Shown here: positions 1 through 64,000 of the stretch, piece after piece
Position numbering within the stretch: the first letter of the stretch is position 1
Layout: every line of letters starts with the position of its first letter
Origin: Marinifilum caeruleilacunae
GTDB lineage: Bacteria; Bacteroidota; Bacteroidia; Bacteroidales; Marinifilaceae
Direction of reading: 5' to 3'
DNA: 64,000 nucleotides
Assembly (NCBI RefSeq): GCF_013141825.1
Contig: NZ_RZNH01000001.1
Location: forward strand, 62,001 to 126,000
Position numbers and translations under genes: made by a program
The notes under the pieces: generated by a model
What the model saw: only the letters and a program-made list of their open reading frames with translations
The model's database searches: none
Told to the model about the DNA's origin: nothing

Positions 1-638
1 GAATGGCACCCACAAAAGGCATTTGGATCAACCTTCCTTATGGTATTGGCCAGGATGAAGCAATCCAATTTGCCATTGAAAATAAAAACTGGATCATCCA
101 AGCAAAGAAAAAAAAGGAAGAAAAGGAGAATCAACAAACCAGGTTTAGCGAGGAATCAGTATTTAGAACAAAATACCACGAATTAAGAATTAAGCCTGCA
201 GCTACAAAATCATATGATTCAAAACTAAACAATGGCTTACTTGAAGTGATTTATCCGAAAGGTATGGATGTGAACAATGAAGAATTGCAACAGTTCATAC
301 GCAATTCCATAGTCGAAACTCTACGCCGTGAAGCCAAATATTATTTACCCAAAAGGTTAGAGTATTTAGCCAGGAAACATGGATTTACCTATACATCGGT
401 ACAAGTTAAAAACACAAAGAGCAGGTGGGGATCATGTTCGCATGATAATAAAATCAACCTAAGCCTGCATTTAATGAGGTTGCCCGAAGAGCTTTCCGAT
501 ATGGTCATTCTTCACGAATTGTGCCATACGAAGGTTAAAAATCATTCGAAAACCTTTTGGGAGCTTTTGGCTAGCCATTGTCCTGGGCTTACTGAGAAGA
601 AGAATCAAATCAAGAAATACGCTATAAACATCATTTAA
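1..638 (+). CDS. YgjP-like (DUF45/M48-type) zinc metallopeptidase, 5' end outside window
   Basis: The readable frame begins at the first complete codon at position 3 and ends in TAA at 636-638. The zinc-binding motif HELCH followed by KNHSKTFW is near the C-terminus, as in the YgjP/WLM-type peptidases, and the family signature TKSRWGSCSHDNKINLS lies just before it. Family members usually have about 25 more residues before the point where this frame begins, so the ATG at 3 is probably internal and the gene is cut by the window edge. The natural substrate of this family is not well established. The next gene starts at the base after the stop codon, so the two are probably co-transcribed. Confidence 0.85.
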   Translation, partial: MAPTKGIWINLPYGIGQDEAIQFAIENKNWIIQAKKKKEEKENQQTRFSEESVFRTKYHELRIKPAATKSYDSKLNNGLLEVIYPKGMDVNNEELQQFIRNSIVETLRREAKYYLPKRLEYLARKHGFTYTSVQVKNTKSRWGSCSHDNKINLSLHLMRLPEELSDMVILHELCHTKVKNHSKTFWELLASHCPGLTEKKNQIKKYAINII

Positions 639-986
639 ATGAGCAAAGAAATATACATTGTTATCGGATTGTGTGTTTTTGCCTTTCTATTGGGAGGTCG
701 CCTTAAAAAAGCTTTAAACTCTAAAGGACAGAAGCAAACCAAAAGGAAATCCAAGCCTGCCAAAAAGGAAGTTTCTCCAACTCAAATCAAGCTTCGCCGC
801 ATATTTACCATTGCAATGCTGGTATTGGTTTTTGGAATTGTAATTTTTATGATCCCGGCATTATCCAGAGATCTATTAACTCACAATGGGAACATAAGCG
901 AAAACCTCATACTTCGAATATTAATTGTAGCATTTGCAATATATATTCTATTTATGGGATTTATGAAGATAAGAAAGTCAAAATAG
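639..986 (+). CDS. small membrane protein of unknown function
   Basis: A 115-residue protein that I do not recognise. It has a hydrophobic N-terminal segment (about residues 5-20), a very basic linker rich in Lys and Arg (about 22-50), then two further hydrophobic segments (about 54-74 and 86-107). The basic loop suggests that this part lies on the cytoplasmic side. The ATG directly abuts the stop codon of the preceding metallopeptidase gene, which indicates one transcript. Nothing in the sequence points to a catalytic role. Confidence 0.6.
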   Translation: MSKEIYIVIGLCVFAFLLGGRLKKALNSKGQKQTKRKSKPAKKEVSPTQIKLRRIFTIAMLVLVFGIVIFMIPALSRDLLTHNGNISENLILRILIVAFAIYILFMGFMKIRKSK

Positions 987-1828
987 GCCTTCTTATCTTT
1001 TATTTTTCTTATCTCATTACAACAGGCTTATTTTTATCACCTCTTCATTGTCTCCTATACTGCACTCTATCTGCCATTTAGGGTGATTGCGCCTCGCTTT
1101 TAAACTCCTTAGAATTTAATAATTGTAAACACAGTGTAAAAAGTGCTTTAAAATCTTATTGATTTACATTCTACAAGTCACAAAATACAATTTCATCTAC
1201 ACTTTCGGTTTACATTAATGAATTAATCATGTAAAATCTTAATGCAACTACTATTTACCTTTGTGAACTGAATCCTCACACTTTTTATTGCACTTTGTAA
1301 CCAAAAAATAAGGAATATTGTAATCTCTCATTTCAAGTGCATATTGACAATTGTAATTAATAAATCCTGTCCTTATCGATTAATAATTCATGATTACAAC
1401 AATAACAGTCCACTAAACCTTTCGTCATAAAGTTCTAATTACCAGTTGTTTTGAATTAATTCGGTAAAGTGTTAGTTTAATATTGTAGTTTACAATGATA
1501 TATGAATAGTGAATAAGCGATTATATTTGTAACATATTGCGCATCAAATCTCTTATATTCAGTGTATTAAGTGATTTATCTTACCTATTAATTTAATAGT
1601 GATCGCGCATGACTTCTCACGAATGCCTAAAAAACAAGTAAATTTGGTAAATTACCTTTGTAAATAGATATTATGACTCTGATATACAGGCTAATTGTTC
1701 GAAACTTCAGCTTTTTCATTAGAAATTTCAATATTATTACTGATTGATTTAAATAAGATCTTATAACATGTCCATACCTCTTTTCTTAGCTAAACAATTA
1801 GGAATAATGATGTTTAGAATGCTTACGA

Positions 1829-1841
1829 TTGTAAATTACAA
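1829..1841. promoter_or_regulatory. TTGTAAnTTACAA dyad, candidate operator
   Basis: The 13 bases form an inverted repeat with six-base arms and a one-base centre. Related words (TTTGTAA, GTAAATTA, TTACAAAG) recur through 1829-1960 immediately before the XRE-type regulator gene. Autoregulation by that protein is a plausible but untested reading. AT-rich DNA produces such words by chance. Confidence 0.3.
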
Positions 1842-1922
1842 TGTAAATTGATACTTGTAACCTATATTGTTTATTGTTTACATTTATAAATTACAAAGGT
1901 GAAATATTTTTTCTCTATAATC

Positions 1923-1952
1923 TTGCCATTTGTAAATTAAATTTTACCTTTG
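1923..1952 (+). promoter_or_regulatory. Bacteroidota-type promoter of the HTH gene
   Basis: TTG at 1923-1925 and TACCTTTG at 1945-1952 are separated by 19 bases, which fits the -33/-7 (TAnnTTTG) promoter architecture of this phylum. The predicted start of transcription is about 30 bases upstream of the ATG at 1992. Confidence 0.6.
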
Positions 1953-1991
1953 TATCAATCGAGATAATTAACATCTGTAAAATACTAAAAC

Positions 1992-2429
1992 ATGAAAGAC
2001 AGAATCGTTCAATTAATAAACAGTGAAGGCTTAACATCTTCTAAATTTGCTGACACAATAGGTGTACAACGCTCCAGCATTTCACATATACTATCAGGAA
2101 GAAACAAACCAAGTCTTGATTTTGTGCAGAAAATACGACGTTCCTTCCCTCATGTAAACATCGACTGGATTATTTTTGGTGAAGGTGAAATGTATAAAAG
2201 TCAGGAAAGTGCAAGCCTATTCGAAAATGATGCGATACAATTCGAAAAGGAAGAAGACACTTCTGCGATTACACCACAACCTCCTAAATTAAAGAAAGAG
2301 CCTGCTTCTAAGCCAGTTAATCAGCCTGAATCATTCCCTGAAATGAATGCTTTTGTGCCTGGTAAGCAGATCGAAAAGGTAGTTGTGTTTTATACTGATA
2401 AAACTTTTAGAGAATACAACCCATCTTAA
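1992..2429 (+). CDS. XRE-family helix-turn-helix regulator
   Basis: The 145-residue protein has an N-terminal XRE-type DNA-binding domain (about residues 3-70). The helix-turn-helix region includes KFADTIGVQRSSISHILSGR, and the end of the domain (IDWIIFGEGEMY) is typical of Bacteroidota members. The rest is a low-complexity, charged and proline-rich linker (about 75-120) ending in a short conserved-looking tail (EKVVVFYTDKTFREYNP). There is no peptidase or ligand-binding domain. It lies 61 bases upstream of pyrK, so it may be co-transcribed with the pyrimidine genes. No effector can be inferred, and the dyads in its upstream region are candidate binding sites. Confidence 0.8.
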   Translation: MKDRIVQLINSEGLTSSKFADTIGVQRSSISHILSGRNKPSLDFVQKIRRSFPHVNIDWIIFGEGEMYKSQESASLFENDAIQFEKEEDTSAITPQPPKLKKEPASKPVNQPESFPEMNAFVPGKQIEKVVVFYTDKTFREYNPS

Positions 2430-2442
2430 GCATTTTTTAAAT

Positions 2443-2450
2443 TATCTTTG
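2443..2450 (+). promoter_or_regulatory. candidate -7 promoter element of pyrK-pyrD
   Basis: TATCTTTG matches TAnnTTTG and lies 40 bases upstream of the pyrK ATG. No good TTG is present 19 bases further upstream, so this may be a weak or activated promoter, and read-through from the HTH gene is possible. Confidence 0.4.
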
Positions 2451-2490
2451 CCTGGATTTATTCTTAACAGATATAATATTGCTAGGCACC

Positions 2491-3255
2491 ATGAAAAAAT
2501 TAGTACAAGACTTTGAAGTACTACAAAGAAAAGAGCTAAACGACGATCATTTTGTGCTGGATGTAAAGGCATTAGAGCCTCTTCCTGAAATACGTCCGGG
2601 ACAATTTGTGAACGTTTTGGTTAAAGATTCGAACACAACCTTCCTAAGAAGACCATTATCAATCCATTTTGTAGATTATGAGCGAAATACAATCAGCTTA
2701 TACATTAAAAAGATTGGCGATGGCACCAAAAAACTGGGTGAATTAAAGGAAGGCGACACATTAAACATTGTTTACCCATTGGGTAACCAGTATTCCATTC
2801 CAAATAACGCCAATACCTTACTTGTTGGAGGAGGCTGTGGTGTAGCTCCTCTGCTATACCTGGCAAAACATCTTAATCAGGCTGGAAACAAGGTGACTAC
2901 CCTCCTGGGCGTACGCTCCGAAAAAGATGCTGTAGAACTAGATGCCTACAAGGAGTATGGCAACATCCTGGTAACAACCGAAGATGGATCTTTTGGCGAA
3001 AAAGGATATCCAACTCAACACTCTATCCTCGAAAAAGAGAAGTTTGATTACGTATTTACATGCGGTCCGGAGCCAATGATGAAGGCTGTTGCGGCTTATT
3101 CTACCCAAAAGAATATTCCTTGCGAAGTATCGCTTGAAAACACTATGGCATGCGGATTTGGAGCATGTTTATGCTGCGTAACCGAAACAACAGAAGGCAA
3201 TAAATGTACTTGTACCGAAGGACCGGTATTCAATATAAACGATCTGAAATGGTAA
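2491..3255 (+). CDS. pyrK: dihydroorotate dehydrogenase B, electron-transfer subunit PyrK
   Basis: PyrK is the FAD and [2Fe-2S] subunit that passes electrons from dihydroorotate oxidation at PyrD to NAD+. The FAD-binding motif [10 protein letters not shown] lies near residue 55, and the pyridine-nucleotide motif [16 protein letters not shown] near residue 110. The C-terminal cysteine cluster ([11 protein letters not shown] then CTC) supplies the iron-sulfur ligands. The frame is open further upstream to 2383, but that extension overlaps the preceding gene and the -7 element. The ATG at 2491 gives 254 residues, which is the family's usual length. The gene overlaps pyrD by 7 bases, a sign of translational coupling. 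Confidence 0.95.
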
Positions 3256-4163
3256 ATTTAGGAGTAAAACTTAAAGATCTAAGCTTAAAAAACCCAGTAA
3301 TGACTGCTTCGGGAACCTTCGGGTTTGGTGAAGAGTTCGAAGATTTTATCGATTTAAGCAACTTAGGCGGTATTTTGGTAAAAGGTACCACCAGACATCA
3401 CAGAGAAGGAAATCCTTACCCTAGAATGGCCGAAACGCCTTCAGGAATGCTTAATGCAGTAGGATTACAAAATAAAGGTGTAGAAAATTTCTGCAGCGAA
3501 ATATACCCACGAATCAAGCACTACGATACCAATATCCTGGTAAATGTTTCAGGATCAGTAATTGAAGATTACGTTGAAACAGCTGCTATGATTAACGATT
3601 TGGAACACATTCCTGCAATTGAGCTGAACATCTCCTGTCCAAACGTTAAGGAAGGCGGAATGGCATTTGGAACAAGCTGTGCTTCGGCAGCCGAGGTAGT
3701 TAAAGCGGTTCGCCAGGTGTATAAGAAGCACTTAATGGTAAAACTATCGCCTAATGTTACAGATATTACCGAAATTGCCAAAGCTGTAGAGGCAGAAGGT
3801 GCCGATTCTGTATCACTGATCAATACCTTATTGGGAATGGCCATCGATGCAGAAACAAGAAAACCTCTACTATCTACAGTTACAGGAGGTTTATCGGGTC
3901 CGGCAGTAAAACCAGTAGCCTTACGAATGGTATGGCAGGTGTTTAATGCTGTTAAGATTCCAATTGTTGGTTTAGGCGGCATTATGAATGCAAAAGATGC
4001 CATTGAGTTTATGCTTGCTGGTGCAACTGCAGTTCAGATCGGAACAGCGAATTTTATCGATCCTCAGGTTACAGAAAAGATTGTAGTGGGTATCGAAGAC
4101 TATATGAAGCGCCATAACATTCAAGATATCAACGACTTGATTGGAGCTTTGCAAGTTCGGTAA
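3249..4163 (+). CDS. pyrD: dihydroorotate dehydrogenase B, catalytic subunit PyrD (class 1B)
   Basis: PyrD oxidises dihydroorotate to orotate with FMN in de novo pyrimidine synthesis. The 304-residue TIM-barrel protein has the N-terminal substrate/FMN motif [10 protein letters not shown] and the catalytic loop [11 protein letters not shown]. The catalytic base is Cys130, as expected for class 1B enzymes that work with PyrK. The C-terminal phosphate-binding motifs are VGLGGI and [11 protein letters not shown]. The start is placed at the ATG at 3249, inside the end of pyrK, because the longer frame from 3204 would add residues encoded within pyrK that have no family counterpart. Confidence 0.96.
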
Positions 4164-4207
4164 TTCAGAAGACATAATTAAAGAAATATTTCTTTAATTC
4201 AGATATG

Positions 4208-4250
4208 ATGAGTTTACATTTGTAATTACATTTGTAAACTCATTCTTTTT
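4208..4250 (+). terminator. stem-loop with T-run after pyrD, containing an inner palindrome
   Basis: Eleven-base arms ATGAGTTTACA (4208-4218) and TGTAAACTCAT (4233-4243) pair perfectly around a 14-base loop, followed by a T-rich run (4244-4250). This fits an intrinsic terminator for pyrK-pyrD. The loop itself contains the perfect palindrome TGTAATTACA (4221-4230), similar to the dyads upstream of the HTH gene, so the site could also be a protein-binding site in front of the cobamide operon. Confidence 0.65.
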
Positions 4251-4312
4251 TGATCGAAATCACAAGATGTAATATCTTTATAAAAATTAATCTTTATACA
4301 CTATATAACAAC

Positions 4313-5338
4313 ATGTTACAAGGACACGGAGACGATGGATACAAATATAAACAACACATTAAAGCTAATTTTAGCACAAATGTTTGGTATGGTGGATATT
4401 CCGAAGCTTTAAAGAATCACCTGATCGAGAATTGGAATGCCATAGACTCCTATCCTGAAGCATCGGCAGAGAGCTTTGTTCATGTATTGGCCAAAGATCT
4501 TGATGTAGATCCTGCTATGTTAATGGCTGTAAACGGTGCCACCGAAGCTTTTTATCTAATTGCACAATGCTATAATAAAAAGAGTTCTACCATTGTAATT
4601 CCTACCTTTTCGGAATACGAAGATGCCTGTAATATCAACAAACACGAGCTAAATTTTATTAATTGGAAGGAATTGTCCTCTTCTTCCACTTTCAATTCAG
4701 ACCTGATCTGGATCTGCAACCCAAACAATCCAACTGGTGATGTCTTGCAACAAAAAGATCTTGATATTTTATTAAAGAATCATCCAAATTCGATTTTTGT
4801 ATTGGATGAAGCCTATATAGATTTCACCGATTCAATTTCATCTTCCATAGATTTAATCAAAAAGCACCAAAATCTGATCATTGTAAAATCGCTCACAAAA
4901 AACTTTGCAATTCCCGGCCTGAGATTGGGATATTTGATCGCAAACCGTGCATTGGTACAGAAAATTGAATTCTACAAGGCTCCCTGGACGGTTAATTCGC
5001 TGGCTATTGAAGCCGGAAAATACCTTGTTCAGCACAAAAGCGAAGTTTTGCCTCCTGTAAAACACTATAAATCAAGCACGGAAAAATTCATTAAAAATTT
5101 AAGTCAGATTGCAGGAATTAAAATTCACCCCACAAAAACTTCCTATTTTTTAATCGAACTAGAAAAAGGTGACTCAACAGAACTAAAAAATTACCTGATT
5201 TCGGAATTTGGCATCCTAATTCGTGATGCAAAAAATTTTCGTGGCCTAAATTCTTCTTATATTCGCGTTGCAACATTAAGCGAAGAAAAAAATCAATTGC
5301 TAATTGATGCATTACAAAAATGGAGCAAATTACATTAA
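4313..5338 (+). CDS. cobD: threonine-phosphate decarboxylase-like PLP enzyme (cobalamin CobD/CobC type)
   Basis: A fold-type I aminotransferase-family enzyme of 341 residues. In this context it most likely decarboxylates L-threonine-O-3-phosphate to (R)-1-aminopropan-2-yl phosphate, the linker used by CbiB. The opening MLQGHGDDG and NFSTN resemble the substrate loop of CobD/CobC proteins. The PLP lysine is Lys196 in SLTKNFAIPGLRLGY, and the aspartate is in VLDEAYIDF. The frame is open from 4250, but that extension runs through the terminator T-run; the ATG at 4313 gives the standard start. The end overlaps cbiB by 19 bases. Histidinol-phosphate aminotransferase is the alternative family assignment, and context argues against it. 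Confidence 0.85.
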   Translation: MLQGHGDDGYKYKQHIKANFSTNVWYGGYSEALKNHLIENWNAIDSYPEASAESFVHVLAKDLDVDPAMLMAVNGATEAFYLIAQCYNKKSSTIVIPTFSEYEDACNINKHELNFINWKELSSSSTFNSDLIWICNPNNPTGDVLQQKDLDILLKNHPNSIFVLDEAYIDFTDSISSSIDLIKKHQNLIIVKSLTKNFAIPGLRLGYLIANRALVQKIEFYKAPWTVNSLAIEAGKYLVQHKSEVLPPVKHYKSSTEKFIKNLSQIAGIKIHPTKTSYFLIELEKGDSTELKNYLISEFGILIRDAKNFRGLNSSYIRVATLSEEKNQLLIDALQKWSKLH

Positions 5339-6267
5339 TTATCATACCTCTCCTTATCGGATATGTTTTAGATCTGATTTTTGGAGATCCTAGAAAATTA
5401 CCTCACCCAATCGTTGGTTTTGGTAATTCAATCTCTTTTCTAACTAAATTATTAAACAATGGTAAAAATCGCCTGATCAAAGGTGCATTCATGTGTTTGT
5501 TCCTGGCATCATCGGTATTTGCATTGTTTTACTTCTCGTCGTATTTACTACTACAAATTGACCAGTACGCATATCTTATATTTACATCGATATTTGTATT
5601 TTATGGCTTGGCCAATAAAAGTTTATTACAAGAAGGTGTCGAAGTATTTCACCATTTAAATACCATGGGATTGGAAGCCGGAAGAAAAAGGTTGTCCTGG
5701 ATTGTTGGGCGCGATACTTCACAATTGTCAGAACAGGAAATCCGCCTGGCTGTATTCGAAACCTTATCAGAAAATCTTTCAGATGGCGTTGTTGCTCCAT
5801 TGTTTTATTATGCAATTGGAGGTGTTCCAGGCATGATGTGCTATAAAATGATTAACACCATGGACTCCATGATTGGCTATAAAAATGAAAAATTCATTCT
5901 CTTTGGAAGGTTTGCTGCACGTCTTGATGACCTTGTAAATTTCATCCCGGCACGAATAACCGCATTGCTAATGGCCTTGGTTACTCTAAATTACCGCTCG
6001 CTAAAATTTATTTTTAAATATGGTAAGGCTCACACCAGTCCAAATGCAGGTTATCCCGAATCAGCTTTAGCGGGAATTTTAAATTGTCGTTTCGGCGGTG
6101 CTCACGATTATGGAGGGAAGAGTGTTGATAAGCCTTTTATTGGTGAGAACGACAGACTTCTAAAGAATGAAGAAATCAATAAAATCAAATACATCAACCA
6201 TGCAGTTTGCTTTGTAAGCATTGTATTGATTAGTACATGCTATTTAGCCTGGAATGGCCTGTTTTAA
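5320..6267 (+). CDS. cbiB: adenosylcobinamide-phosphate synthase CbiB/CobD
   Basis: An integral membrane enzyme that attaches the aminopropanol (phosphate) linker to the corrin ring in cobamide assembly. The family hallmark GDPRKLPHPIVGFGN lies at about residues 21-36, followed by several hydrophobic segments. Conserved motifs include SENLSDGVVAPLFYYAIGG and MINTMDSMIGYKNE in the middle, and the proline-rich loop SPNAGYPESALAG. The length (315 residues) is normal. The ATG at 5320 lies inside the end of the preceding PLP-enzyme gene. Gene symbols clash between nomenclatures: this is CbiB of Salmonella and CobD of Pseudomonas. Confidence 0.95.
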   Translation: MEQITLIIIPLLIGYVLDLIFGDPRKLPHPIVGFGNSISFLTKLLNNGKNRLIKGAFMCLFLASSVFALFYFSSYLLLQIDQYAYLIFTSIFVFYGLANKSLLQEGVEVFHHLNTMGLEAGRKRLSWIVGRDTSQLSEQEIRLAVFETLSENLSDGVVAPLFYYAIGGVPGMMCYKMINTMDSMIGYKNEKFILFGRFAARLDDLVNFIPARITALLMALVTLNYRSLKFIFKYGKAHTSPNAGYPESALAGILNCRFGGAHDYGGKSVDKPFIGENDRLLKNEEINKIKYINHAVCFVSIVLISTCYLAWNGLF

Positions 6268-6352
6268 AAAAGAAAAAAAATCTTCCTGTCGGATTGATAA
6301 ATTCGTAAATTCACCATAACAAATAATTTATATATATAATTTACAAAACACT

Positions 6353-6868
6353 ATGATTCATTTAATTACAGGAGGACAAAGATCAGGGAAAAGTGAATAT
6401 GCCGAAAAATTAATCCTGAATCAAACAGATCAACCTGTATATATGGCCACTTCCCGTGTTTGGGACGAGAATCATAGAAAAAGAATTGAAGCCCATAAAG
6501 CCCGCCGTGGGGACCAATGGTTAAACATTGAAGAGGAAAAATTTTTGAGCAAGCATGATGTAAATGGCAAAGTTATTTTGCTGGATTGCATTACTCTTTG
6601 GCTAAATAATTTTTTCTTCGATAATGGCGAAGATGACGATAAAACCATTGAACAAGCCAAAGAAGAACTGGATAAAATATTTGCCCAGAATTGTGATTGG
6701 ATTATTGTAAGCAATGAATTGGGTTTGGGAGGCCATCCGGGTAACAAAATGGCTTTACGCTTCAACGATATTCAAGGATATATCAATCAGTACATTGCTG
6801 AAAAAGCTGAAATTGTAACGATGGTTATATCAGGCATTCCACTTGAAATAAAGAACACACTAAAATAA
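6353..6868 (+). CDS. cobU: bifunctional adenosylcobinamide kinase / GTP guanylyltransferase
   Basis: CobU phosphorylates adenosylcobinamide and then transfers GMP from GTP, giving adenosyl-GDP-cobinamide for CobS. The P-loop GGQRSGKS occupies residues 7-14. The conserved MATSRVWDENHRKRIEAHK includes the histidine that carries the GMP intermediate. LLDCITLWLNN and SNELGLGGHP are further family motifs. The length of 171 residues is complete. The 85-base gap before it is AT-rich and could hold a minor promoter, but the gene keeps operon order with cbiB. Confidence 0.95.
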   Translation: MIHLITGGQRSGKSEYAEKLILNQTDQPVYMATSRVWDENHRKRIEAHKARRGDQWLNIEEEKFLSKHDVNGKVILLDCITLWLNNFFFDNGEDDDKTIEQAKEELDKIFAQNCDWIIVSNELGLGGHPGNKMALRFNDIQGYINQYIAEKAEIVTMVISGIPLEIKNTLK

Positions 6869-6886
6869 ACCACTAACTAAACTAAC

Positions 6887-8035
6887 ATGAACAAATTCCT
6901 TACAATTGGTGTAATTTTACTTACACTTTTAATTACAAGTTATTCGTGCAAACGAGTTGAAACCAAAGCTGAACAAAGAATTAAAGTTGGCGTTTTCGAT
7001 AAAAACGGCGATAGCCCTTGGTGTATTGCCGATGCTATGGAAGCCTTAAAAATAGATCCGAAAATTGATTGTGAAGTAATTCGTGCAAGTCAGATTGTAT
7101 CGGATGAAATTCTTGATTTTGACGCCATTGTATTCCCTGGTGGAAGCGGAAGAAGCGAAACCATGAGCTTGGGAGAATCAGGAATTGAAAGAGTAGTTTC
7201 CTTGGTTAAAGACAAGGGAATTGCTGTAGTCGGTATCTGTGCTGGTGCATATATCATGACAAATACTCCTGATTATCCTTGTTTACAACTAACAGGTTAT
7301 AAAGCTATTGATATCGAGCACGATCATCGTGGACACGGATTGGCAAAGTTCTCCTTAACAGAAGAAGGTCAAAAAATCTTCCCTGAATTGAAAGATCGCG
7401 AAATTTCATTCTGTCAATATTATGAAGGTCCGGTGTTGGTATCAGCAGAAGACGCAGTAGAAGAAATTTCGTTGGGTACCATGTTATCTGATGTTCATAC
7501 CGTAGAAGGGTCTCCTGCCAACATGACCAACAATCGTCCGTTTATTGTAGCCAACTCTATTGGAAAAGGTAAAGTTGCCTCATTCGTAGGCCACCCGGAA
7601 TGTACACCTGGAATGCGTTGGATGCTGCCTCGTATTGTTCGTTGGGCAACAAACTCAGAAATGGTAAGCTACCCAGAATCCGTAGTTCGCCCTGATTTTT
7701 TCAGCAATGAAATCATCTACACCAAAGACATTCAAGATTTACAATCGAAATACTACAATAATCTATCGGGTTCGAAAGAAGAAAAACTTGCTGCAATCGA
7801 TAAGGTAATAGAGATGGCTTGTTGGTCTTCAAAAAAATGGATTCCAGGAATGTTACGCGACAAAGATGCTGATGTAAGAAGCAAAGCATCAATTGCCTTA
7901 ATCAAACTGGAAAGAACAGATGCAATTCCTGATTTGGAAATGGCTGTCCTAAACGAGAAGAACGACGATTGTAAAGAGCAGCTAAGCAAAAGCCTAATCG
8001 AGCTAAAAAATATTCTTGGTAAAAACAGAAAGTAA
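6887..8035 (+). CDS. lipoprotein with BPL_N (class I GATase-like) domain and C-terminal helical repeat
   Basis: The protein has 382 residues. A signal peptide ends in a lipobox (ITSYSCK, lipidated Cys about residue 21), so the mature protein should be membrane-anchored outside the cytoplasm. Residues about 30-250 resemble the BPL_N family, a class I glutamine-amidotransferase-like fold: VFPGGSGRSETMSL, a nucleophile-elbow-like VGICAGAYIM, and GKVASFVGHPECTPGMRW. The C-terminal part (about 290-380) reads as HEAT-like helical repeats. It lies between cobU and cobT with gaps of only 18 and 3 bases. A role in cobamide handling is suggested by context alone. No known cobamide enzyme has this architecture to my knowledge. 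Confidence 0.7.
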   Translation: MNKFLTIGVILLTLLITSYSCKRVETKAEQRIKVGVFDKNGDSPWCIADAMEALKIDPKIDCEVIRASQIVSDEILDFDAIVFPGGSGRSETMSLGESGIERVVSLVKDKGIAVVGICAGAYIMTNTPDYPCLQLTGYKAIDIEHDHRGHGLAKFSLTEEGQKIFPELKDREISFCQYYEGPVLVSAEDAVEEISLGTMLSDVHTVEGSPANMTNNRPFIVANSIGKGKVASFVGHPECTPGMRWMLPRIVRWATNSEMVSYPESVVRPDFFSNEIIYTKDIQDLQSKYYNNLSGSKEEKLAAIDKVIEMACWSSKKWIPGMLRDKDADVRSKASIALIKLERTDAIPDLEMAVLNEKNDDCKEQLSKSLIELKNILGKNRK

Positions 8036-8038
8036 GAG

Positions 8039-9079
8039 ATGATAGAATTTAAAATTGATTCTTTATCAGACAATTTAAATAAAGAATTACAGGAGAAGAT
8101 TGATACGAAAACCAAGCCAATTGGTTCGTTGGGAAAATTGGAGCAAATTGCATTCCAATTGGGAAGAATTCAAAACAGCATGACACCGGAAATCAACAAA
8201 CCAAATGTTGTTGTTTTTGCAGGCGATCATGGTATTGCTGATGATGGAGTTAGTTTTTATCCTAAATCTGTAAGTTACCAAATGCTCTACAATTACATGG
8301 AAGGTGGAGCTGCTTCCACTGTATTTGCCAAACAGCATGGCATTCAGTTCAATGTAGTTGATGCAGGTGTCGATCATGATTTTGATCCAAGCCTTCCAAT
8401 TCTGAATCGTAAATTGGCCTATGGCACAAAAAACTATCGATTCGAACCGGCAATGACAAAAGAGCAATGCATAGAAGGCATTAAAAGAGGTGCCGAGGTT
8501 ATTGAAGAGATTCACAAAAAAGGCTGTAACTTTATTGTTTTTGGCGAAAAAGGGATCGGAAATACATCTTCGGCTTCATTGATTTTGAGTCTATTGGGTA
8601 ATATCCCTCTGGAAGAATGTGTTGGTCGAGGCACAGGTCTCGATAAAGAAGGTGTTAAGAGTAAGTTTGACCTTTTAAACGAAGGACTTTCGAAATACAA
8701 CAAATCTGATGATCCAATTGACGTTTTAACTCATTTTGGCGGATTCGAAATTGTAATGATCGTAGGTGCAATGCTCAAAGCTGCCGAACTAAAAATGACA
8801 CTTTTAATCGATGGTTTTATTATTACGTCGGCACTTTTGGCTGCATTTAGAATTAACCCTAAAGTGAAAGATTACTGCTTGTTTGCTCACAAATCGAACG
8901 AACAGGCACACATTAAAATGTTGAATATTATGGGTGGCGATCCGATACTCGACATTGGAATGCGTTTGGGAGAAGCAACAGGAGCAATGGTATGTTTTCC
9001 ATTAATTAAAAGTGCAGCCCAGTTTATGAACCAAATGGCTTCTTTCCAGGATGCTGGTGTAAGTGAGGCCAAGGAATAA
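8039..9079 (+). CDS. cobT: nicotinate-nucleotide:base phosphoribosyltransferase CobT, copy 1
   Basis: CobT activates the lower-ligand base (classically 5,6-dimethylbenzimidazole) to its alpha-ribotide. The 346-residue protein has the family motifs AGDHGIADDGVSFYP, EGGAASTVF, GEKGIGNTSSAS and GMRLGEATGA. The last contains the Glu equivalent to the catalytic residue of Salmonella CobT. Compared with copy 2 it has Lys instead of Met after GE (GEKGIG) and Ala instead of Gly after GE (GEATGA). It starts 3 bases after the BPL_N gene and ends 30 bases before copy 2. Confidence 0.93.
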   Translation: MIEFKIDSLSDNLNKELQEKIDTKTKPIGSLGKLEQIAFQLGRIQNSMTPEINKPNVVVFAGDHGIADDGVSFYPKSVSYQMLYNYMEGGAASTVFAKQHGIQFNVVDAGVDHDFDPSLPILNRKLAYGTKNYRFEPAMTKEQCIEGIKRGAEVIEEIHKKGCNFIVFGEKGIGNTSSASLILSLLGNIPLEECVGRGTGLDKEGVKSKFDLLNEGLSKYNKSDDPIDVLTHFGGFEIVMIVGAMLKAAELKMTLLIDGFIITSALLAAFRINPKVKDYCLFAHKSNEQAHIKMLNIMGGDPILDIGMRLGEATGAMVCFPLIKSAAQFMNQMASFQDAGVSEAKE

Positions 9080-9109
9080 ATACGAATTTAGAAATACAAT
9101 CTTATACAT

Positions 9110-10159
9110 ATGAATTTCGACATCAAAACTCCTCAGAAAGAGTTGATTGAACAACTTCAGCACAAAATAGATTTTAAAACCAAACCAATTGGTTCTTTGG
9201 GTATGCTTGAACAATTGGCTGTTAAAATTGGTTGCATCCAAAATACCTTATCCCCGGAACTGAACAAGCCTGTAATTATGGTATTTGCTGGCGACCATGG
9301 TATTGCATTGGATGGAGTTAGCCCTTATCCGCAGGAAGTAACCTGGCAAATGGTTGCCAATTTTATGGCTGGCGGAGCTGCAATTAATGTATTTGGTCGT
9401 CAGAATGGCATCGACATTCAAATTGTTGATGCCGGAGTAAATTACGATTTTGACAAAGATTGGAATGTAATTGATGCCAAAATTGCACATGGAACTCAAT
9501 CGTACCTAAATGGTCCGGCCATGAACAAAGAACAGTTCACGAAGGCCCTTGCTAAAGGAGCAGAACTGGTTCAGAAAGCCCATAAAAACGGCACCAATAT
9601 TATCGGATTTGGCGAAATGGGTATCGCCAACACCTCTTCGGCTGCCGTTCTTTTACATTTGCTTGCAAAAGTAGATTTAAAGGAATGCGTAGGTCGCGGA
9701 ACCGGATGGGACGATGAAGGCTTGAAAAGAAAATATGAAATCTTAAAAAGCGCAGTCGAAAACTACAAAGGTGATGATTCTGTCGAAGATATTTTTACAC
9801 ATTTTGGTGGTTTCGAAATAGTGATGATTGCTGGCGCAATGCTAAAAGCAGCCGAACTAAAAATGACCATTATGGTTGATGGTTTCATTATTACTTCAGC
9901 TCTGCTGGCAGCGTCCAAAATGAATGCAAATATTTTGGAATATTGCATTTTCACTCACAAATCGAACGAAAATGGCCACAAACACATGCTGGAACATTTG
10001 CAAGCCAATGCCATTCTCGATTTGGGCATGCGTTTGGGAGAGGGAACAGGAGCAGCCGTTGCATATCCAATTATCGAATCGGCAGTTAATTTCCTAAATC
10101 AAATGGCAAGTTTCGAAGATGCAGGAGTAAGCAATAGCGATCAAATTGTAAGTGAATAA
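9110..10159 (+). CDS. cobT: nicotinate-nucleotide:base phosphoribosyltransferase CobT, copy 2
   Basis: A second complete CobT (349 residues) directly after the first, from which it has clearly diverged after a tandem duplication. Its motifs are closer to the classical form: AGDHGIALDGVSPYPQEV, GGAAINVFGRQ, GEMGIANTSSAA and GMRLGEGTGA with the catalytic-type Glu. Two adjacent CobT homologues are known in Sporomusa and Veillonella as ArsA/ArsB, which together activate phenolic bases. Whether this pair forms a heteromer or handles two different bases cannot be read from the sequence. The end overlaps the upstream portion of the cobS frame. Confidence 0.93.
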   Translation: MNFDIKTPQKELIEQLQHKIDFKTKPIGSLGMLEQLAVKIGCIQNTLSPELNKPVIMVFAGDHGIALDGVSPYPQEVTWQMVANFMAGGAAINVFGRQNGIDIQIVDAGVNYDFDKDWNVIDAKIAHGTQSYLNGPAMNKEQFTKALAKGAELVQKAHKNGTNIIGFGEMGIANTSSAAVLLHLLAKVDLKECVGRGTGWDDEGLKRKYEILKSAVENYKGDDSVEDIFTHFGGFEIVMIAGAMLKAAELKMTIMVDGFIITSALLAASKMNANILEYCIFTHKSNENGHKHMLEHLQANAILDLGMRLGEGTGAAVAYPIIESAVNFLNQMASFEDAGVSNSDQIVSE

Positions 10160-10190
10160 TATCAATTCAATGCCCGGAAAAATAAATCCA

Positions 10191-10949
10191 ATGAAACGAG
10201 AACTCAATATTTTCTTTACAGGATTATCGTTTTTTACGCGACTCCCATTTCCAAAGTGGGCTAGCTTTAAGGAAGAATATCAGCACGAAGCAATTAAATA
10301 TTTTCCAATAGCTGGTCTCATTATTGGTGGTATAGCGGCCTTTGTTTTCTATCTTTTTAATTTACTCTTGCCTTTTAACCTTGCGGTGATAGTAAGTATG
10401 GCAGCAACAGCACTCTTAACAGGTGCTTTACACGAAGATGGATTTATGGATGTATGCGATGGTTTTGGTGGTGGCTGGACCAAGGAAAGAATTCTCGAAA
10501 TTATGAAGGATTCTTTAATTGGAGCCTTTGGTGTTACCGGAATTATCTTTCTGATTATCACAAAATTCTACTGTCAATTTTCCATATCAGCGAACCAGCT
10601 TCCATTGATTTTGATTGCGGCTCATTCATCAACCAGAATGGTTGCCGCCAGCCTGGTGAACACTCATAAATATGCAAGAGTAGGAAATTCTAAGGCAAAA
10701 GATTATTCTCAAAAGCTGAGCCCAGGCAATTTCATTTTCATGCTGATAACAGGAATACTGCCTTTGGCACTCTTGGGGAATCTAAAGTTTTTTCTTATTC
10801 TCATTCCTGTTTACCTTTGCAAAGTTTTATTGGGAAGATATTATAACAAATGGATTGATGGATACACCGGCGATTGCATTGGCGCAACTCAACAAGTTTG
10901 TGAAGTTGTATTCTATCTTTCTTATTTATCACTATTAAACTATTTATAA
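10191..10949 (+). CDS. cobS: adenosylcobinamide-GDP ribazoletransferase CobS
   Basis: CobS joins adenosyl-GDP-cobinamide with alpha-ribazole (phosphate) at the membrane, the last assembly step. The N-terminal FFTGLSFFTRLPFPKW and the metal-binding GALHEDGFMDVCDGFGGG are diagnostic, as are the C-terminal hydrophobic segments and the motif YTGDCIGATQQ. The frame is open from a GTG at 10152 that overlaps cobT copy 2, with ATGs at 10170 and 10191. I place the start at 10191 (MKRELNIFFTG), where family members usually begin; the upstream ATG is possible. Confidence 0.93.
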   Translation: MKRELNIFFTGLSFFTRLPFPKWASFKEEYQHEAIKYFPIAGLIIGGIAAFVFYLFNLLLPFNLAVIVSMAATALLTGALHEDGFMDVCDGFGGGWTKERILEIMKDSLIGAFGVTGIIFLIITKFYCQFSISANQLPLILIAAHSSTRMVAASLVNTHKYARVGNSKAKDYSQKLSPGNFIFMLITGILPLALLGNLKFFLILIPVYLCKVLLGRYYNKWIDGYTGDCIGATQQVCEVVFYLSYLSLLNYL

Positions 10950-10954
10950 TACAT

Positions 10955-11485
10955 ATGGAAATCTATTTAATACGACATACGGCAGTTGCAGTAGATCAGG
11001 GAGTTTGCTACGGACAAAAAGATGTTGACCTGGCCGAAACATATCCTGAAGAATTAAACACGGTAAAGAAAAATCTTGATGGAGTAGAATTCGATAAAAT
11101 TTATGCCAGTCCTTTATCAAGAGCTAAAAAACTGGCAAACGATATTTATCCCGAAGAGGCAGAAGAAGACAAAAGATTGATGGAACTGCATTTTGGCGAC
11201 TGGGAAGGAAAAGTTTGGGACGAAATTAAAGATCCATTTTTAGAAAAGTGGATGGAAGATTTCGTAAACCTGAAATGTTCAAATGGAGAGTCGTTTGTAA
11301 TGCTTCGCGATCGTGTTCTTGAATTCTGGAACGAATTAAAATCAAAAGATTATAAGAAAGTAGCCATATTCACGCATGGTGGCGTAATTCGCACCATACA
11401 GGCCATCGAAAAAAACGTAAAACTGGAAGATTCATTCAATATTCCAACGCCAGCCTTTGGCGAAATTTCCATTCTTAGTGTATAA
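10955..11485 (+). CDS. cobC: alpha-ribazole-5'-phosphate phosphatase (histidine phosphatase family)
   Basis: A 176-residue phosphoglycerate-mutase-type phosphatase. The phosphohistidine motif LIRHT is at residues 4-8 (usual form RHG/RHT), with SPLSRAK near residue 51, the acid loop ELHFGDWEGK, and the second histidine in FTHGGVIRT. Position as the last gene of a cobamide assembly operon, 5 bases after cobS, supports the CobC role of dephosphorylating alpha-ribazole phosphate or the cobamide phosphate. A strong terminator follows. Confidence 0.88.
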   Translation: MEIYLIRHTAVAVDQGVCYGQKDVDLAETYPEELNTVKKNLDGVEFDKIYASPLSRAKKLANDIYPEEAEEDKRLMELHFGDWEGKVWDEIKDPFLEKWMEDFVNLKCSNGESFVMLRDRVLEFWNELKSKDYKKVAIFTHGGVIRTIQAIEKNVKLEDSFNIPTPAFGEISILSV

Positions 11486-11503
11486 ATACATTTACATGAT
11501 ATC

Positions 11504-11539
11504 AAAAGCAGAATTCTTTATCGGGTTCTGCTTTTTTTT
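11504..11539 (+). terminator. intrinsic terminator of the cobamide operon
   Basis: The arms AAAAGCAGAA (11504-11513) and TTCTGCTTTT (11526-11535) pair perfectly around a 12-base loop. The T-run extends to 11539. It lies 18 bases after the cobC stop. Confidence 0.85.
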
Positions 11540-11708
11540 GCTCTTTCGCAATTTTCATAAATTGTATTTCGTCCACAGCATCAATATTTTACAATGATTT
11601 TTATAGTGTAAAACGGCTCAGAATAAACAAGCAGAGCAGATCATTCTTCAATTTGCGTTACAAAAATAAAATGCTATTTTAGCAGACTGAAATTAACAAT
11701 AATTCAAC

Positions 11709-12578
11709 ATGAAAAAGCTGTTTATTTCTTTATTTTGCCTGATTTTACTGTCTTCGGCATGCACAGAACGTATTCTTTTCACCAATGAAAAGGTAAGCCC
11801 AGAATATGCCGAAATCGAAAGTAAAAATGATGTTCATGCTTTTTCCGACACCGTGATTACGCCGTACATCTACACCAAAGTAATTTCATTGCGAATGCTT
11901 CCGGTAGATGAAAAAAAGCAGAAATTTGTTGAGATGCTACTACCGGCGGTACTACTCACACAACACAATCTGAATCAGAAAATAAAAAGACTGGAACATA
12001 TCGAAAGCTGGTTGACCCAACATCCCCATTATATTGAAAGTGATAGTGTTTTTCTTTTCAATTTATACGAACAATACAAGTGTTGCGAAATTACCGAACT
12101 AAAAAACAGGCTAAAGCCGCATCCGGCAAGTATTGTTTTAGGACAAGCAGCTTTGGAATCGGGATGGGGATCTTCAAGGTTTTTCCAGGAAGGGAATAAT
12201 GTTTTTGGAATTTGGTCGTATAATGCCGGTGAAAACAGAATTAAAGCACTTGTTGGAAGAGATTCCACAAACATATATGTACGAAAATACACAAGCATAG
12301 AGGAATCGGTAAGCGATTATTACCAGACCATTGCAAGGGTAAGAGCCTATAAAGAATTTAGACTTGAAAGAGCCTTAAGTAACGATCCCAACAAATTGGT
12401 ACCATTATTGCATCGTTACTCCGAAATAGGAGAGGATTACACCAGAAAGCTGAATCGCTTAATAAAGAACAATAATCTTAGTCAGTACGACAATTATTCA
12501 ATTGATAAAAAGTACTTGCAGAAAGAAACCATTGAGCTGGCCCAGTTAAATAAATTCCCTCTAAAAAAACTCTATTGA
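11709..12578 (+). CDS. glucosaminidase-domain lipoprotein (Bax-like)
   Basis: The 289-residue protein begins with a lipoprotein signal (LILLSSACTE, lipidated Cys about residue 18). Residues about 140-240 match the glucosaminidase/Bax-type peptidoglycan hydrolase fold: SIVLGQAALESGWGSSRF holds the catalytic-type Glu, and GNNVFGIWSY and YTSIEESVSDYYQTI follow. It probably trims peptidoglycan from the periplasmic side of the outer membrane; the exact bond cleaved is not shown by sequence. It stands alone between two terminators. Confidence 0.85.
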   Translation: MKKLFISLFCLILLSSACTERILFTNEKVSPEYAEIESKNDVHAFSDTVITPYIYTKVISLRMLPVDEKKQKFVEMLLPAVLLTQHNLNQKIKRLEHIESWLTQHPHYIESDSVFLFNLYEQYKCCEITELKNRLKPHPASIVLGQAALESGWGSSRFFQEGNNVFGIWSYNAGENRIKALVGRDSTNIYVRKYTSIEESVSDYYQTIARVRAYKEFRLERALSNDPNKLVPLLHRYSEIGEDYTRKLNRLIKNNNLSQYDNYSIDKKYLQKETIELAQLNKFPLKKLY

Positions 12579-12683
12579 AGAATATTTTTGTGTTAATTCT
12601 ATTTGAATTTTCTCTGAAATATTTATTTTTAGGCTTGTTTTGACAGAAAAATCTAAAATCAAATAATCATAAAAAATTAAAGT

Positions 12684-13418
12684 ATGAAAAAATTTATTTT
12701 ATTTATCGCGGTATGTTTTTGTGCTACAAGTTTATTCGCACAATCTGCTGCTCAATTAAAGAATGAAGGTAACGCTGCAGTAAAATCAAAAGATTACAAA
12801 ACTGCACTTGAAAAATATGAAGCATTTTTAGGAGCTGAAGATACTTTTGAAGATCCAGCATTGGTATTTAACGCTGCTTATTGCGCAAATAAATTGAAAG
12901 ATTACGCAAAAGCGGAAAAGTATTTTGCTCAATCGGTAGCAAGCAACTACAAGGCTTCTAAATCATACCAGTATCTTGCATCTGTTCAAAAGAAACAGAA
13001 AAAGATGAACGAAATGGTAGCTACTTTGGAAAAAGGAATCAAAGCATGTCCAACTAAAAACTCAAAGTTAATTGCTACTTTATCTAAGCATTACCTTGTA
13101 GAAGGTCAGAAAGCTCAAAAAGCAAACAAAGTTGATGCGGCTGAAGGTCTTTACAAAAAAGCTGGTGAAGCTAAATCAAAATACCAGGCTGATGCATTGG
13201 TTGGATTAGGAATGTTATATTTCAACCAGGGTGCAACAATTATGCAAAAAGCAAACCCAATTGCAAACACCGAGCCAGAAAAATTCAAAGCTGAATCGGC
13301 AAAAGCACAAGGTTTCTACAAAAAAGCTATGGCTGAATTGACTAAAGCAAAAGCAATTGCTCCATCAAGAGAAGATATTACTAAAACAATGGCTACTGTA
13401 AAAGGTGAAATCAAGTAA
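12684..13418 (+). CDS. exported tetratricopeptide-repeat protein
   Basis: A signal peptide (MKKFILFIAVCFCATSLFA) precedes about four to five TPR-like helical pairs: AAVKSKDYKTALEKYEAFL, NAAYCANKLKDYAKAEKYF, YQYLASVQKKQKKMNEMV, and a last unit around QGFYKKAMAELTKAKAIAP. It is rich in Lys and Ala and has no enzymatic domain. TPR proteins of this sort are usually scaffolds in the periplasm, and the partner is unknown. A perfect terminator palindrome follows, so it is probably monocistronic. Confidence 0.75.
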   Translation: MKKFILFIAVCFCATSLFAQSAAQLKNEGNAAVKSKDYKTALEKYEAFLGAEDTFEDPALVFNAAYCANKLKDYAKAEKYFAQSVASNYKASKSYQYLASVQKKQKKMNEMVATLEKGIKACPTKNSKLIATLSKHYLVEGQKAQKANKVDAAEGLYKKAGEAKSKYQADALVGLGMLYFNQGATIMQKANPIANTEPEKFKAESAKAQGFYKKAMAELTKAKAIAPSREDITKTMATVKGEIK

Positions 13419-13441
13419 TTTCTTAGAAATAATATAAATAG

Positions 13442-13476
13442 AAAGGGATACTCAAATTTGAGTATCCCTTTTTGTT
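13442..13476 (+). terminator. intrinsic terminator after the TPR gene
   Basis: A perfect 30-base palindrome, AAAGGGATACTCAAA (13442-13456) against its complement (13457-13471), is followed by further T-rich sequence. The A-run on the left makes it usable in both directions. Confidence 0.85.
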
Positions 13477-13516
13477 TTCTTTCGTATAGGAAATTGTATT
13501 TTCATACCATCCCACT

Positions 13517-13984
13517 ATGAAATTGAGTTTTTATAAGATTTGCAAGTTGTTTTGCAAGGGTTTTCTACTCTTGCTGCTTTGTTGTGCATCAATATCTGCA
13601 ACAGCAAATAAAAAGGAGCTGAAAGGCAAATTCAACCTGCACTCTGTGAACTTCGTCCAAAACTCAATTGATGTTAGCAAATCAGACGAAACCCTTTACT
13701 TTTCATTGCGTGCCTATTCACTACAAGGCTTAAGCAGGGTGGATGTTTATTTTGAATCGCCATCGGGTAATGAGCTGATCCAAACCACATGCAGTAATAA
13801 AAAGAAGACAAAAGTGGGAATGCTTCTGGGAAGAATCCTTTTCAAGAAAAAATCTGAGAGTGGAGAATGGAAGATCAATAAAATTGTAGTGGTCGATCTT
13901 GAAGGCAACTCGCACACTTACGATAAAGAGTTTCTCGCCGAAAACAAATTCACACATTCCCTCATGATTAAAAGCAAAAGGTAA
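13517..13984 (+). CDS. exported hypothetical protein with beta-sandwich-like sequence
   Basis: The 155-residue protein has a long N-terminal hydrophobic signal (FLLLLLCCASISATA, about residues 17-31). The remainder alternates hydrophobic and polar residues as in a small beta-sandwich. The stretch SGEWKINKIVVVDLEGNSHTY resembles Ig-like or jelly-roll repeats seen in surface proteins. I do not recognise a family. The start ATG at 13517 lies 40 bases after the preceding terminator. Confidence 0.55.
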   Translation: MKLSFYKICKLFCKGFLLLLLCCASISATANKKELKGKFNLHSVNFVQNSIDVSKSDETLYFSLRAYSLQGLSRVDVYFESPSGNELIQTTCSNKKKTKVGMLLGRILFKKKSESGEWKINKIVVVDLEGNSHTYDKEFLAENKFTHSLMIKSKR

Positions 13985-14176
13985 GCTGCTTTATTTCATA
14001 TTATTCAAGAAAAAATCCGTTATTTATCACTAGTCTTAATTAAAAGTAATTCAGTAAGATACTGATATCTTTACAGTTTTTAAGCTTTTCCCTTCATTTC
14101 GTACGCCCATTTATTAGCATCTTTGCATTTCACAAAATACTATTAACCGTGCGTTTGCACGACGAAAATCAAACAA

Positions 14177-16438
14177 ATGGCAAAGATTAGTTCAAAAGAT
14201 GCTTTAAGATACCACGCAGAAGGGCGTCCTGGTAAGATTGAAGTAATTCCAACCAAACCATACAGAACACAACGCGATTTGGCTTTGGCCTATAGCCCTG
14301 GTGTTGCTGAACCATGTTTGGAAATCGAGAAAAATGCAGCCGACGCTTATCGTTACACCGGAAAAGGAAACCTGGTAGCTGTAATCTCAAATGGAACCGC
14401 AGTTTTGGGCCTTGGAAATATTGGTGCGCTGGCAGGGAAGCCAGTGATGGAAGGTAAAGGTCTGCTATTTAAGATTTTTGCAGATATCGATGTATTCGAC
14501 ATTGAAGTAGATGCAACAGACGTAGACAAATTTGTAGAAACTGTAAAAGCAATTGCCCCAACCTTTGGAGGAATTAACCTTGAGGATATTAAAGCACCTG
14601 AATGCTTTGAAATTGAGGAGAGACTGAAAAAAGAGCTCGATATTCCTGTAATGCATGACGACCAGCACGGAACAGCAATTATTTCGGCAGCAGGTTTGTT
14701 AAATGCCTTAGAATTGGGCAATAAAAAAATTGAAGAGGTTAAAGTGGTTGTAAATGGTGCAGGAGCCGCTGCCATTTCATGTACCAAACTATACATTTCG
14801 CTTGGCGTTAAGCCCGAAAATGTAATCATGTGCGATAGTAGAGGTGTAATTAACGCCAGACGCACTGACCTTAACGAGCAGAAAAAGCAGTTTATGACTG
14901 ACCAGGATGTGGATACACTGGAACAAGCTCTTGTTGGCGCAGATGTTTTCCTTGGATTATCAGTAGGTGGAATCATGAGCAAAGAAATGGTTTTGTCCAT
15001 GGCAAAAAATCCGGTCGTATTTGCTTTGGCCAATCCCGATCCGGAAATTTCTTACGACGATGCCTTCGATGCCAGAAAAGATGTGATTGTAGCCACTGGT
15101 CGTTCCGATTATCCAAATCAGATAAACAATGTATTGGGTTTCCCATATATTTTCCGTGGAGCTCTTGATGTAAGAGCAACAGCCATTAACGAAGAAATGA
15201 AAATTGCTTCGGTACATGCCATTGCAAAATTGGCCAAAGAACCTGTTCCAGAAGCGGTTCATGCAGCATATAACGAAGCAAATATTGTGTTTGGCAAGCA
15301 TTATATCATTCCTAAGGCACTTGATCCTCGCCTGGTATCGAGCGTTGCGGTAGCAGTTGCAAAGGCTGCTGTTGAATCTGGTGTTGCTCAGAAAGAGATT
15401 AAAGACTGGGATGCATATGCCGAAGAGTTGAAACAACGTTTGGGTACTGAAAATGAATTATTAAGAACTGTATTCAACAAAGCAAAACGATTCCCTAAAC
15501 GAGTTGTATTTGCCGAAGGGAATAACTTTAACGTTCTTAAAGCAGCGCAAATCGCACTACACGAGGGAATTGCAAAGCCAATCATTCTTGGTAATCCTGA
15601 AAATATCAAGCGAATTGTAGATGAAAACGATTTGGATTTAGCTGGCGCTGATATTATTGATGTAAGATGCGAAGCAGAGAGAAAAAGAAGAGATTGTTAC
15701 GCAGATATTTTATGTGAGAAACGCGGCCGTAAAGGATTAACCCATAAAGAAGCTGCAGAAAAAATGTATGACCGAAATTATTTTGGTGCCATGATGGTTG
15801 AAAATGGCGACGCTGATGCCTTTATTTCGGGCTATGCAACCAGGTATTTCGAAGCACTTAAAATTGCAACCAAAGTAATTGGTATCGAAGATGACATGAA
15901 AACCTTAGTGGGTATGAATATCATCATGACCAAGAAAGGACCACTTTTCTTTTCGGACACTACAGTAAACTCGGAACCCACACCACAATCATTGGTAGAT
16001 ACTACTATTAGTACTGCTAGAGCTCTGAAAACATTCAATGTAGATCCTGTAATGGCAATGGTTTCTTACTCTAATTTTGGATCGGTTAGAAAGGGTAGTC
16101 CGGTTAAGGCAAACCTGGCTATTGAGCATTTACATGAACATCACCCTGAACTACAGGTTGATGGCGAAATGCAGTTGAATTTTGCACTTGACAAGAAATT
16201 GCGCGATGAAACCTTCGCATTTAATAAAATTAAAGGAAAGGATGTAAACACCATTATCTTTCCGAACTTAAGCTCTGGAAATATTGCATACAAATTGATG
16301 CAGGATTTGGGTGGACTGGAAAACATTGGTCCAATTTTGCTGGGAACAGCAAAACCATTCCATATTGTTCCTATGGGTTGTTCGGTTCGTGAAATTATCA
16401 ACATGACAGCCATTGCTGTGGTGGATGCACAAGGATAA
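14177..16438 (+). CDS. maeB: NADP-dependent malic enzyme with C-terminal phosphotransacetylase domain
   Basis: MaeB oxidatively decarboxylates malate to pyruvate. The N-terminal malic-enzyme part (about 1-420) carries AYSPGVAEPCLEI, the metal and substrate loop HDDQHGTAII, and the nucleotide-binding motif VVNGAGAAAISC. The C-terminal part (about 430-753) is a phosphotransacetylase-like domain with SNFGSVRKGSP and QDLGGLENIGPILLG. In MaeB proteins this domain usually serves for regulation by acetyl-CoA rather than catalysis. The length (753) is normal. The upstream word CATCTTTG (14118-14125) is a one-mismatch -7 element. Confidence 0.96.
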   Translation: MAKISSKDALRYHAEGRPGKIEVIPTKPYRTQRDLALAYSPGVAEPCLEIEKNAADAYRYTGKGNLVAVISNGTAVLGLGNIGALAGKPVMEGKGLLFKIFADIDVFDIEVDATDVDKFVETVKAIAPTFGGINLEDIKAPECFEIEERLKKELDIPVMHDDQHGTAIISAAGLLNALELGNKKIEEVKVVVNGAGAAAISCTKLYISLGVKPENVIMCDSRGVINARRTDLNEQKKQFMTDQDVDTLEQALVGADVFLGLSVGGIMSKEMVLSMAKNPVVFALANPDPEISYDDAFDARKDVIVATGRSDYPNQINNVLGFPYIFRGALDVRATAINEEMKIASVHAIAKLAKEPVPEAVHAAYNEANIVFGKHYIIPKALDPRLVSSVAVAVAKAAVESGVAQKEIKDWDAYAEELKQRLGTENELLRTVFNKAKRFPKRVVFAEGNNFNVLKAAQIALHEGIAKPIILGNPENIKRIVDENDLDLAGADIIDVRCEAERKRRDCYADILCEKRGRKGLTHKEAAEKMYDRNYFGAMMVENGDADAFISGYATRYFEALKIATKVIGIEDDMKTLVGMNIIMTKKGPLFFSDTTVNSEPTPQSLVDTTISTARALKTFNVDPVMAMVSYSNFGSVRKGSPVKANLAIEHLHEHHPELQVDGEMQLNFALDKKLRDETFAFNKIKGKDVNTIIFPNLSSGNIAYKLMQDLGGLENIGPILLGTAKPFHIVPMGCSVREIINMTAIAVVDAQG

Positions 16439-16467
16439 TCAACTTACCTAAATCATATGATCGTTAC

Positions 16468-16498
16468 AAAAGGGTGGAATTCTGTTCCATCCTTTTTT
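16468..16498 (+). terminator. intrinsic terminator after maeB
   Basis: The arms AAAAGGGTGGAA (16468-16479) and TTCCATCCTTTT (16485-16496) pair with one G-T wobble around a 5-base loop. The T-run continues to 16498. Confidence 0.8.
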
Positions 16499-16593
16499 CG
16501 AATTGACATTCTTATTTGTTTGTTTTCGACAGGCAATTTCTCCTTAGCTCTAAACGAAGTTCATTTTATGATTATTTTTATTGATAATTGGTA

Positions 16594-16622
16594 TTGTTTT
16601 CTCGTTTGACTTTCTATTTTTG
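16594..16622 (+). promoter_or_regulatory. promoter of the TRIC-like channel gene
   Basis: TTG at 16594-16596 and TATTTTTG at 16615-16622 are 18 bases apart, close to the consensus Bacteroidota spacing. The ATG at 16638 leaves a leader of under 15 bases. Confidence 0.55.
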
Positions 16623-16637
16623 CAAAAAAATTAAATC

Positions 16638-17243
16638 ATGAGTGTAATTTATATTCTCGATCTTGTTGGAACACTTGTATTTGCAATTAGTGGAACCATG
16701 TCTGCTGCAAATAAAAAGCTGGATCTGTTCGGTGCTTATTTCACCGGATTTATTACTGCCATTGGCGGTGGTACACTAAGAGATGTAATTTTGGGTAATT
16801 TTCCAGTTGCCTGGATCAGTGATTTAAATTATATCATTATAATCAGCTTGGGTGTGATTTTAACTTTCCTGTTCAAAAATGTGATCATGTCCTTAAAGCG
16901 CACCTTGTTTTTATTTGATACCATTGGAATTGGCGTATTTACCGTAATTGGTATCGAAAAATCTTTAAGTCTTGGTATTCATCCATTCCTTGCCATTATT
17001 ATGGGATTATTTTCGGCAGTAATGGGTGGTGTAATTCGCGATACTTTATGTAACGATATTCCATTGATTTTTAGAAAGGAAATTTATGCAACTGCATGTC
17101 TGGCAGGTGGAGCATTGTTCATTTTGCTCAACTCATTGGAAATTAATTCTGCTTTGAATCAATTCCTTACCATTTCCTGCATTATACTTTTCAGATTACT
17201 TTGCATCCGATTTAAAATATCGCTTCCAGTATTAAAATACTAA
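16638..17243 (+). CDS. TRIC-type/UPF0126 membrane channel protein (YicG-like)
   Basis: The 201-residue, seven-helix membrane protein is built from two internally repeated halves. Each half holds a glycine-rich kinked helix and an Arg-Asp motif: GGGTLRDVILG near residue 50 and MGGVIRDTLC near residue 138. This is the prokaryotic trimeric intracellular cation channel family. Bacterial members conduct monovalent cations, with uncertain physiology. It is a single gene between its own promoter and the GH130 cluster. Confidence 0.85.
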   Translation: MSVIYILDLVGTLVFAISGTMSAANKKLDLFGAYFTGFITAIGGGTLRDVILGNFPVAWISDLNYIIIISLGVILTFLFKNVIMSLKRTLFLFDTIGIGVFTVIGIEKSLSLGIHPFLAIIMGLFSAVMGGVIRDTLCNDIPLIFRKEIYATACLAGGALFILLNSLEINSALNQFLTISCIILFRLLCIRFKISLPVLKY

Positions 17244-17320
17244 TCGATATTAACCTGTAAGCCATTCTTATTTCATTAACGAGCACGAATTTCGTATATT
17301 TAGTAAGCTCGCTAAAACGG

Positions 17321-18814
17321 ATGAAAATGGCCAAAAACAACAAACCCATTCCCATAAACAAGCAGGTTCTTCATTTTACTCCTGACGACTCCAGGGTGGT
17401 AACTCGTTTTTTTACACCTGGTAACGAAAAACGTATTGAAAATATTTTTGAAAGAATCTTTCTATTATCCGATAAGGAGGCAAAAAAAATTCTGGATGAT
17501 ACCATCAAAAGTTTCTCAAAACGTCATCGAAATATCAAACGAATCTTTAAGGATAACTTCGATGAGATCGTAAAAACTACAAATTTCAGCAATGATTTTA
17601 GCCTGGAACAAAAATTACTGATAGGTTCGTATTTTACCATGGAGTATTCCATAGAATCGGCTGCTTTATTCAATCCGTCCATTGTGGTACATCCCGAAGA
17701 CATTGATTCAGACTCGGGCAGATTGAAAGTATTACTCAGCTTTCGGGCTGTTGGAGAAGGTCATATCTCATCTATCGTATTCAGGCGAGGTGTCATTCGT
17801 TCCAATGGCGATTTGCTGGTACAAAAAAACAGTGCCTTGGTAGAGCGTGTTAATAGAACTCCTGATCCAATATATCTCAAAAGCGACTTCTCTTTAAAAT
17901 TGAAGGAGTTGGGCACCTACGATCTGGTCTCAAAAATATTAGACAATTTGTTGGATGAATTCACCTTTGAAGAACTGAATGAAGCCATTCAGATTTTTAG
18001 AAAAAAGAAGGATATCAAACACAAAAAAGTCGGACGAAGCAGCGAAGAGGCCATCGAAACATTACTATGGTTGGCAAACGCTAATTATGAGATCAAATTT
18101 TCACCAGAATTGGATATCAGTGCCAGGGTAATATTCCCGGTTTCGAACAACGAGGTTAAAGGGGTCGAGGATGCCAGGTTTGTATTATTCAAAAATGGAA
18201 ATGGCAAAGGAAAGCATGTGTACTATGCAACCTATACAGCTTACAATGGATTTAATGCACTGCCTCAGTTGATCGAAACGGTAGATTTTTGTCATTTCAA
18301 AGTATCTGTCCTTTTGGGCGAAGGATCGAAAGGAAAGGGTATGGCCTTGTTCCCACGAAAAATAAATGGCAAGTTTGCTACCATATCCAGAAATGATAAT
18401 GAAAACCTGTACATCATGTTTTCTGATAATATTAAGTACTGGGAAAAGCCAATTCTTTTAAAACCCCCGGCATTTTACTGGGAGTTTTTCCAAATTGGCA
18501 ATTGCGGATCGCCCATTGAAACCGAGAAAGGTTGGCTGCTATTAATTCATGGTGTAGGTCCGGTTCGAACCTATACCATTAGTGCAATTCTTCTCGATTT
18601 AGACGATCCTACCAAAGTAATTGGCTTGTTGAAAGATCCATTTTTAACCCCTGATGAAAAGGAGAGAAATGGATATGTTCCAAATGTAGTTTACTCATGT
18701 GGAGCTATTGTACACAAAGACATGCTGGTACTGCCATATGCAATGGCCGATTCTCGTTCGGGAATAGCCTCGCTTAAGGTTCAGGATCTTCTGGATAATA
18801 TGGTATTTTATTAA
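17321..18814 (+). CDS. GH130-family glycoside phosphorylase/hydrolase, long form
   Basis: A five-bladed beta-propeller enzyme of the GH130 family, which acts on beta-mannosides. Residues about 1-110 form an N-terminal extension absent from the second GH130 protein nearby. The catalytic-region signature KGVEDARFVLF lies near residue 283, followed by LFPRKINGKFATISR and NCGSPIETEKGWLL. A second ATG lies two codons in. The stop overlaps the stop of the convergent glycosyltransferase gene. Whether it is a phosphorylase or a hydrolase cannot be decided from the motifs I can see. A -7-like TATATTTA lies at 17295-17302. Confidence 0.85.
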   Translation: MKMAKNNKPIPINKQVLHFTPDDSRVVTRFFTPGNEKRIENIFERIFLLSDKEAKKILDDTIKSFSKRHRNIKRIFKDNFDEIVKTTNFSNDFSLEQKLLIGSYFTMEYSIESAALFNPSIVVHPEDIDSDSGRLKVLLSFRAVGEGHISSIVFRRGVIRSNGDLLVQKNSALVERVNRTPDPIYLKSDFSLKLKELGTYDLVSKILDNLLDEFTFEELNEAIQIFRKKKDIKHKKVGRSSEEAIETLLWLANANYEIKFSPELDISARVIFPVSNNEVKGVEDARFVLFKNGNGKGKHVYYATYTAYNGFNALPQLIETVDFCHFKVSVLLGEGSKGKGMALFPRKINGKFATISRNDNENLYIMFSDNIKYWEKPILLKPPAFYWEFFQIGNCGSPIETEKGWLLLIHGVGPVRTYTISAILLDLDDPTKVIGLLKDPFLTPDEKERNGYVPNVVYSCGAIVHKDMLVLPYAMADSRSGIASLKVQDLLDNMVFY

Positions 18815-19971
18815 AGCAAGATTTCCTTGCCAGAATTAATTGATTCTGAACGAAAATAGAACTGAGCGCCTGCAACAGGTGATTTCAGCAAGTTCCTGTA
18901 TAATTTGATATGTCTACTGGCAATATTGGTCCAGCTAATCTTCTTGTTGTTTTCCCTGATATTATTCTGGAATTCAGTCCTAAGATCATCATCCTGAAGT
19001 AAATGGCTAATATGAGACACATATTCATCATCCGAACTTGCATAAAATCCGCCTCTCACTTCATTTATCCAGTTTTTAAAGCTCATTAACTCAGAGGTTA
19101 CCACAGGCAGTAACATGGCTGCAGCCTGCGCCAGAACACCACTCTGCGCACCTTTTGAATAAGGCAAAGCCATTACATCGGCCGCACTTAATATGGTGTC
19201 TAAGGTATATTGAGGAAACTTTCCGTAAAGAATCTTAACATGCTCTTTCAAACCCATTTGATCGATTTCCCGATATAGTTTCTCTTTATACATGGAGTGC
19301 TCATTGATTCTGGTTCTTGAAGCCATAAGCAATACCAGGTCTTTGTTTCTTTCGATCAATTGTGGCATCAGCTTAATAATTTTCTCAAAATTCTTTGTCG
19401 ACCTCATATAACCAGCCAGCAAAAGAACCTGTTTTCCTTCTAAACCCAATAAATTCTTGGCATGTTTTACTCTTTCAACTTCTCGTACACCATGAGGAAT
19501 CACAACAATTGGTTTGGGACATTCGTAGGTTTGCAATAGAATCTCTTTCTGAAAGCTCTCATGCACCACAATAGCTGTGCTGAAATTAAGAATGTGCTGC
19601 AGGATATTTTTTTCCTCATATTTCAGGTCTTCGAATACGGTATGCAAAGTTACAACCACGGGAGTGTCCGCAAGCTGGCATCGAATCAGGAATTCTACAA
19701 TCTGAACTCCACGCTGATCTCCAAATAAACCAAATTCATGTTCAACATGTACAATATCAGGCGAATGCCGTTCGACATGAAAAAAGAGTTTGGCAGCAAT
19801 GTCTTTATCATGTGGCGCATAAGTTTCAAATACATGATTTCCTTTCGCTCCAATTTGTGCTAAAACCCTTATCTCTTTTCCATAATTGGCAACCGAATTA
19901 CTTAAGTATTGGGTGTAGGTTGCTATTCCGCATTCTGTTGGCGGATAAGTAGATACATATGTAATTCTCAT
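18811..19971 (-). CDS. GT4-type glycosyltransferase
   Basis: The 386-residue GT-B fold glycosyltransferase has the N-terminal acceptor motif STYPPTECGIATYTQYL. The C-terminal nucleotide-sugar domain includes LLLAGYMRSTKNFEKII, PYSKGAQSGVLAQAAAMLLP and the EX7E-like region. It probably transfers a sugar from a nucleotide donor in the cytoplasm. It lies 8 bases downstream of a GH130 gene on the same strand and is convergent with a second GH130 gene. Together they look like a mannan- or mannoside-related module; the product is not known. Confidence 0.85.
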   Translation of the reverse strand: MRITYVSTYPPTECGIATYTQYLSNSVANYGKEIRVLAQIGAKGNHVFETYAPHDKDIAAKLFFHVERHSPDIVHVEHEFGLFGDQRGVQIVEFLIRCQLADTPVVVTLHTVFEDLKYEEKNILQHILNFSTAIVVHESFQKEILLQTYECPKPIVVIPHGVREVERVKHAKNLLGLEGKQVLLLAGYMRSTKNFEKIIKLMPQLIERNKDLVLLMASRTRINEHSMYKEKLYREIDQMGLKEHVKILYGKFPQYTLDTILSAADVMALPYSKGAQSGVLAQAAAMLLPVVTSELMSFKNWINEVRGGFYASSDDEYVSHISHLLQDDDLRTEFQNNIRENNKKISWTNIASRHIKLYRNLLKSPVAGAQFYFRSESINSGKEILL

Positions 19972-19979
19972 GATTAAGC

Positions 19980-21011
19980 TTAATTAAAATGATTTAATAA
20001 ATCGGTAATGCTTGTTCTGGCAAGACAAACTGTCTCATCACAAGCACCGTAATAAACCCACAATTCTCCATCATCTTCTTCCACCATTCCGTTGGTAAAA
20101 ACCACATTGGGAAAGAAGCCATTTTTTTCGTATTCAGTCTCTGGCAGCAAAACGGGTACATCTGCCTTTTTTATAATTTTTGTAGGATCTTGCAGATCAA
20201 GTAGTAGTAGTTTTAGAGTATACACACTATTTTCTCCCTTGGCGTGATAAAGAACCAGCCAACCTTTTTCAGTTTTAATTGGTGAAGAACCACCGCCAAT
20301 TTTTTGTTGTTCCGACTTTGTGTTATCTGGGCGAAGCAAACAAAAATGTTCGCCCCAATTCATCATATCGGGAGAAGTTGCATACCATATCGAAGGCAAT
20401 CCAAAGCCTTTGTTGTCTGGTCGATGAATGGCTGCGAATTTTCCATTTATCTTTTCAGGAAAAAATGCAACATCCTTATTCAGTGGTGGAAATATAATTC
20501 CAAGTTTTTTAACAGTTTTAAAATCTTTAGTTTCGGCCAGATAGGTAACATAGCCATCACCCGAAACAGCAGTGTAGTTGATATAGTAGGTATTATTCAG
20601 ATGTACAATTCTGGCATCTTCAACACCAAAACACTCACAATCTAAAGTAGGGTAGATAAATGGCTGATTTTCCACTTCAAAATTGACTCCATCTTTACTA
20701 CGAGCCAAACGAATATGGCTTATGGTGGTTAAATAATCAACTCCTTTATAGAAATAACCTCTTGTATCTTTGTAAATTAAGTCAGGATCATCCTTATCAA
20801 CTTTCATTACCAAGGCTTCACCCTTATTATAATAGGGAATGGTAATGTGATCTTTCTCGGGCAGGCAGTTTTCAGCCACGCGAAGCAATAATATCGTTTC
20901 ACCTTGATATTTTACAGCACCCGGATTAAAGGCACCCAACACCTGGAAAGAAGGATGGGAAGCCATTACATCTTTCGGTGAAATCAATGGATTACACGAA
21001 TGTCTTTTCAT
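19980..21011 (-). CDS. GH130-family glycoside phosphorylase/hydrolase, short form
   Basis: A 343-residue GH130 beta-propeller protein: FGVEDARIVHLNNTYYINYTA holds the catalytic-region signature, followed by FFPEKINGKFAAIHRPD and GGGSSPIKTEKGWLVLYHA. The frame extends to a TTG at 21020 that overlaps the upstream zinc-ribbon gene by 4 bases. The ATG at 21011 (MKRHSCNPLI) is the natural start. It has no signal peptide, so it should act in the cytoplasm on imported or internally made glycans. It is part of the order zinc-ribbon gene, GH130, GT4. Confidence 0.87.
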   Translation of the reverse strand: MKRHSCNPLISPKDVMASHPSFQVLGAFNPGAVKYQGETILLLRVAENCLPEKDHITIPYYNKGEALVMKVDKDDPDLIYKDTRGYFYKGVDYLTTISHIRLARSKDGVNFEVENQPFIYPTLDCECFGVEDARIVHLNNTYYINYTAVSGDGYVTYLAETKDFKTVKKLGIIFPPLNKDVAFFPEKINGKFAAIHRPDNKGFGLPSIWYATSPDMMNWGEHFCLLRPDNTKSEQQKIGGGSSPIKTEKGWLVLYHAKGENSVYTLKLLLLDLQDPTKIIKKADVPVLLPETEYEKNGFFPNVVFTNGMVEEDDGELWVYYGACDETVCLARTSITDLLNHFN

Positions 21012-21016
21012 GGGGA

Positions 21017-21418
21017 TCAAGACATGTCAATCAGGTTCGTGAAATTCAGGTATTTGGATGCATGCTCTCCAAAAGTATGTACCTTTTCTTCTGTAATTTG
21101 GTAGGTGCATCTTTCACCATAAACTCCAGAAAATAATATTTCGTATTCCTGATCTTCTTCATCCTGCATCAGAATTTTGTAAATGTTATCATGGATTCTT
21201 CTGTCTATAAGACTTTTATGACAACAAGGGCAGAACATGCTAATTTTCTCATTTTCTTCCATTTCGAAATTTGCATGTTTCAAAATTTCATAATCTCCCA
21301 AATGGATACTAAATAAAAGAACTCCACGCTGTCCTTTTTCATTTTTTGCAGAGATAACGATTCTGTCGTTTACATTCAAGTAATTTCGGCAATGTGGACA
21401 TATATAATTTGCATTCAT
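21017..21418 (-). CDS. small two-CxxC zinc-ribbon-like protein, hypothetical
   Basis: The 133-residue protein has two CxxC pairs that could bind one zinc ion: CPHCRN at residues 6-9 and FCPCCHKS near residue 63. The rest is charged, with no recognised domain. It heads the minus-strand set with the GH130 and GT4 genes and is translationally close to the GH130 start. A regulatory or chaperone role in that module is possible but not demonstrated. Confidence 0.6.
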   Translation of the reverse strand: MNANYICPHCRNYLNVNDRIVISAKNEKGQRGVLLFSIHLGDYEILKHANFEMEENEKISMFCPCCHKSLIDRRIHDNIYKILMQDEEDQEYEILFSGVYGERCTYQITEEKVHTFGEHASKYLNFTNLIDMS

Positions 21419-21587
21419 AACAGTAAGTTTTAGTAGTTCGATTCCTATAAAAAATATACGCTATTCTGGGTAGAAAGTCAATTTAAATCCATTAATAATC
21501 AATACTATGAAACAAGATCTTTATTACATGACAATATTGGGATATGAATAAGTTTCTGCAGCGCTTTTAATTCCATATTAAATCGGC

Positions 21588-21595
21588 TATATTTG
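21588..21595 (+). promoter_or_regulatory. -7 promoter element that supports a TTG start
   Basis: TATATTTG matches TAnnTTTG. Its expected transcription start lies only about a dozen bases before the TTG at 21615. An in-frame TGA (21594-21596) bounds the frame upstream and there is no ATG in between. Confidence 0.5.
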
Positions 21596-21614
21596 AGTTG
21601 AGGCAGAATACAAA

Positions 21615-22007
21615 TTGCCAAAAACTAAAGATTTGAAATTAGCAGTAAGTATAATTCGTTGGGTGGCCAGGTTTTTAGGAATATTTTTATTCCTATTTTT
21701 TCTGTGGTTTGCAATTGAGATTGGTGCTCCCGATTTGGATATGATGAGCAATCAGGAAGTGAAGTTATTCACAGCCAACCTGTTGATGCTAATTGGCTTA
21801 ATCGTAGTATGGAAATTTGAATTTATTGGAAGTTTGTTCTTACTAGGCGGCTACATCTTTTTTTCAATCGTGAATTATTCATTCTGGATTGGACCAGTTT
21901 TTCCAATTTTTTCGCTCATCGGGATACTTCATATATTTTGTTGGTTTTCTGATGTTTTAAGATTTTCGAAAACTGACAAGTTCTCATTTCGATTCTTCCT
22001 GAAATAA
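21615..22007 (+). CDS. small four-helix membrane protein with TTG start
   Basis: The 130-residue protein has four hydrophobic segments (about 14-35, 45-65, 70-90, 95-115), and the N-terminal half resembles small Bacteroidota membrane proteins of unknown function. No ATG is available before residue 40, and an in-frame stop at 21594-21596 rules out a longer form. TTG at 21615 is therefore the likely start, or TTG at 21633. The nearby -7 element supports the former. It stands alone between a divergent operon and adk. Confidence 0.55.
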   Translation: MPKTKDLKLAVSIIRWVARFLGIFLFLFFLWFAIEIGAPDLDMMSNQEVKLFTANLLMLIGLIVVWKFEFIGSLFLLGGYIFFSIVNYSFWIGPVFPIFSLIGILHIFCWFSDVLRFSKTDKFSFRFFLK

Positions 22008-22067
22008 TAAGTAGGATATAAATCCTTTAATTTAGGCGGATGTAGCCTAAAAATTACTAATTTTGAA

Positions 22068-22075
22068 TCTTGACT
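22068..22075 (+). promoter_or_regulatory. -7 promoter element of adk
   Basis: TAATTTTG is a perfect TAnnTTTG match located 25 bases before the adk ATG. I see no clear TTG at the -33 position. Confidence 0.45.
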
Positions 22076-22100
22076 AACTTAAAAACATAAATTTAACCAC

Positions 22101-23270
22101 ATGTTAAACATTGCATTGTTCGGCCCTCCTGGTGCCGGAAAAGGAACCCAATCAAAAATGCTGGTAGAAAAGTACAATTTGGCTTACATTTCTACTGGTG
22201 ATATTCTTCGAAGCGAAATTGCTGAAGGTACTGAACTTGGGCTTCAAGCTAAAGATATTATCAAAAAAGGGGGATTGGTACCCGATGAAATTATAGTTCA
22301 AATCATTGAGGAACGAATTAAAACAAATACAGAAGTAAAAGGTTTTTTGTTTGATGGATTTCCGCGTACAACGGTGCAGGCATACATTTTGGAAGGATTG
22401 CTTCTAAAAATGAATACCAAATTGGATTGTATGTTAAGTCTGGAAGTTCCTACTGAGCAACTACGCAATCGTTTGCTTGAGAGAGCAACTAAGGAGAACA
22501 GACCTGACGATACAGAAGAGGTAATCAATGTTAGGCTTCAGGAATATGATACCAAAACTGCTCCGGTAGCTAATTTTTACAAAGAGAAAGAAATCTACCA
22601 TGGCATTGATGGAATGGGTGGAATCAACCAGATTTTTGATCGTTTGACGAATGTAATTGATCAAACGCTTGAAAAATCATGGATCAACCTAGTACTTCTT
22701 GGCCCTCCTGGATCAGGTAAAGGGACCCAAGGAAGAAGATTGGCTGAAAAATTCAACCTTGTGTACATTTCTACTGGTCACCTGATGCGTCAGGAAATCA
22801 AGAAAGGTACCGAAATGGGTAAAAATGCCAAAACTTACATCGAGAAAGGGGATATCGTACCTGATGAAATCGCCATTAAATTAATTGAGCGTCAGATCAA
22901 AAAACATCCAAACGCCAATGGATTTATTTTCAAGGGTTTTCCGCGTACCATTGTACAGGCCTACATACTGGATGGTTTGCTAAGAAAATTGGAATCAACA
23001 GTTACAACTGCTATTAATTTGAATGTTCCTACCCTGGAATCGATTAAAAGATTAACAGCTCGTAGCAAAACTCAAAGCAAGCGTGCTTACGATGCCGATA
23101 CCGATATTATTATTCACAGGTTGGAGCAACACGAAAAAAGAAGCTCTAAAGTGAGTGAGTATTACTCCAAGCAAAATAAGATTGAGCGGGTAGATGGAGT
23201 TGGAGATGAAGACACCGTGGCGAACAGGCTTAGCGATGCAGTTCTTGACTCATTTAAAAAGATTAGATAA
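22101..23270 (+). CDS. adk: tandem double-domain adenylate kinase
   Basis: The 389-residue protein is two adenylate kinase domains in one chain. Domain 1 (1-190) is canonical: P-loop GPPGAGKGT (8-16), STGDILR, FLFDGFPRT and ENRPDDTEEVINVRL. Domain 2 (from about residue 194) keeps the P-loop GPPGSGKGT but has STGHLMR (Asp to His) and FIFKGFPRT (Asp to Lys). The lid motif has become KRAYDADTDIIIHRL. Domain 1 should interconvert ATP, AMP and ADP. Domain 2 looks altered in AMP and lid chemistry and may be regulatory or of changed specificity. Ordinary bacterial Adk has about 190-220 residues. Confidence 0.9.
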   Translation: MLNIALFGPPGAGKGTQSKMLVEKYNLAYISTGDILRSEIAEGTELGLQAKDIIKKGGLVPDEIIVQIIEERIKTNTEVKGFLFDGFPRTTVQAYILEGLLLKMNTKLDCMLSLEVPTEQLRNRLLERATKENRPDDTEEVINVRLQEYDTKTAPVANFYKEKEIYHGIDGMGGINQIFDRLTNVIDQTLEKSWINLVLLGPPGSGKGTQGRRLAEKFNLVYISTGHLMRQEIKKGTEMGKNAKTYIEKGDIVPDEIAIKLIERQIKKHPNANGFIFKGFPRTIVQAYILDGLLRKLESTVTTAINLNVPTLESIKRLTARSKTQSKRAYDADTDIIIHRLEQHEKRSSKVSEYYSKQNKIERVDGVGDEDTVANRLSDAVLDSFKKIR

Positions 23271-23277
23271 TACAGCT

Positions 23278-23310
23278 GCCGGTTTTACAATTAAAACCGG
23301 CATTTTTTTT
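23278..23310 (+). terminator. intrinsic terminator after adk
   Basis: The arms GCCGGTTTTA (23278-23287) and TAAAACCGGC (23292-23301) pair perfectly around a 4-base loop, followed by eight T residues (23303-23310). Confidence 0.9.
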
Positions 23311-23383
23311 GCGATTAATTATAAAAATCACTACTTGACAAGCTCACGAGAGCATTTAGTCAAATCAGATTTTAACAAGTTTG

Positions 23384-23391
23384 TAAATTTG
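23384..23391 (+). promoter_or_regulatory. -7 promoter element before the FIST gene
   Basis: TAAATTTG matches TAnnTTTG. Its expected start of transcription falls within a few bases of the ATG at 23402, which makes the second ATG at 23429 a serious candidate for the FIST start. Confidence 0.4.
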
Positions 23392-23401
23392 TTAAAATTG
23401 T

Positions 23402-24526
23402 ATGTTTTACCAATCTTCATTTCATCATATGTTTCTGGAAAATCCAACAATTAGCAATATTATTTCTGGATTAAAAGAACTTTCTGCAACTGAAAATTCT
23501 CAAGTACTATTGTTTATAGGCGAAAAATGTGATATCGACCTGAAGGTATTGGTTAACAGCTTAAACAATGAAAATATCCTATTTATAGGAGGAATTTTTC
23601 CCCAGGTAATTCACCAGAAGATTACATCTGACAAAGGCATCGTAATTAAAAAAATCGAGCTTGAACTGGTTCCCATCTATTTTAATTCAGAAAGCGAATT
23701 TGTGAATAAATTTTCCGATTACCAGGATCACAAATTTACAACCGCCTTTACCTTAATAGATGGACTTTCTGAACGAGCCTCAGATCAATTGATGACTTTA
23801 TTTACACATTTGGGTAATAATGTCAGGTTTTTTGGAGGAGGTGTTGGACGACTTCAAAGCGCAAAAGAAGGCATCTTAATAAGCAACGAGGGCATCTATC
23901 AAACTGGCACCATGGTAGTTTTTTTATCTTCTAAAACGAAAATAGATGCAAAACATGGATGGAAAAAATCGGTCGGGCCTTTTATCGTAACAAAATCGGA
24001 GAAAAACCTGATTAAAGAATTGAATTGGGAAAATGCCTTTACAGTGTACCAACGTTGCCTAAAAGAAACTCAAAATATAAGTTTAACAAAGGAGAGCTTT
24101 TCGCAGCATTCGATTCATTTCCCATTTGGGATTTTCAAAGAGGAGAGAGACTATATCGTGCGCGATCCTTTCGAAGTAAATAATGAAGGACACATTACCT
24201 GTGTTGGTAATATTCCAGAAAATTCTTTGATAGATATACTATCTGTAGAAGAAGATAAACTAAGGGAAATTCCGGAAAAAATGATCTCCAATTGTATCAT
24301 GAAAACTGGAGTTAAACCGTTACCTGTTCTGTTTAGTTGTATTTCCCGATTTACCCATCTTCAAGATCGCTTTGATGAAGAGCTTGAAGGTTTTAATTCT
24401 GAGCTATTGAAACATTTTCCTGAAAGCGAACTGGAAGGTGCATTATCAATTGGAGAAATATATTCAAGTGGCAGTGGATATTTGGAACTATTAAACAAAT
24501 CGATCGTCTTAGGTTTGGCCTATTAA
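23402..24526 (+). CDS. FIST-domain sensor protein (FIST_N plus FIST_C)
   Basis: The 374-residue cytoplasmic protein has a FIST_N-like region (about 25-200, including LFIGEKCDIDLKVLVNSL and NVRFFGGGVGRLQ) and a FIST_C-like region (about 215-370, ending ALSIGEIYSSGSGYLEL). FIST domains bind small ligands. In some bacteria (NosP proteins) a FIST protein binds haem and nitric oxide and controls a co-transcribed histidine kinase. Here the next gene, 9 bases away, is a hybrid histidine kinase. The ligand is unknown. An alternative start is the ATG at 23429 (MFLENPT). Confidence 0.8.
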   Translation: MFYQSSFHHMFLENPTISNIISGLKELSATENSQVLLFIGEKCDIDLKVLVNSLNNENILFIGGIFPQVIHQKITSDKGIVIKKIELELVPIYFNSESEFVNKFSDYQDHKFTTAFTLIDGLSERASDQLMTLFTHLGNNVRFFGGGVGRLQSAKEGILISNEGIYQTGTMVVFLSSKTKIDAKHGWKKSVGPFIVTKSEKNLIKELNWENAFTVYQRCLKETQNISLTKESFSQHSIHFPFGIFKEERDYIVRDPFEVNNEGHITCVGNIPENSLIDILSVEEDKLREIPEKMISNCIMKTGVKPLPVLFSCISRFTHLQDRFDEELEGFNSELLKHFPESELEGALSIGEIYSSGSGYLELLNKSIVLGLAY

Positions 24527-24535
24527 AATTTGACA

Positions 24536-26242
24536 ATGAATACAAATAGTTTAATTACTGATATATCATTTTTATATGAACTCTCTCTATCTGTAGGACA
24601 ATCCTTAGATAAAAAAGAGAATTGTAAAAGATTTTTGCACACATTAATGTCTCGTAAAAATCTAGAGTTCGGAGGTGTTTGGCTTCGCAACTACAGCATT
24701 CCATATTCGCCAAAAACAACTGGATATACGGTAATCTACTCTCATCCTCAAATCAAGTTGGATCAAACTGAAATTCCCGATTCAAGTTTTTTAGATCATT
24801 GCTTCGATGAGTCCAGTTCATTTTCAATTGAGCTTACACCAGAGCTTGGAGAAGCATTGGGCTTTAAAAAGAAGGAGAGAGGCGCCATTACATTTTTCAA
24901 GTTACAGGATATGGGTTTTGTAGTACTGTTCCCATCTGCCAAAGATAGAATATGGAGTCAACTGGAACAGAGAAAACTGAAAAATGTAATTAATAAATTT
25001 GCCGTTTCCATTAAAGCCTGCTTATTTCATGAAAAATCGATTCTGGATTTAATAACGATTTCTAAAACTCAGAAAGAACTAGAGAAAGCCAAAAAGGAAG
25101 CTGAAGAATCCAATGAATTAAAATCGGCTTTTCTTTCCAATATAAGCCATGAATTCAGAACTCCAATAAATGCAATAATTGGATTTTCTAACCTTCTGAA
25201 TGAGCCGAATTTGGATCAAAAGGAACAATCTAATTTTGTGCAGAATATTTTGAACAGCAGTAGCAAGCTGATGAAAATGGTGAATAATCTTCTGTTTGTA
25301 TCCAAAATGGATTCAAATCAGCTGAACTTCAACATCGAATTCTTTAACATTAATGAAACTTTAAGAGAGGTACAAACCCACTTAAACTCAATGATTTTAA
25401 GTAGACCTGATGTTGAGTTTAAATTGATTTTTCCGATAAATTCTGAAGAATTACAAATTAAATCGGACAGGGATAAATTGATCCAAATTCTTGATAATTT
25501 ACTTGATAATGCGCTGAAATTCACCAAGTCAGGAAAAGTAGAACTAGGTTATTATATCGATGATAACTCCATTCCAGTGTTTTACATAAGAGACACAGGG
25601 ATTGGAATTTCTAAAGAGAAGCAAGATCATATTTTTGATGTTTTCAGGCAACTGGATTATGAGGCGAACAGAAAGTTTGAAGGCTCGGGATTAGGTTTAA
25701 CGCTAAGCAAAAAGCTGGTTCATCTGCTAGACGGTGAATTGTGGTTTGATTCTGAAGAGAATATTGGCACAAACTTCTATTTTAGGCTTTCGGGAACCGG
25801 CAGAATCAAAATGAATCTCCTAAATGAAATTACATCTAAAACAGGCAGTAAATTAAACGATATAGGCGATTTAAAGTATTCTGAAAAGAACATACTGATT
25901 GCTGAAGATGTAAAGTCCAATTTCAATTATCTCAACGCCATTATTGAATTAACAAACGCAACTGTAATCTGGGCAAAAAATGGCAAGGATGCGATCCAAA
26001 TCTGCAATCACAACAATCCAAAAATTGATTTGGTGCTTATGGATATAAGAATGCCTGAAGTTGATGGCATGGAAGCCATAAAACAAATCAAGAGCAATAA
26101 CAAATCGATTCCCGTGATTGTACAAACCGCCTATGCAATGAATAATGAACGCGAAGAGTGTTTGAATGCCGGAGCAGATCAATTCATCACAAAGCCAATT
26201 GATCCAAGAAAACTCATGAAAATTCTTCAAGAATATCTATAA
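24536..26242 (+). CDS. hybrid sensor histidine kinase with receiver domain
   Basis: The protein has 568 residues from the ATG at 24536. An N-terminal GAF-like or unassigned sensory region (about 1-175) has no membrane segment, so it is soluble. A short coiled coil precedes the kinase core, with H-box FLSNISHEFRTPINAI (His205), the N-box LDNLLDNALKF, DTGIGISKEKQDHIF and GSGLGLTLSK. The C-terminal receiver (about 450-568) has the phosphorylatable Asp503 in DLVLMDIRMPEVDG and the Lys in FITKPIDP. No output domain follows, so phosphate probably passes to a separate protein. It is paired with the FIST gene upstream. Confidence 0.92.
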   Translation: MNTNSLITDISFLYELSLSVGQSLDKKENCKRFLHTLMSRKNLEFGGVWLRNYSIPYSPKTTGYTVIYSHPQIKLDQTEIPDSSFLDHCFDESSSFSIELTPELGEALGFKKKERGAITFFKLQDMGFVVLFPSAKDRIWSQLEQRKLKNVINKFAVSIKACLFHEKSILDLITISKTQKELEKAKKEAEESNELKSAFLSNISHEFRTPINAIIGFSNLLNEPNLDQKEQSNFVQNILNSSSKLMKMVNNLLFVSKMDSNQLNFNIEFFNINETLREVQTHLNSMILSRPDVEFKLIFPINSEELQIKSDRDKLIQILDNLLDNALKFTKSGKVELGYYIDDNSIPVFYIRDTGIGISKEKQDHIFDVFRQLDYEANRKFEGSGLGLTLSKKLVHLLDGELWFDSEENIGTNFYFRLSGTGRIKMNLLNEITSKTGSKLNDIGDLKYSEKNILIAEDVKSNFNYLNAIIELTNATVIWAKNGKDAIQICNHNNPKIDLVLMDIRMPEVDGMEAIKQIKSNNKSIPVIVQTAYAMNNEREECLNAGADQFITKPIDPRKLMKILQEYL

Positions 26243-26332
26243 AAGCAATTCAAATGGAAAATGGGTAAGTATACGCATTTCTTAATTCGAGTCTTATAAT
26301 TCATATTATGTTAAATTGGATGCATGCAAAAA

Positions 26333-26353
26333 AAGGGAACCATGAGCTCCCTT
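26333..26353 (-). terminator. terminator of the minus-strand TPR pair
   Basis: In minus orientation AAGGGA and TCCCTT pair across a short loop, followed by a T-run (the A residues at 26328-26334). It lies 10 bases after the stop of the second TPR gene. Confidence 0.6.
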
Positions 26354-26362
26354 CATATTTTC

Positions 26363-27532
26363 TTATTCTAAGCCATCCAACTGGGCCTTCACCTCATTGT
26401 ACTTTTCCATATACATTTCCTTTTGGTTTCTTAGCTTAAAATAAATCTCTTTTAAAACCAACAAAGAATTCTTCTCGTTTGGCCTTACTTGCAATGCTTC
26501 TTCGAAGTATGGAATTACTTTTTCGTACTCTGCATATACAACTTTCATGGCTTCGTTGTATTTCTTGGCATTTACAATTTCATTGGTCTCCTTATGCAGC
26601 TCACTTACCTTATTGGCTTCGATAATTGCCAAATTGTATCTTGGATTAAAATTATTTGGATTTAATTCTATCGATTTTTTATACATCTCAATTGCTTTAT
26701 CACTTTCACCAATCTTATCACATAGCATACCTTTAGCACTATAGAATGAAGCATTATTGGGATCTAAAGCAATCGCTTTATCAAGATATTCTGTAGCTTT
26801 TTCTGGTTCTCCTCCAAACATATAATAGTTAATCAATTCAACCAGCATTTCGGCATCATTTGGGTACAACTCAAAACCTTTGTGCAAATATTTTACCGCT
26901 TCATCCTCATTGCCATTTTTCTTTAAAACATTAGCCAGATTTGCATACGATTTTGCTCCCATATAATTATAATCGATTGATTGCTTATAGAATTTAATCG
27001 CCTTCTCATAATTTTCCGATTTCTGAGCAGCCAGGCCAGCATTAAAAATAACGGCTGTATCAATCACCTGGTTGTCTTTGAACATATCCATGGCCTGAAT
27101 TTCAAGAACTTTTTCGAAAGCATTTAAAGCACCAGAAAAATCTTTCCTGTTATAACGATTTACAGCTTCGTTTGTATAGTCAGGAATCATATTGGTCATT
27201 TGAGATTTAACCGGCTTTAACATCTTCCCTTTCGCATCTAATTCAAGGGCTTTCAAATATGCAGCATAAGCAATATCCAAAGGATTCTGATGCAAATCTT
27301 TAAATACAGGAAGCGGACTTTCAAATATGCCTTGGTAAACTTTACCTTTCACAAGATATGCCTTAGCATAAGACACACACTTCTCGTGTTTGATTCCTTC
27401 ATCGATAGCTTCCTTAGCCTTATCCAATTTGCCAGAATTAAGAAAGTTTTGTGCTCCGGTTACTTTGCTTTTCTGTGCGAATACAGCAGAAAAGCTCAAA
27501 AGCACTAGCAGAATGAGTGATAATTTTTTCAT
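26363..27532 (-). CDS. exported TPR protein, tandem copy 2
   Basis: The 389-residue protein has a signal peptide (MKKLSLILLVLLSFSAVFAQ) and a long TPR region, clearest in YEKAIKFYKQSIDYNYMGAK, YLDKAIALDPNNASFYSAKG and AIEMYKKSIELNPNN. It is strikingly similar over its whole length to the neighbouring gene at 27631-28800; the signal-proximal third (SKVTGAQN, KAYLVKGKVYQGIFESPLP) is almost identical. This is a recent tandem duplication. It has no enzyme domain and its role is unknown, probably a periplasmic scaffold. Confidence 0.8.
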   Translation of the reverse strand: MKKLSLILLVLLSFSAVFAQKSKVTGAQNFLNSGKLDKAKEAIDEGIKHEKCVSYAKAYLVKGKVYQGIFESPLPVFKDLHQNPLDIAYAAYLKALELDAKGKMLKPVKSQMTNMIPDYTNEAVNRYNRKDFSGALNAFEKVLEIQAMDMFKDNQVIDTAVIFNAGLAAQKSENYEKAIKFYKQSIDYNYMGAKSYANLANVLKKNGNEDEAVKYLHKGFELYPNDAEMLVELINYYMFGGEPEKATEYLDKAIALDPNNASFYSAKGMLCDKIGESDKAIEMYKKSIELNPNNFNPRYNLAIIEANKVSELHKETNEIVNAKKYNEAMKVVYAEYEKVIPYFEEALQVRPNEKNSLLVLKEIYFKLRNQKEMYMEKYNEVKAQLDGLE

Positions 27533-27575
27533 ATAAGGTCTTTAAATTAAACTTAATAATGTTTAAATGTAATAA

Positions 27576-27604
27576 AAAAAGGGAAACATTACGTTTCCCT
27601 TTTT
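27576..27604 (-). terminator. bidirectional terminator between the two TPR genes
   Basis: The arms AAAAAGGGAAAC (27576-27587) and GTTTCCCTTTTT (27593-27604) pair perfectly around ATTAC. It lies between the upstream copy and the downstream copy, so the two genes are probably transcribed separately or the second is attenuated. Confidence 0.85.
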
Positions 27605-27630
27605 AAATTTTTTATGTCAATCTTTAGACC

Positions 27631-28800
27631 TTATTCCATTCCGTCCAACTGAGCTTTCACTTCGTTGTATTTTTCCAAATACGCTTCGTTTTCATTTCTT
27701 AACTTGAAATACAATTCTTTCAAAGTAATCAATGAATTCTTCTCTCCTGGTTGCATTTCAAGAACTTTTTCGAAATATGGAATTACCTTTTCGTACTCAG
27801 TGTAAACAACTTTAATTGCTTCGTTGTACTTCTTAGCATCCATAATTTCGTTTGCTTCCTGGTGCTTAGCAATAGCAGCATTCAATTTCAAAAGACCAAG
27901 GTTATACTGAGAAGTAAAATCTTCTGGAGACAATTCTAAAGCTTTAACATACATTTCTTCAGCTTTGTCATACTCTTTAGTTTTCTCGTATAATGTACCT
28001 TTTGCACGGTAAAATGAACCATTGTTTGGATCTAAAGCAATCGCTTTATCAAGATAATCAGCAGCTTTTTGAGGCTCACCACCTAGCATGTAGTAATTGA
28101 TCAACTCAACAAGCATCCATGAATCATTTGGGAACAACTCAAAACCTTTGTGAAGGTATTTTACTGCCTCTTCTTCGTTACCTGCATTCTTTAGAACGTG
28201 TGATAAGTTTGCGTATGATTTAGCTCCGCCATACTCGTAATCGATAGATTGCTTGTAATACTTAATTGCTTTGTCATAGTTTTCTGATTTTTGAGCAGCC
28301 ATACCTGCATTAAAAATAACAGCAGTATCAACAACTGGGTTATCTTTAAACATATCCATAGCTTCAATCTCAAGAACTTTTTCGAAAGCATCTAAAGCAC
28401 CAGCAAAATCGCCAGCGTTATAACGGTTTACCGCTTCGTTTGTATAATCAGGAATCATGTTAGTCATCTGAGCCTTAACTGGCTTAACCATCTTTCCTTT
28501 TTCATCTAATTCCAAAGCTTTCAAATATGCAGCATATGCAATATCCAAAGGATTCTTCTCTAGGTTTTTATATGCAGGAAGTGGGCTTTCAAAAATTCCC
28601 TGGTAAACTTTACCTTTAACAAGATATGCTTTTGCATAAGCAACACATTTCTCATCTTGAATTCCTTGATCAATAGCATCTTTCGCTTTATCTAACTTAC
28701 CTGAGTTCAGGTAGTTTTGAGCTCCAGTTACCTTGCTTTTTTGTGCGAATACAGTAGAAACGCATAAAAGCATAACCAAAATGAATGATAATTTTCTCAT
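27631..28800 (-). CDS. exported TPR protein, tandem copy 1
   Basis: The 389-residue protein has a signal peptide (MRKLSFILVMLLCVSTVFAQ) and multiple TPR units (YDKAIKYYKQSIDYEYGGAK, YLDKAIALDPNNGSFYRAKG, YDKAEEMYVKALELSPED). The frame continues to a TTG at 28806, but the ATG at 28800 aligns with its paralogue. The C-terminus QLDGME matches QLDGLE of the paralogue. It is transcribed in the same direction as gyrA, 95 bases upstream, but has its own promoter word. Confidence 0.8.
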   Translation of the reverse strand: MRKLSFILVMLLCVSTVFAQKSKVTGAQNYLNSGKLDKAKDAIDQGIQDEKCVAYAKAYLVKGKVYQGIFESPLPAYKNLEKNPLDIAYAAYLKALELDEKGKMVKPVKAQMTNMIPDYTNEAVNRYNAGDFAGALDAFEKVLEIEAMDMFKDNPVVDTAVIFNAGMAAQKSENYDKAIKYYKQSIDYEYGGAKSYANLSHVLKNAGNEEEAVKYLHKGFELFPNDSWMLVELINYYMLGGEPQKAADYLDKAIALDPNNGSFYRAKGTLYEKTKEYDKAEEMYVKALELSPEDFTSQYNLGLLKLNAAIAKHQEANEIMDAKKYNEAIKVVYTEYEKVIPYFEKVLEMQPGEKNSLITLKELYFKLRNENEAYLEKYNEVKAQLDGME

Positions 28801-28832
28801 AATCAATGTTTAGTTTTTATAACAATCTCGAA

Positions 28833-28840
28833 CAAAAATA
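28833..28840 (-). promoter_or_regulatory. -7 promoter element of the first TPR gene
   Basis: On the minus strand TATTTTTG (28840 to 28833) matches TAnnTTTG and lies about 33 bases upstream of the ATG at 28800. A minus-strand TTG (28865-28863) is 22 bases further upstream, a slightly long spacing. Confidence 0.5.
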
Positions 28841-28901
28841 GATCTTTCTTTGAAATTTCGAACAAGATTAATCACTTTATAATTATTCTAAGTATCAAAT
28901 G

Positions 28902-31400
28902 TTACTCTTCAGTACCCTCAGTCTGTTGTTCTGGTGCCTCATTTTCTTCATCTTCGTTCGATGAGTTCACTTTAGCCACAGCAGCAATTGAATCACTTTT
29001 CTTACTTAAGTTGATCAAACGAACACCCTGGGTTGCACGTCCCATAACTCTTAGATCCGAAACTGCCAATCGAATGGTGATACCTGATTTATTGATGATC
29101 ATCAAATCGTCGTTGTCAGTAACATTTTTGATTGCAATCAGGTCTCCGGTTTTTTCGGTAACGCTAATTGTTTTTACACCCTTACCACCTCTGTTGGTAA
29201 TTCTGTAATCTTCAATATTCGATCTTTTACCATAACCATTCTCCGATACAACAAGAATGTCTTCTTCTCCATTCTCTACACATATCATGCCAACAACCTC
29301 GTCCTTGTCATCTTTCAGAGTAATACCGCGCACTCCAGAAGCTGTTCTACCCATCGATCTAACCTGATCTTCAGCAAATCGAATTGCCTTACCCGAACGC
29401 ACAGCAATCAAAATTTCATTTTTGCCATTGGTTAATTTCGCTTCTAAAAGTTGGTCGCCTTCACGAACAGTAATTGCGTTTACACCATTTACTCTCGGAC
29501 GAGAATAAGCTTCTAGTGGAGTTTTCTTCACAACACCTTTCTTCGTACAAAGAACGATGTAATTGTTGTTAATGTATTCTTCTTCTTTTAGATTCAATAC
29601 ATTAATATATGCCTTCACTTTATCGTCAGGTTCAATATTCAACAGATTTTGAATGGCTCTACCCTTCGACTGCTTCGTTCCTTCCGGAATTTCGTATACT
29701 TTCAGCCAGAAACATTTTCCTTTTTCGGTAAAGAACAACATGGTATTGTGCATTGTTGCCATAATCATGTGCTCAAGGAAATCTTCTTCCCTGGTAATCG
29801 ATCCTTTAGAACCTACTCCTCCTCTATTCTGAGTTTTAAATTCTGCAAGTGGCGTACGCTTAATGTAACCCATATGCGAAATCGTAATTACCATTTCTTC
29901 ATCAGCGTAGAAATCTTCAGGATTGAATTCTTCAGAAGCATAAACAATATCGGTTCTTCTTTCATCACCGTATTTAGCTTTCACTTCCAGTAATTCTTCC
30001 TTAATGATATCCATTCTCATCGATTCATTGGCCAAAATTGCATTCAAATGGTCGATCAACTTCATCAACTCTTCATATTCTGCATGCAGTTTTTCACGCT
30101 CTAAACCGGTAAGTTTCTGCAAACGCATATCAAGAATTGCTTTCGCCTGAATCTCATCCAGCTCAAAATTGCTCATTAAGCCATTCTTCGCTTCTTCAGG
30201 AGTCTTGGACCCACGAATCAAAGCAATCACTTCGTCGATATGATCTAAAGCAATAATTAATCCTTTAAGGATATGAGCTTTGTTTTCGGCCTGTCTTAAT
30301 TCATATTGAGTTCTGCGAACAACAACATCATGTCTGTGCTCTACAAAATTATCAATCAGGTCGCGAAGGTTAAGCAATTTTGGTCTACCCTTCACAAGTG
30401 CAATGTTGTTCACACTAAATGAAGTTTGCATCTGTGTGTATTTGAACAATTTATTCAAAACAACATTTGCAATGGCATCTCTTTTCAAATCGAAAACGAT
30501 ACGCATACCTTTTCGGTCCGACTCATCATTTACATTCGAAATCCCATCAATCTTCTTGTCGTTGATTAAATCAGCGGCTTTCATAATCAGCTCTGCTTTA
30601 TTAACCATGTAAGGAATCTCGTTTACAATGATTTTTTCGCGACCTTTTTCGTCGGTTTCAATATTTGTTTTAGCGCGTACAACTACACGACCTTTACCAG
30701 TTTCAAATGCTTCTCTAACACCCTGGTAACCATAAATTGTACCGCCGGTAGGAAAATCTGGAGCCTTGACAATTCGAATCAGCTCGTCCATTTCCACCTC
30801 TTTGTTATCAATCGTGGTAATAATGGCATCAATGGTGTCCGACAAGTTGTGTGGAGGCATATTTGTAGCCATACCCACAGCAATACCTGAAGCACCATTT
30901 ACCAAAAGGTTAGGAATACGGGTTGGAAGTACAGTTGGCTCCTTTAATGATTCATCAAAGTTAGGAACCATATCAACAGTATCTTTATCCAAATCAGATA
31001 AAGTTTCTTCTGCAATCTTATCCATTCTGGCCTCTGTATAACGCATAGCCGCTGGACTGTCGCCATCTACAGAACCAAAGTTCCCTTGTCCGTCAATCAA
31101 TGGGTAACGCAAAGACCAGTGCTGGGCCATACGAACCATAGTCATGTATACAGAGCTATCACCATGTGGGTGATATTTCCCCAATACCTCACCAACAATT
31201 CTTGCTGATTTCTTATACGGTTTATTTGCTGTGATACCTAACTCGCCCATTCCGAAAAGTACTCTTCGGTGAACCGGTTTTAAGCCGTCTCTAACATCTG
31301 GCAAGGCTCTGGAAACAATAACCGACATCGAATAATCGATATAGGCTGATTTCATTTCCTCCTCGATGTTGATACGTATAATTCTTTCTCCCGTAGTCAT
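28902..31400 (-). CDS. gyrA: DNA gyrase subunit A
   Basis: GyrA cuts and rejoins DNA during supercoiling with GyrB. The 832-residue protein has the N-terminal breakage-reunion domain ([15 protein letters not shown]) and catalytic Tyr121 in AMRYTEARM. The C-terminal beta-pinwheel includes the GyrA-box-like [12 protein letters not shown]. It ends in a strongly acidic tail ([17 protein letters not shown]). In the quinolone-resistance region [11 protein letters not shown], the residue equivalent to E. coli Asp87 is Met86 while Ser82 (E. coli Ser83) is kept. It is transcribed divergently from clpC. Confidence 0.97.
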
Positions 31401-31439
31401 CTATAATTAATTTAAAATTCTAAACTTTTCTCAGATCTA

Positions 31440-31447
31440 CAAAAGTA
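31440..31447 (-). promoter_or_regulatory. -7 promoter element of gyrA
   Basis: On the minus strand TACTTTTG (31447 to 31440) matches TAnnTTTG and would give a leader of about 33 bases before the gyrA ATG. The rest of the 300-base gyrA-clpC gap (31401-31700) is AT-rich and shows no other clear element; I see no matching -7 box for clpC. Confidence 0.5.
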
Positions 31448-31700
31448 ACAAAATATGTGATTTTTGCGTAAGAAAAGGAGCTATATTTACAAGTGGATTA
31501 AGATAAATATTCGCACAGTTTTCTTTACAGCTTGATTTCTAGTTTAATTCCGATTCCAATTGAGTTTTTAATTGAAATTTGATGCAGAAATTAGGCGGTA
31601 TCTAATATTTTTTCATTATTTTAATGTTGCTTTAATCAAATCGACGAAAATAAAGTCGAATATTGACAATCATTTAGAATTTAATTAAAAGACCTACTAT

Positions 31701-34199
31701 ATGGATTCAAAATTTTCACCTCGTATTAAAGATGTTCTTTCGTACAGCAAAGAAGAAGCTGAAAGGCTTGGAAACAGTGCTATTGGAACCGAACATTTAT
31801 TTTTAGGGATTCTTCGTGAAGGTGAAGGCATTGCTGTTGATATCCTGATCTCTTTGGGTGTTGATCTTTACGACATCAGAAAAAGTATTGAAAGGGAAAT
31901 CAAATCAGATACAATTACTGATTTAGATCAAAACAACATTCCTTTGCAACGTTCAGCCGAAAGAGTTTTAAAGTTAATTTATTTGGAGGCCAAGGCCTTA
32001 AAAAATAACACAATTGACACCAGTCATTTGCTGCTTGCCATTTTAAAGGATGACAAGAGCATGGTAACTCAAATTCTCGAAGGACAAACCATCGATTACA
32101 ATAAGGTAAAAGAGAATTTAAAAACCTTATTCCCGAAGGCTCAAGCCGACTACCCTTCGGAAGAACGCGAAGGAAAAGGCGGCATGGGTGGCGGATCGAA
32201 AGGTTCAACTGCTCGTGGAAAATCGGAAACTCCTGTGCTTGATAATTTCGGTATCGATATTACCAAATCGGCCGAAGAAGGTACACTTGACCCTATTGTT
32301 GGGCGCGAAACCGAAATTGAACGACTGGCTCAGATCTTAAGTCGTCGTAAAAAGAACAACCCAATTCTGATTGGTGAACCTGGTGTTGGTAAATCTGCCA
32401 TTGCAGAAGGTTTAGCACTTCGAATTGTTCAAAAGAAAGTTTCGAGAGTTTTATTCGGGAAACGTGTTGTTACCCTTGACCTGGCTTCAATTGTTGCAGG
32501 TACAAAGTATCGCGGACAATTTGAGGAAAGAATGAAAGCCATTCTTAACGAGTTATCAAAAACAAGCGATATCATCTTGTTTATCGATGAAATTCACACC
32601 ATTGTTGGTGCCGGTGGAGCTACAGGATCACTCGATGCTGCAAACATGTTAAAGCCAGCCCTTGCAAGAGGCGAAATTCAATGTATCGGTGCAACCACAT
32701 TAGATGAGTACCGTCAGAATATAGAGAAAGATGGCGCATTGGAAAGAAGATTCCAGAAAGTTATGGTGGAACCAACTTCTCCTGAGGAGACTGTCGAAAT
32801 TCTGAATAACATCAAGGAACGATACGAAGATCATCACAATGTATACTATACCGAAGAAGCCATTGAGGCTTGCGTTAAGCTAACTTCAAGATACATTAGC
32901 GACAGGTATCTTCCGGATAAAGCCATTGATGCCCTGGATGAAGCAGGTTCTCGTGTTCACATCTCAAACATTCATGTTCCTGTAATTATTGAGGAATTGG
33001 AAAAGAAGATTGAGGAGACACGCCAAAGCAAAATAAAGGCTGTTAAAGCGCAAAAATTTGAATTGGCTGCAAGCTTTAGAGATAAGGAAAAAAACTTCTC
33101 TGAAGATCTTGAAAAAGAGAAAGACAAGTGGGAACAAGAGCTTAGTCTGAAGAAAGAAAAAGTGTCGGAAGAAGACATTGCTGAAGTTGTGGCCATGATG
33201 ACTGGAGTTCCAGTGAAACGTATCGCCCAGGCAGAAGGATCTCGTCTGCTTAAAATGGACGACGAACTACAAGGTAAAGTAATTGGCCAGGACGATGCCA
33301 TTGCCAAGATTGTGAAGGCCATACAACGTAACAGAGCCGGATTGAAAGATCCTAACAAACCAATTGGAACCTTTATTTTCCTTGGTCCTACAGGTGTTGG
33401 TAAAACCCAACTTGCGAAAGTTCTTTCCGAATACCTGTTCGACAGCTCAGATGCACTAATCCGTATCGATATGAGTGAATACATGGAAAAATTTGCTGTT
33501 TCGAGATTGGTAGGAGCTCCTCCGGGATATGTTGGCTATGAAGAAGGCGGACAATTGACAGAAAAAGTGAGAAGAAAACCATATTCGGTAGTACTATTGG
33601 ATGAGATTGAAAAAGCTCACCCCGATGTATTCAACATTCTTCTGCAATTATTGGACGATGGACAGTTAACCGACAGTTTAGGACGAAGAGTCGACTTTAA
33701 AAATTCAATTATTATCATGACATCGAATATTGGTAGTCGTGAATTGAAAGATTTTGGTAAAGGTATTGGATTCCAGACTGGTGGAAACGATTCTAATGAA
33801 TATGCCAACAGCATTATTCAGAAAGCTCTGAAGAAAGCCTTTGCTCCTGAGTTCCTTAACAGAATTGATGATTTGATCATGTTTAACTCATTAACTCAGA
33901 AAGACATCCATAAGATCATTGATATCGAACTTAATGGATTATACAAAAGAATTAACGATTTGGGTTATAACATTAAAATATCGACTGCTGCCAAAGATTT
34001 CATTGCGGAAAAAGGCTATGATGTACAATTTGGTGCAAGACCTTTAAAGCGTGCCATCCAAAAGTATCTTGAAGATGAAATGGCCGAAGTCATTATTAAA
34101 GCAACCATCTCTGAAGGTGATACAATTTCGGTAGGTTTAGACAAATCGAAACAAAAAATCACCACAAAAATACTGAAAGCTCAAAAAGCAATCGAGTAA
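31701..34199 (+). CDS. clpC: ClpC-type AAA+ ATPase, Clp protease ATP-binding subunit
   Basis: ClpC unfolds protein substrates for ClpP. The 832-residue protein has the N-terminal double Clp repeat (about 1-145), then a Gly/Ser-rich linker. The first AAA+ domain carries [13 protein letters not shown] and [17 protein letters not shown]-like coiled segment (about 425-470, [18 protein letters not shown]) is typical of ClpC rather than ClpA. The second AAA+ domain carries [14 protein letters not shown] and [12 protein letters not shown]. The C-terminal D2-small domain is complete. A single terminator follows. Confidence 0.95.
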
Positions 34200-34205
34200 A
34201 TATTT

Positions 34206-34232
34206 AAACCGGGGTTAAGCTCCGGTTTTTTT
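34206..34232 (+). terminator. intrinsic terminator after clpC
   Basis: AAACCGGGG (34206-34214) pairs with CTCCGGTTT (34220-34228) with one G-T wobble and loop TTAAG. The T-run continues to 34232. Confidence 0.85.
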
Positions 34233-34288
34233 ATGCTTTTTTCACAATTTTTCTGCTTTATTTATTTAGAACAAATCAAAACAATTTC

Positions 34289-34296
34289 TATCTTTG
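34289..34296 (+). promoter_or_regulatory. -7 promoter element of tpx
   Basis: TATCTTTG matches TAnnTTTG. Because it overlaps the TTG at 34294 that opens the longer frame, it supports the ATG at 34321 as the tpx start. Confidence 0.6.
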
Positions 34297-34320
34297 ATCG
34301 AAACAACAAAATACATAATT

Positions 34321-34836
34321 ATGCAAAAAAACAATAGCAAAGTTACATTCGCAGGAAATGCAATGACTTTAGTAGGAACAGAAATAAACAATGGAATGAA
34401 AGCTGAAAACTTTACGGCTTTAGGACAAGATTTAGCTCCTGTACAACTTTCTGATTTCGATGGTAAAGTAAAGATCTTATCCATTTTTCCATCTATCGAT
34501 ACTGGTGTATGCTCTGCACAAACTCACAGATTTAACAAAGAAGCTGCTTCTTTAGACAAGGATATTCAAATTATTACTCTTTCGAACGATCTTCCATTTG
34601 CATTGGGCCGTTTTTGCGGTGCTGAAGGTATCGAAAACCTGCTTACTTTATCAGATCACAAAGAGTGTGATTTCGGTTATAAGTATGGTTTCGTGGTAGA
34701 AGAATTGCGCTTGTTGGCTCGCGGTGTTGTAGTTATTGACAAAAACAACGAAGTAAAACATGTTGAGTATGTTGCTGAAATGACAGAAGAACCAAACTAT
34801 GAAGCTGCTTTAGAAGTTGCCAAATCATTGGTTTAA
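34321..34836 (+). CDS. tpx: thiol peroxidase Tpx (atypical 2-Cys peroxiredoxin)
   Basis: Tpx reduces lipid and other hydroperoxides with electrons from thioredoxin. The 171-residue protein has the peroxidatic Cys64 in SIDTGVCSAQTHRFN and the resolving Cys99 in GRFCGAEGIENL; the 35-residue spacing is that of Tpx proteins. The N-terminal VTFAGNAMTLVGTEI is also characteristic. The frame reads back to 34294, but that codon sits inside the promoter. It stands alone, with its own promoter and terminator. Confidence 0.95.
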   Translation: MQKNNSKVTFAGNAMTLVGTEINNGMKAENFTALGQDLAPVQLSDFDGKVKILSIFPSIDTGVCSAQTHRFNKEAASLDKDIQIITLSNDLPFALGRFCGAEGIENLLTLSDHKECDFGYKYGFVVEELRLLARGVVVIDKNNEVKHVEYVAEMTEEPNYEAALEVAKSLV

Positions 34837-34861
34837 TACCTGGCTTAACGAAATTATAATG

Positions 34862-34884
34862 AAGCTCCTTCGGGGGCTTTTTTT
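34862..34884 (+). terminator. intrinsic terminator after tpx with a TTCG loop
   Basis: AAGCTCC (34862-34868) and GGGGCTT (34873-34879) pair, with one T-G wobble, around a TTCG tetraloop closed by C-G. A T-run to 34884 follows. Confidence 0.85.
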
Positions 34885-34913
34885 ATGCCTTAAAGCGGAT
34901 AAAAAACTGCATT

Positions 34914-34959
34914 AAAAAAGGGAACCAGGCAGTAACCAGCTGCTCAAGTTCCCTTTTTT
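34914..34959 (-). terminator. bidirectional terminator after the HU-like gene
   Basis: The arms AAAAAAGGGAAC (34914-34925) and GTTCCCTTTTTT (34948-34959) pair perfectly around a 22-base loop. The A-run at the left end gives a T-run for the minus-strand HU-like gene, which ends at 34976. Confidence 0.8.
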
Positions 34960-34975
34960 CAATTCACATTCACTT

Positions 34976-35365
34976 TTATTGACTGATTTTTTTAAAACCA
35001 ACCTGTTTAAACTCTTGTTTTATTCTTGTGCTTGGCCGAAAAGCCATCTTAACATTTTTAATATTTGATCTCTTCAAATCTTCAGGACGATCGACCCCTT
35101 CTCCACTCACATGAAGCGAAAATGTGCCCAAATCGCCAAGCTCAACACTGCAATTGTCCTTCAGGAAAAAAGGAATTTCCGATACGAATGCTTCCAGCAC
35201 ACCCACTACATCAATGGTACTAAAAGTCGACATTTCGGATATTCTCTCTGCAACATCTCTTAAATTCTTCTTCTCGCGGTATGCCACTCTGGGATAATAC
35301 TGCTGCTTACGACCTTCCTTTTTTAAAGGCGAATTCATCTTTACCGCTTTGTACTTTACAGTCAT
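34976..35365 (-). CDS. HU/IHF-family DNA-binding protein (Bacteroidota 'histone-like' type)
   Basis: The 129-residue protein has a basic N-terminal extension (YKAVKMNSPLKKEGRKQQYY) before an HU-like core (NLRDVAERISEMSTFSTIDVVGVLEAF). The beta-arm part has VELGDLGTFSLHVSGEG, and the C-terminus (VKMAFRPSTRIKQEFKQVGF) is typical of the longer HU-like proteins of this phylum. It probably bends or coats DNA. The DNA directly upstream carries four tandem 22-bp AT-rich units, which may be a site for this protein or its regulator. Confidence 0.88.
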   Translation of the reverse strand: MTVKYKAVKMNSPLKKEGRKQQYYPRVAYREKKNLRDVAERISEMSTFSTIDVVGVLEAFVSEIPFFLKDNCSVELGDLGTFSLHVSGEGVDRPEDLKRSNIKNVKMAFRPSTRIKQEFKQVGFKKISQ

Positions 35366-35410
35366 ACCCTTCTTTCTTTTTATTTATCGAAAAGATAATA
35401 AATTTTAAGG

Positions 35411-35498
35411 TATATTAAAAATATTTCTAACATATATTAAAAAAATTATTAATATATACTTAAATAATATTTGATATATATTAAAAAGATATTATGCA
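35411..35498. repeat. four tandem 22-bp AT-rich repeats (iteron-like)
   Basis: Units start at 35411, 35433, 35455 and 35477. Units 1, 2 and 4 share the exact 11-mer TATATTAAAAA; unit 3 has TATACTTAAAT (8 of 11). The second halves are also alike (an A/T core ending in -ATA or -CA). The 22-base period is close to two helical turns, so bound proteins would sit on one face. It lies upstream of the HU-like gene and downstream of rimO. Confidence 0.7.
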
Positions 35499-35535
35499 GT
35501 GATATTTTTATCCTGATATGGTAAGTGCATAAAAA

Positions 35536-35563
35536 AAACCATCTGCATTTCTACAGATGGTTT
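35536..35563 (-). terminator. intrinsic terminator of rimO
   Basis: AAACCATCTG (35536-35545) and CAGATGGTTT (35554-35563) pair perfectly. Read on the minus strand, the A-run at 35531-35538 becomes the T-run. It lies 21 bases after the rimO stop. Confidence 0.85.
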
Positions 35564-35584
35564 CTAATATGTTGATATCTTCCT

Positions 35585-36883
35585 TTACTTTACCATTCCG
35601 AAAAGGTCGTAATCTTCGCAGTCGGTAATTTCTACCTGGTAAAACTCTCCTATTTTCAAATCTCCATTTTCAGCCGGGATTAAGACTTCGGGATCTACCT
35701 CGTAAGAGTCAAATTCTGTTCTTCCGTAATAGTAATCGTCTTCTTTTCTATCGATGACCACTTTTAATGTTTCGCCCAAACGTTTTTTATTGGCTTCCAT
35801 GCTAATGTCTTGCTGAATAAGCATGATCTCCTCTTTTCTTCTCTCTTTTTCTTCCTGTGGGATATTGTCCTCGTAGTGATCTGCAGCATAAGTATCTTCT
35901 TCGTCGGAGTAAGGGAAAACGCCTAAACGCTCAAATTTCATCTCCTGAACGAAGTTTTTCAGATCCTCCATATCTGCCTCTGTTTCACCAGGATGCCCAA
36001 CCAACATTGTGGTTCGAAGTGTAATTCCTGGCACTTCCTCACGGATTTGTTTGATCAGATCAATGGTTTTTGCTCGATCAATACCTCTTCGCATCAAATG
36101 TAACATGTTGTCACTTGAATGTTGAAGTGCAATGTCGAGGTAACGGCAAACTTTAGGATTCTCGCGCATTAATTTTAATATCCCGTAAGGGAATTGAGTT
36201 GGATAGGCGTAATGCAATTTGATCCACTCCAAATCTTCTATTTTCGATAACTCTTCTACCAGTTCGGCCAGCTTCGACTCGTTGTACAAATCGATTCCGT
36301 AATACGATAGATCCTGGGCAATTACCAAAAGTTCTTTTACTCCACCTTTTACCAGGTTTCGTGCTTCTTCAACAATATCTTCTATTGGACGGGAAATGTG
36401 TTTTCCCGTAATAATTGGAATGGCACAGTATGAGCAAGAGCGATTGCATCCTTCCGAAATTTTAAGGTAGGCAAAATGCTTTGGTGTTGTGACCACTCGC
36501 AGGTTTTTGAAATCGGGTACATAGTCTTTATTCAGTTCTTTTACCATCGATTTCCAATCGAACTTTCCAAAATATTTATCAACCTCTGGAATTTCTTCGC
36601 TCAATTGTTCTCTATAGCGTTCCGATAAACAGCCCATCACAAATAGCTTATCGATTCGGCCATCTTTTTTAGCTTCTACATATTGCAGAATGGTATCAAC
36701 CGATTCTTCTTTGGCATCGCCAATAAATCCACAAGTATTAATGATTATGGTTCTGGCATCGCTATTCTCTTCTTCACAGGTAACAGAAAACTGGTTTGCA
36801 TCCAATTGTTTCATTAACAATTCGGTATCGACCAGGTTTTTTGAACACCCCAGGCTCACTATGTTGATTTTATTTTGACTCAT
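35585..36883 (-). CDS. rimO: ribosomal protein uS12 methylthiotransferase RimO
   Basis: RimO adds a methylthio group to an aspartate of ribosomal protein S12. The 432-residue protein has the N-terminal UPF0004 domain with cysteines in SLGCSKNLVDTE and NTCGFIGDAKEES. The radical-SAM motif CNRSCSYC starts near residue 145, and a C-terminal TRAM domain follows (from about 365, ETLKVVIDRKEDDYYYGRTE). Its neighbours ftsY and the ribosomal genes are on the same strand, but it has its own promoter word and is separated by a terminator-like stem. Confidence 0.95.
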   Translation of the reverse strand: MSQNKINIVSLGCSKNLVDTELLMKQLDANQFSVTCEEENSDARTIIINTCGFIGDAKEESVDTILQYVEAKKDGRIDKLFVMGCLSERYREQLSEEIPEVDKYFGKFDWKSMVKELNKDYVPDFKNLRVVTTPKHFAYLKISEGCNRSCSYCAIPIITGKHISRPIEDIVEEARNLVKGGVKELLVIAQDLSYYGIDLYNESKLAELVEELSKIEDLEWIKLHYAYPTQFPYGILKLMRENPKVCRYLDIALQHSSDNMLHLMRRGIDRAKTIDLIKQIREEVPGITLRTTMLVGHPGETEADMEDLKNFVQEMKFERLGVFPYSDEEDTYAADHYEDNIPQEEKERRKEEIMLIQQDISMEANKKRLGETLKVVIDRKEDDYYYGRTEFDSYEVDPEVLIPAENGDLKIGEFYQVEITDCEDYDLFGMVK

Positions 36884-36911
36884 ATTAATCTCTACACAAA
36901 TTAAATTTTGG

Positions 36912-36919
36912 CAAAAATA
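36912..36919 (-). promoter_or_regulatory. -7 promoter element of rimO
   Basis: On the minus strand TATTTTTG (36919 to 36912) matches TAnnTTTG about 28 bases before the rimO ATG. Confidence 0.5.
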
Positions 36920-36971
36920 GGATAAAATACTCTTTTTTCCACCCTATGCCAGTACAAGTATTACAAGAAAA

Positions 36972-36996
36972 GAAAAGGCCACCATAAATGGCAGCC
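36972..36996 (-). terminator. terminator-like stem after ftsY
   Basis: In minus orientation GGCTGCCA and TGGTGGCC pair with two G-T wobbles around TTTA, followed by TTTTCTTTTC. It lies 25 bases after the ftsY stop. Confidence 0.6.
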
Positions 36997-37021
36997 TATC
37001 TGTATATATTTAATGCAAGAA

Positions 37022-37972
37022 TCAATCGAACAATGATGCTACAAATTCATCTCTGTTAAAGACTTGCAAATCTTCCATTCCTTCGCCAATTCCGATGTAT
37101 TTTACCGGCACTTTAAATTGGTCTGAAACACCAATTACAACACCGCCTTTGGCCGTACCATCAAGCTTGGTGATTGCCAATGCATTTACTTCTGTTGCCT
37201 TGGTAAATTGTTTAGCTTGTTCGAACGCATTCTGACCTGTTGATCCATCAAGCACTAAAAGAATTTCGTGCGGAGCTTCAGGAATTACGCGATCCATTAC
37301 TCGTTTAATTTTGCTCAACTCATTCATTAAGTTGACTTTATTATGCAATCTACCAGCGGTATCGATAATTACAACGTCTGATCCTTCTTCTTTTGCCTTG
37401 GTTAAGGTTTCGAATGCTACAGAAGCAGGATCGGCCCCCATTCCCTGGTTTACAATTGGCACTCCTACTCGCTCCGACCAAATAATTAGCTGATCGACTG
37501 CAGCAGCACGGAATGTATCGGCAGCACCAAGCATTACTTTTTTGCCCGAGTTTTTAAACTGATGAGCCAATTTACCGATTGTAGTTGTTTTGCCTACTCC
37601 ATTTACACCAACCACCATAATTACATATGGATGATCTGATTTTGGAAGTTCGTAAGCTTCATAATTGCCTTTATTGTTCTCTTCAAGAAGAGAGGCAATT
37701 TCCTCTTTCAGAATACGGTTTAATTCCGATGTACCCAAAAACTTATCTTCAGCAACTCTATTCTCTATTCTCTCAATAATTTTCAGAGTTGTATCTACAC
37801 CAACATCGGAGGTGATCAATACTTCTTCCAATTCATCAAGTACATCATCATCAACGGTAGATTTACCAACAACAGCTCTGGAAAGTTTCTTAAATACACT
37901 CTCCTTTGTTTTGGCTAATCCTTTATTAAGATTTTCTTTTTTCGATTTCGAAAAACTTCCAAATAATCCCAT
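37022..37972 (-). CDS. ftsY: signal recognition particle receptor FtsY
   Basis: FtsY is the GTPase that docks SRP-ribosome complexes at the membrane. The 316-residue protein has a basic N-terminus (FGSFSKSKKENLNKGLAKTK) without the long acidic A domain of E. coli. The NG domain has the P-loop GVNGVGKTTTIGKLA near residue 121, the G3 DTAGRLHNK, and TKLDGTAKGG. It follows rpmB-rpmG-DUF4295 in a gene order typical of Bacteroidota, although a terminator lies in between. Confidence 0.96.
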   Translation of the reverse strand: MGLFGSFSKSKKENLNKGLAKTKESVFKKLSRAVVGKSTVDDDVLDELEEVLITSDVGVDTTLKIIERIENRVAEDKFLGTSELNRILKEEIASLLEENNKGNYEAYELPKSDHPYVIMVVGVNGVGKTTTIGKLAHQFKNSGKKVMLGAADTFRAAAVDQLIIWSERVGVPIVNQGMGADPASVAFETLTKAKEEGSDVVIIDTAGRLHNKVNLMNELSKIKRVMDRVIPEAPHEILLVLDGSTGQNAFEQAKQFTKATEVNALAITKLDGTAKGGVVIGVSDQFKVPVKYIGIGEGMEDLQVFNRDEFVASLFD

Positions 37973-38078
37973 TTCTTCTAAATTTTAAGCTGCTAAAGTA
38001 CAAAAAAACATAAAGACAAACAATTAACAATAAACGATTTAAATTAAAACATTGAAAGTTTTAGTTTAATGCACAAAA

Positions 38079-38108
38079 AAAAGCTTCCCGAATAATCAGG
38101 AAGCTTTT
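38079..38108 (-). terminator. terminator of the rpmB-rpmG-DUF4295 operon
   Basis: AAAAGCTTCC (38079-38088) and GGAAGCTTTT (38099-38108) pair perfectly. The A-run from 38075 gives a T-run on the minus strand. It separates the small operon from ftsY, so ftsY needs its own promoter or read-through. Confidence 0.85.
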
Positions 38109-38132
38109 ATAATTCAGTATGATATGAATTTC

Positions 38133-38288
38133 TTACTTCTTAGCAAAGAAATCCTTAACGTTCTCGTTTGGAACAATCTCTTCTTTAAAAGAGTATGCGC
38201 CAGTCTTAGGTGACTTCACCATTTTGATTACTTTAGCGTAACCACGGCCTTCACCTTTCTGTAGGGTTGCTACTACTTTCTTAGCCAT
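38133..38288 (-). CDS. DUF4295-family small protein
   Basis: A 51-residue basic protein, found by reading the minus strand between rpmG and the terminator; it begins MAKKVVATLQKGEGRGYAK and ends VKDFFAKK. Its length, composition and position directly after rpmG match the DUF4295 family, which in Bacteroidota accompanies ribosomal proteins L28 and L33. The function is unknown and a ribosome-associated role is inferred from context. The gap to rpmG is 9 bases. Confidence 0.88.
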   Translation of the reverse strand: MAKKVVATLQKGEGRGYAKVIKMVKSPKTGAYSFKEEIVPNENVKDFFAKK

Positions 38289-38297
38289 ATCTTAAAA

Positions 38298-38480
38298 TTA
38301 TTTAATTTCTCTGTGAAGGGTTACTTTCTTCAAAATAGGATTGTACTTCTTCAACTCCATACGATCAGGAGTATTCTTCTTATTTTTAGTAGTGATGTAT
38401 CTTGAAGTTCCTGGCATACCGCTTTCCTTATGCTCAGTGCACTCAAGAATTACTTGCACTCTATTACCTTTTTTAGCCAT
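38298..38480 (-). CDS. rpmG: 50S ribosomal protein bL33
   Basis: A 60-residue L33 with the usual opening [12 protein letters not shown] and the motif [21 protein letters not shown], ending HREIK. Only one cysteine is present in the places where zinc-binding L33 forms carry two CxxC pairs, so this is the zinc-free (C-minus) form. It lies 15 bases after rpmB in the same operon. Confidence 0.97.
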
Positions 38481-38495
38481 TTTCTATGCCTTTTT

Positions 38496-38738
38496 TTAAT
38501 AATTTTTAATAAATCCTTTTTCTTGAGCTTTAGTAAGTGCACCTTTTAAACCTAATTTGTTAATTAGACGTACACCGGCAGCAGAAACTTTCAATTCAAT
38601 CCAACGATCTTCCTCAGGAAGATAGAACTTTTTAACGAAAAGATTTGGATAGAATCTTCTTTTAGTTCTTCTCTTAGAGTGAGAAACATTATTTCCCACC
38701 ATTACGCTCTTTCCAGTAATTTGACAAACTCTTGACAT
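38496..38738 (-). CDS. rpmB: 50S ribosomal protein bL28
   Basis: The 80-residue L28 begins [21 protein letters not shown] and carries [13 protein letters not shown], both family-typical, and ends [10 protein letters not shown]. It is the first gene of the small ribosomal operon. No perfect -7 element is visible in the roughly 200 bases upstream, although TATTTTG-like words near 38785-38795 come close. Confidence 0.97.
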
Positions 38739-38968
38739 AGTCCAGATTATTTTTTTCCTTAAACGCTTTTCAAACAGGTCGCAAAATACGTAATAATTTT
38801 CTAAAAAATCAAATTATCTTACAACTTTTTACAGATATATTTTCGATCAGCCCCAAACACCCTCTAATCTGCAAAAACAATACGTTTCTACGATTTGTAC
38901 AATTTTCGAATAACAAACAATAAATTCTTGAATTGTAAATTGAAGTGATCCTAAATGCAAAAATAAAA

Positions 38969-38995
38969 AAATCCCTCCGGATTTGGGAGGGATTT
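38969..38995 (-). terminator. intrinsic terminator of the YitT-family gene
   Basis: AAATCCCTCC (38969-38978) and GGAGGGATTT (38986-38995) pair perfectly. The A-run at 38964-38971 gives the minus-strand T-run. The rest of the 38739-39018 gap shows only AT-rich DNA and the rpmB upstream region. Confidence 0.85.
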
Positions 38996-39018
38996 AACGA
39001 TTTATATCGAATTATTCT

Positions 39019-39927
39019 TTATTCTTCTTCCTCGTTAAGAGATTTAAATCCTTTACCGATAATTTCATTTGCTTCGGTTACATTCACAAATGCTTCAGGA
39101 TCTACCGATTTAACGTGTAGCTTTAAAATCTCAAGCTCTCTGCGGCTCATTACCGAGTAAACCATTTTTCTTTCCTTACCCGAGTAAGCTCCTGTTCCTG
39201 TAAGTACAGTAGCACCACGCTTCAAATCGCCTTTAATTTTCGATACGATTGATTCGTACTGATCAGATACAATCATTACAGTTTTGTGATAGTTTGCACC
39301 ACTTACAACCATATCGATAATCTTACCTTCGATGTAGATAATGATTAATGAGTAGATGGCAAACTCCCATCCGATTGCACCTGTTTCGGTTGGCTGTACC
39401 AAAGTAAATAATACAATTAGTCCATCAACAATCATTACCAACTTACCCAACGATAGTTTGGTATATTTGGCTAAAATCATGGCAATAATGTCCGATCCAC
39501 CCGAAGTTGCTCTCGATTTAAAAATCATTCCAATTGCAATACCATAAAATACACCGGCAACAATGGTATTCAGCATTGGATCTGCAATTACTTTTGGATA
39601 TCCTGGAACAATATGCGTTTCCATTACCCAAACAGTCAATAGAATTGTAGCAATACTAACAATTGTTTTAACCCCAAATCGAGGCCCCAAAATAATGGTA
39701 CCTACAATTACAAGTGGAATTTCCATTGCAAAGGTTGAATAACTAATTTTCCAGCCAAACAAGGTATTCAATACGGTTGCAATACCATAAACCCCACCTG
39801 GAGCCAATTTGTAAGGTACTACAAATAGGATGTCTGAAACAGCAAAAATAATACTACCCAAAATCAGGTAAGTATATGCCGTTAACCATTCATTCGACAA
39901 GAACTTTTCTTTAGTAATAAAAGCCAT
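39019..39927 (-). CDS. YitT-family membrane protein (DUF161/DUF2179)
   Basis: The 302-residue protein has about five to six N-terminal hydrophobic segments (residues about 15-210, including LAPGGVYGIATVLNTLFGW and ATSGGSDIIAMILAKYTKL) and a soluble C-terminal DUF2179 domain (about 225-300, TVLTGTGAYSGKERKMVYSV). The family is widespread and its function is unsettled. The frame reads back to 40044, but the promoter word at 39966-39973 and the usual family start point both favour the ATG at 39927. Confidence 0.88.
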   Translation of the reverse strand: MAFITKEKFLSNEWLTAYTYLILGSIIFAVSDILFVVPYKLAPGGVYGIATVLNTLFGWKISYSTFAMEIPLVIVGTIILGPRFGVKTIVSIATILLTVWVMETHIVPGYPKVIADPMLNTIVAGVFYGIAIGMIFKSRATSGGSDIIAMILAKYTKLSLGKLVMIVDGLIVLFTLVQPTETGAIGWEFAIYSLIIIYIEGKIIDMVVSGANYHKTVMIVSDQYESIVSKIKGDLKRGATVLTGTGAYSGKERKMVYSVMSRRELEILKLHVKSVDPEAFVNVTEANEIIGKGFKSLNEEEE

Positions 39928-39965
39928 TTTAAAAGTGTTTGTTAAAGTGATTAAAAATTCGCCGA

Positions 39966-39973
39966 CAAAAATA
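39966..39973 (-). promoter_or_regulatory. -7 promoter element of the YitT-family gene
   Basis: On the minus strand TATTTTTG (39973 to 39966) matches TAnnTTTG and gives a leader of about 32 bases before the ATG at 39927. It lies inside the longer reading frame, which argues against the upstream start. The remaining gap to 40291 holds no gene that I can support. Confidence 0.55.
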
Positions 39974-40291
39974 GATTCGAGTATTTTATTTGCAAGATTT
40001 TTTCTCACTTTTCTCACATTTGCAAAGATCAGATAATCAGACAAGAAAGAAAGTTTGGCATATTTTTTTTAGCAGGTTTTTAAAATTTGGACAAAAAAGA
40101 CGTCAATTTTTCACTTATGAAATCTACAGCCATTCTTAGTGATCCTGATTTTAAATCCTTAATACTGGCTAAAAAGTAGAATATAACTTTACAATTATGT
40201 TAGTAAAGTACGATGTTTATTAGCAATACATTGATAAATCTGCCTGACCGATGGCAAATAGATCATCTTAAACTGCAATGAATGAAGTGCT

Positions 40292-43240
40292 TTAGCCCGG
40301 CATTACATCATCAATACTTAAGTTAGTCATTCTCTGCATTCTACTTACTTCGATACTCAAAAAGCCGTATTCATCCACCACTTTTCCTTCTATAACATAA
40401 CAACCTGGTCCGCGAAACGGATACTCTTTGGCAACTGGTGGAAAATGTACGGTATCGAGCCAGTGTCCGTCCAAATCGATCCAGGTTCCGAAATACATAA
40501 TTTTACCATTACTGGCTTTTGTGGGCTTGCGATGAATTAAAAAACCAACGATTCTAATGTAACGGTTGATTAGGCATGGCAGATGACAAGCCTTTAAATC
40601 GGAAGGCAAATCGTCTTTTACCAGTTGAAATGGCGATTGAACCGATAAGCCCAGTAATTCCAGCTCGTCAAATGCATCTTCAAGTTTATGCTTCCACAAT
40701 TCGGGCAGCTCAAATTCTTTTACTTCGGCCTGGAAAAGTGTTTTCTCGGGCTTGGTCTTTTTCGAGTGTCCCAATAAAAAATGAGCATCCCAAAGCAATT
40801 CTTTCTTTGCTTTTTGGGTAAATCGGAAGGCTCCGATACGTATTAAAATGATCAGCTGCTCCAGGCTAATTGGGAAACGTTTCACAAAATCGCGTAAACT
40901 TTTAAAGTTTCCGTGTTTATTGCGCTCTTCAATTAATTTTTTGCCGGTCGACCGCTCCAAATCTCTTAAAAGGTAAAAGCCCAGCCAAATGGTTTTTCCA
41001 TCGATGGTATTTTCCCATGAGCTCCTGTTTACACAAGGCACCTCTGCCCTTGCACCATGCATTACTGCTTCGTGCAGATAGAGTTGTGCCGAATAGAATC
41101 CTCCTCCATTATTTAGAGTAGCTACCATATATTCTAAGGGGTAATATGCCTTTAAATAGAGTGCCTGAAAACTCTCTACTGCGTAGCTGGCCGAATGTCC
41201 TTTTGCAAAAGCATAATTGGCGAAACTTTCAATTTGCCTCCAGATATCGCTTACCACAGCATCGGCATAGCCTTTTGTTTTGCAATTGGAAAAGAATTTG
41301 TCTTTCACCTTTGCAAACTCGTTTCTCTGCTTAAACTTCCACGACATTCCGCGGCGCAATACATCTGCTTCATCTAAACTTAGCTCTGCAAAATAATGAG
41401 CCACTTTAATTACATCTTCCTGGTAAACCATTACGCCATAGGTTTCCTCGAGTATGCTGTAGAGTTCGGGCAAGTCGCGCTCTGCCTGCTCTCTCTTTTC
41501 CTTATTCTGGAAACGGACGATGTATTCGCGCATCATTCCGCTTTTGGCCACCCCCGGGCGAATAATGGAGCTGGCAGCAACCAGACGCTTGTAATCTTCT
41601 GCTTTCAGTTTGGTTAAAAGCATGCGCATGGCCGGCGATTCTACATAAAAGCAGCCAATGGCCTGCCCTTTTTTTAGCATCTGCTTTACGCGAGCATCTT
41701 CCATAAACAAGCTGGTATCGTTAATATCGATATCCAGTCCATGATTCTGCTTAATAATTTCCAGTGTATCTTTGATTTTACCCAAGCCTCGCTGACTTAA
41801 AATGTCGAATTTATGCAAACCCAAATCTTCGGAAATGTACATATCGAATTGGGTAGATGGAAATCCCTTTGGCAACAGTTCTGTAGCCGAATAGTTGCTA
41901 ATGGGCTCTTCCGAAATCAAAATGCCGCTGGAGTGTATGCTATTGTGACTTGGAAAACCACTAATGTACTGGCTGTATCGAATCACCCATTTTCCATACT
42001 CATCGGCTTGCGCCGGATTGGGATTTTTCTGCAAACGACTGATTTCTTCATCGGGTAAACCGAATACTTTCCCAATTTCGCGAAATGCCGATTTGTGATT
42101 GAAGGTGATAAAGGTGCCCAGCAAAACAACATGATCATACCCATATTTTTCGAATAGGTAACGGGTAACATCATCTCGGTCGGTCCACGAAAAGTCGATA
42201 TCAAAATCGGGAGGCGATGTTCGAAAGGGGTTGATAAATCGCTCAAAGTAAAGGTCTAAGTCAACCGGGTCAACATTAGTGATTTTCAACAAGTAAGCAA
42301 CAAGACTATTGGCGCCACTTCCTCTTCCAACATGATAATATCCCTGGCTTTGCGCATAGCGAACCAAATCCCAATTGATCAGGAAGTAGGAACAAAATCC
42401 AAGCTGTCGAATCACTTTCAGTTCCTTATTCAGGCGATCTAAAATTTCATCTGTTACATCATGGTATCGATAGCCCAAACCATCGCAGGCCAATTTCATG
42501 AGCAATTTGAAATCTTCCTCTTCCGACTGGGTAAAAAGCTTCTTGTTTTTGTTGGTTCCAAATTCGAAATCCATACTGCAGCTTGCCAGTAAAAGCTCGG
42601 TATTTTCAATAATTTTCGGATAATTTTTGTAGAGCTCCAGCAAATCGGATTTGCTCCTGTATTGATCTTCGAAAACTGCCTGCTCCTCTTTCGAAAGCTT
42701 ACTCAGCAAAGTGTTTCCATCTATGGCCCTCATGAGCCTATGGATGTTGTAATCTTTCTTGTTTCGAAAGCTGGCGGTTTGCAGCATCACCAGTTTTTCC
42801 TGCTGCTCAATCCATTCCGAGAAAGGCAGGTGCGGCAAATCCTGCGGTCTGATTCCGATGTATTCATTTGCTTTTAGTTCTCTGTGGCTGCCCTGGTATG
42901 GATAGATCACAAAAACATCATTTAAATTGGGAGCTTCTGGCGCGAATATCTTACTGGTGTGAAGATTTCCCGATAAAAACTCGTTGATTTCCCGAAATCC
43001 ATCGGCATTTTTAGCCAGTAAAACATACTGCTGTTTTGCCCTGTTCCTGATATCGACTCCAACAAGCGGCCGCACTTTAAACTCTTTTGCCTGCCGCAAA
43101 AAATCGAGGCTTACTGCCGTATTATTAATATCAGTCAATACAATGGCATCGTGCCCTCCTGCCTGGCTTTCCTTTAAAACCTCCTCTACAGAAAGGGCTC
43201 CGTATTTAAAACTGTAATATGAATGGCAATTCAACAACAT
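40292..43240 (-). CDS. dnaE: short DNA polymerase III alpha subunit (DnaE2-like)
   Basis: A C-family polymerase of 982 residues, shorter than a replicative DnaE (about 1150 or more). The PHP domain (1-200) opens NCHSYYSFKYGA and later has LTDINN, where DnaE usually has HxH and TDH; the metal site looks degraded. GRGSGANSLVAYLL (about 306) and the catalytic PDFDIDF (about 345) are intact, and an OB-like domain lies at the C-terminus. The frame extends to 43306, but the ATG at 43240 fits the family. It follows dinB on the same strand, so an error-prone repair role is likely. Confidence 0.88.
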   Translation of the reverse strand: MLLNCHSYYSFKYGALSVEEVLKESQAGGHDAIVLTDINNTAVSLDFLRQAKEFKVRPLVGVDIRNRAKQQYVLLAKNADGFREINEFLSGNLHTSKIFAPEAPNLNDVFVIYPYQGSHRELKANEYIGIRPQDLPHLPFSEWIEQQEKLVMLQTASFRNKKDYNIHRLMRAIDGNTLLSKLSKEEQAVFEDQYRSKSDLLELYKNYPKIIENTELLLASCSMDFEFGTNKNKKLFTQSEEEDFKLLMKLACDGLGYRYHDVTDEILDRLNKELKVIRQLGFCSYFLINWDLVRYAQSQGYYHVGRGSGANSLVAYLLKITNVDPVDLDLYFERFINPFRTSPPDFDIDFSWTDRDDVTRYLFEKYGYDHVVLLGTFITFNHKSAFREIGKVFGLPDEEISRLQKNPNPAQADEYGKWVIRYSQYISGFPSHNSIHSSGILISEEPISNYSATELLPKGFPSTQFDMYISEDLGLHKFDILSQRGLGKIKDTLEIIKQNHGLDIDINDTSLFMEDARVKQMLKKGQAIGCFYVESPAMRMLLTKLKAEDYKRLVAASSIIRPGVAKSGMMREYIVRFQNKEKREQAERDLPELYSILEETYGVMVYQEDVIKVAHYFAELSLDEADVLRRGMSWKFKQRNEFAKVKDKFFSNCKTKGYADAVVSDIWRQIESFANYAFAKGHSASYAVESFQALYLKAYYPLEYMVATLNNGGGFYSAQLYLHEAVMHGARAEVPCVNRSSWENTIDGKTIWLGFYLLRDLERSTGKKLIEERNKHGNFKSLRDFVKRFPISLEQLIILIRIGAFRFTQKAKKELLWDAHFLLGHSKKTKPEKTLFQAEVKEFELPELWKHKLEDAFDELELLGLSVQSPFQLVKDDLPSDLKACHLPCLINRYIRIVGFLIHRKPTKASNGKIMYFGTWIDLDGHWLDTVHFPPVAKEYPFRGPGCYVIEGKVVDEYGFLSIEVSRMQRMTNLSIDDVMPG

Positions 43241-43250
43241 ACGCAATGCA

Positions 43251-43276
43251 TAATGAGTAATTAATAATGAGTAATT
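43251..43276. repeat. short direct repeat between dinB and dnaE
   Basis: TAATGAGTAATT occurs at 43251-43262 and again at 43265-43276. Partly complementary AT-rich words (ATTATTCATTATTCATT) lie at about 43312-43328. Such short intergenic repeats are frequent in this phylum; I infer no function. Confidence 0.4.
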
Positions 43277-43346
43277 CGTAAATCCTTGTTTGGAGTTTTG
43301 TATCATTACACATTATTCATTATTCATTCTTAATTATTAATTGATA

Positions 43347-44561
43347 CTACTGTCGGCGATGAGCAGGAATAATTGGTGCTTGTCCGTTAAAAGGATTCAT
43401 TCCTCCAATGGTTTTTACATCCATTCCTATGGCTCGTTTCACTGCATTTTTTCCAAATCGGTTTCGCAAATGATCCATTTTTTGGTACAGTTTAATGAGT
43501 TTTTCAGAGTCTTCGAACAGGCGAATCTGGTAAGTTCCGCCTACCAAATTGCTAAAGCGAACCCCGATGAGTCGGATCAAAACCCGGCGTTCATACATTT
43601 TATCGAAGAGGTCGAGCACTGTAGCGATTAGCGTATGATCGAGCGATGTGTAGGGAATTCGCTTCTGTTTGGTGTAGGTTTGAAAATCGGAATAACGAAT
43701 CTTAACCGTCACACAAGCAGTTAGTTTGTTTCCATTTCGAAGCTGGTAAGCCATATTTTCGGCCATTGCAACCAAAATACTGCGCAGTTTCACAACATCG
43801 GTGGTATCTCGTTCAAAAGTTCGTTCTGTAGATATCGATTTTCTCTCGTTCCAGGCAATCACAGGAGTGTTATCGATACCTTGTGCTTTTTTCCAAATCA
43901 CTTGTCCGTTTTTCCCCAGCACCCGTTCCATTAACTCCATAGGCATTTCTTGTACGGTTCGCACTTTTTCGATTCCCATGCTTCGCAACTTGTGGTAAGT
44001 TTTATCGCCCACCATCGGAATTTTTTTAATGGAAAGCGGGGCCAAAAAAGGCATCTCTTCGCCACTGTTAATATTGATATGATTATTGGGCTTGGCCTCG
44101 CCCGTTCCCACCTTAGATACCGTTTTACTGGTTGATAAACCAAAAGAAATGGGCAAATGCGTTTCTTTTATAATCTTGTCTCTAAGTTCTTTTGACCACA
44201 GGTAGCTCTCCTTCACAAAACGATCCATGCCTGTAATGTCCATATAAAACTCATCGATAGATGATTTTTCGAACAAAGGCGAACGCTCCCGAATGATTTC
44301 CGTTACCTGGTCGGAAAATTTACTGTAAGTTCCGCTATTCCCCCTAATTACTACAGCTTCGGGACAAAGCATTCGAGCCATTTTCATGGGCATGGCCGAA
44401 TGAATGCCATAGGTACGCGCTTCGTAAGAGCAAGCTGCTACTACTCCCCTGTCTGATGTTCCCCCAATCAATACCGGTCGGTTGTTCAACCTACTGTCCA
44501 ACAACCTCTCACACGACACAAAAAATGTGTCTAAATCCATATGTAATATTGTCCTTTTCAT
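43347..44561 (-). CDS. dinB: Y-family DNA polymerase (DNA polymerase IV, DinB-like)
   Basis: The 404-residue translesion polymerase has its catalytic acidic residues intact: HMDLDTFFVSCERL (Asp9) and KSSIDEFYMDITGMD (about 100-114). The thumb motif FGLSTSKTVSKVGTGEAKP follows, then the little-finger domain. It is therefore expected to be active, unlike ImuB proteins, which have lost these residues. No clear clamp-binding QxxLF motif is visible at the C-terminus. It lies 106 bases upstream of the short dnaE on the same strand and is divergent from the LexA-like gene, which probably represses it. Confidence 0.93.
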   Translation of the reverse strand: MKRTILHMDLDTFFVSCERLLDSRLNNRPVLIGGTSDRGVVAACSYEARTYGIHSAMPMKMARMLCPEAVVIRGNSGTYSKFSDQVTEIIRERSPLFEKSSIDEFYMDITGMDRFVKESYLWSKELRDKIIKETHLPISFGLSTSKTVSKVGTGEAKPNNHININSGEEMPFLAPLSIKKIPMVGDKTYHKLRSMGIEKVRTVQEMPMELMERVLGKNGQVIWKKAQGIDNTPVIAWNERKSISTERTFERDTTDVVKLRSILVAMAENMAYQLRNGNKLTACVTVKIRYSDFQTYTKQKRIPYTSLDHTLIATVLDLFDKMYERRVLIRLIGVRFSNLVGGTYQIRLFEDSEKLIKLYQKMDHLRNRFGKNAVKRAIGMDVKTIGGMNPFNGQAPIIPAHRRQ

Positions 44562-44591
44562 TAAATGTCGATATTTTCGTCATAATCCTGT

Positions 44592-44621
44592 CAATAATTT
44601 AGTCTATTGTTCGTATATTTG
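44592..44621 (+). promoter_or_regulatory. promoter and candidate operator of the LexA-like gene (divergent with dinB)
   Basis: TATATTTG at 44614-44621 matches TAnnTTTG, 13 bases before the ATG at 44634. The inverted repeat CAATA-N8-TATTG (44592-44609) lies just upstream of it, where a repressor would block initiation. The arms are only five bases, so the operator call is tentative. Confidence 0.45.
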
Positions 44622-44633
44622 AAAGAAAAAAGC

Positions 44634-45344
44634 ATGTTTTTTGCAGAAAATATCAAGTTTCTTCGCAAGAGAAGAAAGAAATCTCAGGCCGATTTGGCTG
44701 AGCAATTGGAGATTACACGAACCACACTGGCCGGCTACGAAAAAAATGTTCAGCCCCCTTTTAAAGTACTGGTGAAATTTGCCGAATACTTTAATGTATC
44801 CATTGATGCATTAATAAGGTATAATTTGCAGGAATTATCGGAATTTCAGCTTTCGCAGATCGAAGATGGATTCGACATCGATGTAACAGGAAAGAAACTT
44901 CGACTGCTTACCATATCGGTAAACCAGAATGGAGATGAAAACATTGAAATGGTTCCTTTAAAAGCCCAGGCAGGATATACAAACAGCTATGGCGACTTGG
45001 ATTTTATCGAATCGCTGCCAAAATTCTCGCTTCCTTTTTTGCCAAAGGATAAAACCTATCGAAGCTTTCAAATTGAAGGAGATTCAATGCTTCCAATTCC
45101 TGAAGGATCATGGGTTACGGCTTCCTACATTCAAAACTGGGAAAGTATTAAAGATGGTACGCCTTGTATTATTGTTACACAAGATGACGGAATCGTTTTT
45201 AAAGTAGTATACAAGCAACTTGAGAAAAACCAGAGTCTTCTTTTGGTATCGACCAACCGAAATTACAAGCCTTATGAACTGGCAATTGGAAAAGTGGTAG
45301 AAATTTGGAAATTTGAGACTTATAATGGGTTTGATATCGAGTAA
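44634..45344 (+). CDS. LexA-like XRE-S24 self-cleaving repressor
   Basis: The 236-residue protein has an N-terminal XRE HTH (about 1-65, KSQADLAEQLEITRTTLAGYE) and a C-terminal S24 peptidase domain. The self-cleavage elements are all present: the Ala113-Gly114 bond in KAQAGYTNS, the nucleophile Ser151 in EGDSMLP and the general-base Lys190 in GIVFKVVY. Their spacing is close to that of LexA. The frame reads back to a TTG at 44607 through the promoter, so the ATG at 44634 is preferred. It is divergent from dinB-dnaE and is the obvious candidate for their DNA-damage regulator. Confidence 0.88.
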   Translation: MFFAENIKFLRKRRKKSQADLAEQLEITRTTLAGYEKNVQPPFKVLVKFAEYFNVSIDALIRYNLQELSEFQLSQIEDGFDIDVTGKKLRLLTISVNQNGDENIEMVPLKAQAGYTNSYGDLDFIESLPKFSLPFLPKDKTYRSFQIEGDSMLPIPEGSWVTASYIQNWESIKDGTPCIIVTQDDGIVFKVVYKQLEKNQSLLLVSTNRNYKPYELAIGKVVEIWKFETYNGFDIE

Positions 45345-45400
45345 GCTCCTCTAAATATGATCCTAAATTGTTAAAAGATCCAAAAAAGTATATATTTTAT

Positions 45401-45430
45401 TTGTATGTACAACTAATGTCTATATATTTG
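45401..45430 (+). promoter_or_regulatory. MarR gene promoter with overlapping dyad operator
   Basis: TTG (45401-45403) and TATATTTG (45423-45430) are exactly 19 bases apart, giving a consensus promoter. The dyad TTGTATGTACAA (45401-45412, TTGTA-TG-TACAA) covers the -33 element. The same 12-mer recurs twice before the next gene, so this looks like an autoregulatory operator. Confidence 0.75.
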
Positions 45431-45450
45431 TCACATCAAAAGGATAAAAA

Positions 45451-45882
45451 ATGAGCGAATCTTGCAACACATATCACGAATGCTGCCTGTATTTTACGGC
45501 AAATTCACTGGCCCGACAAGTTAATGAAATGGCTGAAGATGCATTTAAAATTACTGGCCTGGCGCCATCTTATGCACATTTAATGCTATTGCTCATCGAA
45601 GAGCCAGGCTTAAGTCAAAACATATTAAGCGATCGCATGAATTTAAAAGCATCTACCATGACCCGCTTTATCGATAAATTGATGCAAAAAGGATATGTAG
45701 AGAGAGTGCAGGAAGGAAGATCGGTTTATATCTACCCTACTGAAAGTGGCAAGAGCCTAAAGAAATCGATTAACCAGGCTTTAAGCATACTATTCGATAA
45801 TTACTGTGAAGTGATGGGCAAAGATTTTGCCGTGAAACTGACAGCAGATATCCACAAAGCAAATACAATATTAAAGGAGTAA
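45451..45882 (+). CDS. MarR-family regulator with N-terminal cysteines
   Basis: The 143-residue winged-helix protein has GLAPSYAHLMLLLIEEPG, the recognition region LSDRMNLKASTMTRFIDKL and the wing YVERVQEGRSVYIYPTESG. Three cysteines lie near the N-terminus (Cys5, Cys11, Cys12; SESCNTYHECC). Cysteine-based MarR proteins are known to sense oxidants or quinones, so a thiol switch is plausible. It probably controls itself and the adjacent quinone-reductase gene through the shared TTGTATGTACAA dyads. Confidence 0.88.
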   Translation: MSESCNTYHECCLYFTANSLARQVNEMAEDAFKITGLAPSYAHLMLLLIEEPGLSQNILSDRMNLKASTMTRFIDKLMQKGYVERVQEGRSVYIYPTESGKSLKKSINQALSILFDNYCEVMGKDFAVKLTADIHKANTILKE

Positions 45883-45907
45883 AATCCTTTATTTTTTAAT
45901 ATATAAT

Positions 45908-45964
45908 TTGTATGTACAACTAATGTAAATATTTTTACTTTTATCCATTTTATTGTATGTACAA
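45908..45964 (+). promoter_or_regulatory. promoter of the oxidoreductase operon with two MarR-type dyads
   Basis: TTGTATGTACAA at 45908-45919 overlaps the -33 TTG (45908-45910), and TATTTTTA (45930-45937, one mismatch) follows 19 bases later. A second identical dyad lies at 45953-45964, downstream of the expected start of transcription, where a bound repressor would block elongation. Both copies match the site at 45401-45412, including the following CTAA. Confidence 0.78.
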
Positions 45965-45980
45965 CTAAGAAAATAAAAAT

Positions 45981-46919
45981 ATGAAGACACTTGTAATTTT
46001 AGCACATCCAAATCTGGATGAATCCATTGCAAACAAAAGAATTGCAGAACAATTATCAGCAAAAGTTGAAAAGCTGGAAGTCAGAGATATCTTTAACTTA
46101 TACCCTGACTACAAAATTGATATTAAAGCAGAGCAAAACGCATTAATTGATGCTGATACCGTAATTTTTCAATATCCTTTCTATTGGTACAACATGCCAG
46201 CCATTTTAAAGGTGTGGTTCGACGAAGTATTCAATTTCAATTTTGCCTATGGTCCTGAAGGAGATAAATTAAAAGGAAAAAATTTCATGCTAAGCTTCAC
46301 CATTGGTGGTCCTGATGATGCCTACTCTCCTTTGGGCTACAATCATTTTAGAATTCCTGATTTTTTGAAACCAATGGAACAATCGGCCTATTTGGCACAA
46401 ATGAATTACCTGGAACCGGTTTACGAACATGGAATGGTTTACATTCCTGGCGTTTACAACACCAAGGAAGCTGTAGAGGAAAAATCTGATGTTCAGGTTC
46501 AAAGATTAGTAGAAAGATTAGATGCCCTGGCAAATGAAAATCCGGAAAACAAAATTAAAAAGTTTGCAAAAGACTGGTTTGAACATTTCGACCTGATGGC
46601 TGACGATGGCTATTTCAACAATTACATTGCCAATGGTGCCAAACTTCAGTTTCCGGAAGGAGAATTTATTGGGCATGAAGGATTCAGCCAGTGGTATGCA
46701 AACATGAAGAAAAACATTAAACCGAATAATGAACACCGCATCGAATCCATTAATGTATCAGCAAACAATGGTCATTTTGATGTTGACCTGGCGGTGAAAT
46801 TAAAAGCTGAAACTTTCGAGGGAGAAAGCATACAGATTAATGCCAAAGAAAACTGGAAGGTAGAAATTACCCGCGATGGCAGAGTAAAAATCCACGAATA
46901 TATAGTAAAAACAGTGTAA
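45981..46919 (+). CDS. NAD(P)H:quinone oxidoreductase fused to a SnoaL/NTF2-like domain
   Basis: The 312-residue fusion has an N-terminal flavodoxin-like domain (about 1-185) of the MdaB/KefF type, with the FMN motif AHPNLDESIANKRI and the active-site region FQYPFYWYNMPAILKVWFDEV. The C-terminal domain (about 195-312) is NTF2/SnoaL-like (DWFEHFDLMADDGYFNNY, FIGHEGFSQWY). The first half should reduce quinones or azo compounds with two electrons. The second may bind or isomerise the product, which is inference. It is the first gene after the double MarR-type operator. Confidence 0.85.
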   Translation: MKTLVILAHPNLDESIANKRIAEQLSAKVEKLEVRDIFNLYPDYKIDIKAEQNALIDADTVIFQYPFYWYNMPAILKVWFDEVFNFNFAYGPEGDKLKGKNFMLSFTIGGPDDAYSPLGYNHFRIPDFLKPMEQSAYLAQMNYLEPVYEHGMVYIPGVYNTKEAVEEKSDVQVQRLVERLDALANENPENKIKKFAKDWFEHFDLMADDGYFNNYIANGAKLQFPEGEFIGHEGFSQWYANMKKNIKPNNEHRIESINVSANNGHFDVDLAVKLKAETFEGESIQINAKENWKVEITRDGRVKIHEYIVKTV

Positions 46920-46966
46920 GTATAAAGGAGGGTTTTACATCCTCCACCTGGCTTTTAAAACAAATT

Positions 46967-47374
46967 ATGAGAAGAGAGATAGAAGATGTTGTAACAAAAA
47001 TGTTTGTGTACAACGACGAACACAACTGGGAAGGCCTGGCATCGGTTTTTGCCCCTGAAGTTAGCATGCTTCACCTGTTGGAAGGAAATGAAAGTGAGCA
47101 CAGGATGACTCCAAATGAGATTGTTTCGGCATGGCGTCCAATTATGGAGCAATTTCAATCGGTTCATCACCAAATTGGCAATATGCTTTTAAGAAGTATG
47201 GATGAACAATCTGCAATTTTAACTTGCTATGGTAGGTCAACCCACTACAAAACCGATGGTAACGTTTGGGAAGTAGTAGGAAACTATGAATTCAAACTTA
47301 GTAAGCTGGATGGCCATTGGAAGATTGTTGGTGAGATTTTTCAGTGTAAACATCAATCGGGCAGCCTAAATTAA
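46967..47374 (+). CDS. SnoaL/NTF2-like protein
   Basis: The 135-residue cone-fold protein has MFVYNDEHNWEGLASVFAPEV at the start and ITKL-type beta-strands ending NYEFKLSKLDGHWKIVGEIF. Members act as isomerases, hydrolases or ligand carriers, and nothing here decides which. It lies between the quinone reductase-SnoaL fusion and an Old Yellow Enzyme, with a 6-base gap to the latter, and is one of six such domains in the island. A small GGAGG/CCTCC stem before it (46927-46945) may modulate expression. Confidence 0.75.
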   Translation: MRREIEDVVTKMFVYNDEHNWEGLASVFAPEVSMLHLLEGNESEHRMTPNEIVSAWRPIMEQFQSVHHQIGNMLLRSMDEQSAILTCYGRSTHYKTDGNVWEVVGNYEFKLSKLDGHWKIVGEIFQCKHQSGSLN

Positions 47375-47380
47375 TATTCT

Positions 47381-48481
47381 ATGAAACGATTATTTGAGCC
47401 TGTAAAAATCAACTCTTTAGAGCTTAAAAATAGAATTATCCGATCGGCAGCATGGATGAATGCTGCCGAGGATAATGGTAAGATAAACGAACAAACTCTA
47501 AAGATTTATGAAGATTTGGCTAAAGGAGGTGCCGGACTGGTGATGACGGGATATGCTTATATCCTGAAGGAAGAACAGCCAAACCCACATATGCTGGGAA
47601 TTTACAGCGATGATTTGATTGAAGAGCATAAAAAGTTAACATCCCTTGTACATGAAAATGGTTCCAAAATTGGACTTCAAATTGTGTATGGAGGCTCAGC
47701 TAGCACTCATCCCAATGCAGGATCTATGAAATTTATTGGACCTTCTGCTATACAAAACCGAATGACAGGTATTACACCAAAAGAAGCAACTATTGAAGAT
47801 TTTCGGAGAATTACCAAAGCTTTTGGAGATGCAGCATTCCGTGCAAAGCAAGCTGGTTATGATGCCGTTCAATTTCATGCCGCACATGGCTACTTTTTGA
47901 GCATGTTACTCACTCCTTATTTCAATAGAAGAAGCGATGAATATGGCGGTGATATTCATGGCAGGGCAAAGTTAGTCTATGAGATTGTTCAAGAAGTACA
48001 GAACAGAGTTGGTAGCGATTTTCCCGTAATGATTAAAATGAACTTTGATGATTTACTGGAAAATGGTGAAGGAATGACATTTAAAGAAGCTCAACAGCTT
48101 TGTCAGAGATTGGATGAGATAGGAATCGATTTAATCGAACTAAGTGCAGGAAGTCTATCGGGGAAACCAGATCTTCCTATTGTTAGAACTAAATTAAAGT
48201 CGCCTGAAGCACAATCATACTATAAAGAGGCCGCCATCAAAATTTCATCGCAGGTGAAAGCTCCAATTTCATTTGTAGGAGGAAATAGAACGCCAGACCT
48301 TATGGAAGAGATCTTAAATGATTCAAACATCGAATTCTTTTCCATGGCCAGACCATTTATTGCTGAACCGGATTTGGTTAATAAATGGCAGAAAAACCAA
48401 TCCTATCAGTTAAAGTGTGTATCCTGTAATCGATGCTGGGATACTGTCCCTGTATCATGTGTTTTGAATCGAAAAAAGTAA
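47381..48481 (+). CDS. Old Yellow Enzyme-type NADH:flavin oxidoreductase
   Basis: The 366-residue FMN TIM barrel begins LFEPVKINSLELKNRII. The substrate-binding histidine pair is in FHAAHGYFLSMLLTPYFN, followed by NRRSDEYGGD. The C-terminus carries a cysteine group (LKCVSCNRCWDTVPVSC) as in the class with an iron-sulfur-like tail, but it lacks the large extra domains of 2,4-dienoyl-CoA reductase. It probably reduces activated C=C bonds of enones and quinones. It belongs to the MarR-controlled run. Confidence 0.9.
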   Translation: MKRLFEPVKINSLELKNRIIRSAAWMNAAEDNGKINEQTLKIYEDLAKGGAGLVMTGYAYILKEEQPNPHMLGIYSDDLIEEHKKLTSLVHENGSKIGLQIVYGGSASTHPNAGSMKFIGPSAIQNRMTGITPKEATIEDFRRITKAFGDAAFRAKQAGYDAVQFHAAHGYFLSMLLTPYFNRRSDEYGGDIHGRAKLVYEIVQEVQNRVGSDFPVMIKMNFDDLLENGEGMTFKEAQQLCQRLDEIGIDLIELSAGSLSGKPDLPIVRTKLKSPEAQSYYKEAAIKISSQVKAPISFVGGNRTPDLMEEILNDSNIEFFSMARPFIAEPDLVNKWQKNQSYQLKCVSCNRCWDTVPVSCVLNRKK

Positions 48482-48489
48482 GTAGAATC

Positions 48490-49371
48490 ATGAAAGCAAA
48501 AGTGTTAGTAGTTGGTTGTACCGGACAAACCGGTAGCCTAATTGTTGAGCAGCTGGAGAATAATAATTTGGTTGATGTGAGGTATTGCTCCAGAAGACAA
48601 GAGCAAGTGAACAGGTGGCAGAGCGAAGGAAAAGATGCGGTTTATCTGGATTTAAATGAACCCAGAACTTTTGGAATTGCATTAGCTGGTATCGACCGAC
48701 TTTTTATTTTAACGGGATATACCGTAGATATGCTTCTACAAAGCAAAACATTAACCGATGCTGCTGTAAAGGCTGGCGTATCGCACATTGTACATTGGGG
48801 AATATTTGCCAATTGGGATTGTACCGAAGGTCATTTTGCATGGCACTAGCTGGTCGAAACTTATATTAAGGCCAGCGGAATTGCCTGGACCAACCTGCAT
48901 CCCAATTACTTCATGGAAAATTTACTTCATGTTACCCCTATTGTAGACAATCAGTTTGTTATGTTTTCGGGGAAAGCACGTTGGGGTTGGACTGCACTGG
49001 ATGATGCGGCTCGAGTTGCTGCAAGAGTATTGGAAGAAGGTGAAAAGAAACATGCGAGCAAATCTTATTGGTTAAGCACTGAAGCTTTAAACGGCGATGA
49101 AGCTGCTGAAATTCTTAGCGAAGAACTGGGCACTAAAATTACTTGTGATACCAGGGAACCAGAAGAATTAGAAGCTCTTTTTAATAGCGGGAAAACGGAT
49201 ATAGAAATTACCTACGCAAAAAATGCAGTTGACATTATGCATCAAATTCAAGATGGGCGAATGACCTATATGGGAACCATCAGAGATGATGTGCCTTATG
49301 TAACAGGTACTCCTTCTACCAGCTTTAGAGAGTGGGTGAAAATTCATAAGAGTGAATTGCTTGGTAAATAG
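48490..49371 (+). pseudogene. NmrA-like NAD(P)-binding oxidoreductase interrupted by one amber codon
   Basis: The frame from ATG 48490 (MKAKVLVVGCTGQTGSLIVEQ, a Rossmann GxxGxxG motif) to TAA 49371 is continuous except for one TAG at 48847-48849. The break falls in HFAWH-stop-LVETYIKASG, where NmrA-type proteins normally have Gln (HQLVE). CAG to TAG is a single-base change, and both halves keep family sequence (IAWTNLHPNYFMENL after the stop). It is either a recent nonsense mutation, a sequencing error or, less likely, stop read-through. The intact gene would encode 293 residues. The gene starts 8 bases after the Old Yellow Enzyme gene. Confidence 0.85.
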
Positions 49372-49381
49372 TTTAACAAGT

Positions 49382-49486
49382 CATTAACACAGGCTTAATT
49401 CTCTTTAAACGTGCATTTTACACATTTATGTAACTAAGAAAGGCCTGTGTTACAAATCTCTTTGCATTATCGAAACCATAGCTTTG
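49382..49486 (+). promoter_or_regulatory. promoter element A, copy 1
   Basis: CATTAACA (49382), TACACATTTATGTAACTA (49419-49436) and TGTTAC (49448-49453) precede the -7 element TAGCTTTG (49479-49486). The same words occur at 53279-53383 with identical spacing to their -7 box (97 bases). Here there is also a long inverted pair TAACACAGGC/GCCTGTGTTA (about 49385-49394 and 49443-49452). The element lies upstream of -35, as for an activator. Confidence 0.75.
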
Positions 49487-49513
49487 TATCAAAATCAATA
49501 AAAACATTATAAA

Positions 49514-49798
49514 ATGATCATTGTAACTGTTAAAGCCTCACCTAAACGTGAGCATAAGGAAGATTTTTTATCGGCTTTTAAGTCTGTATCCGAATTGGTG
49601 TATAAGGAAGAAGGATGTATTGAATATGAAATCTACCAAAAAGACGAAAAATCGAATGATTTGTTTCTTTTCGAGCGTTGGGAATCAAAGGAAGCATTGG
49701 ATGCTCATTTAAAAACAAAGCACATGGAAGATTTCTTTGCACAAGTGTCTCCATGGTTTGAGAGTGAAAATGACATGCAAGTTTACGAAGTGAAATAA
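49514..49798 (+). CDS. ABM-domain protein (putative quinol monooxygenase)
   Basis: The 94-residue antibiotic-biosynthesis-monooxygenase-type ferredoxin-like protein has VTVKASPKREHKEDFLSAF, EEGCIEYEIYQKDEKSNDLFLFERWESKEALDAHLKTKH. This is the YgiN-like group, linked to quinol oxidation in E. coli. It is the first gene behind promoter element A and lies 5 bases before a flavodoxin-like reductase gene. Confidence 0.85.
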   Translation: MIIVTVKASPKREHKEDFLSAFKSVSELVYKEEGCIEYEIYQKDEKSNDLFLFERWESKEALDAHLKTKHMEDFFAQVSPWFESENDMQVYEVK

Positions 49799-49803
49799 CA
49801 TCA

Positions 49804-50394
49804 ATGAAAGTATTAGTTATTTCATGTAGTCCAAGAGCAAAATCTTCGAGTCTGGCATTGGCACAACACAGCATCAATGCCTTGAAGGAAAATGGTATTG
49901 AGGTGGAGATCTATCATGTAAGAAACAAAAAACACCAAGTATGTGCGGGCTGTATGGCTTGTGTGAATAAACACAAGTGCATATTAAAAGATGATATGAT
50001 TGAACTTCATGAGAAAATGAAAGCTGCAGATGGAATTCTAATGGTTAGTCCTGTATATTTCTATGACGTTAACGCACAATGTAAAATCATAATTGACCGA
50101 AGTTATGCCGTTCAACCCTTAAACGGAAATAAGCTTGGAGCATCAATTATCACAGCTGGAAGTTTAAGACATATGGGTGCAATCAATACGATCAGCAACT
50201 TCTTTCTTGTACAAGGAATAGCCAATCTTGGCTTTGTTTCTGCTTACAACACAGAGCAAGAGCTAAGCAAAGGTATTGAGTCCGCAAAACAGCTAGGGAT
50301 AAAAATGGTTGAAGCCATTAAATTGATGCAAACATCAGAAGAAACACCATTCTCTATGCATAATCATTACTCATATGGAACGCATACTTTTTAA
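49804..50394 (+). CDS. iron-sulfur-flavoprotein-like NADPH:FMN reductase
   Basis: The 196-residue flavodoxin-fold protein has the phosphate-binding loop SCSPRAKSSSLALAQ and a cysteine motif CAGCMACVNKHKC (about residues 53-65). The latter is typical of the multimeric flavodoxin/iron-sulfur flavoprotein family. MVSPVYFYDVNAQCKIIIDRS is the usual FMN-site region. It probably transfers electrons from NAD(P)H to flavin or quinone acceptors. It sits 5 bases after the ABM gene in the element A operon and resembles the protein encoded at 55299-55934. Confidence 0.85.
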   Translation: MKVLVISCSPRAKSSSLALAQHSINALKENGIEVEIYHVRNKKHQVCAGCMACVNKHKCILKDDMIELHEKMKAADGILMVSPVYFYDVNAQCKIIIDRSYAVQPLNGNKLGASIITAGSLRHMGAINTISNFFLVQGIANLGFVSAYNTEQELSKGIESAKQLGIKMVEAIKLMQTSEETPFSMHNHYSYGTHTF

Positions 50395-50432
50395 GATCAT
50401 GGCTTTGATTTTCAGTCAAATAATAAATTTCA

Positions 50433-51020
50433 ATGAATAAAACGATGACACAATACTTCAAACCTATCTTACTAATTGTAGTATTTACCATGAACACAAA
50501 TACGATGAGTGCACAGAATAATAAAATTAAACAAGACAAATACCTGGAACCAACAGTAGGTTATGTCACTTTAATGAAAGAAGTCAGAAACCGACAATTT
50601 ACCAGAAATGACATCAAAAGTTTTGTGTATAAGGTATTTGCCATGTACGAAAGAGCTACTTGTGAAAATGTACATGTTAATGTAGATGAATTCAAACCCT
50701 TTATTGATGAAAATATTTACGTGGACTTTCCTGATTATCAAATTAGATCATGGAAGGACTACGTAGAATGGCATCAATGGATTCATAATCTTTTGGAGTC
50801 CGATGATCATAATATCGAGAAGATAAACGTGGAATTTCTTGTTAATGGAAAATATCAGGTCACTTTTGATGTACGCTGGCGTGGTTTGTTCAAAGATGGT
50901 ACTTATCTTGATAATACGATTCGACAAGTATGGATTATGAGAGAAGAAGAAGGAAAACAACTTCCTGTAATCGAAAAATATATTGCGAAAGTTAATGACC
51001 CAATGGTAATCGCTAATTAA
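50433..51020 (+). CDS. exported NTF2/SnoaL-like protein
   Basis: The 195-residue protein has an N-terminal signal (FKPILLIVVFTMNTNTMSAQ) and a cone-fold domain (about 60-190: DIKSFVYKVFAMYERATCEN, WKDYVEWHQWIHNLLES, YQVTFDVRWRGLFKDGTYL). It is related to the N-terminal domain of the ankyrin protein encoded at 51843. Its last codons overlap the start of the shared block in front of the SDR gene. It probably acts outside the cytoplasm; its ligand is unknown. Confidence 0.75.
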   Translation: MNKTMTQYFKPILLIVVFTMNTNTMSAQNNKIKQDKYLEPTVGYVTLMKEVRNRQFTRNDIKSFVYKVFAMYERATCENVHVNVDEFKPFIDENIYVDFPDYQIRSWKDYVEWHQWIHNLLESDDHNIEKINVEFLVNGKYQVTFDVRWRGLFKDGTYLDNTIRQVWIMREEEGKQLPVIEKYIAKVNDPMVIAN

Positions 51021-51075
51021 TACCATTATTCCCTCAATTAGTATAAGTGTTGAGCATAGCTTGCAAATATCTTTA
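51011..51075 (+). promoter_or_regulatory. promoter element B, copy 1 (SDR gene)
   Basis: CGCTAATTA at 51011, TACCATTATTCCCT (51021-51034) and TTAGTATAA (about 51038-51046) align without gaps to the DNA at 59562-59597 before another SDR gene (29 of 36 bases by hand count). The -7-like TATCTTTA (51068-51075) follows 57 bases from the element start. The first nine bases lie inside the end of the upstream gene. Confidence 0.7.
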
Positions 51076-51098
51076 CCCAAAATAAAAAAACACGAAGA

Positions 51099-51830
51099 AT
51101 GAAAAGAAATATCTTAATTACTGGTGGATCAGCAGGTATGGGCTTAAGTACCGCTATCAAATTTGCTGAAAATGGCGACCAGGTAATTATTACTGGACGT
51201 AATCGCGAAAAATTAGAAGAAGTAAAACAAAAATATCCGAACATATATACCATTGCTTCCGATGTTTCCATTAGTGAAGAACGAAAGGCATTAATGATTG
51301 AAATACAAAAGAAGTTCGGCCATATTGATATTTTGTTCTCCAATGTTGGAGTTGGAATTTTTAAACCATTAACAGAAATTTCAGAAGATGAGTTCGATAA
51401 GTTGGTGAACGTCAACTACAAGGGCACTTTTTTCTTCATTCAGGAAGCTTTAAAAATTATGCCTGATAACAGCAGAATTATTGTGAACAGTTCCTGGACA
51501 CATCACCGGGGCTTATACTCCTCTGCCCTTTATGGATCAACAAAAGCTGCCATTAGTCACCTGGTTAAATCTTTATCTATCGAACTGGCAGACAGAGGAA
51601 TTAATATCAATGCCATTAGTCCTGGCTATATCAATACAGAACAATTTAATGAAGAGATGCTGGGGGAAAAAGCAGCCCAGGCACGCAAGCTGCAAGTTCC
51701 GGTAAAGCGTTTTGGAAAACCTGAAGAAATAAGTGGCATGGTGTATTTTCTTGCCTCTTCTGATGCCAGTTATATTAATGGTCAGGACATCCTAATTGAT
51801 GGAGGCCTTACCGCAGTACATAACTATTAA
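51099..51830 (+). CDS. short-chain dehydrogenase/reductase
   Basis: A classical SDR of 243 residues: TGGSAGMGLSTAIKFA (cofactor), DILFSNVGVG, the catalytic Ser in IVNSSWTHHRG and the YxxxK motif in ALYGSTKAAISHLVKS. The C-terminus is complete (NGQDILIDGGLTAVHNY). The substrate cannot be predicted. It begins behind promoter element B and is followed after 12 bases by the ankyrin gene. Confidence 0.9.
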   Translation: MKRNILITGGSAGMGLSTAIKFAENGDQVIITGRNREKLEEVKQKYPNIYTIASDVSISEERKALMIEIQKKFGHIDILFSNVGVGIFKPLTEISEDEFDKLVNVNYKGTFFFIQEALKIMPDNSRIIVNSSWTHHRGLYSSALYGSTKAAISHLVKSLSIELADRGININAISPGYINTEQFNEEMLGEKAAQARKLQVPVKRFGKPEEISGMVYFLASSDASYINGQDILIDGGLTAVHNY

Positions 51831-51842
51831 AACCATAAGCAT

Positions 51843-53273
51843 ATGAACACATTAACCAAAAGAATAACTATATCGCTCTCTATCATCCTATTTGTAAGTT
51901 TCCTAAGCAATGCTCAAACAAATGTTGCCAGCAAGCTTGAAGGTAAATCAGACTACGATCAGAAAGCTCGTACTGAATATAGTGTGAATGATGTAATCGC
52001 ATTTATTTATCAATGGTTCGCAGCCTTCGACCATCAAAAAGAAGTTGATTACTATCTAGAGCATATTGCAGAGCCTGTCGATATGCATTTTCCTGATTTT
52101 CCAATTAAATCAAAAGATGATTTTAAAAGGTGGTACAAGGGTGTTGAAGACAATATTACATGGAACAGTCATGCACTTCGAAATATCCAGGTTAGCGGAA
52201 ACGAAAAAGATGGCTGGAAAGCCAGCTATGATGTAGAATGGAAAGCGATTGGCAAACAAAATCAGCACTTTGAGATGATCATTCATCAGGATGTAGAATT
52301 GATTCGCAAAAAAGATATTTTACAGATAACACAGCATAAAGCCTATATGAAGGATATCAAGCATCAGGATACACATTTAACAGCCTTAATGAAAGCTGCA
52401 GGAAATGGCAATGCTGAATTGGTAAAAGACTTGATTGAAAAGGGAGCTAATCTATTTACTCTCGATCCTCTTACAGGCACAAGTGTGCTTCATTTTGCTG
52501 CCCAGGGAGGCAATGTTGATGTAATGAAAACATTGGTGGATAATGGTGCCGAAGCCATCATTAACTTACAAGCTGCCAGCAATAGCTTTTCCCCTTTAAT
52601 GGTAGCAACATGGTATCAAAACCCTGAAATGATAAAATATCTTTTGAGTCTGGAACATATTAATCCGAATTTGAAAGATCAGTTTGGGCGTCGCGCAGAT
52701 CAATTTCCAGCTATCGCAAAGGGTTATGATGATTATCATAAAATTGACAAAGAAATCCAATCGATTTACAAAAATTATTTTGCCAAGTATAATTCTTATA
52801 TGCAAGATAAATTTGAAGCTGATAAAACAACACCTAAAAATTTACCTGAAGATGTAAATTTAAGAATTCCAAATAATGAGGTTGGTGCCGGCCAGCACAC
52901 TGCTGCATTGGTTGCAGCTAGAGACAATAAAATTAAGCTCTTTAAAGAAATGATTAACAATGGAGCCGATTTAACTGCGGATGGTGAATACATGAAAGCA
53001 ATTGTTGCGCACAAAGCAGCATATATGGGAAATCCCGAAATCATGGCCTTAATCGTAAAACATCCGGATTTTGAGAAAATTAAAAATGCACAAGGTCCTA
53101 CCAATGGCTACACCCCACTGCACGATGCCATTTGGCATGGTCATACCCAAACGGCAAAAATTTTAATTGATGCTGGTGTAGATACCTCTATTGTAGCGTG
53201 GGATGGAATGACTCCATACGATTTGGCCAAAAAGCTACACTATTCAGACATTATGAAGCTACTAAAGGATTAA
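51843..53273 (+). CDS. exported protein: SnoaL/NTF2-like domain plus ankyrin repeats
   Basis: The 476-residue protein has a signal peptide (ISLSIILFVSFLSNAQ, cleavage near residue 24). An NTF2-like domain follows (about 40-175, FIYQWFAAFDHQKEVDYYLEH), then ankyrin repeats (about 180-305 and 340-476; examples DTHLTALMKAAGNGNAELV, GYTPLHDAIWHGHTQTAKIL). The ankyrin part should bind a partner protein. The combination of an extracytoplasmic NTF2-like domain with ankyrin repeats is unusual. It ends 6 bases before promoter element A copy 2. Confidence 0.82.
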   Translation: MNTLTKRITISLSIILFVSFLSNAQTNVASKLEGKSDYDQKARTEYSVNDVIAFIYQWFAAFDHQKEVDYYLEHIAEPVDMHFPDFPIKSKDDFKRWYKGVEDNITWNSHALRNIQVSGNEKDGWKASYDVEWKAIGKQNQHFEMIIHQDVELIRKKDILQITQHKAYMKDIKHQDTHLTALMKAAGNGNAELVKDLIEKGANLFTLDPLTGTSVLHFAAQGGNVDVMKTLVDNGAEAIINLQAASNSFSPLMVATWYQNPEMIKYLLSLEHINPNLKDQFGRRADQFPAIAKGYDDYHKIDKEIQSIYKNYFAKYNSYMQDKFEADKTTPKNLPEDVNLRIPNNEVGAGQHTAALVAARDNKIKLFKEMINNGADLTADGEYMKAIVAHKAAYMGNPEIMALIVKHPDFEKIKNAQGPTNGYTPLHDAIWHGHTQTAKILIDAGVDTSIVAWDGMTPYDLAKKLHYSDIMKLLKD

Positions 53274-53278
53274 CTTTT

Positions 53279-53383
53279 CATTAACAGCACACTATTTATC
53301 TGTGAATCTTTAAAATACACATTTGTGTAACTATAACAGGTGTCTGTTACCAATCAAAGCAAAGAGCTGAAAAGTTAATTTTG
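53279..53383 (+). promoter_or_regulatory. promoter element A, copy 2
   Basis: CATTAACA (53279), TACACATTTGTGTAACTA (53316-53333) and TGTTAC (53345-53350) precede the -7 element TAATTTTG (53376-53383). All offsets from the first base (37, 47, 66 and 97) equal those at 49382-49486. By hand about 50 of the first 75 bases are identical with no gap. It drives the NosR-like operon. Confidence 0.75.
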
Positions 53384-53428
53384 CCCCAGATCCATTAAGA
53401 ATACGATAGATCCAATCAAAAAACACAT

Positions 53429-54589
53429 ATGCAGAACAAATTTATGGAGAGCATCGCCAACACGGTGCTCTTACTTTTATTTTTTATGGCAGCAGTTTCC
53501 TACAACGGAAAGTTGTTTGGTCATAAAGCCGAAGACTTATTTTCATCTGAAAAGGATGAAATTGAAATTATTGCCCCAACTACAAGTCAATTGGGCAAAC
53601 TGGGAATTAGTGAAGGTATTTTAAAAGAAGAAAAAAAGGGAGTCTGGATCACAGGAGAAAATTTTGGCGGGGATAAGGTGATCAATACACTTGCGTTCAG
53701 CAAAGGTGTGTATGGATTTGGTGGTCCTACTCCCCTGCTTTTGCAGATCGATTCTTCCAACAAGATTAAGAACATTCTTCTTTTGGAAAATAATGAAACA
53801 CCCGATTTTATTGCTTCCATAAAAAGCGAAGGAATAATCGATCAGTGGATGGGCAAAGATTACCAGGAAATGTCATCCATAAAACCAGATATATTGTCTG
53901 GTGCAACTATGACTTCCAGTTCCATAAACAGATCGATACTAAACAGTTTGCAAGCCATTAGCAATGGCGGTAACAAAACCAATTGGCTTTCGATAATCGA
54001 TACCAAGAGTATAGTGGCCATTCTTGTGATTCTGCTAGCTGTGTTTGTTTCTTTCCGAGCCAAATCAAATAAACATTTGAGAACCTTACAACTGGTATTA
54101 AATACTGCCATTTTAGGATTTTGGTGCGGTAAGTTTATCTCCATTAATGTTTTGTTGGGATGGACAGCCAATGGTATGAATCTGTTAACAAGCAGTGCTG
54201 TATTTCTGATGCTGGTTCTCGCTATTGTCATGCCACTGTTTTTCAAAAAGAAATCTTTCTATTGCAATTGGGTCTGCCCTTTTGGTTCGGCCCAGGAACT
54301 GGCAGGCAAACTGAGTAAGAAAAAGTTCCATCCAAGTCAGAAATTCATGAAGATTCTGAAACATAGCCAAAGCTTTATTACACTGGCGGTTTTCTTCAGC
54401 CTTTGGCTAGGAATGGCTTCCGATATTGTTGATTATGAACCATTTTCCGCCTTCATTTTTCAACATGCTTCCCTGGCTGTAATTTGTATTGCCGTAATCA
54501 GTCTTGTTATTTCAATCATCACACCTCGTCCATGGTGTCGATTCGTATGTCCAACCGGTCAGATTTTAAACTGGACCAACAAAATGTAA
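53429..54589 (+). CDS. NosR/RnfG-like FMN-binding 4Fe-4S membrane protein
   Basis: A 386-residue membrane protein. An N-terminal anchor helix (about 9-25) is followed by an FMN_bind domain (about 60-185). Its flavinylation motif SGATMT (Thr162) is where ApbE would attach FMN covalently, outside the cytoplasm. Four to five membrane segments follow, with two polyferredoxin-type cysteine loops, CNWVCPFGSAQE and CRFVCPTGQI. It resembles NosR/NapH-type electron conduits, here with only part of the cysteine set. It heads an operon whose next genes encode flavoenzymes. Confidence 0.85.
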   Translation: MQNKFMESIANTVLLLLFFMAAVSYNGKLFGHKAEDLFSSEKDEIEIIAPTTSQLGKLGISEGILKEEKKGVWITGENFGGDKVINTLAFSKGVYGFGGPTPLLLQIDSSNKIKNILLLENNETPDFIASIKSEGIIDQWMGKDYQEMSSIKPDILSGATMTSSSINRSILNSLQAISNGGNKTNWLSIIDTKSIVAILVILLAVFVSFRAKSNKHLRTLQLVLNTAILGFWCGKFISINVLLGWTANGMNLLTSSAVFLMLVLAIVMPLFFKKKSFYCNWVCPFGSAQELAGKLSKKKFHPSQKFMKILKHSQSFITLAVFFSLWLGMASDIVDYEPFSAFIFQHASLAVICIAVISLVISIITPRPWCRFVCPTGQILNWTNKM

Positions 54590-54592
54590 ATC

Positions 54593-55282
54593 ATGAACAT
54601 TCAAAAAACACTAAATATTATTCTTGCACTTTCTCTGGTGGTTTTATTGATAAAAATGAACCAACGAGAAGAAGCAACCATAAGCAACGATACTTCGGAG
54701 CCAACAGACTACACCAATATCCCAAAAAAGAATATTGGAAATCACGCTGCACTCTATGCCACACCAACAACGGTTGTTGGCACAAAAGTAGATGGTAAGG
54801 TCAACTGGATTGCCATAGCACACATCGGAAATATTGGTTTCGATTGCCTGATTTTAAGTTCCGGCAAGTCACATTATTCAAATCAGGGTATTAAAAAGAA
54901 TGGAACTCTTTCTGTAAACATGGTTTCAGAATCAATGATGATTCCGGCAGATTTTGTTGGAATGAAATCTGGAAAAGATGTTGACAAATCAAATGTATTT
55001 GAATATTTTGAAGGGAGTTTAGAAAATGCTCCAATGATAAAGTCATCACCCATTACAATGGAATGTGAGGTAATTGATGTATATGATACGGAACATCACG
55101 ATAATTTCATTGTGAAAGTTGTAAATACATACGTTAGTGAAAGCGTACTGGACGAAAATGAGAAAATTGACTTTAACAAAGTAAAGCCACTATTATTTGA
55201 AATGCCAAAACGTGGTTATTACAAACTTGGGGAAAGAGTTGGCGATGCCTGGAAAGAAGGAAACAAGTTCAAAAATCAATAA
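54593..55282 (+). CDS. membrane-anchored flavin reductase-like protein
   Basis: The 229-residue protein has a single N-terminal hydrophobic segment (NIILALSLVVLLI, about 8-20), then a flavin-reductase-like split-barrel domain (about 45-220: NHAALYATPTTVVGTKVDG, GFDCLILSSGKSHYSNQGI, FVGMKSGKDVDKSN). Members bind FMN and reduce it or another acceptor with NAD(P)H. The anchor is unusual for this family and suggests membrane attachment, possibly extracytoplasmic. It lies 3 bases after the NosR-like gene. Confidence 0.8.
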   Translation: MNIQKTLNIILALSLVVLLIKMNQREEATISNDTSEPTDYTNIPKKNIGNHAALYATPTTVVGTKVDGKVNWIAIAHIGNIGFDCLILSSGKSHYSNQGIKKNGTLSVNMVSESMMIPADFVGMKSGKDVDKSNVFEYFEGSLENAPMIKSSPITMECEVIDVYDTEHHDNFIVKVVNTYVSESVLDENEKIDFNKVKPLLFEMPKRGYYKLGERVGDAWKEGNKFKNQ

Positions 55283-55298
55283 TAAAACAGTAAGGAAT

Positions 55299-55934
55299 AT
55301 GAAACTTATAGCGATTAACGGAAGTCCTAAAAAGGAAGGCAACACCTATCATGCGCTTCGTCTGGTATGTGAGCAGCTGGAAGCAAAAGGAATTGAAACG
55401 GAAATTTTGCAGGTAGGCATTAAAAATGTGAAAGCTTGTACTGCTTGTAACATGTGTGCAAAAAACCAGGATGAGAAATGTATCATTAAAAATGATGATG
55501 TAAATGACTGGATTCAGAAGATGAAGGAAGCTGACGGAATTCTGCTGGGATCGCCGGTTCACTATGCCGCTTTAGGTGCCGGTATGAAGTCGTTTCTGGA
55601 CCGTGCTTTCTATGTAAGTGGTGTAAACGGCAACCTATTCCGTCATAAAGTTGGTGCATCTATTGCTGCTGTGCGCCGATCGGGTGGATTGCCTGCATTC
55701 AACGAAATGAACAACTACCTGAACTATTCTGAAATGATGATTCCTACTTCAAACTATTGGAATGTGATACACGGAACCATGCCAGGTGAAGTACACAAGG
55801 ATGAAGAAGGGGTTCAGATTATGAGAGTTTTGGGTAAAAACATGGCTTACCTAATGGAACTTATAGAGAATGGCAAAGGAACAGTAGAAGCACCAGCTCC
55901 TGAAAAGAAAGCATTCACTCACTTTATCAGATAA
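55299..55934 (+). CDS. iron-sulfur-flavoprotein-like NAD(P)H:FMN reductase
   Basis: The 211-residue flavodoxin-fold protein begins MKLIAINGSPKKEGNTYHAL (FMN phosphate loop). The cysteine motif CTACNMCAKNQDEKC lies near residue 48, and GILLGSPVHYAALGAGMKSFLDR forms the flavin site. There is no signal peptide or anchor, so it is cytoplasmic. The frame reads back to 55197 through the upstream gene; the ATG at 55299 is the family start. It is 16 bases after the anchored flavin reductase gene and resembles the 49804 protein. Confidence 0.88.
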   Translation: MKLIAINGSPKKEGNTYHALRLVCEQLEAKGIETEILQVGIKNVKACTACNMCAKNQDEKCIIKNDDVNDWIQKMKEADGILLGSPVHYAALGAGMKSFLDRAFYVSGVNGNLFRHKVGASIAAVRRSGGLPAFNEMNNYLNYSEMMIPTSNYWNVIHGTMPGEVHKDEEGVQIMRVLGKNMAYLMELIENGKGTVEAPAPEKKAFTHFIR

Positions 55935-55949
55935 TCAGAGAAATCGTAT

Positions 55950-56582
55950 ATGAGTATTAAAAACATTGGAACCGCACAGATTGTGAATATTCTTTTGGCA
56001 GTCTGTGTGCTATTATTGATCTTAAAATTCAGTTCAAAAACTGAGCAAAAAATGAATTCAGAAAATCATACATTGGAAATCATACACCAAAGAAAGAGTG
56101 TGAGAAATTATACCGATGAGAAGGTAAGCAAGGAACAACTGGAAAACCTGGTAAAAGCCGGAATGGCTGCTCCAACTGCTGTAAACAAGCAACCCTGGGC
56201 TTTTATTGCCATTGACGATAGAAGCACCCTGGATCAGTTGGGCGATGCCCTTCCCTATGCTAAAATGACCAAAAAAGCCAGCGCTGCCATTATCGTTTGT
56301 GGTGATCTTAGCAAAGCATTACAAGATTGGGAGCAGGAATTTTGGATTCAAGACTGTTCTGCTGCCACTCAAAACATTTTGTTGGCTGCCGAATCGATGG
56401 GATTAGGTGCTGTATGGACTGCCGCTTACCCTGCAAAAGACAGAATGGCATCGGTAGTGGAAATTCTGCAATTGCCAGAACATATTGTTCCGTTAAATGT
56501 TATTCCAATTGGTTATCCTACAGGAGTAGAAAAGCCAAAAGACAAATGGAAACCTGAAAACCTGCATTGGCAGAAATGGTAA
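55950..56582 (+). CDS. membrane-anchored nitroreductase-family protein
   Basis: The 210-residue protein has an N-terminal hydrophobic segment (IVNILLAVCVLLLILKF, about 10-27) with a pattern like that of the 54593 protein. The nitroreductase domain follows: IIHQRKSVRNYTDEKV (FMN contact), MAAPTAVNKQPWAFI, AATQNILLAAESMGLGAVW and IPIGYPTGVEKPKDKW. The soluble family is normally cytoplasmic and unanchored. It lies 15 bases after the flavodoxin-like reductase in the element A copy 2 operon. Confidence 0.85.
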   Translation: MSIKNIGTAQIVNILLAVCVLLLILKFSSKTEQKMNSENHTLEIIHQRKSVRNYTDEKVSKEQLENLVKAGMAAPTAVNKQPWAFIAIDDRSTLDQLGDALPYAKMTKKASAAIIVCGDLSKALQDWEQEFWIQDCSAATQNILLAAESMGLGAVWTAAYPAKDRMASVVEILQLPEHIVPLNVIPIGYPTGVEKPKDKWKPENLHWQKW

Positions 56583-56634
56583 AAGTTCGTTTGAATTTGA
56601 ATGAACGCACAATGATTTATTTAAAACAATTACT

Positions 56635-57666
56635 ATGAGTTGGAAATACCTAATAACAGCATCTTTTTTATTGAGTATGCTGGCCTGTAAACCTGCAAAG
56701 CAGAACCAAGACAAACAAATTGAAGTAATTGCTTCATCGGATAAACAATGGACAGGAGTTGCCGTGAGCCAAAATGGCCGTCTGTTCGTAAATTTTCCAA
56801 AATGGTCGGATGATGTTCCTGTAAGTGTGGCAGAAATTATTGATGGCAAAACTGTTGCTTTTCCAAGCCCGGAATGGAATAATCCTGAAAAAAACGAATC
56901 CTTTAAGGCGGTTCAATCGGTAGTGGTTGATGAGCAAAACAAACTTTGGGTTTTGGATACCCGAAATCCTCTTTTTCAGGGCGTTTTGGAAGGAGGTCCC
57001 AAATTGTATGTATTTAATCTGGAGAACAATGAGATGGAAAAGATGTACAGCTTTCCTGAAGGTGTTTACCAGCCCAATTCTTATTTTAATGATGTTAGGA
57101 TTGATACCGAAAATCAATTTGCTTACATGACCGATTCAGGAAATGGTGCTCTTATTGTTTTGGATTTACAATTGGGTGAATCGAAGCGAGTATTGGACCT
57201 CCACTTCTCTACAGAAAGTGAAGTAGATCACCTGGTTTGCGATGGAGTTAAATGGGAAAACTCTGTCCATTCCGATGGCATTGCCCTTTCTCCCGATAAG
57301 CAATTCTTGTACTACATTGCTTTAACAGGCCATAGTTTGTACAGGATTTCTACCAAAGTATTGCGCGATTTGAACTTATCGGATGAGCAAATTGCAGCCC
57401 AGGTTGAAATGGTAAAAAAAGTACCTGCTACCGATGGAATGATGTTCGATAAAGATGGAAACCTATGGCTAGGGGGTTTGGAGGACAATTCTATTAATGT
57501 TCTGCAAAGCAATGGTGAAATTAAAAAACAGGTAAAAGATGAGATCATTCGTTGGGCCGATTCATTTGCTATGGATCAGACTGGCAATGTTTATTTCACG
57601 ACATCGCAAATTCATCTGCCTGAAAATCAGCGAAAGCAATACCAGGTAATTCAACTAAAAAAATAA
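56635..57666 (+). CDS. Yellow/MRJP-like beta-propeller lipoprotein
   Basis: The 343-residue protein has a lipoprotein signal (LLSMLACKPAK, lipidated Cys about residue 18). The mature part matches the Major Royal Jelly/Yellow family in its bacterial form: WTGVAVSQNGRLFVNFPKWSDD, LWVLDTRNP, YQPNSYFNDVRIDTENQFAYMTDSG and HSDGIALSPDKQFLYYIALTGH. Its role is unknown; eukaryotic members act on quinone-like dopachromes, so a link with quinone chemistry is tempting but unproven. It is 2 bases upstream of the aldo/keto reductase gene. Confidence 0.82.
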   Translation: MSWKYLITASFLLSMLACKPAKQNQDKQIEVIASSDKQWTGVAVSQNGRLFVNFPKWSDDVPVSVAEIIDGKTVAFPSPEWNNPEKNESFKAVQSVVVDEQNKLWVLDTRNPLFQGVLEGGPKLYVFNLENNEMEKMYSFPEGVYQPNSYFNDVRIDTENQFAYMTDSGNGALIVLDLQLGESKRVLDLHFSTESEVDHLVCDGVKWENSVHSDGIALSPDKQFLYYIALTGHSLYRISTKVLRDLNLSDEQIAAQVEMVKKVPATDGMMFDKDGNLWLGGLEDNSINVLQSNGEIKKQVKDEIIRWADSFAMDQTGNVYFTTSQIHLPENQRKQYQVIQLKK

Positions 57667-57668
57667 AA

Positions 57669-58622
57669 ATGAAGTGCTTAGAATATAAGAATGCAGACCA
57701 AATGCCAATATTAGGACTTGGCACCTGGAAATCTGCTCCCGGAGAAGTATATACAGCAGTAAAAGAAGCTGTTAAGATGGGATATCGCCATATCGATTGT
57801 GCTGCCATTTATGGCAATGAGAAAGAGATTGGTCAGGCAATAAGCGAATTAATAAAAGAAGGTGTAGTGCAGCGAGAGGAGCTTTGGATCACATCTAAAC
57901 TTTGGAATAACAATCATGGCAAAGACAATGTGGTTCCTGCTTTGAAACAGACCCTTTCCGACCTGCAATTGGAATATCTTGATTTGTACTTAATTCACTG
58001 GCCCGTTGCTTTTAAAAAGGATGTTGCAGGAGCTCAGAAGGCCGAAGATTACCTTTCACTGGAAGAGCAACCTATTGCCGACACCTGGCTTGGTATGGAA
58101 AAAGCTGTTGAACTGGGATTGAGCAGAAATATTGGAGTTAGTAATTTTTCTGTAAAGAAATTAAAAGCCCTGATGAAAGTGGCAACAATTAAACCGGAAA
58201 TGAACCAGGTTGAGTTACATCCCTATTTCCAGCAAAATCAGTTGGTAGACTATTGCCGAAAGAATGACATTCATGTTACTGCCTATTCACCTTTGGGATC
58301 ATCGGATCGTCCGGAAGGCTTAAAAAGCAAAGATGAACCCATTCTGCTGCAGGATTCACGTATTGAAGCCATTGCAAAAACCAAAGAAATTACTGTGGCA
58401 CAGGTAATTCTGGCCTGGATTGCACAAAGAGGCATTTCAGTAATTCCTAAATCGGTAAATCCGGCTCGCCTGCAACAAAATCTTGCTTCACGCGATATCA
58501 CGCTAAGCGAAAAAGAGTTGCAAGAAATGGCAGCCTTGAATATTGACCGCAGATATGTAGATGGGAAATTCTGGGAGGTAGCTGGTGGTCCTTACACAGC
58601 AGCCAATGTTTGGGATGAATAA
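57669..58622 (+). CDS. aldo/keto reductase
   Basis: The 317-residue (alpha/beta)8 NADPH-dependent reductase has its catalytic tetrad in order: Asp in HIDCAAIYGNE with Tyr in the same motif, Lys in LWITSKLWNN and His in YLIHWPVAF. The cofactor-binding motif is SVIPKSVNPARLQQN. It reduces aldehydes and ketones; the substrate is unknown. It ends the operon with the Yellow-like lipoprotein, just before a dyad and the AraC gene. Confidence 0.93.
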   Translation: MKCLEYKNADQMPILGLGTWKSAPGEVYTAVKEAVKMGYRHIDCAAIYGNEKEIGQAISELIKEGVVQREELWITSKLWNNNHGKDNVVPALKQTLSDLQLEYLDLYLIHWPVAFKKDVAGAQKAEDYLSLEEQPIADTWLGMEKAVELGLSRNIGVSNFSVKKLKALMKVATIKPEMNQVELHPYFQQNQLVDYCRKNDIHVTAYSPLGSSDRPEGLKSKDEPILLQDSRIEAIAKTKEITVAQVILAWIAQRGISVIPKSVNPARLQQNLASRDITLSEKELQEMAALNIDRRYVDGKFWEVAGGPYTAANVWDE

Positions 58623-58634
58623 AAAATGAATTGA

Positions 58635-58673
58635 ATACCCATGTCATAAATTCGCATGACATGGGTATATTTG
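58635..58673 (+). promoter_or_regulatory. 13-base perfect dyad overlapping the AraC gene promoter
   Basis: ATACCCATGTCAT (58635-58647) and ATGACATGGGTAT (58656-58668) are perfectly complementary around 8 bases. The -7 element TATATTTG (58666-58673) overlaps the right arm. No T-run follows, so a terminator for the upstream gene is less likely than an operator. The ATG of the AraC gene is at 58704. Confidence 0.6.
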
Positions 58674-58703
58674 TAAGTATCTAAGCTTATTACCCTGTGA
58701 TAT

Positions 58704-59567
58704 ATGATTCAAAAAATTTCGAACATTCAAGAGCTATATCAACTTACTGGATTTGATCACTCTCCTATTACTGATCATTTTGATATCATCACACACCAGG
58801 AAACCTATCCAAGCACCCGCAAAATGGTTCCTGCACATCGTAGAGATTTTTTTTCAATCATCTTTCTTGAAAATCAGCAGGAAGGTGAAATGCAGATCAA
58901 CCAGGATAAGCATGCCAATCAGGAAGACATTATATTTTTTCAAGGTCCTCAGCATGTGTTTAGTTTTGTAAGAGGAGAATCGATGACTGGTTTTCTGATA
59001 TTCTTCAAGCCAGAGTTTCTTTTGCCACTAAAGAATGATGTTGTTTCAGACTTTTCCTTTTTCAGAAGCAGTGAGAATAACTTGTTTCATCTAAACAGCA
59101 CTGATAAAAAGGAGTTTGTAAACTTGTTCAAGATGATCAAGTCGGAAAGTCGAAATCAAGAGGTTGTGAAAGCCCTATTACTTGCCTTACTTGAAAAAGC
59201 TGCACTACTTCAGAAAAAACACCAAACCATTGAAAAAGCAATACCTGGTGAAATTCAATTGGTTAATAACTTCAAAAGACTGGTTAATAATCATTTTATT
59301 GAAGAGAAATCTGTTGAGTTTTACGCCATACAGTTAAATCTCACTGCAAATTATCTAAACAACAGGATTAAAGCCCAAACCGGTAAAACGGCAAAAGAAC
59401 ACATTTCGGAAAGAATCCTGCTTGAAGCAAAAAACATGTTGTTGTATACTGATTTTGATATCGCTGAAATCAGCTTCAGACTGAACTTCTCAGAACCTAC
59501 CTACTTTGGGAAATTCTTTAAGAAACACACACAAATTACGCCACGAGCTTTTCGATCGAATCGCTAA
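58704..59567 (+). CDS. AraC-family transcriptional regulator
   Basis: The 287-residue protein has an N-terminal cupin-type effector domain (about 20-160) and a C-terminal double-HTH AraC domain (about 195-287: FYAIQLNLTANYLNNRIKAQTG, then DFDIAEISFRLNFSEPTYFGKFFKKHT, ending TPRAF). It is the natural candidate to bind promoter element B, one copy of which lies directly downstream of its stop. Its own promoter overlaps a perfect 13-base dyad. Confidence 0.93.
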   Translation: MIQKISNIQELYQLTGFDHSPITDHFDIITHQETYPSTRKMVPAHRRDFFSIIFLENQQEGEMQINQDKHANQEDIIFFQGPQHVFSFVRGESMTGFLIFFKPEFLLPLKNDVVSDFSFFRSSENNLFHLNSTDKKEFVNLFKMIKSESRNQEVVKALLLALLEKAALLQKKHQTIEKAIPGEIQLVNNFKRLVNNHFIEEKSVEFYAIQLNLTANYLNNRIKAQTGKTAKEHISERILLEAKNMLLYTDFDIAEISFRLNFSEPTYFGKFFKKHTQITPRAFRSNR

Positions 59568-59627
59568 TTATTACCATTTCTCCCTTTTTTAGTATTATCA
59601 CTCACCCTCTATTCTAGCCTACTTTTG
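59562..59627 (+). promoter_or_regulatory. promoter element B, copy 2 (SDR gene)
   Basis: CGCTAATTATTACCATTTCT (59562-59581), then CCCT and TTAGTAT (59589-59595), are shared with 51011-51046 without gaps. The -7 element TACTTTTG (59620-59627) starts 58 bases from the element, against 57 in copy 1. It is next to the AraC gene and in front of an SDR gene. Confidence 0.7.
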
Positions 59628-59653
59628 TATTATCAGATTATAAGAAAGATAAT

Positions 59654-60484
59654 ATGAACAAAGTTGCGTTAATTACAGGAGCCAACCAAGGATTAGGTTT
59701 TGGTTTATTACAAAAATTAAATGAATTATATGGTGAGAATGACACCATTTACCTGGGCGTTCGCAGACCGGAAGCAGGTGAAGAAGCAATCAAATCAATC
59801 GAAAAAGTAAATGCACGACTGGAAGTCATTCGTTTAGATGTTAGCAAAGAGGAAAGCATTGAAGAAGTAAAAAATGCCATTGTTCAAAAACATGGTGGCA
59901 TCGATTTAGTGATCTCCAATGCTGCGGCACGTATGTCTAAAGAGCTTGCGAATAAGGATCAGGTAGAAGGTTTTATTCAAACCAATAACATGGGAGCCTA
60001 CTACATGTTGAAACATTTCCAACCAAACCTTAAAGCCAATGGTACATTTATGGTAGTAGCAAGTGCCTTTGGTTCACTTTTACATTTAGGTGGTAATCTT
60101 CATTCTCTATTTAATACAGATAATATGAGCTTGAAAGACATCAACAAGGTAATTCAAGATTACGTAATTGATGTAAAAGCAGAAAAGGATTCAGAAAAAG
60201 GATGGCCAGAGTGGATCAATATTCCTTCTAAAATTGCTCAAGTAGCTTTAACTCGTGTAGCAGCAAGAGACGAAGCTGTAAATCATCCTGAAAAAAACAC
60301 AAAGATCTATTCTGTTTGCCCGGGTTTGGTTGATACCGATGCTTCCAGACCATTTTTCGATAATATGCACGAAGCTCAATCGCCTTACGATGCTGCTGGA
60401 CACATCATCAACCTAATTGACAACTCTACAGGTGAATACTCGGGTAAGTTGATACAGTTTGGGAAAGAATTACCTTGGAATTAA
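59654..60484 (+). CDS. SDR-family protein lacking the catalytic tyrosine
   Basis: The 276-residue protein is related to carbonyl-reductase-type SDRs: ITGANQGLGFGLLQKL (cofactor), RLDVSKEESIEEVK, ISNAAARMSKEL and CPGLVDTDAS. At the YxxxK position the sequence reads INIPSKIAQ, so the Lys is kept but the Tyr is replaced by Asn. The activity may therefore be altered or lost. It is the first gene behind promoter element B copy 2. Confidence 0.85.
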   Translation: MNKVALITGANQGLGFGLLQKLNELYGENDTIYLGVRRPEAGEEAIKSIEKVNARLEVIRLDVSKEESIEEVKNAIVQKHGGIDLVISNAAARMSKELANKDQVEGFIQTNNMGAYYMLKHFQPNLKANGTFMVVASAFGSLLHLGGNLHSLFNTDNMSLKDINKVIQDYVIDVKAEKDSEKGWPEWINIPSKIAQVALTRVAARDEAVNHPEKNTKIYSVCPGLVDTDASRPFFDNMHEAQSPYDAAGHIINLIDNSTGEYSGKLIQFGKELPWN

Positions 60485-60510
60485 TCAATCGCAAAAAATA
60501 TAAAATAGAT

Positions 60511-61500
60511 ATGAAAGCAATTCAAATTACTAAAAACGGCGGTGCCGAAGTACTGCAATATAAAGAAGTACAAACTCCTGTTCCTACAGAAGGACAAGTA
60601 TTAATTAAAGTTCATGCAGCACCTGTTAATTTTATCGATACTATTTTACGAGAAGGAAATATGCCTCCGGGTATGATGCCTGAACTGCCTTTTATTCCGG
60701 GAGTTGAAGGAACAGGTATTATTGAGGATGCCAATGGTACGCATTTGCAAAAAGGTGATAAAGTTGCATTTCTAGGTGTAATTGGTTCTTCGGTTTATGC
60801 CGAATATGCTTTGGTAGATGCCAATAAACTGGTTGTTTTAAACGAAGATGCAAATTTACAGGAAGCTGCGGTATTGCCTGTCAATTACTTCACAGCTTAC
60901 CATATGCTAAAAAATGTTGCCAAAGTTGAGGCAGGAAAAACGGCTTTAATTTATGCTGCATCGGGTGGTGTTGGTACCGCTTTAATTCAGATTGCAAAAT
61001 TATTGGATCTGAAAATTGTGGCCTTGGAACGCAGAGATGAAAAAGTTGAAAATGCTTTACAAATGGGCGCTGATTTTGCCTTTAATACAAGCAATGAAAA
61101 TTGGATGGAGCAGGTAAAAAAAGCGGTTGGCGAAAACGGCATCAACTATGTATTCAATCCAGTGGCTGGCGATAGTATTAAAAACGACCTGGAATTGATA
61201 GCTCCACTTGGACATATCGTTGTTTTTGGTTTTCTGGGAGGTATGGGAGAATTTAATTTGTTGCAAGAGTTAATGAATAATTTCAGCAAAGCTCCAAGCA
61301 TTTCTTTTTCTGAATTATATGCCACATACTTTAACAATTACCCATTGGTAGATAGCGGATTGAAAGAACTTTACCAATGGCTAGACGAGGGCAAAATTAA
61401 ACCTGTATATGAAAGCATGCCATTGAATGAAGCCAAAGCTGCTCATGAAAAATTGGAAAAAGGTTTGGTACGAGGTAAACTAATTTTAACAGTGGATTAA
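60511..61500 (+). CDS. zinc-independent NADPH:quinone reductase (MDR superfamily)
   Basis: The 329-residue medium-chain reductase starts MKAIQITKNGGAEVLQYK. The cofactor motif ASGGVGTALIQIAKLL lies near residue 150, and no zinc-ligand cysteine or histidine cluster is visible. This matches quinone oxidoreductase (QOR) members. The frame reads back to 60475 in the preceding gene, but the ATG at 60511 fits the family. It is between an SDR gene and a SnoaL-like gene in one operon. Confidence 0.9.
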   Translation: MKAIQITKNGGAEVLQYKEVQTPVPTEGQVLIKVHAAPVNFIDTILREGNMPPGMMPELPFIPGVEGTGIIEDANGTHLQKGDKVAFLGVIGSSVYAEYALVDANKLVVLNEDANLQEAAVLPVNYFTAYHMLKNVAKVEAGKTALIYAASGGVGTALIQIAKLLDLKIVALERRDEKVENALQMGADFAFNTSNENWMEQVKKAVGENGINYVFNPVAGDSIKNDLELIAPLGHIVVFGFLGGMGEFNLLQELMNNFSKAPSISFSELYATYFNNYPLVDSGLKELYQWLDEGKIKPVYESMPLNEAKAAHEKLEKGLVRGKLILTVD

Positions 61501-61504
61501 TTCT

Positions 61505-61936
61505 ATGAAAACTGCAAATAAGCATAAAGAAAGTGTATTGGCTTTTTATCAAGCCATTGAAGAAATGAATACAGATGCTTTGGTGAGATTATTTAGTGAG
61601 GATTGCATACACGAAAACCCTTACTCCTCGGATATATTGCCTGAAGGCGCAATTGGTAAAGAAGGTATTCGTGCCTATTGGACCCCGGTATTCGAAAGTT
61701 TTAAGGCAGTTAACATGAGCATAGAGGAAATTTATGCCATGGAAGATCCAGCTATTGTATATGTAAAAGCCCAAGGTAAAGTAATTTTAAAGGATGGCCC
61801 CGATTACAATAACGAATACTTTATGATTTTCAAGTTTGACAAGGAAGGAAAAATCAGACATTACACCGAGGTTTTTAATCCGATTGTGGCCTTGAAATCA
61901 TTCAATTTATTAGATCAACTAAAAACAGATGAATAA
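61505..61936 (+). CDS. SnoaL/NTF2-like protein
   Basis: The 143-residue cone-fold protein begins KHKESVLAFYQAIEEMNTDALVRLFSEDC, the usual SnoaL opening, and continues with GKEGIRAYWTPVFES and MIFKFDKEGKIRHYTEVFNP. It overlaps the next NTF2-like gene by 8 bases, so the two are translationally coupled and may form a heteromer. The ligand or reaction is unknown. Confidence 0.82.
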   Translation: MKTANKHKESVLAFYQAIEEMNTDALVRLFSEDCIHENPYSSDILPEGAIGKEGIRAYWTPVFESFKAVNMSIEEIYAMEDPAIVYVKAQGKVILKDGPDYNNEYFMIFKFDKEGKIRHYTEVFNPIVALKSFNLLDQLKTDE

Positions 61937-62312
61937 AATAAATCACGAACAGCTCGAAAATTTTGTGCACAGTTGGTTTGCAGATTTAGATCAGCTGAAA
62001 GCTCCCGAAGTTTTTCTGGAAAGACTGGATAAAAATTTTGAATTCAACATTTATGGTAGCAAGCTTTTTGGTCACAAGGGATTTTTGAGTATTTACAGTG
62101 GAATGCAAGTGAAATCGGACTTTACTGCACATCATATCGCAAGCAATATCGTTTCAAAACAGGTATCTGGCGAACTTTTTCAAATCAATTTTGATATCGC
62201 TCTTGAGCAACACATTGCCAACAATGTTGTGAGCAGGTCTGAATCGCTTGAAGAGTGGTTGGTGAAAAAGGAAAATGAAAAGCTAATCATCATGACATAC
62301 GCTATTATTTAG
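61929..62312 (+). CDS. NTF2-like protein
   Basis: The 127-residue protein has a weak but recognisable NTF2/SnoaL pattern: ENFVHSWFADLDQLKAPEVFLERL, FGHKGFLSIYSGMQ and a C-terminal beta-sheet (FQINFDIALEQHIANNVVS). It overlaps the preceding SnoaL-like gene by 8 bases. It resembles the C-terminal domain of the 45981 fusion at the HEGF/HKGF motif. Confidence 0.72.
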   Translation: MNKINHEQLENFVHSWFADLDQLKAPEVFLERLDKNFEFNIYGSKLFGHKGFLSIYSGMQVKSDFTAHHIASNIVSKQVSGELFQINFDIALEQHIANNVVSRSESLEEWLVKKENEKLIIMTYAII

Positions 62313-62331
62313 GATCAGAAGAGAAAAACAA

Positions 62332-63120
62332 ATGAAAACAATATTAATTACAGGCGCTACCGATGGTTTGGGAAAAGCAGTGGCTCTCGATTTGGCAAAA
62401 GATGGTCATCGTTTACTATTGCATGGACGCAATCCTAAACGAGGAGAAGCACTTCTGAAGCAAATTGAAAAAGAAACCGGTAACACCAGGTTGAAATACT
62501 ACAATGCCGATTTTGCCGAATTATCACAAATAAAGCAGTTGGCAAAGGAAGTATTGGAGCAAGAACAAGAGCTGGATGTTTTAATCAACAATGCTGGTTT
62601 GGGCATTGAAGCATCACGCCGAAGCAGTGAAGATGGGAATGAAATGCTATGGCAGGTGAACTATTTGGGAACCTACATACTAACAAAGCTACTAAGGCCA
62701 CTTTTAAAAAAATCGGCTCCTTCGCGAATTGTACAGGTGGCTTCTGCGGGACAAGCGGCTCTTAATTTTGATGATATCAACCAGGAAAAGAACTGGAGCG
62801 GTTACCAGGGCTATTGCCAGTCGAAACTGGCGCAAATTATGCTGACAATCGAACTGGCTGATGAATATGCCAAAGATGGAATTAGCATGAACGCTTTGCA
62901 TCCGGCCAGTTTAATGCCAACAAAGATTGTGCAGTCGCCAATCGATACCATTCCCGATGGCGTAAAATCGGTGGTAAAACTTGCCGTAAACGAAAAGCTT
63001 GCCAATGCCAGCGGCAAATACTTTTTTAAAAGAACACAGGACAAAGCAGATGCTACTGCTTACGATGAACAAGCCAGGAGGCAACTGATGGAACTTTCGT
63101 TAAAAATGACAGGGGTTTAG
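62332..63120 (+). CDS. short-chain dehydrogenase/reductase
   Basis: The 262-residue SDR has ITGATDGLGKAVALDLAK (cofactor), VLINNAGLGIE, the catalytic Ser in VQVASAGQ and YxxxK in YCQSKLAQIMLTIEL. It resembles the retinol-dehydrogenase/WW-oxidoreductase-like group. Last gene of the element B copy 2 operon, with a terminator 36 bases after the stop. Confidence 0.9.
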   Translation: MKTILITGATDGLGKAVALDLAKDGHRLLLHGRNPKRGEALLKQIEKETGNTRLKYYNADFAELSQIKQLAKEVLEQEQELDVLINNAGLGIEASRRSSEDGNEMLWQVNYLGTYILTKLLRPLLKKSAPSRIVQVASAGQAALNFDDINQEKNWSGYQGYCQSKLAQIMLTIELADEYAKDGISMNALHPASLMPTKIVQSPIDTIPDGVKSVVKLAVNEKLANASGKYFFKRTQDKADATAYDEQARRQLMELSLKMTGV

Positions 63121-63155
63121 AATGACTTGATTGCTGTTAAACTTTGATTTTGGGA

Positions 63156-63188
63156 TTAGCAGCAACTTTTTAGTTGTTGCTAATTTTT
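63156..63188 (+). terminator. intrinsic terminator of the SDR/QOR operon
   Basis: TTAGCAGCAACT (63156-63167) and AGTTGTTGCTAA (63172-63183) pair with one wobble around a TTTT loop; T residues follow to 63188. Confidence 0.85.
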
Positions 63189-63325
63189 ATTGTATCCCCA
63201 TTCCCATTCCTGCCATCTTACTGTATTGTTATTCGTGCCTTGCATGTAATCTTTTCGAACTGCTCTAATCTCTCCTTTCGGTGATTTGTATAGATGCAAA
63301 ACATCAAAATATATTACTTTTGCAT

Positions 63326-64000
63326 ATGCAACTTTTCAAAACCATAACAGAATACTGCGATGCCATAGGAATTAAAGCTCCCAGGCACCCACATTTCGAT
63401 ATTCGTCGTTTTGAAGAAAATAGTGAGCATATTCGAACCAAAATGCTAGCCTTCCGCCATGAGTTCTACTTTATTGCTGTGCGGACCTATGGCGAAGGAA
63501 AAGTTCGTTCGGGTCATCATACGAAATTCCCCGAAGGCCTTACCATTTATTTTAATACCCCTTTTCAAATTCAATCCTGGGAGATTGATCAGGATTGGTC
63601 GGGATACTATCTCATTTTTTCGCAAGATTTTCTCAGCTCTTCTCATTATTTCGATAGAATTTTAGATGACTTCCCTTTTCTGAAAATGGATCAATCTTTG
63701 CCTTTTGAAATTGAGCAGGAAAATCTGCCTGATATTTTGAATATTTACGATAAAATTAAGAAGGAATATCTTAGCGATGATGAAGACAAGTTCAATTTTA
63801 TCGAAGTACATGTATTGGACTTGTTGAATCATATCAAAAGGCTTTACCGAAAACAATCGGATGGCAAAAGCATTCAGGAACAAATTCATCGAGCTGACTT
63901 ACAATTATTAAAACGATTCGAAGAATTGGTAAAAACTTGCTTTTGCTGCGAAACAAAAGCTGAAGTGTTGGCAAATCCGCACTCTCCTTCGGATTATGCA
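63326..64000 (+). CDS. AraC-family-like regulator, 3' end outside window
   Basis: An open frame from ATG 63326 (MQLFKTITEYCDAIG) runs to the window end without a stop: 225 codons. The sequence (KAPRHPHFDIRRFEENSE, FNTPFQIQSWEIDQDWSGYYLIFSQDFL) matches the N-terminal effector domain of AraC-type regulators as found in this phylum. The HTH domain would lie beyond 64000. A TACTTTTG word (63315-63322) precedes the ATG so closely that the true start could be a later codon. Confidence 0.75.
   Translation, partial: MQLFKTITEYCDAIGIKAPRHPHFDIRRFEENSEHIRTKMLAFRHEFYFIAVRTYGEGKVRSGHHTKFPEGLTIYFNTPFQIQSWEIDQDWSGYYLIFSQDFLSSSHYFDRILDDFPFLKMDQSLPFEIEQENLPDILNIYDKIKKEYLSDDEDKFNFIEVHVLDLLNHIKRLYRKQSDGKSIQEQIHRADLQLLKRFEELVKTCFCCETKAEVLANPHSPSDYA

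Follow-up and report, generated by a model that had tools for sequence, protein, structure and literature searches.

A shared upstream element of two neighbouring operons in Marinifilum caeruleilacunae and its association with HxlR-family regulator genes

Two operons preceded by a common element

The window analysed here, a stretch of 64,000 nucleotides from Marinifilum caeruleilacunae, contains two plus-strand operons that we describe as neighbouring stress-enzyme operons. Operon 1 begins with a gene encoding an ABM-domain protein (49514-49798; Pfam PF03992), followed by a gene for an NADPH-dependent FMN reductase (49804-50394; PF03358); the next gene on the same strand (50433-51020), whose product gave no Pfam match and is of unassigned family, probably belongs to the same operon. 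Operon 2 begins with a gene encoding a NosR-like FMN-binding/4Fe-4S protein (53429-54589; PF04205 and PF12801) and continues with genes for a flavin reductase-like protein (54593-55282; PF01613), an FMN reductase (55293-55934; PF03358), and a nitroreductase (55950-56582; PF00881).

Copies of one element were found upstream of the two operons, element 1 at 49382-49486 and element 2 at 53279-53383. The words CATTAACA, TACACATTTrTGTAACTA, and TGTTAC occur at exactly the same offsets in both (0, 37, and 66, respectively), and a -7-like box starts at offset 97 (TAGCTTTG at 49479-49486 in element 1 and TAATTTTG at 53376-53383 in element 2, both on the plus strand and 49 bases from GTAAC). The core is a plus-strand palindrome of the form TTAC-N8-GTAA (TTACACATTTATGTAA at 49418-49433 and ATACACATTTGTGTAA at 53315-53330), with the downstream half-site TGTTAC at 49448-49453 and 53345-53350 on the same strand.

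An earlier note on this DNA had put the ungapped agreement at about 50 of 75 bases, and our alignment gave exactly 50/75 (48/72 and 71/120 over the other lengths compared). When each 75-mer was slid along both strands of the window, the background had a mean of approximately 20.5 and a standard deviation of 3.8, and the runner-up place reached 38 for the first 75-mer and 39 for the second. The identity runs approximately 10 bases further to the left, with TTAACnnnTCATTAACA in both elements. In a pairwise comparison of 23 upstream regions of the cluster, the two elements formed the top ungapped pair (score 30); the runners-up, with scores of 28 and 25, were two other shared words. Genome-wide, the three words in their fixed spacing were found exactly at two places; because three mismatches gave 9 places, as against 17 for the reversed pattern, only the two window elements stand out by this pattern. 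The middle word alone, with up to three mismatches, occurred at 13 places in the genome (23 when reversed).

Structure of the promoters

The Bacteroidetes housekeeping -7 consensus TAnnTTTG, as cited in PMC7366714, is matched by the -7-like box of both window elements. The housekeeping -33 TTG/TTTG had no counterpart in the two window promoters, where TTG is absent 27 bases after GTAAC. A -33 TTG was present in 15 of the 21 promoters that we tabulated, and in these 15 the half-site TGTTAC or its counterpart reaches as far as the -33 region; the -7 box in this table is the best of 12 positions, with six bases matching in 14 promoters and five in the other 7.

Further upstream lies an A box with the consensus TTAACnnnTYATTAACA (TTAACAAGTCATTAACA at 49373-49389 and TTAACTTTTCATTAACA at 53270-53286, plus strand), a direct repeat of TTAAC, 11 bases apart, that starts approximately 50 bases upstream of the core. 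The consensus is exact in all three copies of the element on contig C1 and at one other place in the genome (C43:20866), where the stretch read contained no core. As a stand-alone motif the A box is weak (29 places in the same genome with at most one mismatch, against 18 for the reversed motif), and it is missing from many related copies of the element. All six tabulated promoters lacking the -33 TTG carry a distal A box. Seven of the 21 sites had been picked by a pattern containing TTATTG, so that the presence of TTG was selected there; with these seven excluded, TTG was lacking in 6/7 promoters with an A box and in 0/7 without (Fisher p 0.005, for sequences that are related and thus not independent). 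The shared element is a composite of A box, core, and promoter.

Copies of the element in the same and related genomes

A third, weaker copy lies in the same genome at C1:137522 (E 9.6e-4 with a six-element profile that was not trained on it). It precedes a glyoxalase gene that is convergent with hxlR. This hxlR gene, on the minus strand at C1:138222-138593, shares its contig with element 2, from which it lies approximately 23 kb downstream. The glyoxalase copy is degenerate (TGTAAT, TGTGCG) and scores 16/21 for element geometry, a score that 8% of comparison windows reach. The genome has four HxlR genes, and hxlR does not adjoin either window operon. Both profiles used here, R1 (the six elements) and R2 (which includes the -7 box), were built from sites of our own choosing.

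Orthologous operons in Marinifilum breve and in two metagenome-assembled genomes (MAGs) are likewise preceded by the element: in M. breve it occurs before the ABM gene and before PfpI-NosR, and in MAG McBI.38 before NosR. The Carboxylicivirga MAG McD6.26 has a single element, before the ABM gene, with no good copy directly before PfpI-NosR; in genome G015 (that of L058, L060, and G099), neither NosR copy has a full element upstream. Untrained matches, compared through an alignment of the core, were found before glyoxalase genes in three further genomes, in two of which hxlR is convergent within the locus. This conservation was recovered from the named relatives and the profile searches rather than from a DNA similarity search with element 1, which gave one other match among 58 relatives; that match, 31 bases in the same-genus genome G002, was taken as chance because it lies inside a 434-aa reading frame. 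The motif searches returned neither the words at a similar density and spacing nor a lack of conservation in relatives, and the earlier proposal was supported as to a single regulatory element common to both operons, which keeps a constant distance to a Bacteroidetes-type -7 box and has unrelated genes behind it.

Association with HxlR genes across the order

A search of 393 genomes of the order revealed that the best two untrained R2 matches flank an hxlR gene (G435, E 3.1e-8; G245, E 3.2e-6). Among the best 31 untrained places listed, four are within 1 kb of an HxlR gene, and a fifth (G445, E 0.15) ranks lower. The G245 copy is located 3' of hxlR, and no glyoxalase gene separates the two.

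The pattern GTAACTA-N11-TGTWAC-TTATTG, which was read partly from matches already known beside HxlR genes (G241 and G017), was found with at most two mismatches at 41 places. At 8 of these, a member of the 150 listed HxlR genes is no more than 1 kb away; 0.0104 were expected on these 150 matches and an assumed 3.5 Mb per genome. The reversed pattern gave 0 of 89 places within 1 kb of the HxlR genes listed in the 393 genomes, the HxlR contigs for this control being hand-picked from the listed matches. Five of the eight had already been seen in the R2 search; the remaining 36 places add three, against 0.009 expected (p ~1e-7). The core word alone is not diagnostic, because 33 of its 41 places are farther than 1 kb from any listed HxlR gene and more places (89) were found for the reversed word.

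We also scored the regions of the ten closest HxlR orthologs, which were chosen by protein, for element geometry. All ten reached at least 17/21, whereas only 6 of 202 comparison windows did, two of them holding known elements. The score was devised after six of the ten regions had been seen; the remaining four, which had not been examined for the motif before or had then given no match, give p ~1e-6. A stricter word had missed three of these four (L152, L154, and L155). The counts leave out G241c (20), G017 (21), and G445 (21), which were chosen for the motif, and the own region (16). Among more distant HxlR regions only 5 of 18 reached 17, one of which was already a pattern match. Next to HxlR genes elsewhere in the order, the module TTAC-N8-GTAACTA(T)-N10-TGTwAC is found repeatedly, with 49-50 bases between its GTAAC and a -7-like box, and the genes that follow it encode redox or electrophile enzymes: an ABM protein, a NosR-like protein, a glyoxalase, DJ-1/PfpI, a cupin, and a nitroreductase.

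Candidate regulator

On sequence grounds, the best reading of the element is an operator, TTAC-N8-GTAACTA…TGTTAC, that would be bound upstream of the promoter by an electrophile-type regulator of the HxlR/DUF24 group. We consider it probable that the shared core is recognized by a member of this family of MarR-like winged-helix proteins, and the product of hxlR at C1:138222-138593, which matches PF01638 with 100 bits against a curated cut-off of 20.8, is most likely the binder. The earlier note had instead named the local AraC (58704 or 63.3 kb) and MarR (45451) proteins, whose genes lie in the same island and which have relatives at the NosR loci of several related genomes. These candidates fared poorly and were rejected, given that other words adjoin their genes and that HxlR, not AraC or MarR, appears at the R2 loci: the MarR gene is flanked by the repeated word TTGTATGTACAACTAA (exact at 45401, 45908, and 45953), the AraC gene at 58704 adjoins a third word that it shares with 51021, and of the 30 loci returned by the R2 search (28 of them outside the training set; flanks of 1.5 kb; phmmer with an E limit of 1e-4), three matched HxlR and none matched the AraC1, AraC2, MarR, or LysR queries. 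Binding by one of them is improbable.

Alternatively, the element could be bound by an unlinked member of a different regulator family, such as LysR or Crp/Fnr, with hxlR as one of that regulator's targets. Approximately 52 bases separate the centre of the core palindrome from the -7 box downstream of it, a spacing also typical of other activator families, and the position of the element near, or divergent from, hxlR would suit a mere target gene as well; however, the association spans several HxlR paralogs and different target genes, as expected of the family's own operator, and we regard this alternative as unlikely. Common descent of a duplicated promoter segment with no shared regulator would account for two copies only 3.9 kb apart and for some identity outside the words, but the identity is patchy, the words keep fixed offsets, and the same words precede unrelated genes in other genera, which makes such an origin very hard to credit.

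If HxlR does bind the core, it is rather likely to activate transcription, a reading we prefer because both window promoters have the operator upstream of their -7/-33 region and lack the -33 TTG. The positive regulator HxlR of Bacillus subtilis, which answers formaldehyde according to PMC7835342, is a precedent. Repression by bound HxlR is less probable, though a serious possibility: the 15 promoters noted above have a half-site that reaches the -33 region, and modification inactivates the repressors YodB and CatR, which control detoxifying oxidoreductases, but activates HypR (PMC6943732). Of the earlier suggestion that one activator acts at a fixed position, the promoter-linked element at a fixed position stands, and activation is what we infer.

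Under HxlR-dependent activation, the conserved N-terminal cysteine would be the target of a thiol-reactive compound, and RNA polymerase may be recruited by HxlR dimers sitting immediately upstream of the -33 region. The distal A box could serve as a further contact site, either for a different factor or for a second regulator unit. Tentatively, the HxlR-dependent promoter of this lineage may have exchanged the -33 TTG for the A box, so that two inputs, HxlR and an A-box factor, would be needed at the ABM, NosR, and PfpI operons. With the fixed link between operator, -33, and -7 regions and this putative exchange, HxlR-family control becomes testable with two short promoter fragments.

Relation to known regulators

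A limited literature search combining HxlR with Bacteroidetes, Bacteroides, or Bacteroidales found no described operator; the present analysis proposes a specific operator, together with its regulator and targets, for HxlR-family control in this order. BmoR, a MarR-type protein, regulates thiol/disulfide balance in Bacteroides fragilis; it differs in being a repressor with a proposed inverted repeat that contains TTTCC, and the term HxlR is absent from the main text of that report (PMC6158253).

The N-terminal cysteine was kept in all 13 HxlR proteins read, including that of M. caeruleilacunae. HypR (YybR) of B. subtilis, a bacterium of another phylum, is the closest solved relative by sequence (PDB 4a5m, E 4.9e-26), and its cysteine aligns with the conserved one; its target genes are different. 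According to PMC6943732, HypR has a link to oxidoreductases, and modification of its thiol activates it. YodB, CatR, and QsrR, of the DUF24 type, belong to the same wider family and are more distant (YodB 5hs7, E 2e-14; QsrR 4hqm, E 7.9e-6). HxlR of B. subtilis (PDB 7bzd, 7bze, and 7bzg; E 6e-22 for 7bzd) is of the same family and shares the cysteine. Its formaldehyde cross-link joins Cys11 and Lys13 (PMC7835342); this pair is not present in our proteins, where Lys13 is absent from all 13 and the +2 position is occupied by L (11 proteins) or I (2 proteins). The DNA in the B. subtilis HxlR crystal, CAGTATCCTCGAGGATACTG, likewise differs from the TTAC-N8-GTAA found here.

Shared elements in the window and a third copy

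The two upstream elements, at 49382-49486 and 53279-53383, have the layout given in the earlier note: three words begin at offsets 0, 37 and 66, and a TAnnTTTG box starts at 97. The ungapped identity of 50 of 75 bases claimed for them was reproduced (next best in the window, 39; mean ~20.5, both strands). A pairwise comparison of 23 upstream regions of the cluster placed them as the top ungapped pair. Pfam comparison bore out that the downstream genes are unrelated: predicted operon 1, behind the first element, encodes ABM and FMN_red proteins, and predicted operon 2, behind the second, encodes FMN_bind/Fer4_5 (NosR-like), Flavin_Reduct, FMN_red and nitroreductase proteins.

The three-word pattern occurs exactly only at these two places in the genome; with 3 mismatches, nine more places were found versus 17 for the reversed control. 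A sequence-only profile built from six elements (R1) retrieved the two window elements, then C1:137522-137617 (E 9.6e-4), and then only matches with E >= 0.35. This third copy, with CATTAACA at offset 0, TGTAAT at 47 and TAAAATTG at 98 (counted by hand), is upstream of a glyoxalase gene (locus L044, 12157-12744) whose 3' end overlaps the 3' end of an opposite-strand hxlR gene (L044 12720-13115).

Conservation in relatives

Three aligned NosR proteins, scanned against genome contigs, yielded 26 loci, three of which supplied four elements: in Marinifilum breve before ABM (L056 4133) and before PfpI-NosR (L056 9024), in MAG McBI.38 directly before NosR (L057 9862), and, in Carboxylicivirga MAG McD6.26, ahead of a second ABM gene (L059 2453), a locus with no good copy directly before PfpI-NosR. 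Since a PfpI gene intervenes between element and NosR in M. breve and not in the window, the element stays linked to the NosR operon despite a different first gene. Five same-genus genomes contained no close NosR (best E 3.8e-23 versus 1.5e-256 for the window's own).

R1 was also run on four more genomes, with training sites excluded. The best matches in G099 (E 0.0019) and G098 (E 0.0043) precede glyoxalase genes, the former adjoining hxlR; in G097 the second match (E 0.03) adjoins hxlR and the first (E 0.02) has no query protein beside it. The best match in G100, between hxlR and a glyoxalase-NosR operon, was not significant (E 0.4).

Association with hxlR

The HxlR protein and a core model of nine sites (R2) were both searched over the same 393 genomes, which, judging from named members (L061, L062), belong to the order Bacteroidales. 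The two best untrained R2 matches, G435 and G245, both flank HxlR; in G435 the element is followed by glyoxalase and a converging hxlR. A shorter word derived by reading R2 matches, GTAACTA-N11-TGTWAC-TTATTG, occurred with at most 2 mismatches at 41 places, 8 of them within 1 kb of one of the 150 HxlR genes listed, versus 0.0104 expected. Five of these (G435, G245, G241, G017, G445) were already known from the R2 search; G081, G128 and G153 were new, with 0.009 expected among the other 36. The reversed word gave 89 places, none within 1 kb of a listed HxlR gene. The enrichment is one of HxlR adjacency; the word alone is not enriched over its reverse.

Starting from the ten closest HxlR orthologs besides our own (E < 1e-30, nine genomes), the element geometry reached at least 17 of 21 in all ten regions; among 202 windows taken from NosR loci for comparison, 6 did so, of which two are known elements. 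In six of the ten ortholog regions the motif was already known when the score was devised; the four remaining ones (G224, G415, G044, G347) score 18, 17, 19 and 17 (p ~1e-6). More distant HxlR regions reached 17 in 5 of 18 cases, and our own glyoxalase copy scores 16.

Promoter anatomy and predicted regulation

Across 21 tabulated promoters, the best -7-like box, near which transcription would start, begins 49 (5 promoters), 50 (15) or 44 (1) bases after GTAAC. TTG lies 27 bases after GTAAC, the expected -33 place, in 15 of the 21, a count partly selected because seven sites came from a pattern containing TTATTG. The six promoters without it all have the A box TTAAC-N5/6-TTAACA; they are the window's two elements, the two M. 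breve sites, and those of L057 and L059. Our own glyoxalase site has both TTG and A box. Among seven first downstream proteins scanned in other genomes, six were Cupin_2 and one DJ-1/PfpI; of two further places of the shorter word, L170 gave a protein outside this count and L162 gave no protein.

The proposed regulator, a PF01638 protein (C1:138222-138593, minus strand), is 50-84% identical to five HxlR proteins (L059, G099, G097, L061, L062) and 21-35% identical to the other three HxlR of the genome (one compared only in part). Its nearest solved structure is YybR of Bacillus subtilis, followed by 7kd3 and HxlR. The N-terminal cysteine is conserved in all 13 HxlR proteins read, whereas the Lys that the HxlR formaldehyde bridge needs, according to PMC7835342, is present in none of them. 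We infer that an HxlR-type regulator would bind the element, sense a thiol-reactive or electrophile compound, and activate from a position upstream of the promoter; it is possible that HxlR represses instead.

Other motifs and genes of the region

In divergent hxlR promoters (L061 9398, L062 2984, L148 3806, L153 4727), TTAC-N8-GTwACTA precedes GTACTTGCAAA, which is a variant form of the element's downstream half. The word TTGTATGTACAACTAA, likely a MarR operator, occurs exactly at 45401, 45908 and 45953, around marR and a flavodoxin-type gene, and with 1-2 mismatches at 64403 and 69247 of a joined stretch running beyond the window. A second shared promoter word, TACCATTnnTCCCTnnnTTAGTATnAT, is a likely AraC operator; it lies at 51021-51047 and 59572-59598, each time ahead of an SDR gene, the second of these standing just after the AraC gene at 58704, and recurs with 3 mismatches at L042 3411 (genome G015) before an SDR gene adjoining an AraC relative. 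The genes from window position 44600 to C1:140000 form an extended island encoding redox, SDR, SnoaL-like and glyoxalase proteins. Matches to regulator families in it number three for AraC, two for MarR and one for HxlR; reading by eye added genes resembling those of SIR2 and macro-domain proteins and another MarR-like one. An NmrA-like gene lies here in two frames (48433-48849, 48913-49371) and is a single 316-aa frame in M. breve.
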